This document shows, one piece after another, positions 1 through 64,000 of a stretch of DNA of 64,000 nt; the first letter of the stretch is position 1, and each line of letters opens with the position of its first letter. The notes below the pieces were generated by a model that worked only from the letters and a program-made list of their open reading frames with translations, was not told the origin of the DNA and ran no database searches. Position numbers and translations under genes: made by a program. The stretch is from Actinomycetes bacterium. GTDB taxonomy: Bacteria > Actinomycetota > Thermoleophilia > RBG-16-64-13. The stretch is from contig JAGXFW010000013.1 in assembly GCA_024637035.1 (NCBI GenBank), positions 27,203-91,202 on the forward strand, given 5' to 3'.

Positions 1-4
1 CGGG

Positions 5-1168
5 ATGACGGTCGCCGTCGGGGTAGGCAGCCGCGGGATACGTCACCTCGATGAGATCGTGAAGGCCGTCGTTCGGGAGTTCCGGGCCATGGGCGCCGAG
101 CCGTTCATCGTTCCGGCCATGGGAAGCCACGGCGGTGCCACGGCCGAGGGCCAAGCGGAAGTGCTTGCCGGGTATGGCGTCACCGAGGGATCGGTCGGGG
201 TGCGGATCGCACCCGGTATGGACACGGTGCTTCTCGGTCGCGCATCCGTGCCGGAGACTCGCGGCGGCGGGGCGGCGGTTCACTTCAGCCGGGAAGCTCT
301 CGCGGCTGATGCCGTGTTCGTCGTGAACCGGGTCAAGGTGCACACCAGCTTTCACGGCACCATCGAGAGCGGGCTCGGCAAGATGCTCTGTGTGGGCTTC
401 GGCAAGCACACCGGCGCCGCCGGGCTGCATCGGCTGGGCGCGCCGACGTTCGAGCACCTCATCCCGGCGGCGACACGACTGGTCTTGGATCACGTCAACG
501 TTCTTGGCGGTTTGGCGGTGGTGGAGAACGCGTACGAGGAGGTCGCGCACCTGGAGGTGGTGCCCGGGCCGCAGATCCCCGAGCGCGAGCCAGCTCTTCT
601 CGACCTCAGCCGAAGGTTGATGCCCGAGATCCCCTTCAAGCACCTCGACGTACTCGTGGTCGACTACCTCGGCAAGGACATCAGCGGCGACGGGATGGAT
701 CCCAATATCACCGGACGACACGGCACCTGGCCCCTTACCGATCCTGAACGGGATCCCGAGAAGATCGTCGTGCTGCGTCTCACCGAGGCGAGTCACGGCA
801 ATGCGTGCGGACTCGGCCTCGCGGACGTGACCACGCGTGCGGTGGTCGACGCGATCGACCGGCAGGCGACCTGGACCAACGTGGTCACCAGCATGGAGCT
901 CACCTTCGGACGGATCCCGCTTTGGGTGGACGACGATCGCACGGCGATCGCGCTGGCGCTCAGTACGTGCGGCGGGGTGGAGCCGGCCGAGGCTCGGCTG
1001 GTGCGCGTGCGCAGCACCCTCCATCTCGAAGATATCTGGGTGTCGGAGGCCCTGTGGCAGTCTGAGGGTGCCCCTCGGGCCGACCTCGAGGCGCGCTCAG
1101 AGCCAGTGCAGCCCGCGTTCGACACCTACGGCATGCTGCCCGATCTTCCCGCCCTCGAGCGGGCCTGA
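5..1168 (+). CDS. LarA-like (DUF2088) family protein, 5' end probably cut by window
   Basis: The protein resembles the N-terminal domain family of nickel-dependent lactate racemase (LarA/DUF2088), with the typical block GSRGI followed by EPFIVPAMGSHGGA near the start and a later VKVHTSFHGTIESGLGKM block. No LarB/LarC/LarE maturation genes are nearby, so racemase activity is not implied and the substrate is unknown. The reading frame is still open at the window edge and the ATG at 5 has no visible ribosome site, so the true start may lie outside. It converges on the fbp gene. Confidence 0.7.
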   Translation: MTVAVGVGSRGIRHLDEIVKAVVREFRAMGAEPFIVPAMGSHGGATAEGQAEVLAGYGVTEGSVGVRIAPGMDTVLLGRASVPETRGGGAAVHFSREALAADAVFVVNRVKVHTSFHGTIESGLGKMLCVGFGKHTGAAGLHRLGAPTFEHLIPAATRLVLDHVNVLGGLAVVENAYEEVAHLEVVPGPQIPEREPALLDLSRRLMPEIPFKHLDVLVVDYLGKDISGDGMDPNITGRHGTWPLTDPERDPEKIVVLRLTEASHGNACGLGLADVTTRAVVDAIDRQATWTNVVTSMELTFGRIPLWVDDDRTAIALALSTCGGVEPAEARLVRVRSTLHLEDIWVSEALWQSEGAPRADLEARSEPVQPAFDTYGMLPDLPALERA

Positions 1169-1194
1169 CCTCAGGGCCTACCGGGTTCCCCGAC

Positions 1195-2280
1195 TCAGGG
1201 GAGCGGTGCGGCGGTCGCCGCTCGGTCGTTCGGGGAGCTGTCGACTGTCTGTGTTCGAGCGCTTTCGTACCGCGAGATGAAGCTCTCCAACTCCTCGACG
1301 TTCTCTCGCGAGCCTGCGAAGAACGGTACCCTCTGGTGCACTTCGGTGGGCGCGACGTCGAGCACGGGCCCCGTGCCGGTGCTGGCCGCGCCGCCGGCCT
1401 GCTCGATGAGATAGGCCATGGGAGCACACTCGTACAGCAGGCGGAGTTTGCCGTGGGGCTTCTTCGGGTCCTTGCTGTCGGCCGGGTACAGGAAGATGCC
1501 CCCGTACAGCAGGGTACGGTGTATGTCGGCCACCATCGAACCGATGTAGCGTGAACTGTAGGGTCGACCACCGGCCGGGTCCGGTTGCTTCACATACGAG
1601 ATGTAGCTGCGTACCGCCTCCGACCAATAGGGATAGTTGCCCTCGTTGGCCGAGTAGATGGTCCCTCGCTCGGGGATCCGGATGTCGTGGTGCGACTCCA
1701 GGAACTCCCCCAGGGATGGGTCTAGTGTGAAGCCGTGGACGCCGTGACCCGCGCTCATGACAAGCATCGTGCTGCTCCCGTAGACCACGTACCCCGCGGC
1801 GGCCAGCGCTCGACCGGGCTGCAGGAGGTCCTCCCTCGTACCGCCTGCGCCCGGGCTGATCTTGTGGTAGATGCCGAATATGCTGCCCACGCTCACGTTG
1901 GCGTCGATGTTCGAGGAGCCGTCGAGAGGGTCGAAGCAGATGGCGTACTGACCGCCCGCGTACTTCTCGGGGATCTCGATGGGCTCCGACACTTCTTCGG
2001 ACAGCATGATGCAGAAATGGCCCAGGTGGTTGAACGCCGCCACGAACACGTCATTGGCGAACACGTCGAGCTTGCGCACCTCCTCGCCTTGGACGTTCTC
2101 CTTGCCGGTGAAGCCCAGGATCTGAGCCAAGCCCGCCTTGCTCACCTCGCGGGAGACGATCTTGGAAGCCAGGGCGATCTGATTCAGGATGCCGGTGAGT
2201 TCTCCCGTCGCTTCTGGGTGCTCACGCTCGCCTTCGTAGATGTGGCGGGTGAGCGTCATCCCTATCTTCTTCTCGACCAC
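1195..2280 (-). CDS. fbp: class I fructose-1,6-bisphosphatase
   Basis: Hydrolyses fructose-1,6-bisphosphate to fructose-6-phosphate in gluconeogenesis, in the cytosol. The metal-binding signature DPLDGSSNID is intact near residue 120 and the length (361 aa) fits class I enzymes. Further family blocks are ENVQGEEVRKLDVFAND, SEEV, and the substrate loop KLRLLYECAPMA. The GTG at 2280 follows an AAGGGAC-type ribosome site; a second possible start is the ATG seven codons in. The last roughly 20 residues are a low-complexity tail. Transcribed alone, divergent from the lapA-like gene. Confidence 0.95.
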   Translation of the reverse strand: MVEKKIGMTLTRHIYEGEREHPEATGELTGILNQIALASKIVSREVSKAGLAQILGFTGKENVQGEEVRKLDVFANDVFVAAFNHLGHFCIMLSEEVSEPIEIPEKYAGGQYAICFDPLDGSSNIDANVSVGSIFGIYHKISPGAGGTREDLLQPGRALAAAGYVVYGSSTMLVMSAGHGVHGFTLDPSLGEFLESHHDIRIPERGTIYSANEGNYPYWSEAVRSYISYVKQPDPAGGRPYSSRYIGSMVADIHRTLLYGGIFLYPADSKDPKKPHGKLRLLYECAPMAYLIEQAGGAASTGTGPVLDVAPTEVHQRVPFFAGSRENVEELESFISRYESARTQTVDSSPNDRAATAAPLP

Positions 2281-2369
2281 GTCTGTCCCTTTCGGCTCGT
2301 GGGTCGCGCTTTGTTCAAGGGAATCCTATCGCTTCGTCGCGTCAGCTTGAAGCGATCCCTGCCTCGGTT

Positions 2370-2404
2370 TTGACTTTGCCGCTCAGGGTAGTATCGTTGG
2401 GCTA
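2370..2404 (+). promoter_or_regulatory. putative leaderless promoter of lapA-like gene
   Basis: TTGACT (2370-2375), a 16-bp spacer and TATCGT (2392-2397) place the expected transcription start at or next to the A of the ATG at 2404. No Shine-Dalgarno precedes that ATG, so a leaderless mRNA is the simplest reading. This is inference from spacing only. Confidence 0.45.
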
Positions 2405-3069
2405 TGCAATGGATACTTCTGATTCTTGGCGTCATCCTCGCGGTGGTCGCCGTCTTCGCCCTCCAGAATCCGGATGTCGTGAGCATCCGTTTCCTCAACC
2501 TCTCCGGGGAAGCTTCGGTGCTGGTGGTCATCCTCATCGCCTATGCCGTGGGCGTCCTGTCGGGCGTCTTGGCACTTGTCCCCTCGTCCGTGCGCAAGTC
2601 GGCCAGGCTGCGCAAGCTCCGCTCCGAGGTGAAGACTCTCGAGAAGCAGGCAGGGGTCGAGCCCACGAAGGCCAAGGCAGAGAAAGTGAAGCCGGATCAA
2701 CGGCGCTTCCGAGAGGTGGAGGCCGAATCGACCCGCACGCCGGTGATCGAGCGCCCGTCTCCGGCGCCCGCAGTGCCGGCGCCTGCCACCAAGCAGCCGG
2801 CGATAGAGCCGCTTGCCGCGAAAGAGCAGACCGTGGAGCGGCCCGCGCTCGGGGTCCCAGCGCCGCCGGCGTCCTCGACTGGATCGACCGCGGACGTTCC
2901 GTTCGCAGACCGGGTTGAGACCGCTGAATCGAGTCTGCCCTCCGGATCGAGCTCAGAAGGTGAGAACACGGTCGATGGTGGTGACTCGGGCTCCTCGCCC
3001 GTCCCGGTTCTTGACGCCGAGCCGTCTGCCGACGCAGGCCGGGGCTGGCGGAGGTTCCTGGGGCTCTAG
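2404..3069 (+). CDS. LapA-domain (DUF1049) membrane protein with long Pro/Glu tail
   Basis: The N-terminal 70 residues hold two hydrophobic helices separated by the LapA-type block FALQNPDVVSIRFLNLSGE, followed by a short charged coiled coil (SARLRKLRSEVKTLEKQ). LapA-domain proteins are small inner-membrane proteins, some linked to lipopolysaccharide assembly in Gram-negatives; the role here is not known. The remaining roughly 120 residues are Pro/Ala/Glu/Ser-rich and probably disordered, much longer than the usual 90-120 aa family members. The stop is three bases from the next gene, so the two are likely co-transcribed. Confidence 0.75.
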   Translation: MQWILLILGVILAVVAVFALQNPDVVSIRFLNLSGEASVLVVILIAYAVGVLSGVLALVPSSVRKSARLRKLRSEVKTLEKQAGVEPTKAKAEKVKPDQRRFREVEAESTRTPVIERPSPAPAVPAPATKQPAIEPLAAKEQTVERPALGVPAPPASSTGSTADVPFADRVETAESSLPSGSSSEGENTVDGGDSGSSPVPVLDAEPSADAGRGWRRFLGL

Positions 3070-3072
3070 GCT

Positions 3073-3630
3073 ATGAGGATCGTTGGCATCGCCGGTAGCC
3101 CGCGGAAGGGTGGGAACTCGACCACCCTCCTCGAGACGGCGCTTGAGGCCGCACAAGAGCAGGGACACACTACGAAGTGCCTCGTGGCCCGCCGTCTGAA
3201 GGTCCAGCCCTGCATCGCCTGTGAGGGCTGCAAACGTGGACCCAAGTGCGTGGTCGACGACGAGATGCACGACGTGTATGCTGCCATCGCCCACGCCGAC
3301 ATCTTGGTCGTGGCCACTCCGATCTACTACTACGCGGCTTCCGGTTGGCTGAAGGCAGTGGTCGACCGCACCTACGGACTCCTCGATCGCGAGAGCAAGC
3401 CCCGTATCGCGCCTGGGAAGCGACTCTACGTGATCACGACGCAGGAGGAATCCGACCCCGCGGATGGGGCGGTCGTCGTTCGTCAATTGGAGCGGGCGTT
3501 CGCCTGGCTGGGCATGGAGCCCGCGGGCTCCATGATCGCGACCGACCTCGACGAGGCCCAAGCGGTCCTCGAGCGCCCCGACCTTCTCCAAGCGGCCCGA
3601 GATCTGCTCACGAGCGGCCCCTCGGGTTGA
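3073..3630 (+). CDS. iron-sulfur flavoprotein / NADPH-dependent FMN reductase family
   Basis: A flavodoxin-fold electron-transfer protein: N-terminal FMN-phosphate loop GSPRKGGNSTTLL and a cysteine cluster CIACEGCKRGPKC (CX2CX2CX5C) near residue 38 that matches the 4Fe-4S motif of archaeal Isf proteins. The block ATPIYYYAASGWLKAVVDR is the conserved flavin-side loop. Isf-type proteins are typical of anaerobes and are linked to oxygen/peroxide detoxification or ferredoxin-dependent reduction. 185 aa is normal for the family. The ATG at 3073 lies three bases past the lapA-like stop. Confidence 0.85.
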   Translation: MRIVGIAGSPRKGGNSTTLLETALEAAQEQGHTTKCLVARRLKVQPCIACEGCKRGPKCVVDDEMHDVYAAIAHADILVVATPIYYYAASGWLKAVVDRTYGLLDRESKPRIAPGKRLYVITTQEESDPADGAVVVRQLERAFAWLGMEPAGSMIATDLDEAQAVLERPDLLQAARDLLTSGPSG

Positions 3631-3824
3631 CGCTCGCGGGTCGCGCGGGCTATTCTCTTGTTCGTGTCTGCCAGCCGTTCTTGGCCGGACGGTTGAGCCC
3701 GGGTCCCGTATCGTCGGCCTGGGTGGGCAGCATCAGCAGGTAGCGCTGTCGGCTCTCGATATTCGGCTTCTATCTCTGTTGTTCGTTGTCCAGCGCCTGT
3801 CGGCTGATGTTTGGAGAAGTACCA

Positions 3825-6221
3825 GTGGCCAAGCTCTCGTTCACCGCTCGCCTCGCTCGGCTGAGCGCCCGCCATCCATGGGTCGTTGTGACCTTCTGGG
3901 TGGTGCTCCTGATACTTGCGGGCTTCGCCGCTTCCACAGTGGGTGACGTACTTGGAGCCCGCGAGATGGACTTCTTGAACTCACCTGAATCCTCGAGGGG
4001 AGCCGATCTTCTTGAGGAGCGCCTGCGTGGTGTGACCCCCGATACGGAGACCGTGATCGTACGCTCCGAGACCGCCACGGTCGACGACCCCGCGTTCCAG
4101 GCGGTGGTCGAGGGCGTCGCGAGAGAGGTGACCGCCCTCGAGGGAGCCGTGGCATCGACCTTCTCGTACTACGACGCCATCCGATACGGAGTGCCGCAGT
4201 CGCAGGCCATGGTCTCGACCGATCGTCATGCCGCGCTCATCCAGGTGGCCCTGGTCGCAGAGAGCGCTCCTTCAGCTCATGATCGCATCGAGCGTTTACG
4301 CGAGACGCTCACCAGCAACACGGCTGCCGGCTACCAGGTGCTCACGGTGGGTGCGGCCAGCGTCGAGGATGACTTCGCACGCACGGCCGAGTCCGACCTT
4401 CTCAAGGCCGAGGTCTTCGGTCTTCCCGTGACTTTGCTCGTCCTGGTGGGCGTGTTCGGTGCTGTGGCGGCCGCCGGTGTTTCGATGCTGCTGGCCCTCG
4501 CGGCCATCGTGGTGGCGATCGGCCTCACAGCCCTCGTAGGCCGCGTGTTCGAACTGTCGTTCTTCGTGGTGAACATGGTGAGCATGATCGGGCTGGCGGT
4601 GGGCATCGACTACGCGCTCTTCATCATCGAACGCTACCGCGAGGAACGCAGGCGAGGCGCCGATACGAGGGAAGCGATAACCATCGCGGGCGGCACTGCC
4701 AGCAACGCGGTCTTGTTCTCCGGCGTCACGGTGGTGCTGGCTCTCTTGGGGCTGTTCATCGTACCCATCACCACGTTCCGGTCGCTCGGTATCGGTGCGG
4801 TGCTCGTGGTCACGGTGGCGGTGGTGGCCATGCTGACCCTTGTGCCCGCCCTACTCTCGCTTCTCGGCGATCGCATCGACTGGCCTCGCGCGCCGCGCCG
4901 AGGGCTTGCCGATCGTGAGTCACGCTGGGGAGCTTGGTTGCGTGGGATCAATTGGGGTGCCTGGCTTCGCGGTATCGCATCTCGCGGCCGTGAGAGACGA
5001 GATAGCCGCCATTGGGCGTTCCGCGGATTCTGGGGCGTCATCGCCCACGCTGTGATGCGTAGGCCTATCATCAGCGTGCTCGTGGCCACAGCCCTGTTGG
5101 TGGCGGCCGCAATACCCTATGTGGACCTCGAGAGTGGCTCGGCCGGCGCGGAGACGTTGCCTCCGGGCGATGTGCGCACGGCGTATGAGATCCTGGCCGA
5201 GGACTTCCCGGGCGGCCTTTCGGCCCCTGTGGAGATCGTCGTGGTGGGGGAGCGCGGGGCCGGGACGGAACAGGCAATCGACCGACTCACCGCCGCTCTC
5301 GCCATCGAGCAAGGGGTCGCGCCGGGTCCGTCGGTGCGGTGGAACGACGCGGATGACCTCGCGCTGGTCACGGCGTTCCTGACGGTGCCGTCGAACTCAG
5401 CGGAGGCGTACGACACGGTCACGAGGCTGCGGGCCGAGGTGATACCCGTAGCGTTCGAAGGCGTGCCCTCCGAGGTGCTGGTGGCCGGTGCCTCGGCGCA
5501 CGCCGCTGACGGCATCGAGCTCATCGACTTCTATACACCGGTGGTCTTCGCGTTCGTCCTCGGGTTGAGCTTCTTCCTGCTCATGTTGGTCTTCCGGTCC
5601 ATCGTCGTGCCGATCAAGGCGATCGTGATGAACCTGCTCTCAGTGGGCGCCGCCTATGGGGTGCTGGTGGTGGTGTTCCAGAAGGGGGTGGGCAAGACGC
5701 TCTTCGGCTTCCAGCAGACGACGACGATCGAATCGTGGGTGCCCATCTTCCTGTTCTGCATCCTGTTCGGCCTGAGCATGGACTACCACGTCTTCCTGCT
5801 CAGCCGGATCCGGGAGCACTTCGACAAGACCCAGCGGAACTCCGAGTCGGTCGCGGTGGGGCTGCGATCCACGGGCCGCATCATCACCGGCGCGGCCGCC
5901 ATCATGGTGGTGATCTTCTCCACCTTCGCCTCGGGCCAGCTCGTCATGCTCCAGCAGGTGGGCTTCGGCCTAGCTATCGCCGTGTTGATCGACGCCACAG
6001 TCGTGCGCTCTGTGCTGGTGCCCGCCAGCATGGCTCTGCTGGGCGACGCCAATTGGTACTTCCCACGCTGGCTCCAGTGGCTTCCGCGCCTGACGGTGGA
6101 ATCCGTGAGTGAAGACGCTCTGCCGGCCGCGGCGGTGCCCGTGCGTGTCTCCGGCGACCCCGACGACGCTCCGAAGAGCCGCCGGCGCGGAAGGCGGCGA
6201 CGCGGCGGGTCCTCCAGCTAG
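3825..6221 (+). CDS. MMPL family (RND superfamily) exporter
   Basis: About 798 residues in two homologous halves, each with one transmembrane helix, a large extracytoplasmic domain and a bundle of five helices. The conserved Asp-Tyr pairs occur in GLAVGIDYALFIIERYREE (first half) and FGLSMDYHVFLLSRIREH (second half), as in MmpL lipid exporters and YdfJ-like proteins, and are expected to couple transport to proton flow. The GTG at 3825 is preferred over the ORF-track TTG at 3786 because GGAGA sits eight bases upstream. The C-terminus is Arg-rich. Its stop overlaps that of the convergent DUF401 gene by four bases. Substrate unknown. Confidence 0.9.
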   Translation: MAKLSFTARLARLSARHPWVVVTFWVVLLILAGFAASTVGDVLGAREMDFLNSPESSRGADLLEERLRGVTPDTETVIVRSETATVDDPAFQAVVEGVAREVTALEGAVASTFSYYDAIRYGVPQSQAMVSTDRHAALIQVALVAESAPSAHDRIERLRETLTSNTAAGYQVLTVGAASVEDDFARTAESDLLKAEVFGLPVTLLVLVGVFGAVAAAGVSMLLALAAIVVAIGLTALVGRVFELSFFVVNMVSMIGLAVGIDYALFIIERYREERRRGADTREAITIAGGTASNAVLFSGVTVVLALLGLFIVPITTFRSLGIGAVLVVTVAVVAMLTLVPALLSLLGDRIDWPRAPRRGLADRESRWGAWLRGINWGAWLRGIASRGRERRDSRHWAFRGFWGVIAHAVMRRPIISVLVATALLVAAAIPYVDLESGSAGAETLPPGDVRTAYEILAEDFPGGLSAPVEIVVVGERGAGTEQAIDRLTAALAIEQGVAPGPSVRWNDADDLALVTAFLTVPSNSAEAYDTVTRLRAEVIPVAFEGVPSEVLVAGASAHAADGIELIDFYTPVVFAFVLGLSFFLLMLVFRSIVVPIKAIVMNLLSVGAAYGVLVVVFQKGVGKTLFGFQQTTTIESWVPIFLFCILFGLSMDYHVFLLSRIREHFDKTQRNSESVAVGLRSTGRIITGAAAIMVVIFSTFASGQLVMLQQVGFGLAIAVLIDATVVRSVLVPASMALLGDANWYFPRWLQWLPRLTVESVSEDALPAAAVPVRVSGDPDDAPKSRRRGRRRRGGSSS

Positions 6222-7426
6222 AAGAGCCCTACCTGGATCAGGGCGACCAGCATCACCGCCGCTTCCGGCACGATCATCATGCGGTAGATGGGCGTGAGTT
6301 TCGAGTTGAAGTAGTCGCGGGTGAGAACGAGGCACAGGTGCACGGGGGAGAACATGACCCCGGCGAACCCGGCCGCGAAGGCGAAGGCCAGTAGGCCCAT
6401 GTCCACTCCGGCCGGCCCGCTGATCAGGGGGAGGATCAGAGGGAAGGCGAGGCCCACGTAGGCGACGGTGATACCGGTCATCACGCCCACGAGGAAGGGC
6501 AGGGCGAACACCACCACGATCGTCGGCACCCCGAGCGAATCCATCACTTGGGGAAGGTGCTCCACCGAGCCGGACTCCTCCATCACCCCCTTGAACACAA
6601 GGACGCCCACGACGAGCAGCAGCGTCTTCAGCGAGACGCTCTCCCGGGCCGCCTGCCAAGCGCGGCGAGCGCTGTAGCGGTGCAGCAGCAACAGCGCGCC
6701 GACCACGAGAGCCATTGACACAGCCACGTCGATGCCGGCGCCTATCACGAGCACGATACTCGCCAGGATCGGAGCGAAGCTCACGGCGGCCACGCGAAGG
6801 TCGTGTGCCCGAGTGCGGCCGCCGACGTGCGGCCGGGTCTCGATCCCGCGGAAGCCGAAGAACGTCGAGGCGAGCAGCACGGTCACCGGGAACGATATCT
6901 GCCACACGAAGAGTCGCCCCATGGGTACCGCGGTGACCGCTGAGGCGAGGATGAACCCGGGGTACAACGGCGACACGTATTCCCAGATGTGGCGGAACAG
7001 ATAGTTGATGAAGCTCTTCCGCTCCGGGTCGATGACACAACCGTTCGCCGACTCCTCCACCAGGGGGGCCGAGAAACGGGCGCCTCCCGCGGAGGGCAGC
7101 AGACCGATGATGGCGGGCATGAGGCCCATGACCACCCGGTTGTCACCCAGGAGGCCCTGGAGGGAGTCCACCAACTTCGCCAGAGTGCCCGTGGTGCGCA
7201 GGATGTTCTCGAGCACCATGATGAGGGCCAAGGCGATGACGAGCGAGACGGCGGTGCGGTCGGTGGAGGCGCGGAATGCGGCTCCCAGCATCGCTACCGG
7301 ACCCATCCCCATGAGCACACCCAACGCCCCGGCGGCGATGAGCATCACGACCCCGAGGTTCCACTTCAGCCGGAGCAGACCGACGATCAGGGCGAAGACG
7401 AAAGCTATCTTGAGAAGCTCGATCAC
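6218..7426 (-). CDS. DUF401 family membrane protein (ion-transporter-like)
   Basis: A 402-residue polytopic membrane protein of roughly 10-11 hydrophobic segments. The block GLMPAIIGLLPSAGGARFSA and the PAxxGLLPxxGG pattern are typical of DUF401 proteins, which belong to the ion transporter (IT) superfamily with GntP-like and DctM-like permeases. FINYLFRHIWEYVSPLYPG is another family block. Substrate unknown; anion or carboxylate transport is a reasonable guess only. Convergent with the MMPL gene. Confidence 0.75.
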   Translation of the reverse strand: MIELLKIAFVFALIVGLLRLKWNLGVVMLIAAGALGVLMGMGPVAMLGAAFRASTDRTAVSLVIALALIMVLENILRTTGTLAKLVDSLQGLLGDNRVVMGLMPAIIGLLPSAGGARFSAPLVEESANGCVIDPERKSFINYLFRHIWEYVSPLYPGFILASAVTAVPMGRLFVWQISFPVTVLLASTFFGFRGIETRPHVGGRTRAHDLRVAAVSFAPILASIVLVIGAGIDVAVSMALVVGALLLLHRYSARRAWQAARESVSLKTLLLVVGVLVFKGVMEESGSVEHLPQVMDSLGVPTIVVVFALPFLVGVMTGITVAYVGLAFPLILPLISGPAGVDMGLLAFAFAAGFAGVMFSPVHLCLVLTRDYFNSKLTPIYRMMIVPEAAVMLVALIQVGLF

Positions 7427-7529
7427 GAGGGCGGTTCCGGCGGTCTAGAGGCTCATGGGCACGTGCGACGGGGCATCCTAGCATGTTGTGTCGGCTGGGT
7501 GTGCCCGTTGAGCGCGGTCGCGCGGAGTC

Positions 7530-7558
7530 TTGCGTAAGAGCGCAATACGTTCTAGGGT
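7530..7558 (+). promoter_or_regulatory. sigma-70-like promoter of the DUF5684-type gene
   Basis: TTGCGT (7530-7535), exactly 17 bp, then TAGGGT (7553-7558). Start expected near 7565, giving a leader of about 60 bases to the ATG at 7625, which has AAGGAG upstream. Confidence 0.45.
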
Positions 7559-7624
7559 GTCATTGGGCTGCTTCTGTTGGAGCGGACCCATTCGTTGCCC
7601 GAAAAACGAAGGTAAGGAGTATGC

Positions 7625-7993
7625 ATGGATGATTCTGCAGGGATCCTCGGTGGCGTGTTCGGAACCATCATCTACTTGGCTATCATGGCTGTGGCGATCG
7701 CAGCGATGTGGCGCGTTTACACCAAGGCCGGTGAGCCGGGATGGGCCGCGATAATCCCGATCTACAACATCATCATCCTGCTCAAGATCATCGGCAGGCC
7801 GGCGTGGTGGATCATCCTCATGTTCATCCCCATCGCCAATTTTGTCGTCCTGATCCTCATGATGGACGGGCTGTCGAAGAGCTTCGGGCAGGGCACCGGT
7901 TTCACGATCGGGTTGATCTTCCTGAGCATCATCTTCATGGCCATCTTGGGCTTCGGTAGCGCCCGGTACGTCGGGCCCGCCGCCGCGGCCTAA
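7625..7993 (+). CDS. DUF5684-type small membrane protein
   Basis: 122 residues with four hydrophobic segments. The block MWRVYTKAGEPGWAAIIPIY followed by PAWWIILMFIP and LSKSFGQGTGFTIGL is the pattern of DUF5684 proteins, often annotated as signal-peptidase-associated but of unknown function. AAGGAG precedes the ATG at 7625; the ATG four bases earlier is out of frame. Monocistronic, followed by a strong terminator. Confidence 0.7.
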   Translation: MDDSAGILGGVFGTIIYLAIMAVAIAAMWRVYTKAGEPGWAAIIPIYNIIILLKIIGRPAWWIILMFIPIANFVVLILMMDGLSKSFGQGTGFTIGLIFLSIIFMAILGFGSARYVGPAAAA

Positions 7994-8015
7994 GCCGCGT
8001 TTCACCTGATCTCGA

Positions 8016-8057
8016 CGGCCCGTCTCGCGGACTGCGAGGCGGGCCGCTCGCTTTTCT
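8016..8057 (+). terminator. rho-independent terminator after DUF5684-type gene
   Basis: A 13-bp stem (8016-8028 with 8034-8046, one G-U pair), five-base loop GGACT, then CTCGCTTTTCT. It lies between convergent genes. Confidence 0.75.
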
Positions 8058-8116
8058 AGAGGGCGCCGCACCGAACCGCCGCCGCACGGTGAGGCGGGGC
8101 CTCGCTGCAGTCCTCG

Positions 8117-9136
8117 CTACACGTTGAACCGGTAGTTGATGATGTCGCCATCCACCACCGGGTAGTCTTTTCCTTCCACCCGTAGCAGACCTTGGTCCTT
8201 GCACGCCTTGAGCGTGCCGAGGCGCATGAACGTCTCGTAATCGACCACCTCGGCGCGGATGAACCCGCGTTCGATGTCTGAGTGAACCGCGCCGGCCGCC
8301 TGGCGGGCGCGCGTTCCGTCTTTGATAGGCCAGGCTCGCACTTCGTCCTCACCCACGGTGAAGAAGCTGATCAAGCCCATCTGGGCGAACGCGGCGTGGG
8401 TCACGATCTCGGCCGCCGGTCCGGGCAACCCCAGCGCCTCGGCGAACTCGAGCTGCTCGTCGGGACTGAGTTCGGCCACCTCCGCGGCATCCGGGAACGG
8501 AAAGGCCACGACCTGACGGCCCTTCGCGGCTGCGACGAGCTCCGCGAGGGCCTCTTCTCCCAATGCGGAACCCGAGGCCAGGTTCACCAGCAAGATCTGC
8601 GGCGCCAGCGTGAGGAGCTGGTAGGCCTTGAGGAAATCGGCCTCAGGTTCGGGGAACACCTCCTCACGCAGTGGGGTCTCCGCCTCCAAGAACTCGATGG
8701 CGTGGGCGACCGCTCGCTTCCCCGCATCGGACACCGGCTGCTTGCGCCCTCGCTCGAGAACGCGTTCCATGGTCATCAGGTCGGCCAGGGCGAACTCGGA
8801 ATCCAGCGACCGCAGGTCGCGGAGGTGGTCTGCGTCATCCGCCAAGAGGGGGCTCTCGAACCCCCTGAGCACATGCAGGAACACCTGCGATCCGGCCAGT
8901 TGGTCCAGATAGCGCTCCATGTTGCTCTTGCGTGAAGAGGCTTCGAGCCAGACCGCCTCCCTCACCAGGAACTCCGCGAACGTGATCTTGCGGGGGGAGA
9001 AGACGGTCGAGAGCGCCCGTATCCTCGCGTCGCCCATGCGCACGGTCGTGACCTGACCGTCGGACCGCCCTCCGGCAAGCGCGGCCATGAGCGTCGACTT
9101 GCCGCATCCCTTCAGTCCGACTATGCGTGCCTCCAC
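8117..9136 (-). CDS. YchF/OLA1-like P-loop GTPase with TGS domain
   Basis: The N-terminal Walker A GLKGCGKSTLMAAL is clear and the C-terminal roughly 80 residues form a TGS-like domain ending DGDIINYRFNV, the typical YchF ending (usually FRFNV). The central G4 loop is degenerate: LVNLASGSAL stands where YchF has NVxE and canonical GTPases have NKxD, so nucleotide choice is uncertain. The GTG at 9136 is chosen over the ATG at 9190 because AAGGAGAGG lies eight bases upstream. YchF proteins bind ribosomes and regulate stress responses; this looks like a divergent paralogue. Confidence 0.7.
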   Translation of the reverse strand: MEARIVGLKGCGKSTLMAALAGGRSDGQVTTVRMGDARIRALSTVFSPRKITFAEFLVREAVWLEASSRKSNMERYLDQLAGSQVFLHVLRGFESPLLADDADHLRDLRSLDSEFALADLMTMERVLERGRKQPVSDAGKRAVAHAIEFLEAETPLREEVFPEPEADFLKAYQLLTLAPQILLVNLASGSALGEEALAELVAAAKGRQVVAFPFPDAAEVAELSPDEQLEFAEALGLPGPAAEIVTHAAFAQMGLISFFTVGEDEVRAWPIKDGTRARQAAGAVHSDIERGFIRAEVVDYETFMRLGTLKACKDQGLLRVEGKDYPVVDGDIINYRFNV

Positions 9137-9241
9137 GTGTGGAACCTCTCCTTCTGGTGGTCTATGGTCGGTCGCTGGACGAAACGTCATTCACAGTGCT
9201 GTGTGGTCGGCGTTTGGCGTCCCCGCGTCCTCCCTGCTAAG

Positions 9242-9257
9242 ATACCCCCATGGGTAT
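9242..9257. promoter_or_regulatory. CsoR/FrmR-type operator-like palindrome
   Basis: ATACCC-CCAT-GGGTAT, a perfect 6-bp inverted repeat with a G/C tract, similar to operators of CsoR-family copper or formaldehyde sensors. It lies in the promoter region of the YchF-like gene and downstream of the GDT1-like gene. No CsoR gene is in the window. Confidence 0.35.
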
Positions 9258-9327
9258 TTTGAGTGAGACAGCGTGAGCGGGTCGGGTCATCGGATCGAGA
9301 CTCCCCTCGTGCAGCCGGCGGCGGTCC

Positions 9328-9912
9328 TCAGAGGAGCACCTCGAACAGCGTCCAGAGGCCGAAGACGATGAACAGAGCCCCCGACACACGTTTCAACGTA
9401 GCTTCGGGCACCCGGGTGGTCAGCATGGCTCCCCCGGCGATCGCGAGTCCGTTGGCCAGCAGCATACCCAGGCTGGCGCCGAGCCAGACCGCGAAGAATG
9501 TCTCGAAGCGCGCGGCCAGGGAGAGCGTGGCCAACTGGGTCTTGTCACCCACCTCCGCCACCAAGAAGGCGGCCGTCACCGCCAGTATCGCGCTGCCCGC
9601 GATGCCGCCCTTATCCGGCGTGGTGTCGCAGGCTTCCTCTTCGGCGTCCCCGCCGCGGCTGAACAGAGCCCACAGTCCGAACGCCAGGAACATGATGCCG
9701 GCGACTACCTTGATGGGTGTGGTGGGTAGAAGGCGTCCGGCGAAACCTCCCACGAGCACAGCGAAGAGGTTGAGTATCGCGATCGCGATGGCAACGCCTG
9801 CCAGCACCTTGCGGGGCGGGTACTTGCAGGTGAGGCAGAGGGTCAGCAACTGAGTCTTGTCTGCCATCTCCGCGATGCCCACGAGCAGGAAGGATGTGAG
9901 CAGGGCGGTCAT
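9328..9912 (-). CDS. GDT1/TMEM165 (UPF0016) family cation exporter
   Basis: 194 residues with six predicted membrane helices in two repeats. Each repeat carries the family signature E-x-G-D-K-T/S: EMADKTQLLTL in the first and EVGDKTQLATL in the second. Family members (MneA/Mnx, GDT1) export Mn2+ or exchange Ca2+/Mn2+ for protons. The ATG at 9912 is chosen because family homology begins there; the track ORF runs 90 codons further upstream into non-homologous sequence. No clear Shine-Dalgarno is visible. Confidence 0.85.
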   Translation of the reverse strand: MTALLTSFLLVGIAEMADKTQLLTLCLTCKYPPRKVLAGVAIAIAILNLFAVLVGGFAGRLLPTTPIKVVAGIMFLAFGLWALFSRGGDAEEEACDTTPDKGGIAGSAILAVTAAFLVAEVGDKTQLATLSLAARFETFFAVWLGASLGMLLANGLAIAGGAMLTTRVPEATLKRVSGALFIVFGLWTLFEVLL

Positions 9913-9999
9913 CAGGTGGAGGATAACACGAGCGGTTGCTACATCGGCCCAGACGTAGGAAGTCAGAGAGCAGGAAACAAGAGCGAAGGAGGATTCGAG

Positions 10000-10416
10000 A
10001 TGAGTGAACCGGCATATGGCATCGTGAGGCGCGTGGCGGTAGGGTACGAAGAGGCGGTGGCGTTGGCGAAAGAGGCCTTGAAGGAACAAGGGTTCGGCGT
10101 ACTCACCGAGATCGATGTCAAGGCGACGCTGAAGACCAAACTCGACGTGGACTTCAGGCCTTACATCATCCTGGGCGCGTGCAACCCGCAATTGGCGTAT
10201 GAGGCTCTGTCGAGCGAGCCCGATGTGGGGCTCATGCTGCCCTGCAACGTCGTGGTGTACGAAGAGGGGCCCGGCGTCACGAGAGTCGAGGCGATCTCGC
10301 CGATGACCGCTCTAGGAGTGGTCGAGAGCGCCGCGCTCGAGGGAATCGCGAGCCAGGCCGAGACCAAACTACAAGCGGCCATGCAGGCCGTGGGCGAGCG
10401 CGGCGGGGTCGTCTGA
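10000..10416 (+). CDS. DUF302 domain protein
   Basis: 138 residues covering a single DUF302 domain: YEEAVALAKEALKEQGFGVLTEIDVKATL early, YIILGACNPQLAYEAL in the middle and GLMLPCNVVVYE late. This is a cytosolic alpha/beta fold of unknown function found in many bacteria. GAAGGAGG sits eight bases before the ATG at 10000. It is divergent from the GDT1-like gene. Confidence 0.85.
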   Translation: MSEPAYGIVRRVAVGYEEAVALAKEALKEQGFGVLTEIDVKATLKTKLDVDFRPYIILGACNPQLAYEALSSEPDVGLMLPCNVVVYEEGPGVTRVEAISPMTALGVVESAALEGIASQAETKLQAAMQAVGERGGVV

Positions 10417-10562
10417 CCCGAACACCCGCGCACCCGCGCCCACATGCGGATCACGTCTCTTCCGCCATGCTCAGACCTCCTCCGTAGAGACCTGCGTCGC
10501 TCCTCCCGGTAGGCTCGATGCCACACAGTACACGTGGTGGTATTCGAGACGAGGGAGGAGCG

Positions 10563-11033
10563 ATGTTCCAGAGGCAGCCGTGGATGCAACGAGCGGGGGA
10601 CTTCCCCGCGAGCGACACTGAGTACCATGAACTCTTGGCCCGGGCTGTGTTCTCGGGCGGGCTGGGACCAAAGGTGGTGGAGTCGCGCTGGCCGAGCCTG
10701 AAGGCGGCCTTCAGCGACTTCGACCCGGCGATGGTGGGAGCGATGGGGCCCGACGACGTGGCTCGCTTGCTCAGCGACGCCGGCGTGATCCGCAACCGTC
10801 GTAAGATCGAGGCGGTCGTCGAGAACGCGCGCGTATTCCAGGCGATAGTCGAGGAGCACGGTGCGTTCCACTCGTGGTTGACACAGCTGGACGCCGGCAC
10901 CGATCTTGAGAGGGCGGGCGTGGTGTTGGCTGAGCGGTTCCGGCACCTCGGTCCGGCTTCGGCGGCCCTGTTCTTCTTCAGCGCAGGATGGCGCATCGCT
11001 GAGGAGGCTCAGTTGGCTCAGTCGCCTGCGTGA
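10563..11033 (+). CDS. DNA-3-methyladenine glycosylase I (Tag)-like protein
   Basis: 156 residues, shorter than the usual roughly 190. The core matches Tag proteins: DTEYHELLARAVFSGGL, then DPAMVGAMGPDDVARLLSDAG and IRNRRKIEAVVENAR. The N-terminal cysteine of the zinc snap and the C-terminal His/Cys ligands are absent, and the active-site GLSW block is replaced by GLGP. It may therefore be a divergent base-excision enzyme or a non-catalytic relative. GGGAGGAG precedes the ATG at 10563. Confidence 0.65.
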   Translation: MFQRQPWMQRAGDFPASDTEYHELLARAVFSGGLGPKVVESRWPSLKAAFSDFDPAMVGAMGPDDVARLLSDAGVIRNRRKIEAVVENARVFQAIVEEHGAFHSWLTQLDAGTDLERAGVVLAERFRHLGPASAALFFFSAGWRIAEEAQLAQSPA

Positions 11034-12979
11034 GGTTCAGCGGAGCGCGCGCGGTGGGTTTTCGGCAGGGTGACGGTGAAGGTGGAGCCCAAGCCCACCG
11101 CGCTCTCCACGTGCACCGACCCACCGTGCGCTTCGGCCGTGTTCTTCACGATGCTGAGTCCGAGCCCCGTTCCTCCGGTCTGACGCGAGCGGGCCTTGTC
11201 GACACGGTAGAACCGTTCGAATATGCGGTCGCGGGAGTCCAACGGGATGCCGACCCCGTCGTCGCGCACGATCAAGCGCACCGCCGGATCCATCTCTTCG
11301 CGGGGGGGAGCCACGCCGCTCGTATCGGCTACCTCGGGGTCGGCGCCGCCAGAATCCGTGCCGCCCGGCTGGGCGCTGCCGGCGGCGCCTGAGTCCGCGC
11401 CTCCCGGTTCGAATGTGTCGGCCGATTCGATGATCACCTCGACGTGGCCGCCCGGGTCGGTGTAACGGAGCGCGTTCTCGACGAGATTGCGCGCCATCGC
11501 GGCCAGCGCTGTCGGGTCGCCCTCGATCAGTGCCGAGGCGTTTACTTTGAGGCTCAGGTCGAGGTCGAGGCCCTGGGCGCGCTGTGCCAGCGCGTCGACG
11601 ACCTGCCGTGCGGTCTCCGCCAGATCCACCTGCTCCGAGACCAAGCGGCCGGAATCTTGGTTGTCGTCGAGTTCCGACAGTGCCAGAAGGTCGGTCACCA
11701 GTTCCGTGAGGCGGGCGATCTCGGAATTCAGCCTACCCGCGAAGACGCGCGCGCTCGGCGGATCGTCCTCGATCGCTGTCCCGAGGGTGCCGGCGAGCAA
11801 GGAGAGCCCCGCAAGCGGCGTCTTGAGTTCGTGGGAGACGTTGTTGACGAAGTCCTTGCGAAGGCGCTCGACGCGCGCACCCTCGGTCTCGTCGCGGATC
11901 ATCATGAGTACCTCTCGGCAGTCTTGTTCGGGCGCCGACATGGGCACCACCTGCACGCTGAGGGTGCGATCGCCGGGCAGCTTGATGCGCTCCACGAAAG
12001 GCCTGCACTCGGCTATCGCCGCATCGATCAGGGGTTGGGCAGGGAACACGCGGGCGGTCTGGACGATGGGCCGGTCCTGCATCTCCTCGACTGTACTCCC
12101 TATCATGCGGGCGCAGGCCGGGTTCACGTCGAGTACGATCCCGCGGTCGTCGAGCACAAGCACCCCGTCTCCCATCGAGGACAGGATATCGGCCATGCGC
12201 TTCTGTTCGGCTCGAAGCTCGCCCACGCGCTTCTCCAATTGGGATGCCATGTCGTTCAAGGCGCGGGCAAGGTCGCCGAGTTCGTCGGTACGGCGGGGAG
12301 TCGCGACTCGGTGCGAGAGGTCGCCTCCAGCTACCGCCTCCGCCATCGCGTGGAGTCGTTCGATCGGCCGGGTGAGCGACCGCGAGATCAGGAAGGCGGC
12401 GAGAGCGATCGGTATCAGGGCGAACAACCCCACGAGGAGCGGCGTGCGCAGAGCCTGCGCGAGGAGTGGGTCCACCCGCTCGGCCGCAGCCGCCAAACGC
12501 ACCACTCCGCCCGCCCAGGCACCGGCGCCCTCCCCGATGGGCACGGCCGCGTACACAGTGTCTTTGCCGGCGGTGGCGGAGTATCGGCGGGAGTGGCCTT
12601 CTCCACCGGCCAACGCGACGATCACCTCGGGGCGGTCACTGTGGTTCTGCATGGTCGAGGGATCCTGCAGGGAGTCGGCCAAGACGGTCCCGTCGCCCGC
12701 AATCACCGTGACGCGGACGCCCGCGACGCCCGCCACCTCTGCGATGAAGGCGCGAAGGGCGTCGAGGTCTTCGAGGGCTCCAGTGGGCTCCGCCGCCTCG
12801 CTGCTCAGCATCACTTTCAACATCCGGGCCTCGTCGGCGAGGTCGCTCTCCAGGTTCTGCAGCGAGACCCCCCGAAGCACCAAGCCGGAAGCCAGGGAGA
12901 GTCCAAGCACGAGCAGGACGACGAAGGCGACGAACGCCGTGACGAGGCGGAGGCCGATGCGGTTGACTCCAATGGCCAT
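11018..12979 (-). CDS. phoR: PhoR-like sensor histidine kinase
   Basis: 653 residues: signal anchor helix (about 12-34), extracytoplasmic sensor region, second membrane helix near 180-200, HAMP domain, PAS domain beginning SSMGDGVLVLDDRG, HisKA with the phospho-acceptor block NNVSHELKTPLAGLS, and a HATPase domain with NLVENALRYT, DDGVGIP and TGGTGLGLSIVKN. A Gly/Ala/Ser-rich insert (about 40 aa) lies inside the HATPase domain. The ATG directly follows the stop of the response-regulator gene with no gap. Its position opposite the pst operon suggests it reads phosphate supply through PstSCAB-PhoU. Confidence 0.88.
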   Translation of the reverse strand: MAIGVNRIGLRLVTAFVAFVVLLVLGLSLASGLVLRGVSLQNLESDLADEARMLKVMLSSEAAEPTGALEDLDALRAFIAEVAGVAGVRVTVIAGDGTVLADSLQDPSTMQNHSDRPEVIVALAGGEGHSRRYSATAGKDTVYAAVPIGEGAGAWAGGVVRLAAAAERVDPLLAQALRTPLLVGLFALIPIALAAFLISRSLTRPIERLHAMAEAVAGGDLSHRVATPRRTDELGDLARALNDMASQLEKRVGELRAEQKRMADILSSMGDGVLVLDDRGIVLDVNPACARMIGSTVEEMQDRPIVQTARVFPAQPLIDAAIAECRPFVERIKLPGDRTLSVQVVPMSAPEQDCREVLMMIRDETEGARVERLRKDFVNNVSHELKTPLAGLSLLAGTLGTAIEDDPPSARVFAGRLNSEIARLTELVTDLLALSELDDNQDSGRLVSEQVDLAETARQVVDALAQRAQGLDLDLSLKVNASALIEGDPTALAAMARNLVENALRYTDPGGHVEVIIESADTFEPGGADSGAAGSAQPGGTDSGGADPEVADTSGVAPPREEMDPAVRLIVRDDGVGIPLDSRDRIFERFYRVDKARSRQTGGTGLGLSIVKNTAEAHGGSVHVESAVGLGSTFTVTLPKTHRARSAEPHAGD

Positions 12980-13735
12980 CTAGGCGGGCCTTTCTTCGTT
13001 CGTAGGTTGACGGCCTGTCGAGATCTGAGCGCGGTAGCCGATACCGCGGCTTGTCTCGATGGCTGCCCTAGACCCCACTTCCCCGAGTTTTCGCCGCACG
13101 CGACGGACGTGGACGTCGAGGCTGCGAGAACCCGGCAGGTACTTCTGGTGCCACACGCGCTCCACCAGTTCGTCTCGCGGGAAGATGCGACCGGGTTGTG
13201 AGATGAGTAGCTCCAGCAGACCGTACTCCTTCGGCTTGAGGGCCGTCGAGCCGGTCGGCCCGGAGAGGTGGAGCGTATCGGGATCGAGTCTCAAGTCGCC
13301 CCCGATCATCTCACGGCGTTCGGCTGGAGAAGCACCTGCTCCGCGGCTCCCCCGAAGTCGGGCCCGGATGCGTGCGAGCAGCACGTCCATGTCGAAGGGT
13401 TTGGCGACGAAGTCGTCGGCGCCCGCTTCGAAGCCGCGGAGGACGGTCTCACGGTCGGATCGAGCGGTGAGCATGATGATCGGAAGGGCGGGTCTGCGCC
13501 GCCGGATCTCTCGAGCGGCGGCCACACCGTCCAGCCCGGGGAGCATCAGATCCAAGAGCACGAGATCGACCGCTCCCGTCAGCGCGGCCTCCAGGCCGCC
13601 GGTGCCGCTCCTCTCCTGGCGCACCGAGAAGCCGGCTCTGACCAGGTTGTATGCCAGCAGGTCGGAGATCGTGGGGTCGTCTTCAACGACGAGAATCGAC
13701 GGCATCGGTTGCGATGCATGAGTGGATTCGGCCAA
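12980..13735 (-). CDS. phoP: PhoP/PhoB-like OmpR-family response regulator
   Basis: Receiver domain with acidic pair EDD, phospho-acceptor in LVLLDLMLPGLDG, Thr in LTARSD and Lys in VAKPFD, followed by a winged-helix OmpR domain ending YLPGSRSLDVHVRRVRRKLG, close to Gram-positive PhoP. The TTG start at 13735 is supported by AGGAGG eight bases upstream. It shares the 209-bp intergenic region with pstS and is probably autoregulated by the Pho boxes there. Confidence 0.88.
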   Translation of the reverse strand: MAESTHASQPMPSILVVEDDPTISDLLAYNLVRAGFSVRQERSGTGGLEAALTGAVDLVLLDLMLPGLDGVAAAREIRRRRPALPIIMLTARSDRETVLRGFEAGADDFVAKPFDMDVLLARIRARLRGSRGAGASPAERREMIGGDLRLDPDTLHLSGPTGSTALKPKEYGLLELLISQPGRIFPRDELVERVWHQKYLPGSRSLDVHVRRVRRKLGEVGSRAAIETSRGIGYRAQISTGRQPTNEERPA

Positions 13736-13842
13736 ACCTCGATCCTCCTGGGAGCCGTGCGCCGCACGTTCGCCGTCGGGCGGGGTTGTTCGGCGTGGCG
13801 TCGCCTCGTGGGCGGCACGGCCGGTCGTGGGTGTCGCTGCAA

Positions 13843-13896
13843 TTCACATTCAGTTAACGCAATGGTAACACCGGGTACGCGCCAGGTGGGTAGTGT
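13843..13896 (+). promoter_or_regulatory. Pho-box array and -10 element upstream of pstS
   Basis: Three half sites, TTCACA (13843), TTAACG (13854) and GTAACA (13865), repeat with an exact 11-bp period, the arrangement bound by PhoP/PhoB-type regulators on one DNA face. A -10-like TAGTGT lies at 13891-13896, so the array occupies the -35 region, as in activated Pho promoters. Confidence 0.7.
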
Positions 13897-13944
13897 CATG
13901 TCGAGACAACAGAACGATGGCGAAACACTTGGAGGAGGGACCTC

Positions 13945-15042
13945 TTGAAGGGCACGAAACGGATACTGGCTGCGGCACTCTTGATGCTGACTGTGGTTCT
14001 CGCCTTGGGCTGCGGCGGCGGGGTGCGTACGGGGAGTGACACCACGACCTCGAGTCAAACCGCAGGCGGACTTCTCTCCGCCCGCCTCGACGGCGCCGGG
14101 GCGACCTTCCCCGAGCCACTGTACCTCGAGTGGATCGGGGAGTTCGTCACCGCGATCCAACCTGGCGTGACCATGAACTACCAGGGTATCGGTTCGGGAG
14201 GCGGCATCCAGCAGTTCACCCAGATGACGGTGGACTTCGGCGCGACCGACGCTCCCATGAAGGACGAAGAGATCGTCACGGCCGAAGAGGCGAGCGGGGC
14301 GAACGTGCTACACATCCCCACGGTGCTGGGTGCGGTGGCAGTGGCATACAACGTCGAGGGCGTCGAAGGGTTGAAGCTCGACCAGGAGACCCTCTCGGGC
14401 ATCTTCCTGGGCGAGGTGACGGTTTGGAACGATCCGGCCATCGTTGCCCTGAACCCCGACCTCGCTCTTCCTGACAAGGGTATCAACGTCGTGCATCGTT
14501 CCGACTCTTCGGGAACTACCTCGATCTTCACGGGCTACCTCGCGAAGGTGTCTTCGGTGTGGGCGGATTCGGTGGGTTCCGGCAAAGAAGTACGGTGGCC
14601 AGCGGGTGTGGGCGGTCAGGGCAACGACGGGGTGGCCGCGGTGATCCAGCAGCAACCCGGGTCCATCGGCTACGTGGAACTCTCGTATGCGACCGAAGGT
14701 GGCCTGTCCACGGCCGCTCTCCGCAACAGCGCGGGTACGTTCGTGGAGCCGACGATCCAGTCGACGTCGGCTGCGGGCGAAGGCATCGAGTACCCCGAGG
14801 ATCTTCGTTTCTCCTTGAGCGACAGCCCGGCATCAGCGGCCTATCCGATCGTGGGGGCCACCTGGATCCTGGCCTATGATTCGATGGCCGACCCCGCAGA
14901 CGCTGACGCCCTCAAGGCCTTCCTGATCTGGGGTCTCGAAGAGGGAGGTACCTTGGCTGAGGAACTCGGCTACGCGCCACTTCCCGACGATCTGCGCGCC
15001 CTGGCGCTTGCCAAAGTCGATCTGATCGGCAACGGCACGTGA
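13945..15042 (+). CDS. pstS: phosphate ABC transporter substrate-binding lipoprotein
   Basis: Signal peptide with lipobox VLALGC (Cys near residue 23) and a Gly/Thr-rich linker. The mature part shows PstS blocks: GAGATFPEPLYLEWI, GIGSGGGIQQF, FGATDAPM, VHRSDSSGTTSIF and QQPGSIGYVELSYA. The phosphate-binding Ser/Thr/Asp residues lie in these. The TTG start follows GGAGGAGGGA. First gene of pstSCAB-phoU; expected to be induced by low phosphate. Confidence 0.95.
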   Translation: MKGTKRILAAALLMLTVVLALGCGGGVRTGSDTTTSSQTAGGLLSARLDGAGATFPEPLYLEWIGEFVTAIQPGVTMNYQGIGSGGGIQQFTQMTVDFGATDAPMKDEEIVTAEEASGANVLHIPTVLGAVAVAYNVEGVEGLKLDQETLSGIFLGEVTVWNDPAIVALNPDLALPDKGINVVHRSDSSGTTSIFTGYLAKVSSVWADSVGSGKEVRWPAGVGGQGNDGVAAVIQQQPGSIGYVELSYATEGGLSTAALRNSAGTFVEPTIQSTSAAGEGIEYPEDLRFSLSDSPASAAYPIVGATWILAYDSMADPADADALKAFLIWGLEEGGTLAEELGYAPLPDDLRALALAKVDLIGNGT

Positions 15043-15097
15043 GGAACGCGTTCGCGCTGACGGGTTGTTCCCGACCGACGAACCTGGCGGCTGCCGG

Positions 15098-16069
15098 GTG
15101 AGAGCCCCCGCTCAATCGAACGACGCGAGACCACTGTCGCTCTCCGCGTTGGCGCGCGGCCGGGGCTTCGGCCGGACGCTGGATCGGGTGTTCGGGTGGA
15201 CCACGGCCGTGTCGGGGTCGCTCGTACTCGTGATCCTGGCCTTCATGGTGCTCACCACCACCAACACTGCCCTGCCCGTCTTCACGTCCGAAGGTATCTC
15301 GTTCGTCACCGGCACGGAATGGCTGCCGTCTCGCGGCGTCTACGGCATCTTGCCCTTCATCTATGGCACGCTTGTCACGTCGACCATCGCGGTGGTCATA
15401 GCGGTGCCGATCAGTGTGGGCGTCTCGCTCTATCTCACCGAACTGGCGCCCTCGTGGATGAAGGGGCCGATCGCCTACGCCGTCGATCTGCTTGCCGCCG
15501 TGCCGAGCGTGGTCTACGGTCTGTGGGGCGTGTTCGTGCTTCTGCCCCTCTTCCTGCAGCCGGCCGCTGAGGCGCTCTCTTCGGTGTTCGGCTTTCTGCC
15601 GATCTTCAAAGGTCCCGCCACCGGCCTGTCCTACTTCGGGGCGGGAGTCGTGCTCGCCATCATGATCATCCCCATCATCAGCGCGTTGGCGCGCGAGGTA
15701 TTCAAGGCCGTGCCCGCCGACGACCGCCTGGCGGCCTACGCCCTGGGCGCGACGCGGTGGGAGATGATCCGGGAAGCGGTCATCCCGCGCAGCCGCCCGG
15801 GCCTGGTGGGGGCCACCATGCTCGGCTTGGGGCGTGCCCTGGGCGAGACCATCGCCGTGGCGCTTCTGGTGGGCTCAAGCACCAAGATCAGCGCGTCGAT
15901 CGTGCAGCCGGGGTATTCCATGGCGGCGATCATCGCCAACCAGTTCCAGGAAGCGGACGAGCAGGGCATTCGTGCCTTGGTGGGCATAGGGGTCGTCCTG
16001 TTCGCCATCACGATCTTGATCAACATGGCCGCTCGGTTGTTCGTGTGGCGTCTGGTGGCCGAGCGATGA
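15098..16069 (+). CDS. pstC: phosphate ABC transporter permease PstC
   Basis: Six membrane helices with the ABC-permease EAA loop ALGATRWEMIREAVIPRSRPG and the PstC block SVVYGLWGVFVL. The protein pairs with PstA to form the membrane channel. The start is uncertain: the ORF track begins at TTG 15065, but the GTG at 15098 gives a more usual N-terminus; neither has a good ribosome site. The stop overlaps the pstA start in an ATGA junction. Confidence 0.9.
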   Translation: MRAPAQSNDARPLSLSALARGRGFGRTLDRVFGWTTAVSGSLVLVILAFMVLTTTNTALPVFTSEGISFVTGTEWLPSRGVYGILPFIYGTLVTSTIAVVIAVPISVGVSLYLTELAPSWMKGPIAYAVDLLAAVPSVVYGLWGVFVLLPLFLQPAAEALSSVFGFLPIFKGPATGLSYFGAGVVLAIMIIPIISALAREVFKAVPADDRLAAYALGATRWEMIREAVIPRSRPGLVGATMLGLGRALGETIAVALLVGSSTKISASIVQPGYSMAAIIANQFQEADEQGIRALVGIGVVLFAITILINMAARLFVWRLVAER

Positions 16070-16962
16070 GCGGCGCGAGGGCAATGGACGCGCGCGACGG
16101 TCACTTGTTGTCGGAGCGCCCTTCGCGGCGCAGGCTTTGGACCGATCGTATCGCCACCGGCGCCATGGCCGCCGCGGTGATCATCGCGTTGCTTCCAGTG
16201 GTGCTCATCTTCTACTACATCATCCGCGAGGGTCTGGCCGCGATGAACTGGGAGTTCCTCACGCAGGCGCCGCCGTTCAGCTATCGGCGGGAGGGTGGGG
16301 GATACGTCAACGGCCTCATCGGTACGCTCATGATGGTGGGCATCGCCACGGTCATCTCCGTACCGCTCGGCATCCTGGCCGCCGTGTACCTGGTGGAGTA
16401 CGGCGGGCGCAACCTGCTCGCCTCGCTGATCCGGTTCTTCTCCGACGTCATGACCGGCGTGCCTTCGGTGTTCGTGGGCCTCTTCGTCTACACGGCGTTC
16501 GTGGTGCCGTACGGGTTCGGCGCCCTGATGGGTGCGGCGGCGCTTTCGATCATCATGATGCCCATCGTCGTACGTTCCACCGAGGAGATGCTGAAGCTCG
16601 TGCCGCAGGAGATCAAGAACGCGAGCTACGCACTGGGGGCGGCCAAGTGGCAGACGGTGCTTCGCATCGTGCTGCCTTCCGCACTGCCGGGTATCACCAC
16701 CGGCGTACTGCTTGCGGTGGCGCGAGCGGCGGGAGAGACCGCTCCTCTCATCCTCACGGCGTTGGGCTCTCTTACCATCACCACAGCGCTCGTGGGTGAG
16801 CCTATCTCGGCGCTGCCGTTGGCGATCTTCGACGGCGCCCGCACGCCGTTCGCCGCCGGGCAGGCCCGTGCCTGGGCCGGCGCCTTCGAACTGCTGGCCA
16901 TCGTACTCGTGTTCACCCTACTCGCCCGCGTGGCGGCGTCCAGGAGCTCCATTTCGCGATGA
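16066..16962 (+). CDS. pstA: phosphate ABC transporter permease PstA
   Basis: 298 residues, six membrane helices, EAA loop [21 protein letters not shown], and PstA blocks [13 protein letters not shown] and [14 protein letters not shown]. The ATG at 16066 overlaps the pstC stop (ATGA), which fixes the start; the track ORF begins 103 codons earlier inside pstC. It overlaps pstB in the same way, so the three are translationally coupled. Confidence 0.93.
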
Positions 16963-17741
16963 CTGAACCAGTCTTCTCCGTAAATCACCTGAATGTCAGC
17001 TATGGCGGGAACCTCGCGCTGAAGGACGTGTGCCTCGACATCCACCCCCGCGAGATCACGGCCATCATCGGCCCCTCCGGCTGTGGGAAGAGCACGTTCA
17101 TCCGCTGCCTGAACCGCATGAACGACCTCGTTCCCGGTGCCCAAGTAGAGGGGCAGGTCATGTACCATGGCGAAGACATCTACGGTGCCGACATCGATCC
17201 GGTGACGGTCCGACGTCGTATCGGCATGGTCTTCCAACGCCCGAATCCTTTTCCGAAGTCCATCTACGACAACGTGGCCTTCGGGCCGCGCATCAACGGG
17301 TTCAAGGGCGACCTCGACGAGCTGGTGGAGCGTTCGCTGCGCAGGGCGGCCTTGTGGGACGAGGTCAAGAACAAGATGCGCAAGAGCGCCCTCGCCCTCT
17401 CGGGGGGACAGCAGCAGCGGCTGTGCATCGCCCGGGCCATCGCCGTGGAGCCCGACGTGATCCTCATGGACGAACCAGCCTCCGCTCTCGACCCGATAGC
17501 CACGGTCCGGATCGAGGACTTGATGCAGGAGCTCAAGCAGGAGTACAGCATCGTGATCGTGACCCACAACATGCAACAGGCAGCCCGGGTGAGCGACAAG
17601 ACCGCCTTCCTCTACACAGAGGTGGACGAGGAGAGCATGTCGCGATGGGGAATACTGGTTGAGTACGGACCGACGGGCGGCATCTTCACAAAACCCTTGG
17701 ACAAGCGCACCGAAGACTACGTCTCCGGACGTTTCGGATAG
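16959..17741 (+). CDS. pstB: phosphate ABC transporter ATPase PstB
   Basis: 260 residues with Walker [11 protein letters not shown]-loop [17 protein letters not shown], signature LSGGQQQR, Walker [13 protein letters not shown] and switch His in VTHNMQQA. The [12 protein letters not shown] region is PstB-specific. Energises phosphate uptake and participates in signalling to PhoR. ATGA overlap with pstA. Confidence 0.96.
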
Positions 17742-17765
17742 GCCTCAGGAAGGCGGTTCACCAAC

Positions 17766-18413
17766 ATGCGGGACACGTTCCATCGTGAGCTGGAGAGACT
17801 CGACCAAGACGTCGTGCGCATGGGCGCGCTCGTTGAAGCGGCTATCGACCAGGCCACCGCCGCGCTCGTAGAGGGTGATCTCGACCGCGCGCAGAAGACC
17901 ATGGATGGCGACGACGCGATCGACGATCTCTTCCTCGACATCGAGAAGCGCGCGCTGGCCATGCTGGCCCAGCAGCAACCTGTGGCGGGCGACCTTCGCC
18001 TGATCGTCGCGATCCTTCGTGCGGTGAACGACCTGGAGCGCTCGGGCGACCTGGCCTTCAACATCGCTTCGGTGGTCAAGAAGGACATCAACATCGTGAA
18101 GCTCCGTAAGGTGAGCGCCCTCGTGTACGAGTTGGGCCACGCCTCGCGGCGGCTGCTCAGTCGGGCGCTCGACGCCTGGACGCACAAGGACGTAGTGGTG
18201 GCCGCCAGCCTCGACGACCTCGACGACGAGATCGACGAACTCTACGAGCGGCTCTTCCGCGAGCTCTTCGACCTGCAGGAGGAGACCACGTTCGAGGTGG
18301 CTATGAACCTGGTCTTGGTGGGGCGCTATTTCGAGCGGATCGCCGACCACGCGGTCAACTTGGCCGAATGCATCCGCTACTTCGTCACCGGCAACGAGGA
18401 ACACCTGGGCTGA
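17766..18413 (+). CDS. phoU: phosphate signalling protein PhoU
   Basis: 215 residues forming two three-helix PhoU repeats, with metal-binding E/D blocks DGDDAIDDLFLDIE, LRAVNDLERSGDLA and YFERIADHAVNLAE. PhoU restrains PhoR kinase activity when phosphate is plentiful and controls transport through PstSCAB. It begins 24 bases after pstB, last in the operon. Confidence 0.95.
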   Translation: MRDTFHRELERLDQDVVRMGALVEAAIDQATAALVEGDLDRAQKTMDGDDAIDDLFLDIEKRALAMLAQQQPVAGDLRLIVAILRAVNDLERSGDLAFNIASVVKKDINIVKLRKVSALVYELGHASRRLLSRALDAWTHKDVVVAASLDDLDDEIDELYERLFRELFDLQEETTFEVAMNLVLVGRYFERIADHAVNLAECIRYFVTGNEEHLG

Positions 18414-18583
18414 GCGGGGGAGGTGTTCCACGGCGCACCCGGTACGCCGTCGCCGCCATCCGAGCCGGCCGCCGCAGCTGGGCCCCAGATGCAGCGAAAC
18501 GATCGTGCCGGAACTCCGAAGACCTCGGCGCCGTCGCACCCATACTCGGTCGGCCGCGCGCCGATGCTGTAGACTCCCTCGAG

Positions 18584-19453
18584 ATGACTGACAAGGTGGG
18601 CACGGAGAAAAGAGACAAGGCAGAGGTAAGACCGTCGATACTGGCGATGCTATCCACGGCGATAGCGGCAGCCGCCAGCTTCTTCGTGATCACCCGTTCG
18701 GGCATCGCCGGCACCCTTGTCGGCGCGGCAGTCTTCTCGGTCGTCTACTCGGGCGCCTCTCACTGGATCGGCCATGCTCTCGAGCGTCTCGCGGGATGGT
18801 GGCTCGACCGCCGCGGTATGAGCTGCGTGGAGTCGCCCGCCGAATCGCCCGCCGACCTACTCGCGACGCCGGAAGACGCGTCCTCTGTGATCGCCCACTC
18901 GCTTGCGGCGATCGCCGTCCCCCCGACTCTAGACGATGAGCCGGGCGCGGCGCCGGCCACGGAACCTGTCACCGAGTGGCGTACGGCACATCCGAGCCGA
19001 CGGCCCAACGCATTCCAACGATGGTTCGGCACGCTGCCACCGCCGCGGAAGCTCGTGGCGACCTGGGGTCCATTGCTCTTGGCCGTGGCCGCATTCGGCG
19101 CCAGCGGATACAGCATCGTGACCGGCGCCCCCATCGAACGCGTGATCGTGCGGGAGCGCGTGGTGGAGAAGCCCGTGGTGGAAGAGAGGATCATCGTGCA
19201 GCACGAGACGGTCACCGTGACCGTCCCCGTGCCGAGCGCGGCGCGCGGCACAGCTTCGGTCACTCCGGCTGCGCCGACCACTCCCACCACCCTGCCGCCC
19301 GGAACGTCGACTCCCACCACAGGAGCGACCCCCTCGACCACGACCTCGACCACAACCTCGGCGCCACCTGTCTCCACGACCACTGTTCCGAGCGCGACTT
19401 CCTCGACCACGCCGACAACCGTGACGCCTCCCGACACCGGGGTTAGCAGCTAA
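18584..19453 (+). CDS. membrane protein with Thr/Pro-rich extracytoplasmic tail
   Basis: 289 residues. Two hydrophobic segments near the start and one near residue 165-185, then a charged VxVRERVVEKPVVEERI stretch and about 70 residues rich in Thr, Pro and Ser, typical of a wall-spanning stalk. No catalytic domain is seen. The ATG at 18584 is preceded by TAGACT eight bases upstream and no Shine-Dalgarno, so the mRNA may be leaderless. Function unknown. Confidence 0.6.
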   Translation: MTDKVGTEKRDKAEVRPSILAMLSTAIAAAASFFVITRSGIAGTLVGAAVFSVVYSGASHWIGHALERLAGWWLDRRGMSCVESPAESPADLLATPEDASSVIAHSLAAIAVPPTLDDEPGAAPATEPVTEWRTAHPSRRPNAFQRWFGTLPPPRKLVATWGPLLLAVAAFGASGYSIVTGAPIERVIVRERVVEKPVVEERIIVQHETVTVTVPVPSAARGTASVTPAAPTTPTTLPPGTSTPTTGATPSTTTSTTTSAPPVSTTTVPSATSSTTPTTVTPPDTGVSS

Positions 19454-19555
19454 GGTCTCGTAGGTCGGCGGGCCCCCCCGGCTTCGTCTCTGTCCGCGTC
19501 CGTGCGATAATCGCCCCTCAGTCTGCTGAGTAATCGGAGTCGAGAGGAGACTCAG

Positions 19556-20743
19556 TTGTCGCGTGAAGCAGTCATCGTCAGCGCCTGCCGCACCCCGGTC
19601 GGCCGGTTCCAGGGGACTCTCGCGGAAGTGCCCGCCACCCGCCTGGGCGGCATCGTCATAGCCGAGGCGCTGCGCCGTGCGGGAGTCGAGGGCTCCGATG
19701 TCGACGAAGTGATCTTGGGCAACGTGCTTCAGGCGGGGCTCGGTCAGAACCCGGCTCGTCAGGCCGTCCTGGCGGCTGGCCTACCCCAAACCACACCCGC
19801 TCTCACCATCAACAAGGTGTGCGGTTCGGGCCTGAAAGCGGTGAATCTTGCTGCGCAGGCCATCGCTACCGGCGACGCCGACGTCATCGTGGCCGGCGGC
19901 ATGGAGAACATGAGTCTTGCTCCCTACCTTCTGCCGCGCGCCCGCCAGGGGTACCGCATGGGCGACGGCGTGCTCGTCGATTCCATGATCAAGGATGGGC
20001 TGTGGTGCGCCATGACCGACGTGCACATGGGCATCACCGCTGAGAACGTCGCCGAGAAGTACGCCATCACCCGGGAGATGCAGGACGCCTTCTCCGCGGA
20101 GAGCCAGCGCCGTGCGGCGGCGGCCATCGAAGGCGGTCTCTTCCGCGACGAGATCGTGCCCGTCGAGATCCCCCAGCGCAAGGGTGATCCCGTGATCTTC
20201 GACACCGACGAGCATCCGCGCGCCGGCACCACCGCCGATTCGCTGGCCGGGCTCAAGCCCGCGTTCAAGAAGGACGGCACCGTCACGGCCGGCAACGCCT
20301 CGGGCATCAACGATGCCGCGGCCGCGTTCCTGGTGGTCTCCCGCGAGTACGCCGACCGGCACGGCCTGAAGCCGCTGGCGACCATCGTGAGTCAGGCCTC
20401 GGTCGGCCTCGACCCCTCGATCATGGGCATGGGCCCGCTCTATGCGTCGAAGAAGGCGCTCGAGAAGGCCGGCATGTCGGTGGGCGACCTGGACCTCGTC
20501 GAGGCCAACGAGGCCTTCGCGTCGCAGGTGCTGGCCGTAGGGCAAGAATTGGGCCTCGACCCCGCCAAGACCAACACCCGCGGTGGAGCCATCGCGATCG
20601 GCCATCCCATCGGGGCTTCGGGCGCTCGCATCCTGGTGACCCTGCTCTACGGCATGATCCACGACGGCGCCGAAGTGGGGCTTGCCACGCTCTGCATCGG
20701 CGGCGGACAAGGTGTAGCAACGATCGTGAAGCGGGAAAAGTAG
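19556..20743 (+). CDS. acetyl-CoA acetyltransferase (thiolase)
   Basis: 395 residues with all thiolase active-site motifs: nucleophilic Cys in [12 protein letters not shown] (about residue 88), His in [16 protein letters not shown], and second Cys in LCIGGGQG. Condenses two acetyl-CoA to acetoacetyl-CoA or runs in reverse in fatty-acid degradation. TTG start with AGAGGAGA upstream; a GATAAT -10-like box lies at 19506-19511. No other beta-oxidation genes are adjacent. Confidence 0.93.
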
Positions 20744-20833
20744 TCGCTGGACGCGGATTGTGGGAAAATGGACAGGATCAGTCAGGATTCGATCTCGGAT
20801 CGCCTACCGACCGGGATGCCATGAGGAGGAGAC

Positions 20834-21058
20834 ATGAGGGAACGCGTAGCAGAAGCACTGGAATTCATCCGTCCCGCTCTGCAGAACGACGGCGGCGACG
20901 TCGAGTTGGTTGATGTGGATGAGGCTTCGGGCGTGGTGACCGTGAAGCTCGTCGGCGCGTGTGGTAGCTGCCCGATGTCGCAGATGACGCTGAAGAACGG
21001 CGTCGAGCGCATCTTGAAGGAAGCAGTGCCGGAGATCGTTTCGGTAGAATCCGCCTAG
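20834..21058 (+). CDS. NifU C-terminal-domain iron-sulfur scaffold
   Basis: 74 residues, a stand-alone Nfu domain with the cluster-binding block [13 protein letters not shown] (CX2C) and the typical start [15 protein letters not shown]. Assembles or transfers Fe-S clusters in the cytosol. GAGGAGAC precedes the ATG. It lies between thiolase and metF; other anaerobe-type Fe-S proteins in the window are possible clients. Confidence 0.92.
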
Positions 21059-21119
21059 CACGGCGTGGTCGGGCCGCCCAAGATCGGGCGCCGATCCACC
21101 GGCTGAAGGCGTAGAAGTG

Positions 21120-22154
21120 ATGAGCAAGAGGGGAGTCTCTGGAGGTGATGAGCGGGCGGTTGCCGGCTCATCAGCACCGGGTGAGGCTCCCCTCTTCGTG
21201 CGTCCGCTCGCGGAACGGTTGGGCCGGGGTGACTTCGTCGTCACCGCCGACCTCCTGCCGCCTCGAGGCCCCGAACCCGTAGCCCTCGACGCCTCCGTCG
21301 TTGCTGGCCTCCGCCAGCACGGCATCGCGGTCAACGTGGCCGACATGCCGTCGGCGGCACTCGCTCAGTCCGCTCTGGGACCGGCCGTGGCGCTTCTCCA
21401 GGCCGGAGTCGAGCCCATTCTCCAGATGACCTGCAGGGATCGTAACCGCCTCGCCCTGCAGGCCGACCTGCTCACGGCGCACGCGCTCGGGGTGCGCACC
21501 GTGCTCTGTCTCACGGGCGACCATACCCGGTTCGGAGACCACCCCGGGGCCAAGCCGGTCTTCGACCTGTCGTCATCCGAACTGTTGGCCATGGTCGCCG
21601 GTATGAACGAGGGGCGCACGATGGCGGGGGGGTCGCTGGACGCACCCACGTCGTTCCTGGCGGGGGCGGCCGTGAACCCGTCTCAGCTGCCGCTCGAGCC
21701 GCAGCTTCACCGCGCGCTGGCCAAGGAGTGGGCCGGAGCCGACTTCTTCCAGACCCAGCCGGTCTTTCGAGCGGAGGATGCCGTCGAGTTCCTTCAGGCT
21801 GCAGCCGCCGCCGTGGGGCTCTCGGCTCCTATCTTGGTCGGGATATTCCTTCTGGAGTCCGCCGCGATGGCGCGGTTCATGAACGAGAAGGTGCCCGGCG
21901 TGGTCGTTCCCGCCTCGGTGATAGCGGGGTTGGAGCGTGCCGCCGACCCGGCCGGCTACGGCCGGGGCCTGGCGCGCGACCTCGTGGAGTGGGCGCGGGG
22001 CGCGCACGGTGCGGGTGCGGTGGGCGGCTCATCCGCGACCGCTGCTGCATCCGCGCCCACGATTGCGCAGCCGAGCGCGCCACCGCGGCCCGCAGGGGTC
22101 CACGTGATGAGCCTCAATCGGCTGCCCGGGGTGATCGAGGTGTTGGGCGGCTGA
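21120..22154 (+). CDS. metF: methylenetetrahydrofolate reductase-like protein
   Basis: About 344 residues. TIM-barrel blocks of MetF are present: DLLPPRGPEP near the start, ILQMTCRDRNRLALQADLLTAHALGVRTVLCLTGDH in the middle, and FFQTQPVF later. Reduces methylene-THF to methyl-THF. The Ala/Pro-rich stretch near residue 300 is unusual. GTG 21117 and ATG 21120 are adjacent alternative starts. With the AcsE-like gene 2.5 kb away it could serve a methyl-transfer branch as in acetogens, but this is inference. Confidence 0.85.
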   Translation: MSKRGVSGGDERAVAGSSAPGEAPLFVRPLAERLGRGDFVVTADLLPPRGPEPVALDASVVAGLRQHGIAVNVADMPSAALAQSALGPAVALLQAGVEPILQMTCRDRNRLALQADLLTAHALGVRTVLCLTGDHTRFGDHPGAKPVFDLSSSELLAMVAGMNEGRTMAGGSLDAPTSFLAGAAVNPSQLPLEPQLHRALAKEWAGADFFQTQPVFRAEDAVEFLQAAAAAVGLSAPILVGIFLLESAAMARFMNEKVPGVVVPASVIAGLERAADPAGYGRGLARDLVEWARGAHGAGAVGGSSATAAASAPTIAQPSAPPRPAGVHVMSLNRLPGVIEVLGG

Positions 22155-22224
22155 ACTCGCTGCACGGTTGCGCCCCACCGCGACCAGGTCACGGTTGAAC
22201 TACACGACTGCGAATCGCCGTCCT

Positions 22225-22665
22225 TCAGCGCCGGTTATCGCGACGGCCGGCACTCACGAGGAAGCGGTACGCCGCGATGGCCGCAAGCACGGCGCCGGCC
22301 ACCGGCACCCACGGCTTCGTAAAGGCCTTGAAGCGCGTCCACCTGGATACGCGGCCCGCATTCTGGAGGCGTGAGCCGACGCTCTCCAGTCGATTCGCCG
22401 CGTGCGATGCCATGTCGGCGACTCGTTCCTGTCCGTGCCGTCGCAGCGTATCTTCGACGGAATGAACGCTCTCCCCTGTCGCCTTGGCCCGGGAGCCGAC
22501 CTGACGCACGCCCCGGCTCAATTGGCCGGTGGCCGCCGAGCGGGCTTCCCTCCCGAAATCTGACGCCTCGACGGCTAGGCGTTTGACGGCTCCTCTGGCG
22601 TCGGCCGTCTTCGCCACGGCCGCATCCGTCGTCTCTTCGTATATCTGTCGTGCACGCTCCGCCAT
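22225..22665 (-). CDS. helical protein with C-terminal membrane anchor, unknown
   Basis: 146 residues: an Ala/Glu/Arg-rich amphipathic helix region followed by one hydrophobic segment (WVPVAGAVLAAIAAYRFLV) and a short basic end. It resembles general envelope-associated helical proteins; no specific family is recognised. The ATG at 22665 with AGAGAGG upstream is preferred over 22737. Confidence 0.55.
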   Translation of the reverse strand: MAERARQIYEETTDAAVAKTADARGAVKRLAVEASDFGREARSAATGQLSRGVRQVGSRAKATGESVHSVEDTLRRHGQERVADMASHAANRLESVGSRLQNAGRVSRWTRFKAFTKPWVPVAGAVLAAIAAYRFLVSAGRRDNRR

Positions 22666-22689
22666 TGCTGATCCTCTCTCTAGAATATC

Positions 22690-22980
22690 CGCACGCGCTG
22701 GAGAAATATACGCACGCATATTCGCACGCATCCGCACGCGCTGGAGCGTCTTCTCTTGCAGGGATGCCTAACGAATATACGTAACCCGCATCTCGACCAA
22801 ACCCGCATCGAATAGGCATGAAGAATAAGCATGAACATTGACGAAAGGAGAATGTGGTCTTTGGGAGTTTAGGAGAGGTACTATTTGGAAATAGTTGAAA
22901 ATGTAAAATGTGGGTTCTTTCCGAATTCAGGATGCGCGAAAGGGATGCGCGAAAGACCCACTCATCGAGAGAGGTTCGTC
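22690..22980. other. AT-richer intergenic region with repeats and a palindrome
   Basis: This stretch has lower GC than its surroundings. It holds two copies of CGCACGCGCTGGAG (near 22690 and 22733), a palindrome CTATTTGGAAATAG (22881-22894) and a tandem GGATGCGCGAAAG pair near 22930-22956. It probably contains promoters for the 22225 gene (minus) and the 22-aa gene (plus). Confidence 0.5.
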
Positions 22981-23049
22981 ATGAGATACGGATTGGGTGG
23001 AATACTGACGGTAGTCGTGATTGTGCTACTGGTGATGTGGCTCCTCTAG
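22981..23049 (+). CDS. 22-aa hydrophobic micro-protein
   Basis: Not in the ORF track. It encodes a short N-terminal MRYGLGG followed by one continuous hydrophobic helix ending in LVMWLL. GAGAGG lies eight bases before the ATG. Single-helix peptides of this style are common but mostly uncharacterised. The palindrome upstream may regulate it. Confidence 0.5.
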   Translation: MRYGLGGILTVVVIVLLVMWLL

Positions 23050-23197
23050 CAGAGAGCGGGATTGCGGGCTGGGTGCACAGGGGATCGAGGACGGCTAGGC
23101 CGAGCGCTGGCGGGTCCTGTCGCCCGCGACCCGAGGGCGGGGCGTTGCGTGCCTTCGGGCGTTGCGTGCCTTCGGCGCGTGTCGGCGGCAGCCTGTG

Positions 23198-24544
23198 CTA
23201 CAGCTCTCGGTGCGTGAAGCTTCGGGCGCCGTCCCCGCTGTAGGTTGCCACGATCTGTCCCGAGCCGCGCACCACGTACTTGTATGTGACGAGCCCTTCC
23301 AGGCCGACCGGTCCCCGCGGAGGGAGTTTCTGCGTGCTGATGCCCACCTCGGCGCCGAAGCCGTAGCGGAAGCCGTCGCTGAAGCGGGTCGAGCAGTTGT
23401 GGAAGACGCCGGCGGAGTCCACCCGGGCGAGGAAGGTGTCGGCCGCAGCCTGGTCTTCCGTGACGATGGCCTCGGTGTGACGGGATCCGTAGGTGTTGAT
23501 GTGCCCGATTGCCGCGTCGAGCGATTCCACCACGTGCACCGCCAGGATCAGATCGCTGTATTCGGTGCTCCAGTCGTCGACCGTGGCGGGCTCGACGTCG
23601 TCGAGGCCACCGGCGATGAGTATCGCGTGAGCTTCCTCATCGGCTCGCACGGTGACACCTGCCTCTTGGAGCGCCGTTCCGGCGGCCGGCAGGAACGCGA
23701 CGGCCGCGTCCCGGTGCACCAGGAGCGTCTCGATGGCGTTGCAGGCCGCCGGGTATTGCACCTTCGAGTCCACCGCGATGGGCACCGCCGTCGCGATGTC
23801 GGCCGCGGCGTCCACGTACAGGTGGCAGATGCCGTCGGCGTGCCCGAGCACGGGGATGCGCGTGTTGTCCTGCACGAAGCGTACGAAGGAATTCGAGCCT
23901 CGCGGGATGATGAGGTCCACCCAGCGGTCGAGTTTGAGCAGTTCCACCGTCTCCTCGCGGGTGGTGAGGAGCTGGATCGCCTCCGGGCTCACCGCCGTGC
24001 CTTCGAGGCCGCGCCGCACCGCGGCCACGATCGCCTGGCACGAACGAACCGCCTCGCGGCCGCCCTTCAGAATCACCGCGTTGCCCGACTTCACCGCCAG
24101 GCTGGAGATCTGGATGACCGCGTCGGGCCGGGCTTCGAAGATCACCCCGAGCACGCCTACGGGCACAGCCAGGCGCTCCAGCACCAGCCCCTCGTCGAGT
24201 TCACGATGGATCTGACGGGCGCCGACCGGATCGGGGAGGCGGCCCACGTCGCGCACCCCGGCGATCTCCCCGCGCAGCTTGGTCTCGTCGAGTTTCAGCC
24301 TTGAATAGAGGCTGGAAGAGATGCCGTCGGCTTCAGCGGCCTCGCGATCGGCCAGGTTGGCCGCCAGGATCGCGGGAGCGGCTTCCTCCAGTGCGGCGGC
24401 TATGGCCTCGATCGCCTCGTTCCTCGCGGAGGTGGGGAGTGCGGACAGCTGGAGCGCTGCCGCCCTCGTGCGGCGCCCCACATCTTCCAGGCCGGAGTGG
24501 CCCTTCGCGTCGTCGGAGGTCTCGTGTTCCCTGGATGCGCTCAT
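23198..24544 (-). CDS. proA: gamma-glutamyl phosphate reductase
   Basis: Second step of proline synthesis: reduces glutamyl-5-phosphate to the semialdehyde with NADPH. Family blocks are [32 protein letters not shown], the catalytic cysteine in [15 protein letters not shown] and [21 protein letters not shown]. 448 residues, slightly longer than usual because of the N-terminus. The ATG at 24544 is chosen; the track ORF runs 180 codons upstream into non-coding sequence and the next gene. proB is not in the window. Confidence 0.93.
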
Positions 24545-24672
24545 GATCGGATCCTCGCGGAAGCGGTGGATGGGTACCGAAAGTCTAGCAGGAGCCGGGG
24601 CTCGGCGCCCGCGGGCGTGCCGGGACCGGGCAGCGATGGGCGGCACCGTTGGCCGGGGCGCGGGGCGGCCCC

Positions 24673-25479
24673 TCAGCGGTCCAGCAGGTCGGCCCCCGAG
24701 AACACCGATCGTCCCTCCACGCCTCTCAGAACGGCGAGAGCGTCTCTGAGCTGCGGGCTGAGGACGTTGAGCAGCACCGCATCGAGACCGAGTGCGGCCA
24801 ACATCGGCAACACCACGGCCTCCACCGTTTGCCGTTTCCCCGCGGGCAGTCCGTGACCCACGTTCGAGAGCCCCACCATGGTGCGCACCGGTGGATCGAA
24901 CAGCTTGGGCAACGAGTCGAAGAAGGAGAGCACGTTCTGGAAGTCGTCTTGGAAGGTGGCGAGCGGGAAGAGGATGGGGTCGAGGTACAGTCGGTCGCGG
25001 GGCACCCCGGCCGCGTCGGCGAGTTCCACCAGTTCCACGGCCACGTGCAGGCGCTCCTCCGGCGCCTGTGGCACCACGTCGCGCACGCAATAGCCGACGA
25101 TCGGGGCGCCGTACTCGGCGGCCAGCGGGAGGATCCGCTCGATCTTCTTCTGTTCGAGGCTGAACGAGTTGATCCAGGGGGTCGCCGGGCCCGATGGGCC
25201 CGCCATGTCCCGGGCCGCGGCCAGACCCGCTCGCATCGACTCTGGATCGGCGGTGTCGAGACAGAGCGGCAGTCCGGTCGCGTCGTGGGTCTCACGAACC
25301 ATCCACGCGGCCGTTTCCGGGCCTCCCTTGCTCCTGAACCCAAGGTTGAGGTCGAGCATATCGGCGCCGGCGACGTGCAGGCGGGTCGCGAAGTTGCGGA
25401 TGGCGTTGGCGTCGCGCGCGGTCATGGCGTTGCCCACCGAGGGGGTCGCTGCGGTGAGGTTGTCGGCGATGATCAGCAC
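24673..25479 (-). CDS. AcsE/MeTr-like pterin-binding methyltransferase
   Basis: 268 residues of a pterin-binding TIM barrel. Blocks: [11 protein letters not shown] with the pterin-binding Asp/Asn, [42 protein letters not shown] and [11 protein letters not shown]. The pattern fits methyltetrahydrofolate:corrinoid/iron-sulfur protein methyltransferase or the MeTr domain of MetH rather than dihydropteroate synthase. The corrinoid partner is not in the window. Ends 129 bases before proA. Confidence 0.8.
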
Positions 25480-25501
25480 GCGGGGCGCGCAGAGTCGGGG
25501 C

Positions 25502-25804
25502 TCAGTATCCCCGGAGCCGGTTCTTGGCCTTGGTGAACTCCGAGGTGAGCACCCCGAGGCCGGCCGCGGCGGAGGAGATCTTCTCGAGCCTGGCGTTGAT
25601 GATGATCTGGTTCTCCTCGATGTTGCCGAGTCGCTCCGTGATCGCGCCCTGCTTCGCCAGGATCTCGTTCACCTGCGGGTCGACGTCCTCCTGGATACGC
25701 TTCACGGTCTTGTAGAGCCGGTATGCGCTCAGGCCCAGGATGACTAGCGCCAGCACGATGATGACGAGCGAGAGGGCGATCATGATGAGGAGCACCGTGG
25801 TCAT
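25502..25804 (-). CDS. small membrane-anchored coiled-coil protein (DUF948-like)
   Basis: 100 residues: an N-terminal membrane helix (LLIMIALSLVIIVLALVILGL) followed by a heptad-like region containing ITERLGNIEENQIIINARLEK. This layout resembles DUF948 general-stress proteins. It lies between the NlpC/P60 gene and the AcsE-like gene, 23 bases from the latter. Confidence 0.6.
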   Translation of the reverse strand: MTTVLLIMIALSLVIIVLALVILGLSAYRLYKTVKRIQEDVDPQVNEILAKQGAITERLGNIEENQIIINARLEKISSAAAGLGVLTSEFTKAKNRLRGY

Positions 25805-25815
25805 GGTGCTCTATT

Positions 25816-27057
25816 CTAGTCGATTGCGACCGGTCCTGTCCTCTGGACCACGGGGAAGCGTCTGATCGTGTTGATATCCCGACGTGTGGAGAGGGGGGTA
25901 AGCTTGACCACATCGCCGGTGCGAGGGGCGTGGATGAACAGCCCGTCGCCCACGTACATGCCAATATGGTGGACGGGTGTGCCGAAGGCGACCACGTCGC
26001 CGGGGCGGATGTCCGCGAGCGCCACCGCGACGCCCATCTTGGCCTGGAAACCGGAATAGTGCGGCAGCTGGATGCCGTGCTGGCGGAAGACGTACAAGAG
26101 CAGACCCGAGCAATCGAAGCCCGACTTCGGCTTCTCGCCGGCCCATACGTAGGGCACACCGAGGTAAGAGGCCGCGGTCGCCACCAACTGATTGAGAACC
26201 GCATCGTCGGTTTGCGGGATCGGGCCGTCGTAACGCTGCCAGCCTGCCAGGCGAGATCTGAGTTCGGCCTCGAGCCGAACGCGCTCCGCCTCCTGACGCT
26301 GACGCTCCTGCTCGATGAGTGTTGCGATGCGTGAATCGAGGCCGCTGAGCTTATCCTGCCTCTGGGCCAGCATCTCTTCGATGTGGACTCCCGCACGCTC
26401 CAGTTCGCGGCGCACATCGAGGAGCTCCCGCTTCTTGTCTTCCACCTGCACGCCGAGGGCGGCGCTCTCTTCGACGCTCTCGCGCACCACGTCGACCAGG
26501 TCGCGGTCCTGTACGGAGAGCTTGGCGACGAGGATCACCCGATTCACGAACTGGGCGAAATCGTCCGTCGCTAGGAGGAGGGCAAGGAGGTTCGAGGCGC
26601 CCGAGCTGCCGCTCTTATAGGTGTCGGCGAGTCGCTTGTCGAGTCGTGCTTGTCGACGCTGGTGCAGGTCTTCGCTGTCGCGGAAGGTGCGGCGGAGCCC
26701 GGCAAGGTCCTGGTTCGTCTGTTCGAGCCGGATGTTGAGCTCGTTGTAGTTCTCGATCTGGATCGCCAGCTCTTCATCCAACCGGTCGATCTCGGCCTGC
26801 ACCGCGTCGGCCTGTGCTTGGAGCTCGCCCACCTGGATCTTGGCGTCGCCTTGTAGGATCAGTGTGGTACTGGTGGTGGGAGTGGCTGATGCGGCCGCCA
26901 CGGACCATAGGCAGAGGAGGAGCGCGATCAGGACGACCATCAACCACTTCGAGCGGACTGGCCGCCCGACTGCGGGCCGCGAGGTCCTACCTGTCACTCT
27001 GGGGTCGATGCTGTCTCCTCTGGTCCTATCGGATCTCGCTCGGAGCCGCGCCTGCAT
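25816..27057 (-). CDS. NlpC/P60 peptidoglycan endopeptidase with coiled coil
   Basis: 413 residues: basic N-terminus, signal/anchor helix (MVVLIALLLCLWSVAAASA), about 200 residues of coiled coil, and a C-terminal NlpC/P60 domain with catalytic Cys in SGFDCSGLLLYVF, His in PVHHIGMYVGDG and a third polar residue in FIHAPRTGD. RipA/PcsB-like layout suggests cleavage of peptide stems during growth or division, with the coiled coil as autoinhibitory or FtsX-contact part. Start uncertain. Confidence 0.88.
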   Translation of the reverse strand: MQARLRARSDRTRGDSIDPRVTGRTSRPAVGRPVRSKWLMVVLIALLLCLWSVAAASATPTTSTTLILQGDAKIQVGELQAQADAVQAEIDRLDEELAIQIENYNELNIRLEQTNQDLAGLRRTFRDSEDLHQRRQARLDKRLADTYKSGSSGASNLLALLLATDDFAQFVNRVILVAKLSVQDRDLVDVVRESVEESAALGVQVEDKKRELLDVRRELERAGVHIEEMLAQRQDKLSGLDSRIATLIEQERQRQEAERVRLEAELRSRLAGWQRYDGPIPQTDDAVLNQLVATAASYLGVPYVWAGEKPKSGFDCSGLLLYVFRQHGIQLPHYSGFQAKMGVAVALADIRPGDVVAFGTPVHHIGMYVGDGLFIHAPRTGDVVKLTPLSTRRDINTIRRFPVVQRTGPVAID

Positions 27058-27238
27058 GCTCCCGCGCAGGGTGGGCGTACTTACACTATCGGAAGTCTAC
27101 AACGAATCTTGAATGCGCTCGATACTACCCCAGTATGGTATTGGCGCAAGTGCGGCCATGATAGTGGGTGGGAGGATGGCCCCCAGCCAGCCGTATCGTG
27201 CCGCTTTGGGGTTGCCGTTCGCGTCCGCGTGACCGTGT

Positions 27239-27244
27239 TATAAT
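27239..27244 (+). promoter_or_regulatory. -10 box of tRNA-fMet promoter
   Basis: Perfect TATAAT 15 bases before the tRNA. TTGCCG at 27212-27217 is the nearest -35-like hexamer but the spacing (21 bp) is long. Confidence 0.6.
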
Positions 27245-27259
27245 GGGTCTCGTAAGCGG

Positions 27260-27382
<123 letters not shown>

Positions 27383-27400
27383 CTCGCAGAACCCCTCTGC

Positions 27401-27421
27401 CCACGCGCTGCCCACGAAAAT
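27401..27421 (+). repeat. putative integrase arm-type sites, left
   Basis: Two TGCCCACG units in direct repeat (TGCCCACGCGC then TGCCCACGAAAA), 20 bases inside the att core. The same unit recurs at 40884-40915, 41153-41173, about 47219 and about 56838, always beside att or its relics. Confidence 0.5.
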
Positions 27422-27665
27422 CCGTTCATATCGGTCTCCTTCCGTATTGCTTCGTCCACTTCTGGCACGGGGCAGGGTGGTTTCGGAGGCGAGCTCGAGG
27501 TGCTCATTCGCGGGCGACTCCGGGGGGAGGGGTGTCCCGCCGGGAATCGGTGCAACCGTGCAACGGTCCGGGAAGCGCCCGATCCCGAGGAGTTCGGAGC
27601 CGCACGCAGATCCGTGCAGCGACGGGCATGCTGAGCTGCAGCAGGCGGTGACCTGCCCAGCCTCC

Positions 27666-27695
27666 TTGACGGTTGAGAGCTGCGACTTGTAGAGT
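27666..27695 (+). promoter_or_regulatory. promoter module of repeat A, copy 1
   Basis: TTGACG, 18-bp spacer, TAGAGT. The same geometry is kept in copies at 28741 and 41416. It points at the secreted protein gene beginning at 27823. Confidence 0.55.
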
Positions 27696-27822
27696 CTGCC
27701 TATGTAGAGATGGAATCGGACCGTGGCGGCGCTGCTCCGTCTTGGAAGTCAATCCGCCAACGGTGACGACAATTTCGCTCTCAAGAAACTCTACCCGGCT
27801 CCCTGACGGAGGAGATCACACC

Positions 27823-28563
27823 ATGCGCAAGCTGCTCGCTCTAGGGTTGACTCTCGGAATACTACTCGTTGCCGGTACCTTGTGGGCGGTTGCTGGACGG
27901 AGTTCGGAAGCGAGGCCGCAGCAAGCTGACGCGAATGCAACATGGGCGGCTGCTGGTGGGGATTCGCAAGCGACGCCGCAGTCGGCCGGTACGACTGCAA
28001 CGGTGATACGCGAAGAAGAATTCCTGCCGATTACCCAGGAGATCCATTCTCTCATCGACCCCAGCTACCTGCCCGTTTCCGCGCAAACGAAGCATTCGGA
28101 CGTAATCGTCGTCGGCAAGGTCGTCAAAGTCGATCCGGCACGCTGGAACAGCCCCGATGGCAAGGACTGGATTCCCGCTGATTCGATGGTGATGCGGGTG
28201 ATCTTCCGGACCTTCTGGGTGCAACCCACCGAGGTGTTGAAGGGAAAACCCACCGCCGGTGAGCCGCTTCCCTTCTTCGTACGTGGTGGAACTGAAGGTG
28301 AGGCGAGTGCGCCTGTGGGTATTGGCGACACCGTCCTGGTCTTTGGTCGCGAGGCGTCAAGGAACCCAGCCCAGGATGGCTACTGGCCGGAGGGCTATCG
28401 GGTCAACATCGATGAATACAGCATCTTCGAGCCGGACGGAGACCACTTCACCAACGGTTCGACTGATCCCCTATTCGGGATCACCACATTGGATCAGGTG
28501 CGCCGGCTGGTCGAGTTCCCGCCCATAACGCAGGAGACCGAGAATTGGTGTGGCCATCCGTAG
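27823..28563 (+). CDS. secreted or membrane-anchored protein, unknown
   Basis: 246 residues. N-terminal signal helix (LLALGLTLGILLVAGTLWAVA), Ala/Gln/Thr-rich linker, then a beta-rich domain with DVIVVGKVVKVDPARWNS and IGDTVLVFGREASRN, suggestive of an OB- or beta-barrel-like fold. GGAGGAG precedes the ATG at 27823; the longer track ORF starts inside repeat A. First cargo gene of island 1, behind a repeat-borne promoter. Function not recognised. Confidence 0.55.
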   Translation: MRKLLALGLTLGILLVAGTLWAVAGRSSEARPQQADANATWAAAGGDSQATPQSAGTTATVIREEEFLPITQEIHSLIDPSYLPVSAQTKHSDVIVVGKVVKVDPARWNSPDGKDWIPADSMVMRVIFRTFWVQPTEVLKGKPTAGEPLPFFVRGGTEGEASAPVGIGDTVLVFGREASRNPAQDGYWPEGYRVNIDEYSIFEPDGDHFTNGSTDPLFGITTLDQVRRLVEFPPITQETENWCGHP

Positions 28564-28714
28564 CGCCGCATTCCCCCGTACGTATAGCACTAGACGCCTC
28601 GCAGCTGTCTGCGAAAGCGGAGACGTATGTCCTTTGGGCGCCTCGGACCCGCCTCTCCAGCAGCGCTCGCGTTGCCTCCGTCTCCCCAAGCGCGTCGTGC
28701 ACTTTCACCCGCGC

Positions 28715-28920
28715 AGCAGGCGGGGACCTGCCCAGATCGATTGGCGGTTCAGAGCTGCGACTTATAGAGTGTGCCGAAGTAGAGAAGGGATCGGACCGTA
28801 CCGGCGCTCTCCGCTTTGGAAAGCATTCCCATGATGCGCGAGCTTCGGCTCGCCGGGATGGATAGGCAGACCCGAGGCGGCCGCCGGGCGACTTCGGCAG
28901 ACTGCGGGCATTGTTAGCCC
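28715..28920 (+). repeat. dispersed repeat A, distal half, copy 1b
   Basis: Matches the distal half of copies 27640-27757 and 41390-41600, including GCAGGCGGGGACCTGCCCAG, AGCTGCGACTT and GCTTTGGAAAGCATTCCC. Lies directly upstream of the AbiTii-like gene. Confidence 0.75.
28741..28770 (+). promoter_or_regulatory. promoter module of repeat A, copy 1b
   Basis: TTGGCG, 18-bp spacer, TAGAGT; oriented toward the AbiTii-DndB-metallopeptidase operon, whose first start codon is about 168 bases downstream. Confidence 0.55.
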
Positions 28921-28937
28921 TAGACGGAGGAACTGAA

Positions 28938-29939
28938 TTGGGGTTGGAGAACGAAGGGCGTTCACGACTGGAAGCCGCCCGTGCCGTGGTCGCAGAGCTG
29001 CTTGATAACCTGGAGGGTGGGGAGCCGGACGCTTCCGCCTGTCTGATGAAGGCGAAGCGACTCGCCCGACTCCTGCGCGACGAGGATGCCCAGCTGTGGC
29101 TTGACCTAGAGTTGCGCGGTTACCCGGAAGCATTCGATGTGTCCCGCCTCGGCAGTTGTCTGCGCTACGTACAAGCCGGCGGGCGTGTGAAGGACGGCAA
29201 GTATTACGACGCTAGCCTTCCTGCGTTGGCAGCAGCGGCTCATGCCCAGAAGGCGTCGATCGGTCCAGCCACGCCCACCGACTTGAGTTTGACTGTCGAG
29301 AACTACGCTTCAGCCGGTGCAACTCAGCAGGTGCTGAGAGGTCTAGAGCAGCAGGCGGCGAACCTGCGAAGCAACTACGCGACGTTGCAGGCTCTGTACG
29401 TGTCGATTCTTGGTGGTGTGCATTCGTATGCGTCTGACTCCAGCATCGCATTGGAATTTGGCGATGCTGTAGAGTCCATCTTCGAACAGTCGCGTCGAGA
29501 CGTTGACCTCTTCGTGAGGTCAGAATCGCCAGCGGCGGCGCAACAACTTATCGCGATAAGCGAGCGTATCGCTGCTGGCGATGCGGAATCCCTGTCGCAA
29601 GCACTCACCGCGTGTCGGAGGCTCTTGCTGTCCGTGGCCGACGCGGTCTTTCCCGCAAGCGACGAGGACTACATCGATGCCGCTGGCAAGCCCCGAAAGG
29701 TGGGCAAGGACGAGTACAAGAACCGTCTGATCGCCTTCTTCGAGTCGAGAGCGCAGAGCGCAAGCACCTTGTCTATCTTGTCCGCAGAAGTTGAACACAT
29801 GGCGGCTCGGGTTGACGCGGTCTATGAGAAGGTCTGCAAGGGCGTCCACGTTGACGTCGACCTTGCTGAGGCGCGGCTGACCGTGATTACCGTCTATCTG
29901 TTGATCGGGGAAGTTGTTCGACTCGCAGATCGGGCCTGA
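28938..29939 (+). CDS. AbiTii-domain protein (defence-associated)
   Basis: 333 residues. The first roughly 65 residues (LEAARAVVAELLDNLEGGEPDASACLMKAKRLARLL, then AQLWLDLELRGYPE) match the AbiTii N-terminal domain found in abortive-infection proteins. The remainder is alpha-helical with no catalytic motif I recognise. The TTG start at 28938 is favoured by GGAGG seven bases upstream. It is the first gene of a three-gene operon with a DndB/DGQHR-like and an HExxH protein, 51 bases from the next gene. A phage-defence sensor or effector role is inferred from the domain and island context. Confidence 0.72.
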   Translation: MGLENEGRSRLEAARAVVAELLDNLEGGEPDASACLMKAKRLARLLRDEDAQLWLDLELRGYPEAFDVSRLGSCLRYVQAGGRVKDGKYYDASLPALAAAAHAQKASIGPATPTDLSLTVENYASAGATQQVLRGLEQQAANLRSNYATLQALYVSILGGVHSYASDSSIALEFGDAVESIFEQSRRDVDLFVRSESPAAAQQLIAISERIAAGDAESLSQALTACRRLLLSVADAVFPASDEDYIDAAGKPRKVGKDEYKNRLIAFFESRAQSASTLSILSAEVEHMAARVDAVYEKVCKGVHVDVDLAEARLTVITVYLLIGEVVRLADRA

Positions 29940-29990
29940 GTTCAAGTGTGAACTGCAACGTTGGGCCGACCAACAGTCGGAGGAGGAAGA

Positions 29991-31265
29991 ATGCCAGTAG
30001 CGATCGATGGACTTCTGACAAAGCCGCGGAGGCGCGCGTCGGGCAGCGCGTATCCCGGTCGCTTCACGTGTCATCACATCCAATGGACGGAGACAGGATC
30101 CCAGCAGTCCGCGACCTTCGTACTTACTGCTCGTGAACTCGCCGACGCAGCAGAGAGCCGACTCGTATGGACGGACCAAGATGTCCAGAGGGGCATCAAA
30201 CCTGGCCTGCCGTATCCCGCGGAGCGCGAACTTCCCCTCTCCGACGGTTACCCGGACTTGAACACCTACGTGTTCGACCCGGAGAAGGCGGATGACATCG
30301 CCGTCAAGCTGCTTGAGGGCTCGCAGCTCTTCCTCAACCCCCTGATTTGGAATCTGCGCCCAGGCAAATTCAGCGCGTACTGGAATGACGCGGACCAGGA
30401 TCTCTATCTTTACTCCGGCAGGATCTACCTGCCAGATTCCCATCATCGCCATCAGGCGATTCTGAAGGCAGTTCGGGCCTTCGACGATGATCCAACCGAG
30501 TACCCTCGTTTTTCGCCGGATGTGGAGTTTCGAATCGAGCTCTATTTCCTCTCCAAGCTCGACGAGGGCAACTACTTCTTCGACAAGAACCAACGACCAA
30601 AACCCACTGCAAAGTCCAAGGCGTATGACCTAACGACCCAGGATGACCTATCGCTCCTAGCGAAGCGGGTGATTGACAAGAGCAGCGCGCTTCATCACAA
30701 CGTAAACCGCGTCACCGACAGGCTGACAGCCTCGAACTACCAGGTGATAACTCTGTCTACCCTGCGACAGATGATGCAGTTGTTTGCGCCGGCCGATGCA
30801 TTAGACGAGACGGAGATTGAGGGTTTCGCACAGGTTGCCGCTACCTTCTACGAAATGCTCGCGGGGGCAAGGCCTGAGCTCGCCGTACTGGAGTTGGCAG
30901 ACCGGCGAGAGATAAGGCGAAAACTATTGGTCGACTCCGCAGTCATGATGTTCGGATATGCGTTCTTGATGCGGGACTTCAACACATCGATTGCGGAGGA
31001 AGGACTCATGCGTGCCACTCAATCATGGAAGCTTCGGCTCGATCGTCTGGGCGCGGAGTACGTATTCAAGGATTGGCACGGGGACTTCTTTTCTCGCTCG
31101 AACCCACTGTGGATAGCAACCGGAATCCTCAAGCCTGGCAAGAGCGGAGGCAAGCTCACGCTATCCAACACTGGAGCGACGCGTGCACAGGCAGGGCGCG
31201 TGCTCTCACAGTTGCTGTCGCTGGAGACTGTTCCGTCCGACATCCGGTTCCTGGTCACACGATGA
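29991..31265 (+). CDS. DndB/DGQHR-like protein with altered signature
   Basis: 424 residues. The central part resembles DGQHR-domain proteins such as DndB of DNA phosphorothioation islands, but the signature is DSHHRHQAI (about residue 147) instead of DGQHR. Supporting context is the downstream FRIELYFLSKLDEGNYFFDKNQ, corresponding to the family's F-D-x-N block. GGAGGAGGAAG precedes the ATG at 29991. No dndA/C/D/E genes are nearby, so this is not a Dnd locus. The stop overlaps the next ATG (ATGA). Confidence 0.65.
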   Translation: MPVAIDGLLTKPRRRASGSAYPGRFTCHHIQWTETGSQQSATFVLTARELADAAESRLVWTDQDVQRGIKPGLPYPAERELPLSDGYPDLNTYVFDPEKADDIAVKLLEGSQLFLNPLIWNLRPGKFSAYWNDADQDLYLYSGRIYLPDSHHRHQAILKAVRAFDDDPTEYPRFSPDVEFRIELYFLSKLDEGNYFFDKNQRPKPTAKSKAYDLTTQDDLSLLAKRVIDKSSALHHNVNRVTDRLTASNYQVITLSTLRQMMQLFAPADALDETEIEGFAQVAATFYEMLAGARPELAVLELADRREIRRKLLVDSAVMMFGYAFLMRDFNTSIAEEGLMRATQSWKLRLDRLGAEYVFKDWHGDFFSRSNPLWIATGILKPGKSGGKLTLSNTGATRAQAGRVLSQLLSLETVPSDIRFLVTR

Positions 31266-31732
31266 GACAAGCGAACCGGCGGCTCGCGCTGGCGGGCAGT
31301 CGGAATACCCATACACTGTCCAGACCGGAGGTCACTCGCGTGATCAACACGTTCCTCGGCATGGACACATCAGTGCAGCCAGTGACCTACGAAGCGGGCG
31401 CTCGTACCGTCTTCAGAATCGTTGGGGCGGAGGAGAGTGAAGACGGCGAGGAATACGGTGAAATCGTCTTCGGCGAGGACATCTATCCCGGCACGGGTCT
31501 CGCAAACCCGAACGCTGCACTCACGATGCGTGCAGCCGTTGCCCACGAGGCATCTCACTACCACCGATGGCTGAACAAGGCCCAAATCGATGACGTCGAG
31601 CTCGAGTACTTGGACGAGGCCCTGACGAGTCTCGAGGCCGTGCAGCGATACGGTCATCAACTGGATCTCACCGAAATCACGCAGCTGGTTGCGGACGCTC
31701 ATTTCAGACTGTCGTCTGTCATAGAAGAGTAG
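31262..31732 (+). CDS. putative HExxH zinc metallopeptidase, operon partner
   Basis: 156 residues. The AHEASHYHRW block (HExxH near residue 94) followed by ELEYLDEALTSLEA provides two His and a possible Glu ligand, as in gluzincin-type or ImmA-like small proteases. No signal peptide. The ATG at 31262 overlaps the DndB-like stop by four bases, so translation is coupled; the longer track ORF (31025) reads through that gene out of frame. An attC-like site starts four bases after the stop. Could act as a proteolytic switch for its partners. Confidence 0.6.
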   Translation: MRQANRRLALAGSRNTHTLSRPEVTRVINTFLGMDTSVQPVTYEAGARTVFRIVGAEESEDGEEYGEIVFGEDIYPGTGLANPNAALTMRAAVAHEASHYHRWLNKAQIDDVELEYLDEALTSLEAVQRYGHQLDLTEITQLVADAHFRLSSVIEE

Positions 31733-31735
31733 GCG

Positions 31736-31787
31736 GCCCAACAAACTGATCACCTGACTCGCTGCGCTCGCAGTTTGTCCGTCAGGC
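31736..31787. repeat. integron attC-like hairpin site 1
   Basis: GCCCAAC (fits RYYYAAC) at one end and GTCAGGC (one mismatch from GTTRRRY) at the other, with inner arms ACAAACTG / CAGTTTGT and centre ACTCGCTGCGCTCGC. The site begins four bases after the stop of the metallopeptidase-like gene, where cassette attC sites normally lie. No integron integrase is visible. Confidence 0.45.
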
Positions 31788-31865
31788 GGACTCGGTCGGT
31801 CGCTACTTCTGTCAGGCGATTCGTGACTGCTACAGATACTCACAGACGTAGGCATCGCATCCACG

Positions 31866-31918
31866 GACCAACAAGGGGATCAACCCGACTCGCTTCGCTC
31901 GCGGGTTATCCGTCAAAC
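31866..31918. repeat. integron attC-like hairpin site 2
   Basis: GACCAAC and GTCAAAC ends, inner arms AACCCG / CGGGTT, and centre ACTCGCTTCGCTCGC nearly identical to site 1. Both sites share the ending TCCGTCARRC. The 78 bases between the two sites hold no gene. Confidence 0.42.
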
Positions 31919-32164
31919 GTTCGACCCAACGACGCGGGTCGGGCCAATACCCACGGCACTGACTCGCCGGGCTTCAAAGGCACCGGGTCGCAGAGCATCT
32001 TGCCCCCAAGGTCGACATGAGTCGGAGTGCCGTCCCCAAGCGCGAGGGCCTCGACTGAGCAACCAGCCTTCGAGTTGGTAGTCCGAGGGAAAGGACCTCG
32101 TGCTAGATGCGCGGAGCATGGACGTGACGGTCACGCGGTTGGCCTCTTGGAGCTGATCCGGTTC

Positions 32165-32320
32165 ACCGCTCTCCCTTGGCCTCTCTTCTCAACTGCCTAC
32201 ACATGTAGCCACCCAGATCTCCTGAGGTCAGGAAGACACCTTCCGTGAACGCGGAGACATATGCCCGAAGTTAGACCTGGCTGATTGGGTCTACGGGGGA
32301 GGAAGATCGGGGAGTGAGGC
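32165..32320. repeat. dispersed repeat B, copy 1
   Basis: About 155 bp with the core CACCTTCCGTGAACGCGGAG and the end ATCGGGGAGTGAGGC. Copies at 46771-46928 and 52044-52199. In copies 1 and 2 it is followed by a shared GTACGTCTCA-GATCAACTC block and then an IS3-family end. No ORF recognised. Confidence 0.8.
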
Positions 32321-32442
32321 GGGCCCGACTGCGATCATGGTGCCAGCTACTGGGATCCTTGAAAGGTTTAGCCAAGGAAAGTTAGTACGTCTCATGGATC
32401 AACTCAAGCCTCGATGCCACTGAGGATTGAACCGCCCCGGGT

Positions 32443-33671
<1,229 letters not shown>

Positions 33672-33762
33672 GACTCCATCCTCTCAAAGGTTGGAGCCTC
33701 CAGGAAAGCCGGGGCGGTTCATCCCGCTCACGAAATCCGGACGTCAGCGCAAGATCGGGAAG

Positions 33763-34221
33763 TTGGTGACGGGCGGCTGCGTCACACTCCCCACCACGCT
33801 GGCCCTTCTCGTCGGAGCCGTGACTCTCATCATCATGCTGACCGGGTGCAGCGGAGAGCCTGTGAACGACCAGGCAGGATCCGTCGGCCAGGGGGCATCA
33901 GTTACCTCGTCAGCTCCGACAACGAGCGCCCCTGCGACGACCACATCGACCAAGGCTCCCACGACCACCACGACAAAAGCTCCGACCACGACCACGACCG
34001 AGGCGCCTACAACCACGACGGAATCATCGACCACCACGATCAGCACCACCACGACGACGGCGAGAGCCGTTGTCGGAGTAACCGTCTATTCGACGGACAC
34101 CGGAGTGAAGTACCACCGGGAGGGCTGTAGTTCCCTCCGGAAGTCCAAGATCCCTCTGACCCTGGACGAGGCCAAAGCCGAGGGACTCGAGCCCTGCAAG
34201 AACTGCGACCCCCCTGCATGA
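33763..34221 (+). CDS. lipoprotein with Thr-rich linker and HxxGC...CxxC domain
   Basis: 152 residues. Lipobox MLTGC near residue 29, about 50 residues of Thr/Ala/Pro repeats (wall-spanning linker), and a C-terminal module KYHREGCSSLRKSKIPL plus GLEPCKNCDPP. This His/Cys module is often attached to thermonuclease-like or competence-type extracellular nucleases, where it may bind metal or DNA. Starts at TTG 33763 or GTG 33766, 41 bases from the IS end, so the insertion may have removed its promoter. Confidence 0.6.
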   Translation: MVTGGCVTLPTTLALLVGAVTLIIMLTGCSGEPVNDQAGSVGQGASVTSSAPTTSAPATTTSTKAPTTTTTKAPTTTTTEAPTTTTESSTTTISTTTTTARAVVGVTVYSTDTGVKYHREGCSSLRKSKIPLTLDEAKAEGLEPCKNCDPPA

Positions 34222-34296
34222 GAGTAGACTCGAGCCAGCGGCCCCGTCCCCATTCGGGCGCACGCACGTGGGCCCGCATCGAGTGCGGGCTCCCCG

Positions 34297-34674
34297 TTGG
34301 ATCCTAGACTGCCGGGACGCCTGGGGCATTCCCGCAGTCGGATCATCTTGCTCGTCGGAGGAGCGGTGCTCCTTCTCGCCGTTGGAGCAGTCCTCGGAGG
34401 TCTCGCAGGGTTCCGCCTCGGTGACACGCGTAGCGATCCGACCACGCCGCTTCCGATAATCGGGCTCAAGTCGACTCCGACAACCCAGGAGCCTGAGACT
34501 GCCCCACCACCGACCTCCATGCCGACCACCACCGTTTCCTCTGCCGCTCTCACCACCTCCACGACTGCGAGGGATGTCGAGGTCACGCTCCGCCCAGTCC
34601 TGGACGGGGACACCATCTCGGTCGTCTACCGAGGGAGCGAGTCATTTAGGGACGTTGATAGCAGGTGCGTTTGA
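34297..34674 (+). pseudogene. truncated membrane-anchored thermonuclease-like (SNase) gene
   Basis: A membrane anchor (ILLVGGAVLLLAVGAVLGGLA), a Thr/Pro linker, then VTLRPVLDGDTISVVYRG, which matches the first strands of the SNase fold (VVDGDTI). The frame then ends in unrelated residues, so more than 80 percent of the nuclease domain is lost. The module that usually ends such proteins lies just upstream in the separate lipoprotein gene. Confidence 0.5.
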
Positions 34675-34707
34675 GCCGGTAGAATCCTCCAAGACCGGGA
34701 GGTGCCC

Positions 34708-34959
34708 ATGAAGGCGTCTGAGCTTCTAAACGGCATGGCGAAGCAAGACATGGTGTTGCCAGAGTTCCAGCGAGAGTACGTCTGGAGCCGTGAACTTGCC
34801 AAGCAGCTAGTCGTTTCGTTGGTCAAGGGCTACCCTGTAGGCGGTCTTCTGTTCTGGAAGACGGACAACCCGCCTGAACTCAAGAACATCCCGAATCTCC
34901 CCGACAAGCTAGGGATGATGCAGACTACCGCGTGGGAGCGGCACCTTCCTTCGAGGTGA
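34708..34959 (+). pseudogene. N-terminal fragment of DUF262/GmrSD-type restriction protein
   Basis: 83 residues. DMVLPEFQREYVWSRELAKQLVVSLVKGYPVGGLLFW is the N-terminal DUF262 signature (P-x-FQR-x-Y-x-W). The DGQQR block and everything after it is missing; homology stops near PDKLGMMQ. GGGAGG precedes the ATG. Full-length relatives cut modified phage DNA; this copy cannot. Confidence 0.72.
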
Positions 34960-35009
34960 TCGACTCGAAACTCCGCCGGGTCTGACTCCTCGGGGCGACC
35001 CGCGCGCAG

Positions 35010-35117
35010 ATGGATCAGAAGATCAAGGAGGAACTGCGCCGCCTGGAGAGCCACGACGCCCTTCTCCGCATCTTGGCCGGAGACAACGCATGCGAGATGG
35101 CCGAGTCGGTGGTGTAG
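35010..35117 (+). pseudogene. short coding remnant, C-terminal fragment of an unknown protein
   Basis: 35 codons (MDQKIKEELRRLESHDALLRILA and on) with protein-like composition but no ribosome site. Surrounding bases 34960-35009 read SFEVIDSKLRRV-stop in another frame, so the region 34960-35140 is best seen as collapsed coding debris. Confidence 0.35.
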
Positions 35118-35414
35118 CATCTTGGTCATGTCCATGGTGCCAAAGTGCGGGTGACTCAGGAAATCAAAGTGGACTTCGAGTGTGACGCCCTGGCAATGGG
35201 GTCGTACGCACGGTGGGCGAGAACTGCAACACGCTCAAGTTCCAGGATGTGCGGGCGCTCAGGGCGGAGATTGTTCCGAGAGGCATGGGTCCGCTCTGCA
35301 AGTCCCGCAGCCGATCTGTTGCCGAGGCCCAAGACAGGCCATATCGCCGTGAAGGTCATCAACCACTTAGGGGGCGAAGTGTTCGGCCGTGTTGATCGAG
35401 CCGGGAGGAATCTG

Positions 35415-35771
35415 ATGAGCAGCTACAGAATTGCGTTGGCCTGGCCGGGCGTAGACCCAGGCGGCGAGGGCTTAGAAGTGCACGTTAGTCTCGAGTTGGT
35501 GACCTCGGACGAATGCGACGGCGAACGAGTGGAGATGACCGAGTCGCTCATGCGTGAGGTGGCAGACATGCTCCGCATCTTGGCGCCTAGTGAGGTGCGT
35601 TTCTGTGCGATTAGTCCCGACAAGACTTCCGGTGACACGCGGGAATTCCCCTTCACGCACCACATGGTCATCGAAGACGCTGAGTGGGAAGGGCCACGCG
35701 ACTGGTGCGTCACACTGGACGAATGCGAGGACGGCGACATCGTGAAGCCTGACGCAGGTCAACGACCATGA
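35415..35771 (+). CDS. hypothetical protein, unknown
   Basis: 118 residues, acidic, with no membrane segment. Features are MSSYRIALAWPGVDPGG at the start and FPFTHHMVIEDAEWEGPRDW later. GGGAGGAA lies five bases before the ATG at 35415, which is preferred over the longer track ORF. An immunity-type small protein is possible in this toxin-rich island but nothing proves it. Confidence 0.45.
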   Translation: MSSYRIALAWPGVDPGGEGLEVHVSLELVTSDECDGERVEMTESLMREVADMLRILAPSEVRFCAISPDKTSGDTREFPFTHHMVIEDAEWEGPRDWCVTLDECEDGDIVKPDAGQRP

Positions 35772-35850
35772 CCCTGGTGTGACTGGGTCGCATGTGTGAC
35801 GTCTTGACCGGCGCCCCAGGTCGGCCTTGCGGCAGGGCAGTTGCGGGAAC

Positions 35851-36131
35851 GTGTCACTCACCGTCGAGCACGGGCGGATCGGCGGGGCCGCCGGCATCCC
35901 GCTGGACGCACGCTACCTGGGCGAGTCGCCCTGGGCGTGAATCCCTTCATCACCTTCCCGACGGAGGACATCCTCTACGATGAGAGGATCGCGGGCAGCC
36001 TGCATTTGACCCCTGGGGACGCCTACGCCGATCTCTGCGACAACGGCAACCGCTCGGCGGTGCACTGGAACTTGGTGCTGATCCAGACTCCTGAACGGGG
36101 TCGCTCCGGCGTAGCCAAGACCGATGGGTGA
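35851..36131 (+). pseudogene. frameshifted C-terminal fragment of M29-type aminopeptidase
   Basis: One frame reads VSLTVEHGRIGG, another continues ALGVNPFITFPTEDILYDE and GSLHLTPGDAYAD then NRSAVHWNLVL. These match the C-terminal part of thermophilic (M29) aminopeptidases, including the metal-ligand block VHWNL. The frame changes near 35925 and the N-terminal 60 percent is missing. Confidence 0.65.
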
Positions 36132-36144
36132 GCGAGACCGACAC

Positions 36145-36600
36145 CTACTGGCCAGCGGACCGGCCTCGGTTGCCGGCGTCTGCACCAGACGCTTCGCTCT
36201 CCGTCTCGAGCACCATTGCGCTGGCTACCGCATCCGCAATTTGGTCTGCCGCCGCGCGCAAAGGGTCCTGATAGAGGTGCGCGTAGCGCTGAGTAGTGGC
36301 AGGCTCTGTGTGCCCAAGCAGTCCACCAAGCATCGGTAAGCCCAAGCCCTGAGAAGCACCTATGCTCGCGAAAGTGTGCCTCAGATCGTGCAATCTAACG
36401 TTCGGGAGCTTGCCGGCCGACCGTATCCGCTCCCACTGGTGCCGCAGACCTGAGAGGCGCTGTCCTTCGAACCGGCCAGGGATGACCCAACCCTCGCGCT
36501 GAGCATCAGGGACCCCCTTGAGAACGTCGATTGCCGTCTTGGCCAAGGGTATCTCCTTGGCCCCGGTCTTGGAGTCGGGCGCGGGCTCAACGACCTCCAC
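36145..36600 (-). pseudogene. C-terminal fragment of tyrosine recombinase (island integrase)
   Basis: Contains SKTGAKEIPL (catalytic Lys region), HDLRHTFAS (His-x-x-Arg), LLGHTEPATTQRYAHL (His and the nucleophilic Tyr). The SAM-like arm-binding domain, core-binding domain and first catalytic Arg are lost: homology stops near 36575, where an Rhs gene on the other strand begins. It is the likely remnant of the enzyme that used the tRNA-fMet att site. Confidence 0.82.
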
Positions 36601-38860
36601 TTACGCCTACAACACCCTCGGTTGGCAACTGCGGGTGACCGACGCCGACGGCTTTGCGACGACCCGGGTCTTCGACAAACTCGGTCGCACGATCTCTGAG
36701 ACGACCGCCACGGAGACCACCACCTCGACCTACGATGCGGCTGGACACCTCACGAAGCAGGTGGATCATCAAGGCCGCTGGCGGGAGCTCTCCTACGACC
36801 TCATGGGGCGGGCGACCGGGGACCTTGAAACGCTTCCCGGCACCCCCCGGGTCTCGGTGAAGGACACCACCCTCACCTACGACTCGCTCGGGCGGGTGCT
36901 CACCACCTCCGACGCCGTTCGCAATCTGGACCACACCCTGACCTACCCGGTGAACACACCCGGTCCTACCACCGACCAGGCCGTGGTGGGCACCACAGGC
37001 ACCGACGCCGTCCAGACCACCCTCACTGTGGCCGCGGACGGATACGAGACCAGCCGGGCGAGCGAAATCGACAGCAACCCCGCACTCCCCACCATCACGC
37101 GCACGGTGGGCCCGCGCGACGCCGCGCACCGTCTGACCGAAGCCACCACCCAGACCGGCCCCTCCACCTCCATCTTTGCCCAGTACCTCTACGACAGCGC
37201 CGGGCGCCTGAAGCGGCAATGGGGTCCGACCGGCGTCGCAGGCTCCGGCTACCTCGCAGGCGCCACCACCACCGACGCCTACACCTACCACCCGACCACA
37301 GGCCTAAAGACCGGCGAGAACCTCCGCCTTCAGAGCGTGGGCACGGCCGGGGTCCTCACCGCCTCCTACACCTACACGACCGCCGGCCGCCTGGCGACCG
37401 CCACCGTGAACGGCGTCTCCGACACCACCACCTTCGACCCCGCCGGGAACCTCACCAGCTTCACCGGCACCACCCTCACCTACCAGAACAACATCCTGCA
37501 GACATCGGTGACGGGTGGCGCCACCACCTACTACACCTACGACGGCGGGAAGCGCTGGCGTCTCTCCCAAGGCACGACCACCAACACGAGCGACCCGAAC
37601 CGTATCCGCTACACCTACACGGCCCAAGGGCGCTTGGCCACCTACCTGAACCCGAGTACCTCCGTCTCCGCCGCCTACACCTACGACGAGCGAGGTCAGC
37701 GCACCCGCTCTGCGGTGACAGTAGGCTCCCAGACCACCACCACCGACTTCTCCTACCAAGGACTCCAGCTCCAGAGCCTGAAGGCCACCCAGAGCGGGGG
37801 CACCAACCCCACCTCCTGGCAGATCACCTACCTCTACGACGAACAGGGCCGCCCCTACGGCGGCGTCTACCGGAGCCCGAAGGAGAGCGCCACCCCCCTC
37901 TACTTCGGCATCCTGACGAGTGACCGAGGCGACGTCCTCTCCCTCCTTGACGGTGCAGGCGCCCCCTTCGCCGCCTACCGCTACGACGCCTGGGGCAAGC
38001 CCACCGGCACGGGGAACGTGAGTACCGGCGTGTGGTCGAAGAGCACCAGCCTCATCTCCGCCGCAGTCGCAAGCGCCATCGCGAACAGGCAGATCCTGCG
38101 CTACGCGAGCTACGCCTACGACGCAGAGAGCACCCTCTACTACCTCTCCTCCCGAAGCTACGACCCCGTCACCCGACAGTTCCTCTCCAAGGACCTCTCC
38201 CGCAACGACGGGGAGGAGAGTGCCTATCAGTATTGCGGGGGGAACCCGGTGGCGGGGGTGGATCCGACGGGGTATCGGATGGACGAGTTCGCGACGTCGC
38301 AGGAGCGGCAGGCGGCGGATATCTCCCGGGGTAGGATCAAGAAGGCGCAGCGGGCCAAAGATGCCCGACGGAGGTTGCTCAAGAACTGTATGGAGCGCAG
38401 CAGTCGTGGCAGTGATATCTTGCCGAGGGAGGCGCGGAACGCCGTCGCTTGGTACGAGGAACGGTACACAGCTACCGGCAATCCGGCGTATGCCGTCGGG
38501 AAGTTCCTCGCCATGCCTTTCACTGAGCGCTATATTGGCACGACGTTGCTCGTCATGAGCCTGGGGCGAGGGGGGAAGGGCGGCTCGAAGCTGCAACCTG
38601 ATCCAAGAGCTACCGGACCGCACACCACGTTCAGAGTTGACCCGTCGATCGGCCGAGTGACGAAGTGGGCAACTTGGCAGCCTCAGTCGAACCCCCAGAG
38701 CCCCAACCCTTGGGAGATGACAGCCCGGCTAGACCTGTCTGGGAAGATGCACTACAACAAGTTGACCCAGGAATTGGTTCCAGTTCCCCACATCCACGGG
38801 CCTGGAATCCCTGGAGGTGTGCGGCTGGCAAATCCCGCGGAGGTGCCCAATGGATGGTGA
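36518..38860 (+). CDS. Rhs/YD-repeat toxin, 5'-truncated, Ntox24-like C-terminal toxin
   Basis: Up to 780 residues, but the first about 26 codons are antisense integrase, so the real Rhs sequence starts near 36596 without its own N-terminal or secretion region. Many YD repeats (TSTYDAAGHLTKQVD, YTYDERGQRTRS), then the core end YRYDAWGKPTG, LYYLSSRSYDPVTRQFLSKD and DPTGYRMDE. The variable tip has GPHTTFRVDPSIGRVTKWATW, LDLSGKMHYNKLTQE, PHIHGPGIPGGVR, resembling polymorphic toxin type 24. Its stop overlaps the immunity gene by 11 bases. Confidence 0.8.
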   Translation: MRTSIAVLAKGISLAPVLESGAGSTTSTYAYNTLGWQLRVTDADGFATTRVFDKLGRTISETTATETTTSTYDAAGHLTKQVDHQGRWRELSYDLMGRATGDLETLPGTPRVSVKDTTLTYDSLGRVLTTSDAVRNLDHTLTYPVNTPGPTTDQAVVGTTGTDAVQTTLTVAADGYETSRASEIDSNPALPTITRTVGPRDAAHRLTEATTQTGPSTSIFAQYLYDSAGRLKRQWGPTGVAGSGYLAGATTTDAYTYHPTTGLKTGENLRLQSVGTAGVLTASYTYTTAGRLATATVNGVSDTTTFDPAGNLTSFTGTTLTYQNNILQTSVTGGATTYYTYDGGKRWRLSQGTTTNTSDPNRIRYTYTAQGRLATYLNPSTSVSAAYTYDERGQRTRSAVTVGSQTTTTDFSYQGLQLQSLKATQSGGTNPTSWQITYLYDEQGRPYGGVYRSPKESATPLYFGILTSDRGDVLSLLDGAGAPFAAYRYDAWGKPTGTGNVSTGVWSKSTSLISAAVASAIANRQILRYASYAYDAESTLYYLSSRSYDPVTRQFLSKDLSRNDGEESAYQYCGGNPVAGVDPTGYRMDEFATSQERQAADISRGRIKKAQRAKDARRRLLKNCMERSSRGSDILPREARNAVAWYEERYTATGNPAYAVGKFLAMPFTERYIGTTLLVMSLGRGGKGGSKLQPDPRATGPHTTFRVDPSIGRVTKWATWQPQSNPQSPNPWEMTARLDLSGKMHYNKLTQELVPVPHIHGPGIPGGVRLANPAEVPNGW
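37976..38350 (+). repeat. Rhs core-end repeat, copy 1 (partner 39260-39634)
   Basis: About 375 bp, offset of exactly 1284 bp from the second copy, encoding YRYDAWGK through DPTGY to RIKKAQR. It is the homology that permits tip exchange. Confidence 0.9.
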
Positions 38861-39161
38861 TTCGGTGCGGTTCCTAGAGACATGGTACTTGGAGCAATGC
38901 GACGATGACTGGGAACACTCATACGGGATAGAGATCGGAACGCTGGATAACCCCGGATGGCGGCTCCGGGTGGACGTGCGCGAGACTGATCTGGAAGGGC
39001 TCGAGGCGGACTGGGTGAAGGTGGACAGATCCGGGGACGACTGGGTGCACCATCACGCTGACGGACGGGTCTTCGAGGCATTTGGTGGGCCTCAGAACCT
39101 GGTTGATCTCTTCGACAGCTTCAGGCTGTTCGCGACCGCAACCCAGAGAGCCGTGGACTGA
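38850..39161 (+). CDS. Imm53-like immunity protein
   Basis: 103 residues. FLETWYLEQCDDDWEHSYGIEIGTLDNPGWRLRVDV followed by DDWVHHHADGRVFEAFGGPQNL matches the Imm53 immunity family of polymorphic toxin systems. The ATG at 38850, with GGAGG upstream, overlaps the Rhs stop, the standard toxin-immunity coupling. Expected to neutralise the Ntox24-like tip. Confidence 0.75.
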   Translation: MDGDSVRFLETWYLEQCDDDWEHSYGIEIGTLDNPGWRLRVDVRETDLEGLEADWVKVDRSGDDWVHHHADGRVFEAFGGPQNLVDLFDSFRLFATATQRAVD

Positions 39162-39184
39162 CGCATCGGTCCAGGAAGACGGCT

Positions 39185-40108
39185 TTGGTAGTGTTGAGGC
39201 CCCTCTCGGATGGCCCCGGCCAGCTCCTTCTCGGGATCAAGTGCCGGACATCCGATCAATACCGCTACGACGCCTGGGGCAAGCCCACCGGCACGGGAAA
39301 CGTGAGTACCGGCGTCTGGTCGAAGTCCACGAGTCTCATCAGCCTGCAGGTAGCCACCGATCTCGCCACGCGCCAACCCCTCCGCTACGCGGGCTACGCC
39401 TTCGACCAGGAGAGCGCCCTCTACTACCTCTCCTCCCGGAGCTACGACCCCGTGACCCGACAGTTCCTCTCCAAGGACCTCTCCCGCAACGACGGGGAGG
39501 AGAGTGCGTATCAGTATTGTCGGGGGAACCCGATCGGGTTCGTGGATCCGACCGGGTATCGGATGGACGAGTTCGCGACGTCGCAGGAGCGGCAGGCGGC
39601 GGATATCTCCCGGGCAAGGATCAAGAAGGCACAGAGGACGTCGCGGGCGCGGACTCAGTATCGGCGGATGAATCCGGGGGAGCGGGGGAGCGCCGCGAGT
39701 CAAACGATGGCGAGGACCCCCCGCCCCACGGTTGACTTCATGCGGGACCATGGGGCGGAGGTGGATGCAAAGCCGATGCGGGGTGACTCCCATGTGGCCA
39801 TCGTGGTCGATTATGTGTTCGGGAATGGGGGATTGGTGCTCAACAGTCATGCCGACACTGGATTCAACTGGAACGAAGACGACGTGAACCCGTTTCTTGG
39901 TGGATCTGCCGGCACCGGCGGGATTAGCTTGTTGATTGGGTCCGGTATTATTGAGGACGAGCGATGGAATACGTTTGGGTCCGCGACGATCATGTGTGGA
40001 ACTGTGGCGGGGCAGACGCGCAAGGGATTCCTGCCGGCGGGTCCCCCTGATGTCGGCATCTCATGGCCGCCCTGGGGCGTCACCTGGGGTGCCTCCTACA
40101 CGTACTAG
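39185..40108 (+). CDS. orphan Rhs tip with a different C-terminal toxin domain
   Basis: The segment 39260-39634 repeats the Rhs core end of the upstream gene (37976-38350) almost base for base, then diverges into a new C-terminal domain (SHVAIVVDYVFGNGGLVLNSHADTG, FLGGSAGTGGISLLIGSG, WPPWGVTWGASYTY). This is the classical silent-tip arrangement: recombination in the shared core could swap it onto the full gene. The residues before 39260 are unrelated. The toxin family is not recognised. Confidence 0.75.
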   Translation: MVVLRPLSDGPGQLLLGIKCRTSDQYRYDAWGKPTGTGNVSTGVWSKSTSLISLQVATDLATRQPLRYAGYAFDQESALYYLSSRSYDPVTRQFLSKDLSRNDGEESAYQYCRGNPIGFVDPTGYRMDEFATSQERQAADISRARIKKAQRTSRARTQYRRMNPGERGSAASQTMARTPRPTVDFMRDHGAEVDAKPMRGDSHVAIVVDYVFGNGGLVLNSHADTGFNWNEDDVNPFLGGSAGTGGISLLIGSGIIEDERWNTFGSATIMCGTVAGQTRKGFLPAGPPDVGISWPPWGVTWGASYTY

Positions 40109-40117
40109 GACGGAGAC

Positions 40118-40345
40118 ATGGCCCTGGAGATCGCACCGCTAGTCTTCTACGAATGCTTCATCATCCTCGGCATCTTCTTGGCGATATGGCGCAACCGGCG
40201 ATTCGCGGAGCTTCTAGCAACATCCCGTGGGCTTGGACCCGAGTGGGTCCTGCCGTTTCGCATCGTCGTGCTCTTCTTCGTCTCCCTGTGGATAACGGGC
40301 GCCGTTCTCGGCCTGGTCGAGATATACCAGGCACTCACGGAGTAG
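40118..40345 (+). CDS. small membrane protein, probable immunity factor (paralogue of 41933)
   Basis: 75 residues with two membrane helices and a central FAELLATSRGLGPEWVLPFR. It starts nine bases after the orphan Rhs tip (GGACGGAG upstream), the normal position of an immunity gene, and has a 75-aa paralogue at 41933 (FAEYHVRRRDLGPEW). Membrane immunity proteins usually guard against toxins acting at the membrane; this role is inferred. Confidence 0.55.
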   Translation: MALEIAPLVFYECFIILGIFLAIWRNRRFAELLATSRGLGPEWVLPFRIVVLFFVSLWITGAVLGLVEIYQALTE

Positions 40346-40350
40346 GGAGG

Positions 40351-40878
40351 GTGGAGCACGGGAGGCAGCCGCTGCCGGTTGAGACGCACGAAGTGGCACT
40401 CGGTGCCCGCGCTTGGCGTCACGGGACTACGGCCCGCCTGCTCGCGGTCGGAGTAGTCCTCGGACTCGTCCTTCTGCTGACGTTGTTCGGCCCGCGATTG
40501 ACGGTCGTCGTGCACAGTCCGGAGACGGCAGCCGATGTGGCCGAGGAGTATGTCCGCCTTGTACTCGTTGAGGGGAACATCGACGCAGCCTATGAGTTGA
40601 TGACACCGGCCATCCGAGACCGGGTTTCGTTTGACGATTTCGCCGCCCGAATGAGTCGCGCCCCTGGCTACATGGGTGTGCGGTCCGTGAACGCTCTCGA
40701 GTATGAGGTCCTCTCGGGCGAACCGGCCGTCGTCATCTACCTCGCTTGCAGCAGCCCGGGAGGAGTAGTCAACTACCTTGTCGTTCTGCAAGGCACAAGG
40801 GAATCCGGGTACGGCGTTGCGGACTTCCAATTCCTTCCCGAACCACTGACGCCTTCCGATGAGCGCAAGAAGCTATAG
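40351..40878 (+). CDS. membrane-anchored NTF2-like (DUF4878-type) protein
   Basis: 175 residues if the GTG at 40351 is used. One membrane helix (LLAVGVVLGLVLLLTLF) and an extracytoplasmic domain AADVAEEYVRLVLVEGNIDAAYELMTP resembling NTF2-like lipoprotein domains. Start only six bases after the previous gene, so probably co-transcribed. Last gene of island 1. Confidence 0.5.
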   Translation: MEHGRQPLPVETHEVALGARAWRHGTTARLLAVGVVLGLVLLLTLFGPRLTVVVHSPETAADVAEEYVRLVLVEGNIDAAYELMTPAIRDRVSFDDFAARMSRAPGYMGVRSVNALEYEVLSGEPAVVIYLACSSPGGVVNYLVVLQGTRESGYGVADFQFLPEPLTPSDERKKL

Positions 40879-40883
40879 TCCAT

Positions 40884-40915
40884 CACTGCCCACACGCTTG
40901 CCCACACGCTGCCCA
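40884..40915 (+). repeat. putative integrase arm-type sites, right
   Basis: Three TGCCCACACGCT-type units in tandem, 130 bp before the second att copy. Mirrors the pair just inside the left att copy. Confidence 0.5.
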
Positions 40916-41043
40916 CAAGAATGGCGCGAAGGCGTCTCCGTTCGTCTCTCCCTGTTCACCGACACTGCGACGAATGCCCGGAACGACGCGGTTTCACGCG
41001 ACAGAAGTCGACCAGCAGGAACCCAGAGAGATCCCATTTTCTC

Positions 41044-41136
41044 GGCTCATAACCCGAAGGTCACAGGTTCAAATCCTGTCCCCGCTACCATAGAAAGCCC
41101 CGTCTTTAGGCGGGGCTTTTCTTTTGGGAAGTAATG
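41044..41136 (+). repeat. attR: att-like direct repeat, copy 2 (right end of island 1)
   Basis: Identical over 93 bp to 27290-27382. It holds only the 3' half of tRNA-fMet plus the terminator; the upstream flank (ATCCCATTTTCTC) is unrelated, so this is not a functional tRNA gene. Confidence 0.88.
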
Positions 41137-41600
41137 GGTGAGAAGTGGTCTTGCCCACGCGCTGCCCACGAAAATCCGTTCATATCGGTCTCCTTCCGTA
41201 TTACTTCGTCCACATCTGGCACGGGACGGGGTGGTTTCGGGAACGGGGTAGAGGTGCTCATTCGCGGGCGACTCCGGGGGGAGGGGGGGTGGAGTTCCCT
41301 TGGAAATCGGCGCAACTGTGCAACCGTCCGAGAAGCGCCCGATTCCAAGGAGTTCGGAGTCACACGCGGGTCAACGCAGCGACGGGCGCGGCAGGCGGAG
41401 ACCTGTCCAGATTGATTGGCGGCTGCGGGCTGCGACTTGTACAGTATGCCGAAGCAGAGATGGAATCGGGCCGTGGCGGCGCTGCTCCGCTTTGGAGAGC
41501 ATTCCCCACGGTGCGCGGCCTTCGGCTCGGCGGGATGGATGGGCAGACCCGAGGTGGCCCTGGGCGGACCGCGGCAGACTGTAGAGAGCATTCTTGGACA
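41137..41600 (+). repeat. dispersed repeat A, copy 2 (start of island 2)
   Basis: Full-length imperfect match to 27383-27757, again starting at the att copy and containing TGCCCACG arm-type units (41153-41173). Indicates that two related islands integrated in tandem at the same tRNA. Confidence 0.78.
41416..41445 (+). promoter_or_regulatory. promoter module of repeat A, copy 2
   Basis: TTGGCG, 18-bp spacer, TACAGT; toward the DUF7660-like gene 172 bases downstream. Confidence 0.55.
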
Positions 41601-41616
41601 GATGGGGAGCCTCGTG

Positions 41617-41871
41617 ATGGCGGTGCCTGATCCGATGAGCGTCGATTCCCGCGAGGGACTGGTCGCCTTCGTCCATGAGTTGCGCGGCGGTCTGGGCGGG
41701 ACGGCGGGCACTGACGCTCCGGACACGCGCGACGCCTATCTGGAAGCGCTGTCGGCGTACATTGCAGATGTCCCCGGTGCCGTTCGCAATCTCGGACTTG
41801 TGCTGGACCCTGACGCCGCCTCTTGGCAGTTGTTCGCGCTGCTACTGGCCGGTGCCTCCGTCTACGAATGA
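41617..41871 (+). CDS. DUF7660-like small protein
   Basis: 84 residues. PMSVDSREGLVAFVHELRGGL, DAYLEALSAYIADV and SWQLFALLLAGASVYE resemble DUF7660 proteins, which often sit beside polymorphic toxins and may be immunity factors. The ATG at 41617 is chosen (GGGGAG upstream); the longer ORF reads into repeat A. Bases 41872-41923 encode a fragment (LSNKVGFLSFYVF) similar to the end of the 42186 protein. Confidence 0.55.
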   Translation: MAVPDPMSVDSREGLVAFVHELRGGLGGTAGTDAPDTRDAYLEALSAYIADVPGAVRNLGLVLDPDAASWQLFALLLAGASVYE

Positions 41872-41932
41872 CGGCGTGACGCTGTCCAACAAGGTCGGGT
41901 TCCTGTCCTTCTACGTATTCTAGGTGGTCTGG

Positions 41933-42160
41933 ATGGATGACGCGACCCGCATGGTGCTTGTTCGTCTAGCTGGCCTGGGACTTGTCGTCGGGGGAGTCAC
42001 ATGGATTGTGCGTAGCCAGGAGTTCGCTGAGTACCACGTCCGCAGGAGGGATCTCGGCCCCGAATGGATCTTCATGATCCGGATGATGATCTACGTCTCC
42101 TCTCCTCTGATCATCATCCTTGGGCTCGCAATCCTGCTATTCCTGCCCTCCGACTTCTGA
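41933..42160 (+). CDS. small membrane protein, paralogue of 40118
   Basis: 75 residues, same length and layout as the 40118 product: helix, central FAEYHVRRRDLGPEWIFMIR, second helix. Start chosen at ATG 41933 to match the paralogue. The toxin gene it would pair with is not adjacent, consistent with an immunity gene left behind after toxin loss. Confidence 0.5.
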   Translation: MDDATRMVLVRLAGLGLVVGGVTWIVRSQEFAEYHVRRRDLGPEWIFMIRMMIYVSSPLIIILGLAILLFLPSDF

Positions 42161-42185
42161 GACCTGTATCTTGAGGGAATGCGCT

Positions 42186-42395
42186 ATGGAGCGAATCGCG
42201 AGGACGTGGAGAGGGAGCCGGGGAGGATCCCCTCCAGAGACTCGCAAGTTCCCACTCGTCCTTCTCGCGTTCGTTGTCCTCACCGGGCCGCTGTACACGT
42301 GGTCATCGCGCTTCCTAGGCCGGAATGGATTGGAGCGCGGCTGGGGGTACAAGGGGTCGTTCCTTGCCTTCTACACCGTTCTTCCGAAGGAGTAG
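42186..42395 (+). CDS. small single-helix membrane protein
   Basis: 69 residues: basic N-terminus, one membrane helix (FPLVLLAFVVLTGPLYTW), and ending GYKGSFLAFYTVLPKE. The end resembles the remnant encoded just before 41923, suggesting local duplication. Immediately precedes the 42398 gene. Confidence 0.45.
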   Translation: MERIARTWRGSRGGSPPETRKFPLVLLAFVVLTGPLYTWSSRFLGRNGLERGWGYKGSFLAFYTVLPKE

Positions 42396-42397
42396 GC

Positions 42398-42865
42398 ATG
42401 GATTTCCTCGAGTGGGAACTCGGTCTCGGCCTCACCCTCGCTGTCATGGCGATCCTACGTCTTGCGTTTGGGTTCCCCATGGACCAGTCGTACGTCCGCA
42501 TGGACGAGAGACTTTTCGGAAGCAGTGAACGCGGTGATTCGGCCGAGTTCGTCGGTGGGCTTGGAGCATTCATCGGTGTCGCCTTGCTGGTGGCGGCCTT
42601 CGTAGCCATCCTGCATAGCCCGAGACCAACGCACACGGGCATGATCTGGCTGGTAGCTGTCTGTGGAGCGGTAGTCGCCCTCCTCTCCTCGCTCTGGTTC
42701 GTGTTCCGGCTCAAACTGGCTGACTGGGCCACCCGGAAGGCCGCGGCGGGGCGTCGCTCTTTGCCCTTCTGGCGCACCTACCACGTTGTCTTGTATACGG
42801 TGCTGGCCGGAGTGGGTGTGTTCATCGGGGTCTTCGTTTCGTTGAGGTCGCTGGGAGTGCTCTGA
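42398..42865 (+). CDS. four-helix membrane protein, unknown
   Basis: 155 residues with about four hydrophobic segments and an N-terminal MDFLEWELGLGLTLAVMAILRLAF. GAAGGAG precedes the ATG at 42398. Two bases after the 42186 gene, so the two are one unit. In this setting a multi-helix immunity protein is possible. Confidence 0.45.
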   Translation: MDFLEWELGLGLTLAVMAILRLAFGFPMDQSYVRMDERLFGSSERGDSAEFVGGLGAFIGVALLVAAFVAILHSPRPTHTGMIWLVAVCGAVVALLSSLWFVFRLKLADWATRKAAAGRRSLPFWRTYHVVLYTVLAGVGVFIGVFVSLRSLGVL

Positions 42866-42954
42866 CCGGTAGGTGGACTGTCGCCCGCCCCACGAAAGTT
42901 CGAGCCAACCACGATCAGGGCGATCGCAGAGGCCCTCGGTGCAGCTTCGGCCCT

Positions 42955-43334
42955 ATGCGGAGGGCGGCGGCCATCATCCGGCTCGTGGCTCGGCATTCCG
43001 GGGATATCCAACATACAATCACCAGGCGCAGTTGGCGATCCCAACAGCTGAGTTGCGAGAACTGGGGATTCCTCATACGCTCATCACCGGTGGCCAGATG
43101 TCAGCGTATTGGGCCTTTGCCAGCGCGGGGAACACGGTGCTGACCTGGGGAGACATGGCGTCCATTGAGGCGGGCGTGTTGAGCAAATTGGGAGTAGAAC
43201 CGCAATTGGCCCGTACAGTGGTTGACGCCGCAATCTCGGCCATCACGGCCGCTGGCGTCATTGCGCCCCACACGAATACCCTGGGGAGGGTGAGCACATG
43301 TCGCAGGACGCGATACACGAATTCGGCCGTCTAG
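42955..43334 (+). pseudogene. displaced polymorphic-toxin tip (GGGHHPARGSAF type), no core
   Basis: Within the frame 42873-43334, residues from AEGGGHHPARGSAFRGYP through LAIPTAELRELGIPHTLITGGQ to TAAGVIAPHTNTLGR look like a toxin domain found at the end of Rhs or similar proteins (paired His near its start). No Rhs core or start precedes it, so it is a stranded tip. Followed by a small gene in immunity position. Confidence 0.5.
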
Positions 43335-43540
43335 TCGTGAAGCACGTACGAGACGAGGCGATCCGCGATCTTGACCTGCACCTAGGATCGAAGTTGCGGA
43401 CGCCTATGGCGCTCCGATGGCGTGAACTTCTGACCGACGATGCTTCGGTCGCCCTCGCGCGCGCGGGCGTCGTCCGCCGCCCCCCCGGCGGGGGGCCTCG
43501 AGCTCCGGAGGGCGCAGCAGAGCACGTGCGGGCGGGGTGA
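43298..43540 (+). CDS. candidate immunity protein, probably 3'-truncated
   Basis: 80 residues. The first 48 (MSQDAIHEFGRLVVKHVRDEAIRDLD...) look like a genuine helical protein; the rest is Pro/Gly/Arg-rich and probably a recombination scar. GGGAGGGTGAGC precedes the ATG, which overlaps the end of the toxin-tip frame. Confidence 0.4.
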   Translation: MSQDAIHEFGRLVVKHVRDEAIRDLDLHLGSKLRTPMALRWRELLTDDASVALARAGVVRRPPGGGPRAPEGAAEHVRAG

Positions 43541-43641
43541 GCCGGAGCGGCGCAGGCACCTCAAGATTCTGCACTCACTGCGGGGCGGAGCTTACGCCCG
43601 ACGGCAGGTTCTGCGCCGAGTGTGGCGCGGGGCGCGGGTAG
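43537..43641 (+). CDS. zinc-ribbon fragment
   Basis: 34 codons not in the ORF track: FCTHCGAELTPDGRFCAECGAGRG, a double CxxC zinc-ribbon as found at the N-terminus of many membrane proteins. GTGA overlap with the previous ORF. Probably the start of a gene that has lost its remainder. Confidence 0.45.
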   Translation: MSRSGAGTSRFCTHCGAELTPDGRFCAECGAGRG

Positions 43642-43794
43642 CCTTTGCCCCCGCGCCGAGGGCGCTCGGCGCGGGGAGACCGACCCCCTTCTGAGACCAC
43701 CCGCAGCCCGTCGACGACACACATCGGCGGCACCTCTTCATCTCGTAGAAACGGTTCGAGCACTGTGCTGCATCCCGGAGAAGCCGGGTGGAAC

Positions 43795-44796
43795 CTAATG
43801 GACGTGACGATGCTCGGCGTCGGGCACGTGCCAGTGGGCATGTGTCGCCCCGTCGTGCTCATGTTCGTGCACGTGTTGCTCGGACACCATGAGGACGGTG
43901 GCCACGAGCATGAGCACGGCTGCGGCGAGGAGTGAGAGCGTCGGGTAGCTGCGGGCGATGACCAGCGAGATCACGGCGGCAAAGAACGGACCCGCCCCGA
44001 AGTAGGCGCTCGCGCGCGTGGAACCGAGGTAGCGGAGAGCCTGCACGAAGAGGACGAGGCTCACTCCGTAGCTCAGCCCGCCAACGACGAGCGCGGACAG
44101 CACCGAGGGCCAGGGGGGCAGGGACCCTCCCACGGCCAGCAGCAGCAGGAGGTTGACGGTACCGGCCGCGAGGCCTTTGAGCTGCGCCACCGTGCTCGGT
44201 CCGAGCGCAGCGATGTTCCTGGTCAGGTTGTTGTCCAGGCCCCAGAGTGCGCAGCCAGCGACGATGGCCAAGGCGCCCAGGGAGACCCCCCAGCCCCCGC
44301 TTCTCTCCAGTCCCAGGAGCACGCCGCCCGCCGTGACGGCGAGGACCGCCCCCCACACCTGGGCGGCCACGTGCTCCTTGAAGAGGCCCGCCGCCCAGAG
44401 CGCGGTGAAGACGGCCTCGAACGACAGCAGTAGGGAGGCCGTCGCCCCCGCAGTCACCCTCAGGCCCCAGAGCAGGAGCAACGGAGCACCAACCGCGCCG
44501 GAGAGCGTGGCGGCCGTGAGCCAGGCCCAATCACGTGCGCCCCCCCGGGAGACACGCGCTTCCGTGGGACCTTGGCCGCTCCCCCGCCGTCTGGCCGCCC
44601 AGGAGACGAGACGGTAGAGAGTGAGCGCAAGTCCGGCTCCGAGGTAGAGGAGGCCCGCTACTGCGAGCTGTGAGGTGTCTCTGAGGAGGAGTTTGCTCAC
44701 CGGGACGCTGAGCGCAAAGGCAAGGGCGGCCGAGATAGCGAGGAGGGGCCCCGCCAGCCGTCGCCCTACGATACCTACCCCTCTCCGCTCTCTCAC
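43795..44796 (-). CDS. EamA/DMT-family transporter with His-rich tail
   Basis: 333 residues with ten membrane helices in two EamA repeats (SVPVSKLLL early; GCALWGLDNNLTRNI midway). The C-terminus is very His-rich (HVHEHEHDGATHAHWHV), suggesting metal binding or a metal-linked role. The GTG at 44796 is preferred; the track ORF begins in non-homologous sequence. Metabolite or metal exporter; substrate unknown. Confidence 0.82.
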   Translation of the reverse strand: MRERRGVGIVGRRLAGPLLAISAALAFALSVPVSKLLLRDTSQLAVAGLLYLGAGLALTLYRLVSWAARRRGSGQGPTEARVSRGGARDWAWLTAATLSGAVGAPLLLLWGLRVTAGATASLLLSFEAVFTALWAAGLFKEHVAAQVWGAVLAVTAGGVLLGLERSGGWGVSLGALAIVAGCALWGLDNNLTRNIAALGPSTVAQLKGLAAGTVNLLLLLAVGGSLPPWPSVLSALVVGGLSYGVSLVLFVQALRYLGSTRASAYFGAGPFFAAVISLVIARSYPTLSLLAAAVLMLVATVLMVSEQHVHEHEHDGATHAHWHVPDAEHRHVH

Positions 44797-45214
44797 CTGT
44801 CTCCGCTCGGTCGAAGTCGCGGGCCGATTGTATCCAAGAACAAGCCGGCCGGGTCGAGAAGCGTCGACCGAGACGACCGGTCGGGGTTGTAGTGAACAGG
44901 ACTGGCTGTGCGCTGACAAAGGAGACAGCGGCTCGTGGCCTGCACCACGTGGTGCAGGCACTGAACATGACAGACGGGCACGCGCTCGCTCGTCTCGGGC
45001 ATGACGACGTGGTCCTTCGGCGGGTAGTCACCGAACGCGAGGCGTTGTTCGGTACCCAGGCCACTGGGTTCTTGGGCGGCGTGCCCCAGCCGGGCGATCG
45101 CGTAGTGATCAGCCGGATCCCGGGTAACGGTCTGGTCGCAGGACCACTTTCCGAGGGACCAACGGGCTGATCCCTCGAGCGACGCGGACTCGAACGGGAT
45201 CACCGGCTCTTCGT
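44797..45214. other. intergenic, nothing supported
   Basis: ORFs are open on both strands (44892-45170 plus; 45203-44793 minus), but neither shows a ribosome site or a recognisable family. It contains the repeated phrase CACCACGTGGTGCAGGC. Confidence 0.4.
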
Positions 45215-45868
45215 CTACGTCCGCACCACGAAGAGCTTGACGATGTCCAGCCAGAGATCGGTCTCGGATTCGACAGTGAGGCCCGCCGCCTCGATGTTCG
45301 TGCGGGTCCGCCGGTCGATGTTGGCGCCCATCATGGGCCGCACCAGAGGACTCAGGGCTCGCATCGCCGGACGGACCACCGGCATGTCGGAGAGGACGTG
45401 CTCGAGGAAGACCGCTTTGCCCGCAGGTCGGAGCACGCGTCGGATCTCCTCGAAGCCCTTCACCGGATCGGGCACGGAGCAGAAGACGAAGGTGGTGACG
45501 ACGGTATCGAACGCGTTGTCGGGGAAGGCGAGCCGCTGGACGTCCATCTCGCGCAGATCGACCTCGGCCCGGGTGTTGTCGGCCAGCGTGCGGGCGTGAC
45601 GCAGCATGCCGGGGCTCAGGTCGACGGCGACTACGCGAGCATCCTGGGGGTAGAACGGGATGTTCTTACCGGTCCCGACGCCCACCTCGAGGATCTCCCG
45701 GCCCTCCGCGAGCGACCACACGCGCTGCCGCCAGGCCTGGAAGGCCCGCCGCTCGGCCGCCCACTCCATGACGTTGTAGTAGCGGGAGAGGCGGTCGTAG
45801 CGTCGACGGGTTTGAGCGGTGGCGTGGTCGCCAGGTCTTTCGTGCATCGCAGGTGAGCCTGTGTTCAT
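45215..45868 (-). CDS. class I SAM-dependent methyltransferase (UbiE-like)
   Basis: 217 residues. SAM-binding motif ILEVGVGTGKNIPFYP, acidic loop VVAVDLSPGML, motif III-type AFDTVVTTFVFCSVPDP and LRPAGKAVFLEHV. Resembles membrane-lipid or quinone methyltransferases. Two ATGs (45868, 45847) are possible starts. Confidence 0.85.
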   Translation of the reverse strand: MNTGSPAMHERPGDHATAQTRRRYDRLSRYYNVMEWAAERRAFQAWRQRVWSLAEGREILEVGVGTGKNIPFYPQDARVVAVDLSPGMLRHARTLADNTRAEVDLREMDVQRLAFPDNAFDTVVTTFVFCSVPDPVKGFEEIRRVLRPAGKAVFLEHVLSDMPVVRPAMRALSPLVRPMMGANIDRRTRTNIEAAGLTVESETDLWLDIVKLFVVRT

Positions 45869-45895
45869 GAGCAGTCGGATCTATCCGAGGCGAAA

Positions 45896-46279
45896 CTAGC
45901 CCAGATCAGTCTTCCTGGCCAGGTACTCGTCTCGATCGATCTCGCCGCGCGCGTAGCGTTCGTTCAGGATGGCGAGAGCGCCTGTCTGTGGCGCAGCGGT
46001 CTGCGCGGGGAACGAGGGCCCGCCGTAGGGCGCTTGTCCGCCTTGGACCCCGTACTGCTGGAGGCCCGGCTGGCCATATACGGAAGGCGGCGGCGCATGC
46101 TGCGACCCGCGGTTGCGGGTGGCCTCCACCACCGCCCAGACGATCACACCCAGGATCAATAGGGGGATCAACCCCATCAAACCGAATCCCATCAGAAGAC
46201 CTCCGATATCTCCAAAGCCGCCGCCCAGTCCACCCAGGCCACCGCCCAATCCACCCATCATTCCGCCGCCGCCCATCAT
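45896..46279 (-). CDS. SHOCT-domain membrane protein
   Basis: 127 residues: Gly/Met-rich N-terminus, one or two membrane segments (FGLMGLIPLLILGVIVWAVVE), Gln/Pro-rich linker, and a C-terminal SHOCT helix pair (LAILNERYARGEIDRDEYLARK). SHOCT proteins are short oligomerisation modules of unclear role. GGGAGGAC upstream. Confidence 0.8.
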   Translation of the reverse strand: MMGGGGMMGGLGGGLGGLGGGFGDIGGLLMGFGLMGLIPLLILGVIVWAVVEATRNRGSQHAPPPSVYGQPGLQQYGVQGGQAPYGGPSFPAQTAAPQTGALAILNERYARGEIDRDEYLARKTDLG

Positions 46280-46482
46280 GATCGGCCGTCCTCCCTTCGC
46301 GCCGATAGCACGGCGCCACGTCCAGCTCGAGTTGACTCGATATCGGCCGCCTCGAGCGAGTTCTTGTTTCCTTCCTCGTCACTATCGCAGACGGGTGTGA
46401 AGGGGACGTAAAGGGTGGTGGACGTGGGGAGGGCGGGCGGCTTCGCCCAATCAACGGCCGTGTTCCCCGCCCGCCCGGGGAA

Positions 46483-46593
46483 CTACGTGGTCTCAGCGCG
46501 CAGAGCGGCCAGCCGCGCTTCCACCTCGGCGTTCTCGATCTCGTTCTCCAAGCCTTCGAGCTGCGCGTGCCGGTCGATTCTCCCGTGCCCCAT
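46483..46593 (-). pseudogene. C-terminal part of a frameshifted helical protein
   Basis: 36 codons (GRIDRHAQLEGLENEIENAEVEARLAALRAETT). Upstream in another minus frame lies VVDESVPQQRFILWKIRGL and YSIKLDE (46720-46600), so one gene has probably been split by a frameshift near 46595. The upstream half is part of repeat C. Confidence 0.4.
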
Positions 46594-46650
46594 TCATCGA
46601 GCTTGATCGAATAATGGAGTTGTATCGGGATGTCTGTCTCGGGAGGGACA

Positions 46651-46761
46651 AGCCCCCGGATCTTCCACAGGATGAATCTCTGTTGTGGGACCGACTCGTC
46701 CACAACGAGGGACACAGGAACAAGTGCTAGCGCGCCCCGCTCTCTCACCGAGCCGGGAAAG
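46651..46761. repeat. dispersed repeat C, copy 1
   Basis: About 111 bp nearly identical to 53217-53328, containing CGGATCTTCCACAGGATGAA. On the minus strand it encodes VPQQRFILWKIRGL. Confidence 0.82.
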
Positions 46762-46770
46762 CAACCGAGT

Positions 46771-46928
46771 GGTCCGCTTTCTCCCTTGGCCTCTTTTCCC
46801 GACCACCGATGCAGGTAGCCACCCAGATCTCGAAAGGCCAGGAAGATACCTTCCGTGAACGCGGAGACATACTCCCGATGTCAGATCAGACTGATTGGAT
46901 CTACGGGAGAAGGATCGGGGAGTGAGGC
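46771..46928. repeat. dispersed repeat B, copy 2
   Basis: Matches 32165-32320 and 52044-52199. Followed at 46988-47022 by the GTACGTCTCA...AGCCTCGA block also found after copy 1, then an IS3 end relic. Confidence 0.8.
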
Positions 46929-47060
46929 AGATCCGAATGCAGCCGGCTTCCCGATCACCAGGGTCATGACGTTCTTGCCAAGAACGGGTACGTCTCAATG
47001 ATCAACTCGAGCCTCGAGGCCGCCGAGAAGTCGCCGCCCACTGGAACGTGTACCCGCTCT

Positions 47061-47177
47061 CATTCTCCAGGACCATCCGACAAGCCCGCTCTCTGACCGC
47101 ACATGGTTACCTCTTCTGTGTGCTCATGACTCCACCCGCCCAAGAGATGGAGTCTCCGGGAAAGGCGGGGCGGTTCA
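47061..47177. mobile_element. relic of IS3-family end
   Basis: Corresponds to the orfA end and inverted repeat of the complete element (33605-33721), ending GGGGCGGTTCA. The rest of the IS is gone. Abuts the truncated att copy. Confidence 0.72.
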
Positions 47178-47202
47178 GGGCTTTTCTTTTTGGAAGTAAT
47201 GG
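47178..47202 (+). repeat. truncated third att copy (right end of island 2)
   Basis: GGGCTTTTCTTTTTGGAAGTAATGG, the terminator 3' arm and tail of the att repeat, one base different. Its 5' part was removed by the adjoining IS end. Directly followed by another repeat A. Confidence 0.65.
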
Positions 47203-47402
47203 TCCGAATGTGGCCTTGCCCGCAAGCTGCCCACGAAAATCCGTCCACTTTGGTCTCTGCCCGTATTGCTTCGTCCATCTTGAGCACGCGACGAGGTAGT
47301 TTCGGGGACGGGGCAGAGGCACGAGGTCGGGCTGACCGTCGGGGGAGGGGGAGGGGGTGCCCCCTCCGGAATCGGTGCAACTGTGCAACCGTCCGCGGAG
47401 CG
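47203..47402 (+). repeat. dispersed repeat A, proximal half, copy 3
   Basis: Matches 41137-41340 (arm-type unit GCTGCCCACGAAAATCCG, then GTGCAACCGTCCG). It stops abruptly at 47402 where an Rhs fragment starts, so the promoter module is lost. Confidence 0.72.
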
Positions 47403-47474
47403 CCTACACCTACGACGCCGCCGGACAGCGCACGAAGTCCACCGTCACCGTCTCCGGGCAGGAGACCGACCCCG
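47403..47474 (+). pseudogene. Rhs YD-repeat fragment
   Basis: Reads AYTYDAAGQRTKSTVTVSG, one YD repeat similar to the block at 37675 of the Rhs gene. It joins an HsdR fragment at about 47475, another sign of recombination between islands. Confidence 0.6.
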
Positions 47475-48120
47475 ACACAAGCTGCACGACCTGAAGGCCT
47501 CACTCGATGCCTATCAGGTCTACACGGACGCGCAGATCGACGAGCTGGTGCACCTGTACCTCGACGGCGCGGACCGCGACCGGCTCGACCCCATCCTCGA
47601 CGCGTGCGTAGCCGTCTACAAGGAGGACCTCGACGAAGACGGCCAGGTGGACTTCAAGGGCAAGGCCAAAGCCTTCCTTCGCACCTACGGTTTCCTCGCC
47701 CAGGTGCTCCCGTATAGGAGTGCCGAGTGGGAGAAGCTCTCCATCTTCTTGAACTTCCTCGTCTCAAAGCTGCCGGCGCCAGTAGAGGAGGACCTCTCCA
47801 AAGGCATACTCGAATCGATCGACATGGACAGCTATCGCGTCGAGAAGCAGGCGGTCATGCGGATTCAGCTCCCAGACGCGGATGCTGAGATCGACCCGAC
47901 ACCGACGAGCGCGGGCGGGTGGAAGCCGGAGCCCGAGCTTGATCGCCTCTCCAATATCCTAAAGACCTTCAACGACCAGTTCGGCAACGTCCCCTGGGAA
48001 GACACCGACCGGGTACACAAGCTGATCACAGAAGATATCCCGGCCCGCGTGTCCGTCGTAGACAACGAATCATTTCGGCGCTGGCTGACGGACATGGTGT
48101 TCGCGCAGACGTATGCGTAG
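47475..48120 (+). pseudogene. C-terminal fragment of type I restriction subunit HsdR with internal deletion
   Basis: KLHDLKASLDAYQVY, DRLDPILDACVAVYKE, DGQVDFKGKAKAFLRTYGFL and EEDLSKGILESIDMDSYRVEKQ are diagnostic of the HsdR C-terminal region. The nuclease and helicase domains are missing. Near the end, RVHKLITEDIPARVS jumps directly to NESFRRWLTDMVF, so about 50 residues have been deleted in frame. No HsdM/HsdS remain. Confidence 0.8.
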
Positions 48121-48325
48121 GTTGCGTTTGAATGCCACCCAACCGGCACGTCGGGCGGGCCTTGGTCGGCCGAGCGGCTTGGTCTCTACCGGAAGGGGGG
48201 CTGCAGTCGGGGCACGAGAGAGCGCGGTGTGTGCCGCAATCCGCTCCAGGTGAGGTTCGCGACACAAGCACGGGCAACAAGCACGGGCACACCATGACGA
48301 GCCGGCCGCTGATGCGATCCCCTTC

Positions 48326-49015
48326 TCATCCGCGCACCGGGCATACCGGCAGGCTATCCGCCGCTTCGGCCAGAGCCATGTGCCCCTCCCGCCCGATGGC
48401 TACCATCACGTCCCCCTCCTGGATCCGGTAGTCGGGGCCGGGCAAGAAGACGAACGTGGGCTCCTTCTCGCGCCGGACCGCAAGAACGAACAGATCAAGG
48501 CAGCGGCGAAGGTCAAGCTCGGCCAGGGTGTGTCCCTGGCACAGGGGTGGAAGGATCATGTCCCGCACGAGATAGTCCCCGTGCAAGGGAACAAAGTCGA
48601 GCAGGTTCGGGTTCAACATGCGGGCCGCCACGCGTCGGGCGGTCTCCCGTTCGGGAAAGACCACCTCCTCAGCTCCCATGAGCTCCAGGATCCGGCCATG
48701 GCTCTCGGAGATGGCCTTCACTCGGATCACGGGCACGCCAAGCTGCTTCAAGTGGAGTGTCGCCAGAATGCTCGACTCCATGTTGCCGCCCGTGCTCACC
48801 ACGACTTCGTCGAACTTGTCCGAGATCACGGACCGAAGGGCGGCGGCATCCCGGGCGTCCAAGCATACGGAGAGCTGGACAAAGTCGGCCATCTCATCCA
48901 CGAGGGCCTGATCCACGTCGATCGCGAGAACCTCGGCTTCCTTGGCCAGCGAGCGTGCAAGCTCGCCCCCGAACTGACCGAGCCCGATAACAGCGATATG
49001 TCGTCGTCGACTCAT
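48326..49015 (-). CDS. ktrA: KtrA/TrkA-type potassium uptake regulatory subunit
   Basis: 229 residues: RCK_N Rossmann domain (AVIGLGQFGGELARSLA, then LAIDVD) and RCK_C domain at the end (QEGDVMVAIGRE). Gates the KtrB channel in response to nucleotides. The ATG overlaps the ktrB stop (ATGA); the track ORF starts too far upstream. Confidence 0.92.
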   Translation of the reverse strand: MSRRRHIAVIGLGQFGGELARSLAKEAEVLAIDVDQALVDEMADFVQLSVCLDARDAAALRSVISDKFDEVVVSTGGNMESSILATLHLKQLGVPVIRVKAISESHGRILELMGAEEVVFPERETARRVAARMLNPNLLDFVPLHGDYLVRDMILPPLCQGHTLAELDLRRCLDLFVLAVRREKEPTFVFLPGPDYRIQEGDVMVAIGREGHMALAEAADSLPVCPVRG

Positions 49016-50382
49016 CCGATGAGCACTCTCCCGGTGGCGTGGTGGACTCGGGCAGGCTGGGCGCGAAACGCCCAGGAGGCGAGAAGAAGTGGCCCCAGCC
49101 GGCCCACGAACATGGTGACAATGATCCAAAGACGCGAGGCTGTCGAAAGCTCTGGCGTGACGCCGGTCGAGAGCCCCACCGTGGCAAAGGCTGATATCTG
49201 CTCGAAGAGAAGGTCAAGGAGGGCGAACTCAGTTTCCTTCTCCAAGACCAAGAGCAGCAGCACCCCCACGAAGTTCCACAGCACGGCCAGGTTGATGAGC
49301 AAAAGCGCCCGGCGCACCACATCCGGTGGGATAGCCCGCTTGAGAATGACCACTTCTTCCCGCTTCCGAACAGCGGACCAGACATCGGCGAGCCAGATGG
49401 CAAGAGTAGTGGTCTTTATGCCCCCCGCTGTGGAAGCTGGAGAGCCGCCCACGAACATGAGGGCGATGAGAAGCACGAGCGAGGCTACGGGAAGAGCTCC
49501 GATGGCCACGGTGTTGAAGCCGGCCGTCCGGGCCGTTACCGATTGGAAGAGGGCCTCCCCCACCTTCTCGATGGCACCGGCCTCAGTTGGGGTACCGGTG
49601 GCAAGCAGGAAGCCGGCCCCGCTCAGGATCAAGACACCCGAGACGATGAACACCAGACGCGAATGAAGGCCGAAGTGGCACCCGGAGCGTCCCCGTGTAC
49701 GTACGAGGTTCCGGCCGCACTCAAGAAGCTCCACCAGAACGATTCCGCCCAAGCCACCGAGGACAATGAGCGCCATGATCGTGAACAGCACCAAGGGTTG
49801 GTCCGCAAAGCCGATCAGACTGTCGGAGTAGGTGGAAAACCCGGCATTGTTGAAGGCGGAAACGCTCTGGAACAGCGCCGGAAAGATACTGCCGCCCTCG
49901 GCCCCGCTCAGCACGATTCCGAAGGCCAGGATAATGGCCCCAGCAAGCTCGGCCACGAGCGTCACGAGCAGAATCCTGCGAAAGAGCAGGCGAAACTCGG
50001 CGGCGGCGTTTCGCTGGAATACGGAGTTATGCAGGGCAGCCTCGGAGCGCAGCGAGAGTCTTCTGCCGAGCAGGCGATAGATGAAGGCGGCTCCGGTCAT
50101 GACGCCAAGCCCGCCGACCTGGATGAGAGCAAGGACGATGATCTGTCCGAACGTCGAGTAATAGACGGGGAAGTCAACCACGATGAGACCGGTGACGCAG
50201 ACGGCCGAGGTGCTGGTGAAGAGGGCCGTCACGAAATCCATATCCTCACCGGTCCTCGCCCAGGGCAACAGCAGAAGCAGCGACCCGACGAGGATCACGA
50301 GCGCAAAGCCACCCACGACGAGGCTCTCGGGGGAAGAAGAGAGAGAGCGGCCTACCAGGCGGAGGTGTCGCCAACGGCTCAT
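49012..50382 (-). CDS. ktrB: KtrB/TrkH-type potassium transporter
   Basis: About 456 residues, eight M1-P-M2-type segments with four pore loops: TSTSAVCVTGL, SAFNNAGFS, VTARTAGFN and ISAFATVGLS. The third loop has the usual sequence for K+/Na+ transporters of this family. The ATG at 50382 (GGGAG upstream) is preferred over the TTG at 50436. Operon with ktrA. Confidence 0.9.
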   Translation of the reverse strand: MSRWRHLRLVGRSLSSSPESLVVGGFALVILVGSLLLLLPWARTGEDMDFVTALFTSTSAVCVTGLIVVDFPVYYSTFGQIIVLALIQVGGLGVMTGAAFIYRLLGRRLSLRSEAALHNSVFQRNAAAEFRLLFRRILLVTLVAELAGAIILAFGIVLSGAEGGSIFPALFQSVSAFNNAGFSTYSDSLIGFADQPLVLFTIMALIVLGGLGGIVLVELLECGRNLVRTRGRSGCHFGLHSRLVFIVSGVLILSGAGFLLATGTPTEAGAIEKVGEALFQSVTARTAGFNTVAIGALPVASLVLLIALMFVGGSPASTAGGIKTTTLAIWLADVWSAVRKREEVVILKRAIPPDVVRRALLLINLAVLWNFVGVLLLLVLEKETEFALLDLLFEQISAFATVGLSTGVTPELSTASRLWIIVTMFVGRLGPLLLASWAFRAQPARVHHATGRVLIG

Positions 50383-50500
50383 TTGCTCCCTGTTGATGCG
50401 CGCACTCCGACGTTCTCCTAGCTTGTACGACTCCAACCCCGCGGCCGCTCTCAGGATATCGTATCCGCCTCGCTGCCGCTTCCGGCCTACCGGCAGCGTT

Positions 50501-50698
50501 GCCGGTAGGCCGCATCATCGACTACCTGTGCAGCGTGGCGCACCTCCAGGAGATCGATCACATCCGGTTCCTGAGAAGGATCGGAGGTTCATCGTGAGCA
50601 CCATCAGTCTGTGTTTGCCGGAGTCGCTCCACAAGAAGGTGCGGGAGTTCGCGGAGGCGGAGCACGTCTCCATCTGTGTTCGATACTCCAAGAGTTGA
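50501..50698 (+). pseudogene. relic of PIN-type toxin end and RHH antitoxin start
   Basis: One frame reads VGRIIDYLCSVAHLQEIDHIRFLR, like the C-terminal region of PIN-family toxins. Then a GTG at 50594 begins VSTISLCLPESLHKKVREFAEAEHVSI, the ribbon-helix-helix antitoxin N-terminus, which breaks off into unrelated residues at its stop. Both partners are truncated. Confidence 0.5.
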
Positions 50699-50853
50699 CC
50701 CTACTGTTTCCCCTGCCGGGTCCGAGCGATAGGCTCAGACAGCTCGGGGGATCGGGGATGGCTGAAAGTTGAGTGCCACCTTCACAAGCGAGTCCTGTAG
50801 CGTCAGCCCCGTCCAGAGGGGCGCCGCGTACAGGGGAAGGGCATGTGCTGAAG

Positions 50854-50931
50854 ATGGTCGACGTGGAGTACATCAAGAAGCGTCACGACGAGGGATGGGG
50901 GATCCGCAAGATCGCCCGCCGACACGGTTGA
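50854..50931 (+). pseudogene. IS21-family IstA N-terminal remnant
   Basis: 25 codons MVDVEYIKKRHDEGWGIRKIARRHG, the helix-turn-helix start of IS21 transposases. The remaining about 400 codons are missing. Bases 50932-51067 hold nothing recognisable. Confidence 0.55.
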
Positions 50932-51067
50932 CCCGCTGGGCCCGACGTGACGATGCGACGGGCGAACAGGAGTAATGCCCGGCGACGCACACGCCGTGTC
51001 TATGGTGTGCATCGCCGCGCCGCCGTCTCCGACCGACGTACCTGAGTACTCCGCGGTGATCGGCGCG

Positions 51068-51811
51068 CTAGACGGCCAGCGTGCTCCGGCATCCAGGGTA
51101 GGTCGAGCATCCCCAGAAGGGCCCATGACGCCCAGAACGACGAAGCATGGATGAGCCGCAACGGGGGCAGGTAGGCGAAGCGGCTGACGCGGGCTCCGGT
51201 TCCGCCTGGGGATCTGCCGCCGCTACCAGGGGAGGGGGAGCCGGGCTTCCGTGATTCAGGAGTTCCCGAGCCAGCCGGGCGCGACCCCACAATTCGATCC
51301 CGTTGCTCGCCGCCAGACGGACAGCTTGGTCGGTGAAGTCACCGGAGGCGATGACCGCCGCCTTGTCGGCTCGGTAGTGCGCTTTGGCGGCCGCTATCTC
51401 TTGTACAGCCCGGACCCCCACCTTCCGCGTACGCCAGTGCTTGGCCTGGACTGCGGTCTTGGTGCCGTCCCGTTCCAGGATAAGGTCAGCTCCGAAGTCC
51501 GCGCCGTTCGGGGTGAGCGTGATCCGGTAGCCCTTGTCCCGTAGGCGCACCTGTAGGAATTCCTCGAACTGCTCGCCGTTCATGTGGTCCAGATCGCCCA
51601 AACCTGCTGCGTGTAGCCGCGCTTCGCGCTGGCGGCGGAGAAGGTAGAGACCGCCGACCGTCAGCATCAAGACGACGAGGCCCATCAAGAACCCAGCGAG
51701 AAGCGAGTGGTAGCGAAGCCAGCCGTAAGCGAATGCGAAAAGGGTAAGAGCGTACGCCACATCCCCGATGCTCGCCACTTGTCGTTCCCTCTGCTTGCGA
51801 GTCTGCACCAT
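51068..51811 (-). CDS. Mrr-like restriction endonuclease with membrane helices and zinc finger
   Basis: 247 residues: two N-terminal membrane segments, an Mrr-type PD-(D/E)xK domain (MNGEQFEEFLQVRL, NGADFGADLILERDGTKTAVQAKHW, then VGVRAVQEIAAAKAHY), and a C-terminal topoisomerase-type zinc finger (CPRCGSSMLRRSGRHGPFWGCSTYPGC). Catalytic D and QxK are intact. AAGGAGA upstream of the ATG. May cut foreign or methylated DNA at the membrane, or have a non-defence role. Confidence 0.85.
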   Translation of the reverse strand: MVQTRKQRERQVASIGDVAYALTLFAFAYGWLRYHSLLAGFLMGLVVLMLTVGGLYLLRRQREARLHAAGLGDLDHMNGEQFEEFLQVRLRDKGYRITLTPNGADFGADLILERDGTKTAVQAKHWRTRKVGVRAVQEIAAAKAHYRADKAAVIASGDFTDQAVRLAASNGIELWGRARLARELLNHGSPAPPPLVAAADPQAEPEPASAASPTCPRCGSSMLRRSGRHGPFWGCSTYPGCRSTLAV

Positions 51812-52043
51812 TGTGGGATCGTCTCCTTCCTTCGCCTTCCCTCCAATCGACCCGGAAGCGCTCGGGCTTGAGCGTTACGCAGGCGCTCAGGGGGCGGGCC
51901 CGGGGAGCAGTGTCTGGTGAAACGAAGGACGGTCGTTGGGGGCTATGCAGGAGTCGACCGATCCTCGGGCCGAAGGGGAGCCCCCTGGATGTGCGCGGCG
52001 GATATAAGGCTGTCATTGTGCTGGCCACACTGTCCCCGCATGG

Positions 52044-52199
52044 AGCCGCTTTCTCCCTTGGCCGCTCTTCTCAACTACCTGTGCATGTGCCACCCAGATC
52101 TCCTGAGGCCAGGAAGATACCTTCCGTGAACGCGGAGACATATCCCCGATGTCAGACCTGACTGATTTGGTCTACGGGAGGGAGATCGGGGAGTGAGGC
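52044..52199. repeat. dispersed repeat B, copy 3
   Basis: Third copy of the 155-bp repeat. Not followed by an IS end. The surrounding 51812-52336 region otherwise holds no gene. Confidence 0.8.
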
Positions 52200-52336
52200 G
52201 AGCACCATTCTGCGATAGTGTTCGTTCCCAACAGGAGAGTAAAGGTGGAGGGCGACACTGGCCTGGGGATGGCGGCTGCAGATCCGGGGTGTGATGCGAT
52301 GATATGTTCACTGAAAACGCGAGGCAAGGGGGCGTG

Positions 52337-52426
52337 ATGGCCAAGAAGAAGAAGCCCAAGGCGCCGGCCGTAGACCCGATCACCGGGAAGAGTAAGCCCC
52401 ATAAGAAGAAGTCCAGAGGGAAGTGA
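52337..52426 (+). CDS. 29-aa lysine-rich small protein
   Basis: MAKKKKPKAPAVDPITGKSK and a KKKSRGK end. AAGGGGG lies eight bases upstream. Such short basic peptides occur in many bacteria and may bind nucleic acid; function unknown. Confidence 0.4.
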   Translation: MAKKKKPKAPAVDPITGKSKPHKKKSRGK

Positions 52427-52520
52427 GGCTGACTACTGAGTCTCGCCGCTCGTGACGAGGTGCACGACGGGCCGAGTCCCCGAGGCGTGGGCGTAGACGG
52501 CTGCTGAGCGGAGGAGCCGA

Positions 52521-53162
52521 ATGAGACATCGGTATGTCGTCATGACCACCCTGGCAGGCGCGGGGGCTGCCTACATGCTTCTTGCGAGGCCCTGGCATCT
52601 GCGGTGGGGCGCGACCGACCAGGAGTCCTGCGGGCCTCTGCCCGGCGATGACCTCCTCGCGAACCCCGACCTTTCCGCCACCCGAGCCATCACTGTTCGC
52701 GCCTCGCCCGATGAGGTCTGGCCGTGGATCGCGCAGCTAGGGCAGGGTCGGGGCGGGCTCTACAGCTATGACTTCCTCGAGAACCTCATCGGCTGCAGAA
52801 TCCACAGCGCGAATCGCATCGTGCCCGAGTGGCAGACGCTCGAGGTCGGAGACCAGGTCAAGCTCCATCCGGAGGTGCCGCTCGAAGTGGCCGTCGTCGA
52901 GCCGAGGGGAGCACTCGTTGTCCGCGGCGGGGTTCCGATGGGGAATACCCCGCCTCCCTATGACTTTACCTGGGCCTTCGTGCTCCGAGAGCAGCCGGAC
53001 GGGACGACCAGGCTTCTGGTCAGGGAGCGCTATGCGTACACGAAAAAGTGGGCGCCGCTCCTGGTCGAGCCCGTTGAGGCGATCAGCTTCGTGATGAGCC
53101 AGAAGATGCTCCGTGGTATCAAGAGCCGAGCCGAAAGCACCACTGTGCTCCCCGTGGGGTGA
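52521..53162 (+). CDS. SRPBCC-family protein
   Basis: 213 residues: N-terminal hydrophobic helix (VVMTTLAGAGAAYMLLA), then a START/SRPBCC-like domain with ATRAITVRASPDEVWPWIAQLGQGRGGLYSYDFLENL. Family members bind hydrophobic ligands. GGAGGAGCC precedes the ATG. No partners are evident. Confidence 0.8.
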   Translation: MRHRYVVMTTLAGAGAAYMLLARPWHLRWGATDQESCGPLPGDDLLANPDLSATRAITVRASPDEVWPWIAQLGQGRGGLYSYDFLENLIGCRIHSANRIVPEWQTLEVGDQVKLHPEVPLEVAVVEPRGALVVRGGVPMGNTPPPYDFTWAFVLREQPDGTTRLLVRERYAYTKKWAPLLVEPVEAISFVMSQKMLRGIKSRAESTTVLPVG

Positions 53163-53216
53163 CCAACAGCGAACCGATGGTAGGCTAAGCGCGCAATGCT
53201 CGCCTGGGTTGCCTTC

Positions 53217-53328
53217 AGCCCCCGGATCTTCCACAGGATGAATCTCTGTTGTGGGACCGACTCGTCCAGAACGAGGGACACAGGAACACGTGCTAACGCG
53301 GTCTCGCTCTCTCATCGAGCCGGGAAAG
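53217..53328. repeat. dispersed repeat C, copy 2
   Basis: Nearly identical to 46651-46761; followed by an IS3 end relic, as copy 1 is followed by repeat B and an IS3 relic. Confidence 0.82.
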
Positions 53329-53331
53329 CTC

Positions 53332-53445
53332 GAGGACCATCTGAACAGCCCGCCTCCCTGACCTCACGGGGTTGCGCTTTGATGTGTGTGCTCATGACTC
53401 CATCCTCTCAAAGGTTGGAGTCTCTGGGGAAGGCGGAGCGGTTCG
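53332..53445. mobile_element. relic of IS3-family end, second
   Basis: Matches the orfA end of the complete IS (TGACTCCATCCTCTCAAAGG and GCGGAGCGGTTCG). Last base of the inverted repeat has mutated. Confidence 0.7.
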
Positions 53446-53563
53446 CTCGCTGGGCCGCGCTGCAGAGCGTCATGGGACGTTCACCGGTTCGCGCTCTTGC
53501 CGGATGAGGAGCGGGTCGCCCGGGTCGCTGCTAGCCGGTGACCCGCTCTCGGCCGAAAGGTAG

Positions 53564-53597
53564 TAGACTGTTGGCACTCCCTGGCTGAGAGTGCCAG
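53564..53597 (+). promoter_or_regulatory. CIRCE operator (HrcA site) with -10 element
   Basis: TTGGCACTC-N9-GAGTGCCAG at 53571-53597, matching the CIRCE consensus TTAGCACTC-N9-GAGTGCTAA with two compensating changes that keep the arms nearly perfect. TAGACT just before it (53564-53569) may be the -10. CIRCE normally controls groE, dnaK or hrcA; none is in the window, and the next gene is the PhnW-like one 170 bases downstream. Confidence 0.78.
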
Positions 53598-53767
53598 CGA
53601 GAACGTGGGCATGAGTCTCTTTGGCGAGACTCTTCGCCGCCCGCCAAGCTTGCGAAGACTCCGGCACGTATCGGGCCCAGCGCACAGATGCTGCGATGGC
53701 TCACTTCTGCTTTGATCAACCGAAGGCGTCCGTTTGCGAACGCTACGAATGTCAGGACACACATTTC

Positions 53768-54997
53768 ATGGGAAAGCTTCTCCTTTTCACTCCCGGTCCC
53801 GTGAATGTGGCCGACAGCGTGCGGGCCGCCGTCGCTCACGACGACATCTGTCATCGAGAGGTCGATTTTGAACAATTGCTGCGGAGCATTGAAGGCCGGT
53901 TGCTGCGATTGTGGGAAATCAGAGATCATCAGAACTATCAAGCAGTTGTGATTACGGGTTCGGGATCTGCCGCCAACGAGGCGATGCTGTCTTCTGTCGT
54001 TGGAGATCAGAACATCCTCATCGTGTCCAATGGAGAATTTGGTGAGCGGCTCCACGCGCTTTCGAAGATCCACAACAGGAACACGTTTCTGCTGCAGTTT
54101 CCTTGGGGGGAGTCACTCGATCTAGAGGTCATTGACGCCTACCTACAAGACCATCCGATAGATGTCATAGCCTTGGCGCATCATGAGACCAGCTCGGGCA
54201 TGTTGAATCCGCTGGCGGCCATCGGTGCTTTGGCCGAGGCAAACGGGTCGGTGCTGCTGGTCGATTGTGTGAGTAGCGCCGGGGCGGAGGCCATCGATAT
54301 GGAACGCGACAACATAGCGTTCTGCTCATCGTCAAGCTCGAAGGCGATCGGGTCATATCCGGGGTTGTCGTTCGTCGTTGGCAAGGCGGCTGAGTTTGAG
54401 AAGCTCGGATCACTGCCGGTCAAGTCCGGCTATCTGAATCTCTACAAGTTCTATGAGTTTGCAACCGGGCGTTCGCAGACGCCGAATACCCCTGCAGTTG
54501 CGCTCTTCTTTGCCTTGGACCAAGCGTTGGCCAACATCTTGAGCGAAACCGTTGTTGGGCGGCGCGCCAAGATCCTTCGAACAGCGACGACGCTTCGGAA
54601 GGGAATGACGAAACTAGGTCTCACCTTCCTTTTGGACCCCGACGACATGAGCTCGGTCTTGACGACGGTCTACCTGCCTCCCGACGTGGACATCGATCTG
54701 TTGCGTCACGAACTACGTGAGCGATCGATGATCATCTATGAGGGCAAGGGTCCGCTAAAGGGCCGAGTCTTCCAAGTCGGAAGTATCGGTGAGCTCTCCG
54801 AGACTGACGTCCGGAGATTCCTGCGTGTCCTTCGAGATATTCTGAGCGGCTTCCGGGTTGTCGAACCAATAGAACCCACGGTCGTTCTCGGCCTCCTCCC
54901 CGAAACGCGGGCACTGTCCGTGGTTCCGATCTTTGATGGCGGCCAAGGGCTGGCAACCAACAAGGGCTTCGATGAATCGGTAGTGGCGAATGTCTGA
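53768..54997 (+). CDS. PhnW-like class V aminotransferase (2-aminoethylphosphonate type)
   Basis: 409 residues. LLFTPGPVNVADSVR near the start, ITGSGSAANEAMLSS, HHETSSGMLNPLAAIG, the PLP-contact LLVDCVSSAG and PLP-Lys in SSSSSKAIGSYPGLSFV. Order and spacing follow 2-aminoethylphosphonate:pyruvate aminotransferase. With the two genes downstream it likely forms aminoethylphosphonate rather than degrading it. ATG 53768 fits family starts. Codon use is less GC-biased than in the left part, suggesting acquisition. Confidence 0.75.
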   Translation: MGKLLLFTPGPVNVADSVRAAVAHDDICHREVDFEQLLRSIEGRLLRLWEIRDHQNYQAVVITGSGSAANEAMLSSVVGDQNILIVSNGEFGERLHALSKIHNRNTFLLQFPWGESLDLEVIDAYLQDHPIDVIALAHHETSSGMLNPLAAIGALAEANGSVLLVDCVSSAGAEAIDMERDNIAFCSSSSSKAIGSYPGLSFVVGKAAEFEKLGSLPVKSGYLNLYKFYEFATGRSQTPNTPAVALFFALDQALANILSETVVGRRAKILRTATTLRKGMTKLGLTFLLDPDDMSSVLTTVYLPPDVDIDLLRHELRERSMIIYEGKGPLKGRVFQVGSIGELSETDVRRFLRVLRDILSGFRVVEPIEPTVVLGLLPETRALSVVPIFDGGQGLATNKGFDESVVANV

Positions 54998-55103
54998 GGT
55001 CCGTTCCGACGAGTTCAGGCTCCTTCGTCGCCGAACTACGGGGTGTATTGTGACGGGTGTCTTTCCCCACCAGCCGCCTTCGTCGGCCTAACGGCGTCCC
55101 TGC

Positions 55104-55880
55104 ATGAACGACAGAATGTCTCGGTTGTGGGCGACGAAGACTCGCGACGACGAGTGGTGGTCCTCGTTTGTGACTTCCCCACTAGCGATACTCTTCAACT
55201 ACGCCGTGGTTGACATCCGGTGGCTGACGCCGAACCTGGTCACGCTTGCATCATTCGTGACCGCTCTCGTTTCCGCGGCGTTCATCCTTGTAGGCGGTAC
55301 AACGAACTTTGTGATCGCCGCGGGTCTGATTCACCTCAGTCACGTCTTCGATTGCATGGATGGGCAGATGGCCCGTTACCGGAAGACGACCAGCGCCTCG
55401 GGCAGTTACTTCGACCGGGCTACGGATCAGATACAGGTCACGCTCTGGTTCGGTGCGGTCGGCTATGCGGCCTACGACCAGTCAGGGAGTGTTCTCCCCG
55501 TCTTTCTCGCGTTCATCGGTGTGGCCTTCTACTCACTACGTGGTTACGTGAAATACGTCGCGATACACGTGGAGATGTCCCGTGACGCCCGCTACCTGGA
55601 GCGGATGGCCGAGGATGCCTCGGCGGGTGAGGGAGTCGAAGCGGCGAGCCAAGGGTTCGATCTCTGGGCGAGCGTCAGGTGGTTCATCAGTGAGCAGCGC
55701 AAGATTGTTCGCTTCAACGAGGGTGTCTTTATCTTCATGCTCTCGCTGGCGTTGGTGCTGGATCGCCTCACGCCGATGCTTTGGGTCTTTGCGGTGAGTC
55801 AGCTGGGCCACGGCCTCTTCCGAAGCTGGCAGCAGGGGCGGAACATTCATCTCAGCCAACAGATGCGAGTCGAAAAATGA
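55104..55880 (+). CDS. CDP-alcohol phosphatidyltransferase
   Basis: 258 residues, about six membrane helices. The full signature DCMDGQMARYRKTTSASGSYFDRATD fits D-x2-DG-x2-AR-x8-G-x3-D-x3-D, so it should be active. Joins a CDP-activated headgroup to a lipid alcohol, or the reverse. In this operon the activated headgroup is probably CMP-aminoethylphosphonate. ATGA overlap with the next gene. Confidence 0.85.
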   Translation: MNDRMSRLWATKTRDDEWWSSFVTSPLAILFNYAVVDIRWLTPNLVTLASFVTALVSAAFILVGGTTNFVIAAGLIHLSHVFDCMDGQMARYRKTTSASGSYFDRATDQIQVTLWFGAVGYAAYDQSGSVLPVFLAFIGVAFYSLRGYVKYVAIHVEMSRDARYLERMAEDASAGEGVEAASQGFDLWASVRWFISEQRKIVRFNEGVFIFMLSLALVLDRLTPMLWVFAVSQLGHGLFRSWQQGRNIHLSQQMRVEK

Positions 55881-56629
55881 AGACGACACAACGACCAACG
55901 TCCAGTCCCAAGGCGATCATCCTAGCGGCGGGAGTCGGTTCGAGAATCCGTCCCCTGACAGACAACTGCCCGAAGACCCTCTTGACGGTCGGAGGCGTCA
56001 CGATCCTGGAACGGATGCTGACCAGTATTCGTACCTGCGGCATTGATGAGGTCGTTATCGTTCTCGGGTACATGCACGAGCAGGTCGAACTCTTTGTACG
56101 AAATACGTTTCCAGATCTGAACGTACGGTTCGTCATCAATACTCGCTATGACGAGACGAACACGGGGTATTCGTTGATGCTCGCTGCGGATCTAGTCGCA
56201 GGATCGGATTTCGTGAAATTCGACGGTGACGTGGTATTTGCCGAAGAGATCTTGCGCCGGCTGTTGTCTGGTGTCGAAGAGAATCGTCTCTGTATTGACC
56301 GGAACATGCAGCTCGATTCAGAGGAAGTGAAGGTAGTCCTATCCGGCGAATCTCGCGTCGTGCGAGTGAGCAAAGCCGTTCTCCCTGGGGATGCGATCGG
56401 TGAGTCAATCGGCATCGAGAGGATCGGCGTCGACACGGCGGTCCTCCTCTTCGCCGAGCTTCGAGCGATGATGAACGAGGCAGACAATCTCCAGGAGTAC
56501 TACGAGGGAGCGTACGAGCGCCTGATCGCCAGGGACGTTGCGTTCCATGCAGTCGATATCACTGGTTTGGAATGGACTGAGATCGATACTCGGCAAGACT
56601 TTGACGCCGCAGAGAAGATCTTCGGGTAG
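55877..56629 (+). CDS. sugar/aminoalkyl-phosphate nucleotidyltransferase
   Basis: 250 residues. AIILAAGVGSRIRPLTDNCPKTLLTVGG is the NTP-transferase start; FVKFDGDVVF supplies the metal Asp. Resembles phosphocholine or 2-aminoethylphosphonate cytidylyltransferases (compare the PntC fusions, where this domain is joined to a PhnW-like one). Overlaps the previous gene (ATGA). The three genes give transaminase, activation and lipid transfer. Confidence 0.8.
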   Translation: MKTTQRPTSSPKAIILAAGVGSRIRPLTDNCPKTLLTVGGVTILERMLTSIRTCGIDEVVIVLGYMHEQVELFVRNTFPDLNVRFVINTRYDETNTGYSLMLAADLVAGSDFVKFDGDVVFAEEILRRLLSGVEENRLCIDRNMQLDSEEVKVVLSGESRVVRVSKAVLPGDAIGESIGIERIGVDTAVLLFAELRAMMNEADNLQEYYEGAYERLIARDVAFHAVDITGLEWTEIDTRQDFDAAEKIFG

Positions 56630-56824
56630 CTAGGCACTAGCTGGGCCCATCCAGTCTCATGCCGCCGGAACGACGGTTCCTTCTGCAGCGGATGTGGCCA
56701 TCACCCTCTGCCATACGGCGAGCAGCGCGAAGAGTGGTGTTCCCTCACGCTTCGGAACGGGTCTGCCGTCTTCTTGAGGTGCCGCGCTCAGCCATGAGTG
56801 ATCGGTGTTCTAAAACACTACTGA

Positions 56825-56980
56825 GTCTCCCACGAGCTGCCCGCAAGAATCCGTTCACTTTGGTCTCTGCCTGTAGTGCTTCGTCCACCTTGAGCATGGG
56901 ACGGGGTAGTTGCGGGGCCGGGGTAGAGGTACGAGGTCGGGCTGATTGTCAGGGGAGGGGGAGGGGGTGCCCCCTGCGTA
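56825..56980. repeat. dispersed repeat A, proximal half, copy 4
   Basis: AGCTGCCCGCAAGAATCCG, then ACTTTGGTCTCTGCC and GGGGGAGGGGGTGCCCCC, closest to copy 3. The att core is not visible upstream. Confidence 0.65.
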
Positions 56981-56987
56981 TTCCGGC

Positions 56988-57310
56988 CGAACTGACCACC
57001 CGTTCCGGCCGTAACTGACCAGACGTTACGGCGCAAACTGATCACCGTGTTCGGGCTGAACTGACCAGGGACGGGTCAGAGTCCGGGGCCGCGCTGGTTC
57101 TTCCTGGGGCCAGTGTAGCTCAGACCTCCTTCGTCGACAGCGCCGACGTGCCGTTCGGGCTTTTCGTCTTCCGCATGGACCCTCCCTTCAGGTGGACCTT
57201 GTGGGCGTTGTGGATCAAACGATCGAGGATGGCGTCGGCCAGGGTGGGGTCGGCGATGGCCCCGTGCCACATCTCCATGGGGAGTTGACTCGATGGCTTC
57301 GCCATCATCG
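56988..57310 (-). mobile_element. IS21-family relic: terminal repeats and IstB C-terminus
   Basis: Four CTGACCA/CTGATCA-type units (56990-57070) resemble IS21 multiple terminal repeats. The minus-strand frame 57308-57120 reads [37 protein letters not shown], the end of IstB. No istA is adjacent; an istA start fragment lies at 50854. Confidence 0.75.
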
Positions 57311-57336
57311 AGGACAGCGAGGGCAGCTACGCTCAC

Positions 57337-58638
57337 ATGGGAGCAACGATAGCGGATGCCGTTCTTCAGGCCGGCACGAGCTACGACACCGTCGTCCGCC
57401 CTCGGGTCACGCGCATCCTTGAGTCCTATCCGGGCGCGGTGACGACCTCCGCCTTCTGGAAACTGCTGCACGACGTCGGACCAAAGACCGTGCTCTCTTG
57501 GCGTCACCATGAGAAACCGAACCGGGTGGTCGCCCTGACTGCATTCTTGCGTGAGGCGCACATCGAGACCGAGGTCGAACTCGGGCCTTGGTTGGAAGAC
57601 GAGGCCAATCAGACCAACCTCCTCTCCCTACGCGGCATCGGCCCCAAGACGGTCGACTACCTGAGGATCTTGGCGGGAGCGCAGACCGTCGCTGTCGATC
57701 GCTACGTGTATACGCTCCTCGCAGAAGCAGGCATTCACGTCTCCGGCTATGAGGAGGCCAGGGCGGTCCTGAATCAAACGGCGGATACGTTGGGCGTTCC
57801 CCGGGCGACCCTCGACCACAGCGTATGGCGGTTCATGTCGACGAGGAAGGGCTCTGCCAAGACCAAGACTTCAGCCGCAGGAGACTGCCCGGAGTCGCAG
57901 GGGAGAAGGCACCCGCGCACGGGCCCCGAGCCTTCCGGGCTTGAGGTTCGCAGACAGAACGAGACCATCATGAACTCGGGGATATCAGACGAGGACGTGG
58001 CGGCCGCTCTAGTGCTGGGCCTCGCCTCGCTGAACCGCTCGGGTGTAACGAAGCCCGCCGCCTACCTCCTGCTCGGCGTTCCTCTGTGGGTGGCCGTCTT
58101 GAAGTCCGGCGTACATGCTACACTCGCAGGCGTCGTGGTAGCGATGTTCATTCCGCTGCGCGTGCCGGAGAAGTCGCTCTCGTGGACTGCGCACAGGTCG
58201 CCAGTGCACCACCTGGAACATGCGCTGCATCCGTGGGTGGCCTTTGGAGTCCTGCCCATCTTCGCGTTCACCAACGCGGGTGTCTCCATCCAGGGAGTCT
58301 CGATCTCGGACCTACTCCACCCCGTGCCGCTTGGCATCGTGACTGGGTTGCTTCTCGGGAAGCAGGCAGGGATCATGGCGATGTCCTGGGTAGCGGTGCG
58401 GATGGGGATCGCATCGCTTCCCGCTGGAGTCCGCTGGCCACACATCTACGGCACGTCGTTGCTCTGCGGCATCGGGTTCACGATGAGCCTGTTCATCGCG
58501 TCGCTGGCGTTTGAGCAGGGCGGCGCCGCGTATCTCGGGTTGGAGCGACTCGGCGTCCTGACCGCTTCAGTGCTTGCCGGGCTAACTGGCTACGGCGTGC
58601 TTCGCTTTGGGTTGGGCGACAGGAGAAGGCCCACATGA
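57337..58638 (+). CDS. chimeric ORF: HhH DNA-glycosylase-like domain fused to C-terminal half of NhaA
   Basis: 433 residues. Residues 1-175 resemble HhH-GPD proteins (LLSLRGIGPKTVDYLRILAGAQTVAVDRYVYTLL) without the FeS cluster. After a disordered basic linker, residues from about 222 match the C-terminal half of the Na+/H+ antiporter NhaA (YLLLGVPLWVAVLKSGVHATLAGVVVAM, EHALHPWVAFGVLPIFAFTNAGV, LLCGIGFTMSLFIASLAF). The NhaA N-terminal half with the two essential Asp is missing, so no antiport is expected. Most likely a recombination product kept in frame. Confidence 0.75.
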   Translation: MGATIADAVLQAGTSYDTVVRPRVTRILESYPGAVTTSAFWKLLHDVGPKTVLSWRHHEKPNRVVALTAFLREAHIETEVELGPWLEDEANQTNLLSLRGIGPKTVDYLRILAGAQTVAVDRYVYTLLAEAGIHVSGYEEARAVLNQTADTLGVPRATLDHSVWRFMSTRKGSAKTKTSAAGDCPESQGRRHPRTGPEPSGLEVRRQNETIMNSGISDEDVAAALVLGLASLNRSGVTKPAAYLLLGVPLWVAVLKSGVHATLAGVVVAMFIPLRVPEKSLSWTAHRSPVHHLEHALHPWVAFGVLPIFAFTNAGVSIQGVSISDLLHPVPLGIVTGLLLGKQAGIMAMSWVAVRMGIASLPAGVRWPHIYGTSLLCGIGFTMSLFIASLAFEQGGAAYLGLERLGVLTASVLAGLTGYGVLRFGLGDRRRPT

Positions 58639-58733
58639 CACGCAACTGCAACCGACAAGCCACCTTGCCACCCGCGGACGATTGGCGATCCGCCGGGCCG
58701 CGCGATTCCATGACACCGGCGGGTGCCCCTTGA
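58635..58733 (+). CDS. 32-aa overlapping ORF between chimera and terC
   Basis: Starts in an ATGA overlap with the upstream stop and ends in a TTGA overlap with the terC start. Composition is not clearly protein-like. It may be a translational bridge or chance. Confidence 0.25.
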   Translation: MTRNCNRQATLPPADDWRSAGPRDSMTPAGAP

Positions 58734-59824
58734 TTCTGGTCTGGTTGGGATTCATTGCCTTTGTGCTGGCGATGTTGGCGCTGGACCTGGGAGTCTTCCA
58801 TCGTCGCGCTCACGTGGTTTCGGTGAAAGAGGCCCTCGTGTGGTCCGCCGTGTGGGCCACCCTGGGGCTGTCGTTCTCCGTGTTTGTGTACTTCGGGTAC
58901 GAGAACCACTGGCTGGGGTTGGGCAGTTCGATCGATGCGGTCGACGGGGCGATCAACGACGGCACGACAGCGATGGTCAAGTATCTGACGGGCTACGTAG
59001 TTGAGAAGTCTCTGAGCGTTGACAACATCTTCGTGATCGCACTTATCTTCGGTTCCTTCGCAGTCCCGGCGATCTATCAGCATCGAGTGCTGTTCTGGGG
59101 CATCATGGGCGCCTTGGTGATGCGTGGTGCCATGATTGGAGTGGGCGCCACAGCGATCGCGGAATTCCACTGGATTCTTTACCTCTTCGGTGCATTCCTG
59201 ATTGCCACAGGGATCAAAATGCTGATTTCCAATTCAGCTCACTCGGACCCCAATCAGAACATCCTCGTACGCCTTGCGCGGCGCTTCTTTCCGATCACCT
59301 CGCGGTTTCATGGACAGCATTTCGTTGTTCGAGCTGGAACGCCGGCGTCAGATGAGAGCGAGTCCCCCGGTGCTGCCCCCCTCTCGGATGAGGCGGTGGG
59401 CCAAGCCCGGCCCGGCACGTTGATGCTCACGCCCCTGGCTCTGGCCCTGATCGTGGTCGAGTTCACGGATGTGGTCTTCGCGGTGGACTCGATTCCGGCC
59501 ATCTTCTCTATCACGGCCGATCCGTTCCTGGTCTTCACCAGCAACGTCTTTGCCATACTCGGCCTCCGGTCGCTCTATTTCGCGCTGGGGGGCATGCTCG
59601 ACAAGTTCAGATACCTCAAGGTGTCACTCGCACTGGTGTTGATGGTTGTTGGGGTGAAGATGTTCACGGCCAAGTGGCTCAAAGAAGCGTTCGGAAGCAG
59701 TTTCAACCTCTATCTCCTCGCGGTGGTACTGCTGATCCTGGCTGCAGGGATTGTGGGGTCCTTGGTCGCTGACCGTCGCGGGAGAACAGCCGCCCAGCAA
59801 GGCGATCCTCCTCCGTCCAGCTGA
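58730..59824 (+). CDS. TerC-family integral membrane protein
   Basis: 364 residues, seven to nine membrane helices. Family blocks LTGYVVEKSLSVDNIFVIALIFG (with the conserved Asp-Asn), FWGIMGALVMRG and VEFTDVVFAVDSIPAIFSITADPFLVFTSNVFAILGLRSLYF. TerC proteins export Mn2+ or help load metalloproteins during secretion. TTG start at 58730 chosen by homology; no ribosome site or yybP-ykoY element is seen. Confidence 0.92.
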   Translation: MILVWLGFIAFVLAMLALDLGVFHRRAHVVSVKEALVWSAVWATLGLSFSVFVYFGYENHWLGLGSSIDAVDGAINDGTTAMVKYLTGYVVEKSLSVDNIFVIALIFGSFAVPAIYQHRVLFWGIMGALVMRGAMIGVGATAIAEFHWILYLFGAFLIATGIKMLISNSAHSDPNQNILVRLARRFFPITSRFHGQHFVVRAGTPASDESESPGAAPLSDEAVGQARPGTLMLTPLALALIVVEFTDVVFAVDSIPAIFSITADPFLVFTSNVFAILGLRSLYFALGGMLDKFRYLKVSLALVLMVVGVKMFTAKWLKEAFGSSFNLYLLAVVLLILAAGIVGSLVADRRGRTAAQQGDPPPSS

Positions 59825-60510
59825 CGCGAGACGACCATGGCGGAGGAAGCACTGAGCCTGACGGGCGGGATCGGAGAACGCAAGATGTCCTTCTCGCAGA
59901 GGAATGGTGGAGAGGGAGCGCTGCTTGTAGCCGTGCCGCTTGCCGCCACCCACGGTTCGGTGCCACCGACGTGGCCCGCGGCCTTCCTCTGCGCAAGGAC
60001 CGCGGCAGCCAACACTTCTCCGATCACCTCCTGAACCAAACGCGCTACTGGGGCGGTGCCCCGCCGCCCGCCTTCGTGGAAGAAGCACAGACCAACGGAA
60101 ACGCGCCGAGGTTCATTAGTGCCCCAAGGGGCAGGCCGTCTCCGGGAGTGGTCCCCTAAGGGGTGGAGGTACGAGAATCGGCGGCCGCATTCGTGGACCC
60201 AATCGTGGCAGATCCCAAAGAGATACGTTATCGCCTAGACAAGCTCGGGCGGACGACGCCCGAGGGAAGCTTCGTCAAGACCTCGTGTGTTCGTCAACCC
60301 AAAAGTTGACCACCTCGATCATCGAAAAGTTGACCACCCCTGATCACTTGCCGGCCGGAGAATGCGCTGCGCGGACTCACATGTCGACGCGATGCCGATT
60401 GGTCGCGGGTCGGGCGCCCTTCCATTCATCTACGGACTCGCAGACGGGTGCGAAGACGGCGTAAAGGTGTGGGTCCTTCGTGCGACTGGAGGTGTGAAGA
60501 TGGCCGAAAC
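59825..60510. other. non-coding or decayed region with IS21-like terminal repeats
   Basis: No supported gene. Two AAAAGTTGACCACC units at about 60300-60345 resemble IS21-type terminal repeats; a related CAGTTGACCACTCC lies near 61969. The phrase GCAGACGGGTG-CGTAAAGG (60440-60475) also occurs near 46387. Confidence 0.4.
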
Positions 60511-60516
60511 GGTGGA

Positions 60517-60535
60517 TATACTACATCATGTAGTA
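60517..60535. promoter_or_regulatory. BlaI/CopY-like operator 1 overlapping a -10 box
   Basis: TACTACAT-C-ATGTAGTA, a perfect 8+1+8 palindrome (60519-60535), matching the TACANNTGTA-centred operators of BlaI/MecI/CopY repressors. It overlaps TATACT (60517-60522), so a bound repressor would block initiation toward the gene at 60642. Confidence 0.6.
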
Positions 60536-60641
60536 GTTACGGCATGCGTAGGCCGCAGGGTGGTCGAACACACGGGTCATTCGAGCGGAGTAGGTGTCCC
60601 GGGCGACGCTGCATTGGCATCGACAAGAAAGATGAGGAAGC

Positions 60642-61127
60642 ATGAATATCACACGTCGTACGGTTCTCGCAGTGCTCGCCGCACTGGCCCTGACCGTGGC
60701 TATCGCCCCGGCCGCCTCGGCCAGCGAGCAGGAGGCCCCCGTAGTCAAGGTGGCAGGCGAGGTCCGGATCACGCAGGACGGGACGAAAGTATTCGCCGCG
60801 TTCGAAGTCAAATCGACGGGACCGGCCGCCGCGGGTATGGATCATCAGCCGGCCAAGGGTGTGCTTGAGTATCGAGACGGGAACGGCCTCCGCTTCAAGG
60901 TCTCCATCGAGCACATCCACGCGCACTCGGCGAACGAGGTGCACTTCGGCGGCGTGATCGTGAAGGCCAGCGACCCAACCTTGATAGGGAAGCACGCGCA
61001 CATGGTAGCCGTGGACAACGGCAAGCGGGGCGACCGGTTCTCGGTGCTCCTGACGGCGGCCGGCACGCACGAGCACGCGCCTCCGGTTTTGGTGGAGCGA
61101 GGTGAATTGGTCGTGAAGGTGCGCTAG
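60642..61127 (+). CDS. secreted protein of unknown function
   Basis: 161 residues with a signal peptide ending AIAPAASA. The mature part is beta-rich with DHQPAKGVLEYRDGNGLRFKVSIEHIHAH and a His-rich end (GTHEHAPPV), so metal binding is possible. Such domains occur as secreted repeats in Gram-positives. Flanked by two similar palindromes and a terminator, so it is a single regulated unit. Confidence 0.65.
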   Translation: MNITRRTVLAVLAALALTVAIAPAASASEQEAPVVKVAGEVRITQDGTKVFAAFEVKSTGPAAAGMDHQPAKGVLEYRDGNGLRFKVSIEHIHAHSANEVHFGGVIVKASDPTLIGKHAHMVAVDNGKRGDRFSVLLTAAGTHEHAPPVLVERGELVVKVR

Positions 61128-61167
61128 CGGCATTGATTGACCATCGGTAGCCGAAAGGCAGCACGAC

Positions 61168-61201
61168 GAGGCCCGGTCTCTTTGACCGGGCCTCTCTTTT
61201 T
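61168..61201 (+). terminator. rho-independent terminator after secreted protein gene
   Basis: Perfect 11-bp stem GAGGCCCGGTC / GACCGGGCCTC, loop TCTTT, tail TCTTTTT. Confidence 0.92.
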
Positions 61202-61279
61202 GCCTGGCCGCGGTCGATCCGCGGTCTTCTGGGCGAATGTATAGAGGACGTAAAGCGGGGCCGGGAGTCGCAGATTGCT

Positions 61280-61296
61280 TACTACACGGCGTAGTA
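61280..61296. promoter_or_regulatory. BlaI/CopY-like operator 2
   Basis: TACTACACGGCGTAGTA, the same outer arms as operator 1 with one mismatch. The downstream region to 62030 has no intact gene, so its target may have decayed. Confidence 0.5.
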
Positions 61297-61699
61297 GAGT
61301 GCGACCTAGTCATGCCCGGAACTCCACGAGCGACGTCGCCTGGGCTGGATAATCGTTATCGTCGTGTTGGTACCGATCTTCGGTGGCGGCGGATGGGGAG
61401 GACTAGACGGGAGAGGTGGCCGGGTTCCCTTGGCAAGGTCGTGGACCCCGACTCACCCGTCCACGATCAAAACGCCGCAGCGGCCCCAGTCCCCGAGCCG
61501 ACCGATCGGAGCGGTGGGGCAGACCGAACCAAACTATGGGTCAGCGGCAGGTTACCTTTACTGCTCAGCCGCTGCCACTCGGCGACGCGACACACCTTGG
61601 TCGACCAGTCGTGTCGGGTCGCCAGACACATAGCCAGCGGCAGCCCAGCGCAAGGTTGGTTGCGGCAAAGACGGAGTGTGCTCAGAGACCGCGCCCACC

Positions 61700-61895
61700 G
61701 GCTCTCCCCCGCCCGCGAACCAATCCCAGGATGAACACCCAGGGTGAACAGCAGCACGACCGCACCTACAACGGCCACCCCGAAACTCCGCCAGTTCCCC
61801 ACCCGGTCACGGCCGTGTGCCCGATCAGGCCCATCAGGAATCCACTCAGGAGAGCCCCCACGATGCCCACCATGAAGCAATAGACCTTGTCCTGT
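61700..61895 (-). pseudogene. GlsB/YeaQ-type membrane protein remnant, frameshifted
   Basis: Frame one reads MVGIVGALLSGFLMGLIGHTAVTGWGT, then a shift into NWRSFGVAVVGAVVLLF. Together they match the second half of transglycosylase-associated (GlsB/YeaQ/YmgE) proteins. The first half is replaced by unrelated sequence. Confidence 0.5.
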
Positions 61896-62032
61896 TCGAC
61901 CGTGCCGCGACGATCCTTGCGGGTGTGTTCATCAGCCCACACAGCCAACCGGTCAGATAATCGAACAGTTGACCACTCCGAAGCCTTCGGGTCCAACCGT
62001 CCACCGGATGCACGCACATAGGTGCGCGCCCC

Positions 62033-62344
62033 CTACTGTGAGCCCTGAAGATCGTCGGAGGGTTCTGGCCCCAGGCTGCTGAGGTCGGCTACCGGCTCCA
62101 AGAATGGAGTCGCGCCGCGCCAGGCGACCTCCCAGCGCTTAGCCCACAGCACCGCTTCCGACTCTGCGGATGCACTGGTGCGGATCTCTGCGGTAAACCG
62201 CTCGCGGTCACGAAAGAGCTCCTGGGGGATGCGATAGCGGAGGACGGTGTTGAGGTCGGCCTGCAATGTGAGTGCAGTGTCCCGGCCGGTGAAGAAGCCG
62301 ATCTGGAAACGAGTGATGGCCCCGGTCCTCTGGCCCTCGCCCAC
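62033..62344 (-). CDS. hypothetical protein, N-terminus uncertain
   Basis: 103 residues from the GTG at 62344, with ITRFQIGFFTGRDTALTLQADLNTVLRYRIPQELFRDR. The frame stays open and protein-like about 25 codons upstream (VEESGPETCQLSTNSSFVLVRVPIRI) without a canonical start. AGAGGAGG precedes an ATC codon at about 62432 there, so an unusual start or a lost one is possible. Confidence 0.4.
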   Translation of the reverse strand: MGEGQRTGAITRFQIGFFTGRDTALTLQADLNTVLRYRIPQELFRDRERFTAEIRTSASAESEAVLWAKRWEVAWRGATPFLEPVADLSSLGPEPSDDLQGSQ

Positions 62345-62539
62345 AATTCGAATCGGGACTCGAACAAGAACGAAGCTACTGTTGGTGGAGAGCTGACACG
62401 TCTCCGGCCCGCTCTCCTCAACTTTTAAGATGCTCTGCCTCCTCTGACAACTGGCGCGGCTCCGAATGCTAGCAGAAGTCCACGGTCGCCATGGGAGCGG
62501 GGAAGACCGTTGCCAAGCATTCGCGCCGCCCCGCCCTCG

Positions 62540-63004
62540 CTACTCCCTCGATCGCACCCAGCCTTCAACCAGCCGGACGCCCACGTTCCGCTCGCCCAGA
62601 GCCTCCAGGGCCTCTGCCTTGGCCAGAATGACGTGGCACTCGGCCAAACTCCGAGCCGCCCTCCTCGTTGTCTCAGTCTGCGTCTCGGCAGCCGGACCAG
62701 GAGTCAGTGCCGGGGGAGTGGGGGATGTGTCTGCCGGCTCTTCAAGCACCCACCGCAGAAACCCTTCCTCGGACTCCGGCGGCCTGCGACCGGTCACGGT
62801 GCGGTAGACGTCTCCGAGCACGTCCAGGAGCGCCAGCACCTCGCGAAGCGTCTGGAGCGAGCGAGGGAAGAGCAGGTCTTCTCCTGCGAAGTATCGCCGC
62901 GCGACCATCCGTTCCGCCTCGCAGAAGGCGAGGACCTCCTCCCGGAGCAGCACCTCATCGGCCGACCACGCGGCCACGGCCTCATCCTGGTCGTACCGTA
63001 GCAA
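62540..63004 (-). CDS. hypothetical protein, unknown
   Basis: 154 residues, helical and Glu/Ala/Arg-rich (REEVLAFCEAERMVARRYFAGEDLLFPRSLQTLREVLALLDVLG), with a Pro/Thr linker and a second helical part. TTG start without a clear ribosome site. No family recognised. Confidence 0.4.
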   Translation of the reverse strand: MLRYDQDEAVAAWSADEVLLREEVLAFCEAERMVARRYFAGEDLLFPRSLQTLREVLALLDVLGDVYRTVTGRRPPESEEGFLRWVLEEPADTSPTPPALTPGPAAETQTETTRRAARSLAECHVILAKAEALEALGERNVGVRLVEGWVRSRE

Positions 63005-63383
63005 TTCAAAGGCACAGCACGGAAGCGGCGAAGCTCAGCAGCGCGCCCTTGCCAATCGCACGGATTGATTCGACGGCGTCAGGTCGACCTGACGCCAGGA
63101 CCTCGGCGTGTTCCACCGCCGCTCAAAAGAGCTCTCCTGCGAAAGCGCGGTCGTGATCAGCCCGAGAAACGTCCGAGGAGATTCACGAGTGCGTGCGCTT
63201 GCTCGATGTTGCGTATCGGTCCTCCAAAGCGACCGAGCGCAAGGATGTAGGTAGAATTCGCAGAATATATCCATGAGGCTGATCTATCCCTCTCGATCGC
63301 TTGTGAGGATTGTGACAACAAGACTACCCTCATACCTCACGCCCAGCTCAGGGAATGGTAGGTACCGGCGAAGACAAAGACAA
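63005..63383. other. probable decayed minus-strand gene
   Basis: No intact ORF. Minus-strand frames give protein-like pieces (ALGRFGGPIRNIEQAHALVNLL; AAVEHAEVLASGRPDAVESI) separated by stops, suggesting a dead gene. Confidence 0.3.
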
Positions 63384-63959
63384 ATGAGACGGCGTCGTGT
63401 GGCCTGGGCTCTGGTCATGATCGTCGTGGCCGCGGCTATAGTTGCCTGGGCGATCATCTTGCCCGGGGGTGACAAGAGGGCCGGCTCGACCTCTACGTCG
63501 ACGAGCACCACCGCGAGCGCCGCCACGACGACCTCGACTCTAGCTACCCAGGCAAGGGGCGCCCTTACCTACAGCGCGCAACTGACCGGTGAGAATGAGA
63601 TCCCCGCTCTTTCCACTTCTGCGAGCGGTGCATTCACCCTCACCATGGCTCCCGACGGCTCCTCGGTGCGCTACGTCCTCAGCGTGACCACCATTACCAA
63701 CGTGACCGTTGCCCGCCTACATGAAGGCAAGGCCGGAGCCACCGGCGCTACGCTCCTCACCGTCTATGGCGGCCCCACCAAGAGTGGCGCCTTCAGTGGA
63801 ACTCTCACCCAGGGCTCTTTTTCCGCGGTCAAGCTGGAGGGCCCCCTCAAGGGCAAGACCATCGCGGACTTCGTGGCCCTCATAGAGGCTGGCGCCGTCT
63901 ACCTCAATGTGGGGACGAGCGCTCATCCCAAGGGGGAGATTCGCGGGCAGCTCGAGTAG
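63384..63959 (+). CDS. CHRD-domain secreted or anchored protein
   Basis: 191 residues: basic start, membrane helix (VAWALVMIVVAAAIVAWAIIL), Thr/Ser linker, then a CHRD domain (YSAQLTGENEIPALSTSASGAFTL, HEGKAGATGATLLTVYGG, IEAGAVYLNVGTSAHPKGEIRGQL). CHRD domains are extracellular beta modules of unclear role. The ATG at 63384 is chosen over 63273. Confidence 0.82.
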   Translation: MRRRRVAWALVMIVVAAAIVAWAIILPGGDKRAGSTSTSTSTTASAATTTSTLATQARGALTYSAQLTGENEIPALSTSASGAFTLTMAPDGSSVRYVLSVTTITNVTVARLHEGKAGATGATLLTVYGGPTKSGAFSGTLTQGSFSAVKLEGPLKGKTIADFVALIEAGAVYLNVGTSAHPKGEIRGQLE

Positions 63960-64000
63960 CGGCTGGAGGAACTGCCCGTTCACTAGTCCTGGGATCGCAT

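What the first reader, a model, noticed from the sequence alone, without database searches (positions are those of the whole stretch)
53564..56629. Possible heat-shock-controlled aminoethylphosphonate lipid pathway
A near-perfect CIRCE operator with a -10 box lies upstream of a PhnW-like transaminase, a CDP-alcohol phosphotransferase with a complete signature and a cytidylyltransferase-like protein. The set can form, activate and attach aminoethylphosphonate to a lipid. HrcA control of lipid headgroup synthesis would be unusual. The block has lower GC bias and lies among repeats, so it was probably acquired.
Basis: partly seen in the sequence, partly recalled or inferred. Interest (0 to 1): 0.72.

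Follow-up and report, generated by a model that had tools for sequence, protein, structure and literature searches.

The report
Heat-shock-linked amino-lipid headgroup cassette
A real heat-shock operator sits in front of a mobile three-gene set, found in many unrelated bacteria, that looks built to make and attach an amino headgroup to a lipid; it is almost never accompanied by the enzyme that starts phosphonate synthesis, so the headgroup is probably an ordinary amino-alcohol phosphate.

Summary
Observation confirmed. The CIRCE at 53571-53597 is one base from this genome's own CIRCE (exact at groESL and at a zinc-ribbon gene); about 0.003 such sites are expected by chance in 3.6 Mb, and the genome encodes HrcA. 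The three enzymes are intact. The CDP-alcohol phosphotransferase signature is complete, and the last two genes overlap by 4 bp.

The phosphonate reading is not supported. The 100%-complete genome has no PepM or Ppd. The same ordered triad recurs in more than 70 of 85 loci across many phyla; PepM is absent from the same-phylum cassette genomes tested and present in only 2 of 37 others, unlinked, in reductase-type clusters. The aminotransferase scores below the AEP-transaminase cut-off (302 vs 361 bits; a PepM-linked one scores 416) and has Gln where solved AEP transaminases have Arg. The cytidylyltransferase keeps both amine-pocket acids of PntC/LicC.

New here: the cassette sits beside groESL in 8 loci, in two separate parts of its tree; in a close Chloroflexota relative the order is CIRCE-groES-groEL-cassette.

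Best reading: a horizontally spread, PepM-independent CDP-amino-alcohol lipid cassette, here under HrcA. Substrate, product and regulation are inferred, not shown.

The parts
53564..53569 (+). -10-like hexamer TAGACT, one base before the CIRCE
   Evidence: read in the sequence; 4/6 to TATAAT; no -35 partner found
53571..53597 (.). CIRCE operator (HrcA site)
   Evidence: 1 mismatch to the genome's own CIRCE, 0.0026 expected
53753..53757 (+). possible Shine-Dalgarno CAGGA before the aminotransferase
   Evidence: the ~28 bases before the ATG are conserved with L057 and L059
53768..54997 (+). class-V (AEP-transaminase-like) aminotransferase P0001
   Evidence: TIGR03301 301.8 bits, below cut-off 360.8; closest PDB sequence and fold 6pd1/6pd2; 85 cassette homologues
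55104..55880 (+). CDP-alcohol phosphotransferase P0002, complete signature
   Evidence: PF01066 53 bits; invariant motif in A1
55877..56629 (+). LicC/PntC-like nucleotidyltransferase P0003, 4-bp overlap with P0002
   Evidence: best PDB match LicC 1jyk, also PntC 6pd1; GxGSRx8PK, D116 and E210 retained
56977..57068 (+). 23-bp-spaced degenerate repeats downstream, possible mobile-element end
   Evidence: the repeat finder D1/D2

Best explanation
The locus is a horizontally acquired three-gene cassette. The class-V aminotransferase makes a small primary-amine compound; the LicC/PntC-like enzyme couples the (O-)phosphorylated amine to CMP; the membrane CDP-alcohol phosphotransferase moves the amino-alkyl-phosphate onto a lipid alcohol, giving a phosphatidylethanolamine-like aminophospholipid without phosphonate chemistry. 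In this genome it is transcribed through a CIRCE, so HrcA represses it until chaperonin is titrated by heat or misfolding stress. Shown: sequences, operator, HrcA gene, gene order conservation, absence of PepM/Ppd, retained and altered motifs. Inferred: substrate, product, operon transcription, heat induction.
For: CIRCE matches the genome's own operators and HrcA is present. Ordered triad in most of 85 loci from many phyla: phosphotransferase in 75, cytidylyltransferase in 72, several contigs truncated. No PepM in G000 or in G035, G103, G122, G254, G426; only 2 of 37 further cassette genomes have one, in PepM-Ppd-dehydrogenase clusters elsewhere. Amine-pocket acids of Tde-PntC (E104, E196; PMC6697681) correspond to D116 and E210, invariant in A2. 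FRIG Arg is Gln in at least 95% of 85 members. Some cassettes insert a P-loop protein between the two last genes: uridine-kinase type in L098, unclear AAA_18-type in L067, which would suit an O-phosphate and be needless for a phosphonate. groESL beside the cassette in L057, L099, L100, L107 (fragment), L113, L116, L126 and plasmid L153; no terminator found between groEL and cassette in L057 or L099. No PS decarboxylase in G000.
Against: No CIRCE (<=4 mismatches) directly upstream of the cassette in any other locus; the -35 is missing; the leader to the ATG is 170 nt. The sister species without the cassette also lacks PS decarboxylase, so PE replacement is not required, and most proteobacterial cassette genomes do have it. 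The true substrate is unknown. The nearest family models for the last two proteins include inositol-phosphate enzymes, all far below cut-off.
Confidence: 0.5

Rival explanations
1. Aminoethylphosphonate lipid pathway as first proposed, with the C-P compound imported or made by an unrecognised enzyme.
For: Closest solved structure by sequence and fold is the PntC-AEPT fusion; TIGR03301 is the best family; pepM-ppd-AEPT-NTP transferase-CDP-alcohol transferase clusters are known in Nostoc (PMC5987646).
Against: No PepM or Ppd; PepM missing from nearly all cassette genomes; below-cut-off aminotransferase with Arg to Gln. Imported AEP would not need a transaminase.
Confidence: 0.12
2. The CIRCE is a relic or bystander: the cassette was inserted, or groESL lost, next to a heat-shock operator and is not regulated by HrcA in practice; groESL neighbourhoods are just frequent insertion sites.
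For: Operator not conserved upstream of other cassettes; recent acquisition (GC, absent from the other family members tested); in roseobacters the cassette lies upstream of groESL, not behind its CIRCE.
Against: The site is near perfect and adjacent to a -10-like box; no groES/groEL remnant in the leader; CIRCE-groESL-cassette order in two unrelated lineages (L057; L099/L100).
Confidence: 0.3
3. The product is a soluble phosphodiester (a heat-stress compatible solute, as in di-myo-inositol phosphate synthesis) or a glycan decoration rather than a lipid.
For: Best-scoring models of the cytidylyltransferase and phosphotransferase include the bifunctional inositol-1-phosphate cytidylyltransferase/DIPP synthase; a heat-shock link would fit a thermoprotectant.
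Against: Those scores are far below cut-off (84 of 580 bits; 35.5 of 580); the genome has a separate fused IPCT-DIPPS-like protein on C22; amine-pocket acids are kept.
Confidence: 0.15

Closest known systems
Pnt pathway: PntC-AEPT of Treponema denticola (6pd1/6pd2), PMC6697681
   Same: AEPT-like aminotransferase plus amine-specific cytidylyltransferase; same aminotransferase fold; same pocket acids
   Different: No PepM/Ppd; genes unfused; Gln replaces the FRI Arg; a CDP-alcohol phosphotransferase is a regular part of the set
Phosphonolipid cluster of symbiotic Nostoc and Burkholderia (PMC5987646)
   Same: AEPT, NTP transferase and CDP-alcohol phosphatidyltransferase together
   Different: That cluster contains pepM and ppd; no PepM-Ppd pair was found in the cassette flanks examined here
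Lic pathway, LicC phosphocholine cytidylyltransferase (1jyk)
   Same: Best PDB match of P0003; CDP-activation of a phosphorylated amine
   Different: No LicA kinase or LicD in the set; Glu instead of Asp at the second pocket position, as in PntC
HrcA/CIRCE class I heat-shock regulon
   Same: Operator and repressor as at groESL of this genome
   Different: Target is a lipid-type biosynthetic cassette, not a chaperone

Membership tests
HrcA/CIRCE regulon | CIRCE inverted repeat 9-N9-9 at the promoter | tested here: met
   1 mismatch to the genome's own operator
HrcA/CIRCE regulon | HrcA encoded in the genome | tested here: met
   244.5 bits over cut-off 197.2
HrcA/CIRCE regulon | HrcA binding and heat induction | not testable with these tools
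   needs EMSA and RNA data
Aminoethylphosphonate (Pnt/phosphonolipid) biosynthesis | PepM in the genome | tested here: not met
   TIGR02320 none; PF13714 best 16.4 bits, below cut-off 31.5
Aminoethylphosphonate (Pnt/phosphonolipid) biosynthesis | Ppd in the genome | tested here: not met
   best 28.7 bits vs cut-off 312.5, in a 633-aa frame
AEP transaminase (TIGR03301 PhnW-AepZ) | score over the equivalog cut-off | tested here: not met
   301.8 vs 360.8; other cassette members 255-312; PepM-linked control 416
AEP transaminase (TIGR03301 PhnW-AepZ) | Arg of the C-terminal FRIG motif | tested here: not met
   FQVG in P0001, Gln in at least 95% of cassette members
PntC/LicC cytidylyltransferase | GxG(S/T)RX4-8PK signature | tested here: met
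   G19-V-G21-S-R23 x8 P32-K33, key residues invariant in A2
PntC/LicC cytidylyltransferase | two acidic residues at the amine | tested here: met
   D116 and E210 align with Tde-PntC E104 and E196
CDP-alcohol phosphotransferase | DxxDGxxARx8Gx3Dx3D | tested here: met
   complete and invariant in A1

The most novel reading that the evidence does not exclude
A widely mobile lipid-headgroup cassette that makes a PE-like aminophospholipid by transamination plus CDP activation, without PS decarboxylase or phosphonate chemistry, and that has repeatedly been tied to the chaperonin operon or to HrcA so that membrane headgroup composition changes with protein-folding stress.
Probability: 0.27. Interest if true: 0.78.

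Novelty: new variant of a known kind. Interest (0 to 1): 0.55.

Why it matters
If true, it would show direct coupling of a membrane headgroup pathway to the chaperonin-sensing repressor HrcA, and a route to aminophospholipids independent of PS decarboxylase in lineages that lack that enzyme. It also warns that genes annotated as AEP transaminases in this cassette should not be taken as markers of phosphonate synthesis in marine surveys.

Tried and rejected
Searched for PepM with two families and for Ppd: nothing over cut-off. Searched for PepM/Ppd in cassette flanks: only weak unrelated hits in L077 and L101. Tested groES/groEL remnants between CIRCE and ATG: none. Tested conservation of the CIRCE directly upstream of other cassettes: only the window has it. 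PE-replacement idea tested by PS decarboxylase presence: suggestive in some lineages, not general. Viral contigs: only distant aminotransferase paralogues in apparent glycan gene sets, no cassette. PADLOC and PHROGs: nothing useful. Rfam: no RNA element; 5' leader fold not significant, z -0.85. A K114-for-Asp reading of the cytidylyltransferase pocket, from the ragged end of the LicC alignment, was dropped after the longer PntC alignment. The remaining core CIRCE-like hit (C28) lies inside a long reading frame and lacks the outer bases, so it was treated as chance. Literature search found no description of the PepM-less triad or of lipid genes under CIRCE; only open-licence papers are held.

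Full report
Observation. The CIRCE at 53571-53597 is real. It has three mismatches to the textbook consensus and none were expected in shuffles of the window. The genome's own operators, exact at groES-groEL on C17 and at a zinc-ribbon (PF09723) gene on C26, read TTGGCACTC-N9-GAGTGCCAA; the window site differs from these by one base. From base composition 0.0026 such sites are expected in 3.57 Mb. The genome encodes HrcA over its cut-off. The claimed -10 box (TAGACT, 53564-53569) is there, but no -35 partner was found.

Genes. The three reading frames are intact. The start of the first gene at 53768 is supported because similarity to the nearest relatives begins about 28 bases before that ATG. 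P0002 carries the complete CDP-alcohol phosphotransferase signature. P0003 starts inside the stop codon of P0002 (ATGA), so the two are probably translated together.

Not an AEP pathway as it stands. PepM is absent and Ppd is absent (the weak hits lie in 570-633 aa and 343 aa frames, probably other thiamine-diphosphate enzymes, inference). The same ordered triad was found in G035, G103, G122 and G254, and the aminotransferase, at a contig end, in G426; none has PepM. A genome-contig scan gave 329 relatives, of which 80 were fetched. In these and five more loci the order aminotransferase - phosphotransferase - cytidylyltransferase is nearly invariant. Of 37 further cassette genomes, two (Lucifugimonas and a Magnetococcales bacterium) have a PepM over cut-off. 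The PepM regions fetched show PepM and Ppd with an alcohol-dehydrogenase-like gene and no AEPT, which suggests hydroxyethylphosphonate rather than AEP (inference). Two genomes of the same phylum with a real PepM-Ppd-PntC-AEPT cluster (G298, G356) served as positive controls: the AEPT of G356 scores 416 bits against TIGR03301, cut-off 360.8, while cassette members score 255-312.

Active sites. The solved AEP transaminases aligned have FRI(G/A) near the C terminus; cassette members have FQ(V/I)G. In Tde-PntC, Glu104 and Glu196 face the amine and LicC uses two Asp (PMC6697681). P0003 has D116 and E210 at these places, both invariant in alignment A2. So the cytidylyltransferase looks fit for a small primary amine, while the aminotransferase has probably changed its substrate. 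That the lost Arg binds a substrate anion is my recollection of class-V aminotransferases, not tested here. The AlphaFold model of P0001 (pLDDT 70) has PntC-AEPT as best fold match, as expected for the family.

Clues to the substrate. In some relatives a P-loop protein sits between the phosphotransferase and the cytidylyltransferase: a uridine-kinase-like protein in Bacteroidota (L098, L109, L110) and a weakly matching AAA_18-type protein in Proteobacteria (L067, L072-L074). If these are kinases of the amino alcohol, the activated compound is an O-phosphate, not a phosphonate. G000 and its sister species lack PS decarboxylase, as do the other same-phylum and Chloroflexota cassette genomes tested; most proteobacterial ones have it. 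A PmtA-like methyltransferase lies 8 kb away in the window (90.7 bits, cut-off 390, so only a lead).

Heat-shock link beyond the window. GroEL is among the commonest neighbours. In L057, a Chloroflexota bin with 73% identical aminotransferase, the order is CIRCE-groES-groEL-aminotransferase-phosphotransferase; in L099/L100 (alphaproteobacteria) CIRCE-groES-groEL-full cassette; in roseobacters L113, L116 and L126 the cassette is followed by CIRCE-groESL (L107 keeps a CIRCE and a groEL fragment); on a Sulfitobacter plasmid (L153) the cassette and groESL converge. By a rough estimate fewer than one of about 85 loci should have groEL within this distance. In the tree the window groups with Chloroflexota and Acidimicrobiales members, next to L057, while the other groESL-linked ones lie in an alphaproteobacterial clade. 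No terminator-like site separates groEL from the cassette in L057 or L099. The window may descend from a CIRCE-groESL-cassette arrangement that lost groESL, but no groESL remnant is left, so this is conjecture.

Acquisition. The block has 56.9% GC against 63.7% for the window. It is absent from the other species of the genus and family tested, and only three of 398 other genomes of the class carry such an aminotransferase.

Verdict. Operator and enzymes are as described; the phosphonate conclusion is not supported. The most probable function is a PepM-independent CDP-amino-alcohol route to an aminophospholipid, in this genome probably under HrcA.

Noticed in passing
L002 1498-1524 (G000:C26:185746-185772): A perfect CIRCE stands upstream of a zinc-ribbon (FmdB-like) gene, a second non-chaperone candidate of the HrcA regulon.
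   Followed up: partly
window 45215-45868 (-): PmtA/UbiE-like methyltransferase, best model phospholipid N-methyltransferase but far below cut-off; could act on an aminolipid.
   Followed up: partly
window 57337-58638: Reading frame with an unrelated N-terminal part joined to the C-terminal half of an NhaA antiporter (profile 180-374), suggesting a rearrangement near the cassette's downstream edge.
   Followed up: no
window 51068-51811 (-): Mrr-type restriction endonuclease with topoisomerase zinc finger.
   Followed up: no
window 53612-53631: Perfect 7-bp hairpin GAGTCTC-TTTGGC-GAGACTC in the 5' leader; no T-run after it and overall fold not significant.
   Followed up: partly
L045 7387-8766 (G000:C22): Fused cytidylyltransferase/CDP-alcohol phosphotransferase resembling inositol-phosphate (DIPP-type) enzymes elsewhere in the genome.
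   Followed up: no
L070 5384-7368, L080 6154-8173: Variant cassettes with a different CDP-alcohol phosphotransferase and an ATP-grasp protein between aminotransferase and cytidylyltransferase.
   Followed up: partly
L146-L151 (IMG/VR): Aminotransferase homologues (32-35%) in viral contigs beside glycosyltransferase-like genes, without the rest of the cassette.
   Followed up: partly
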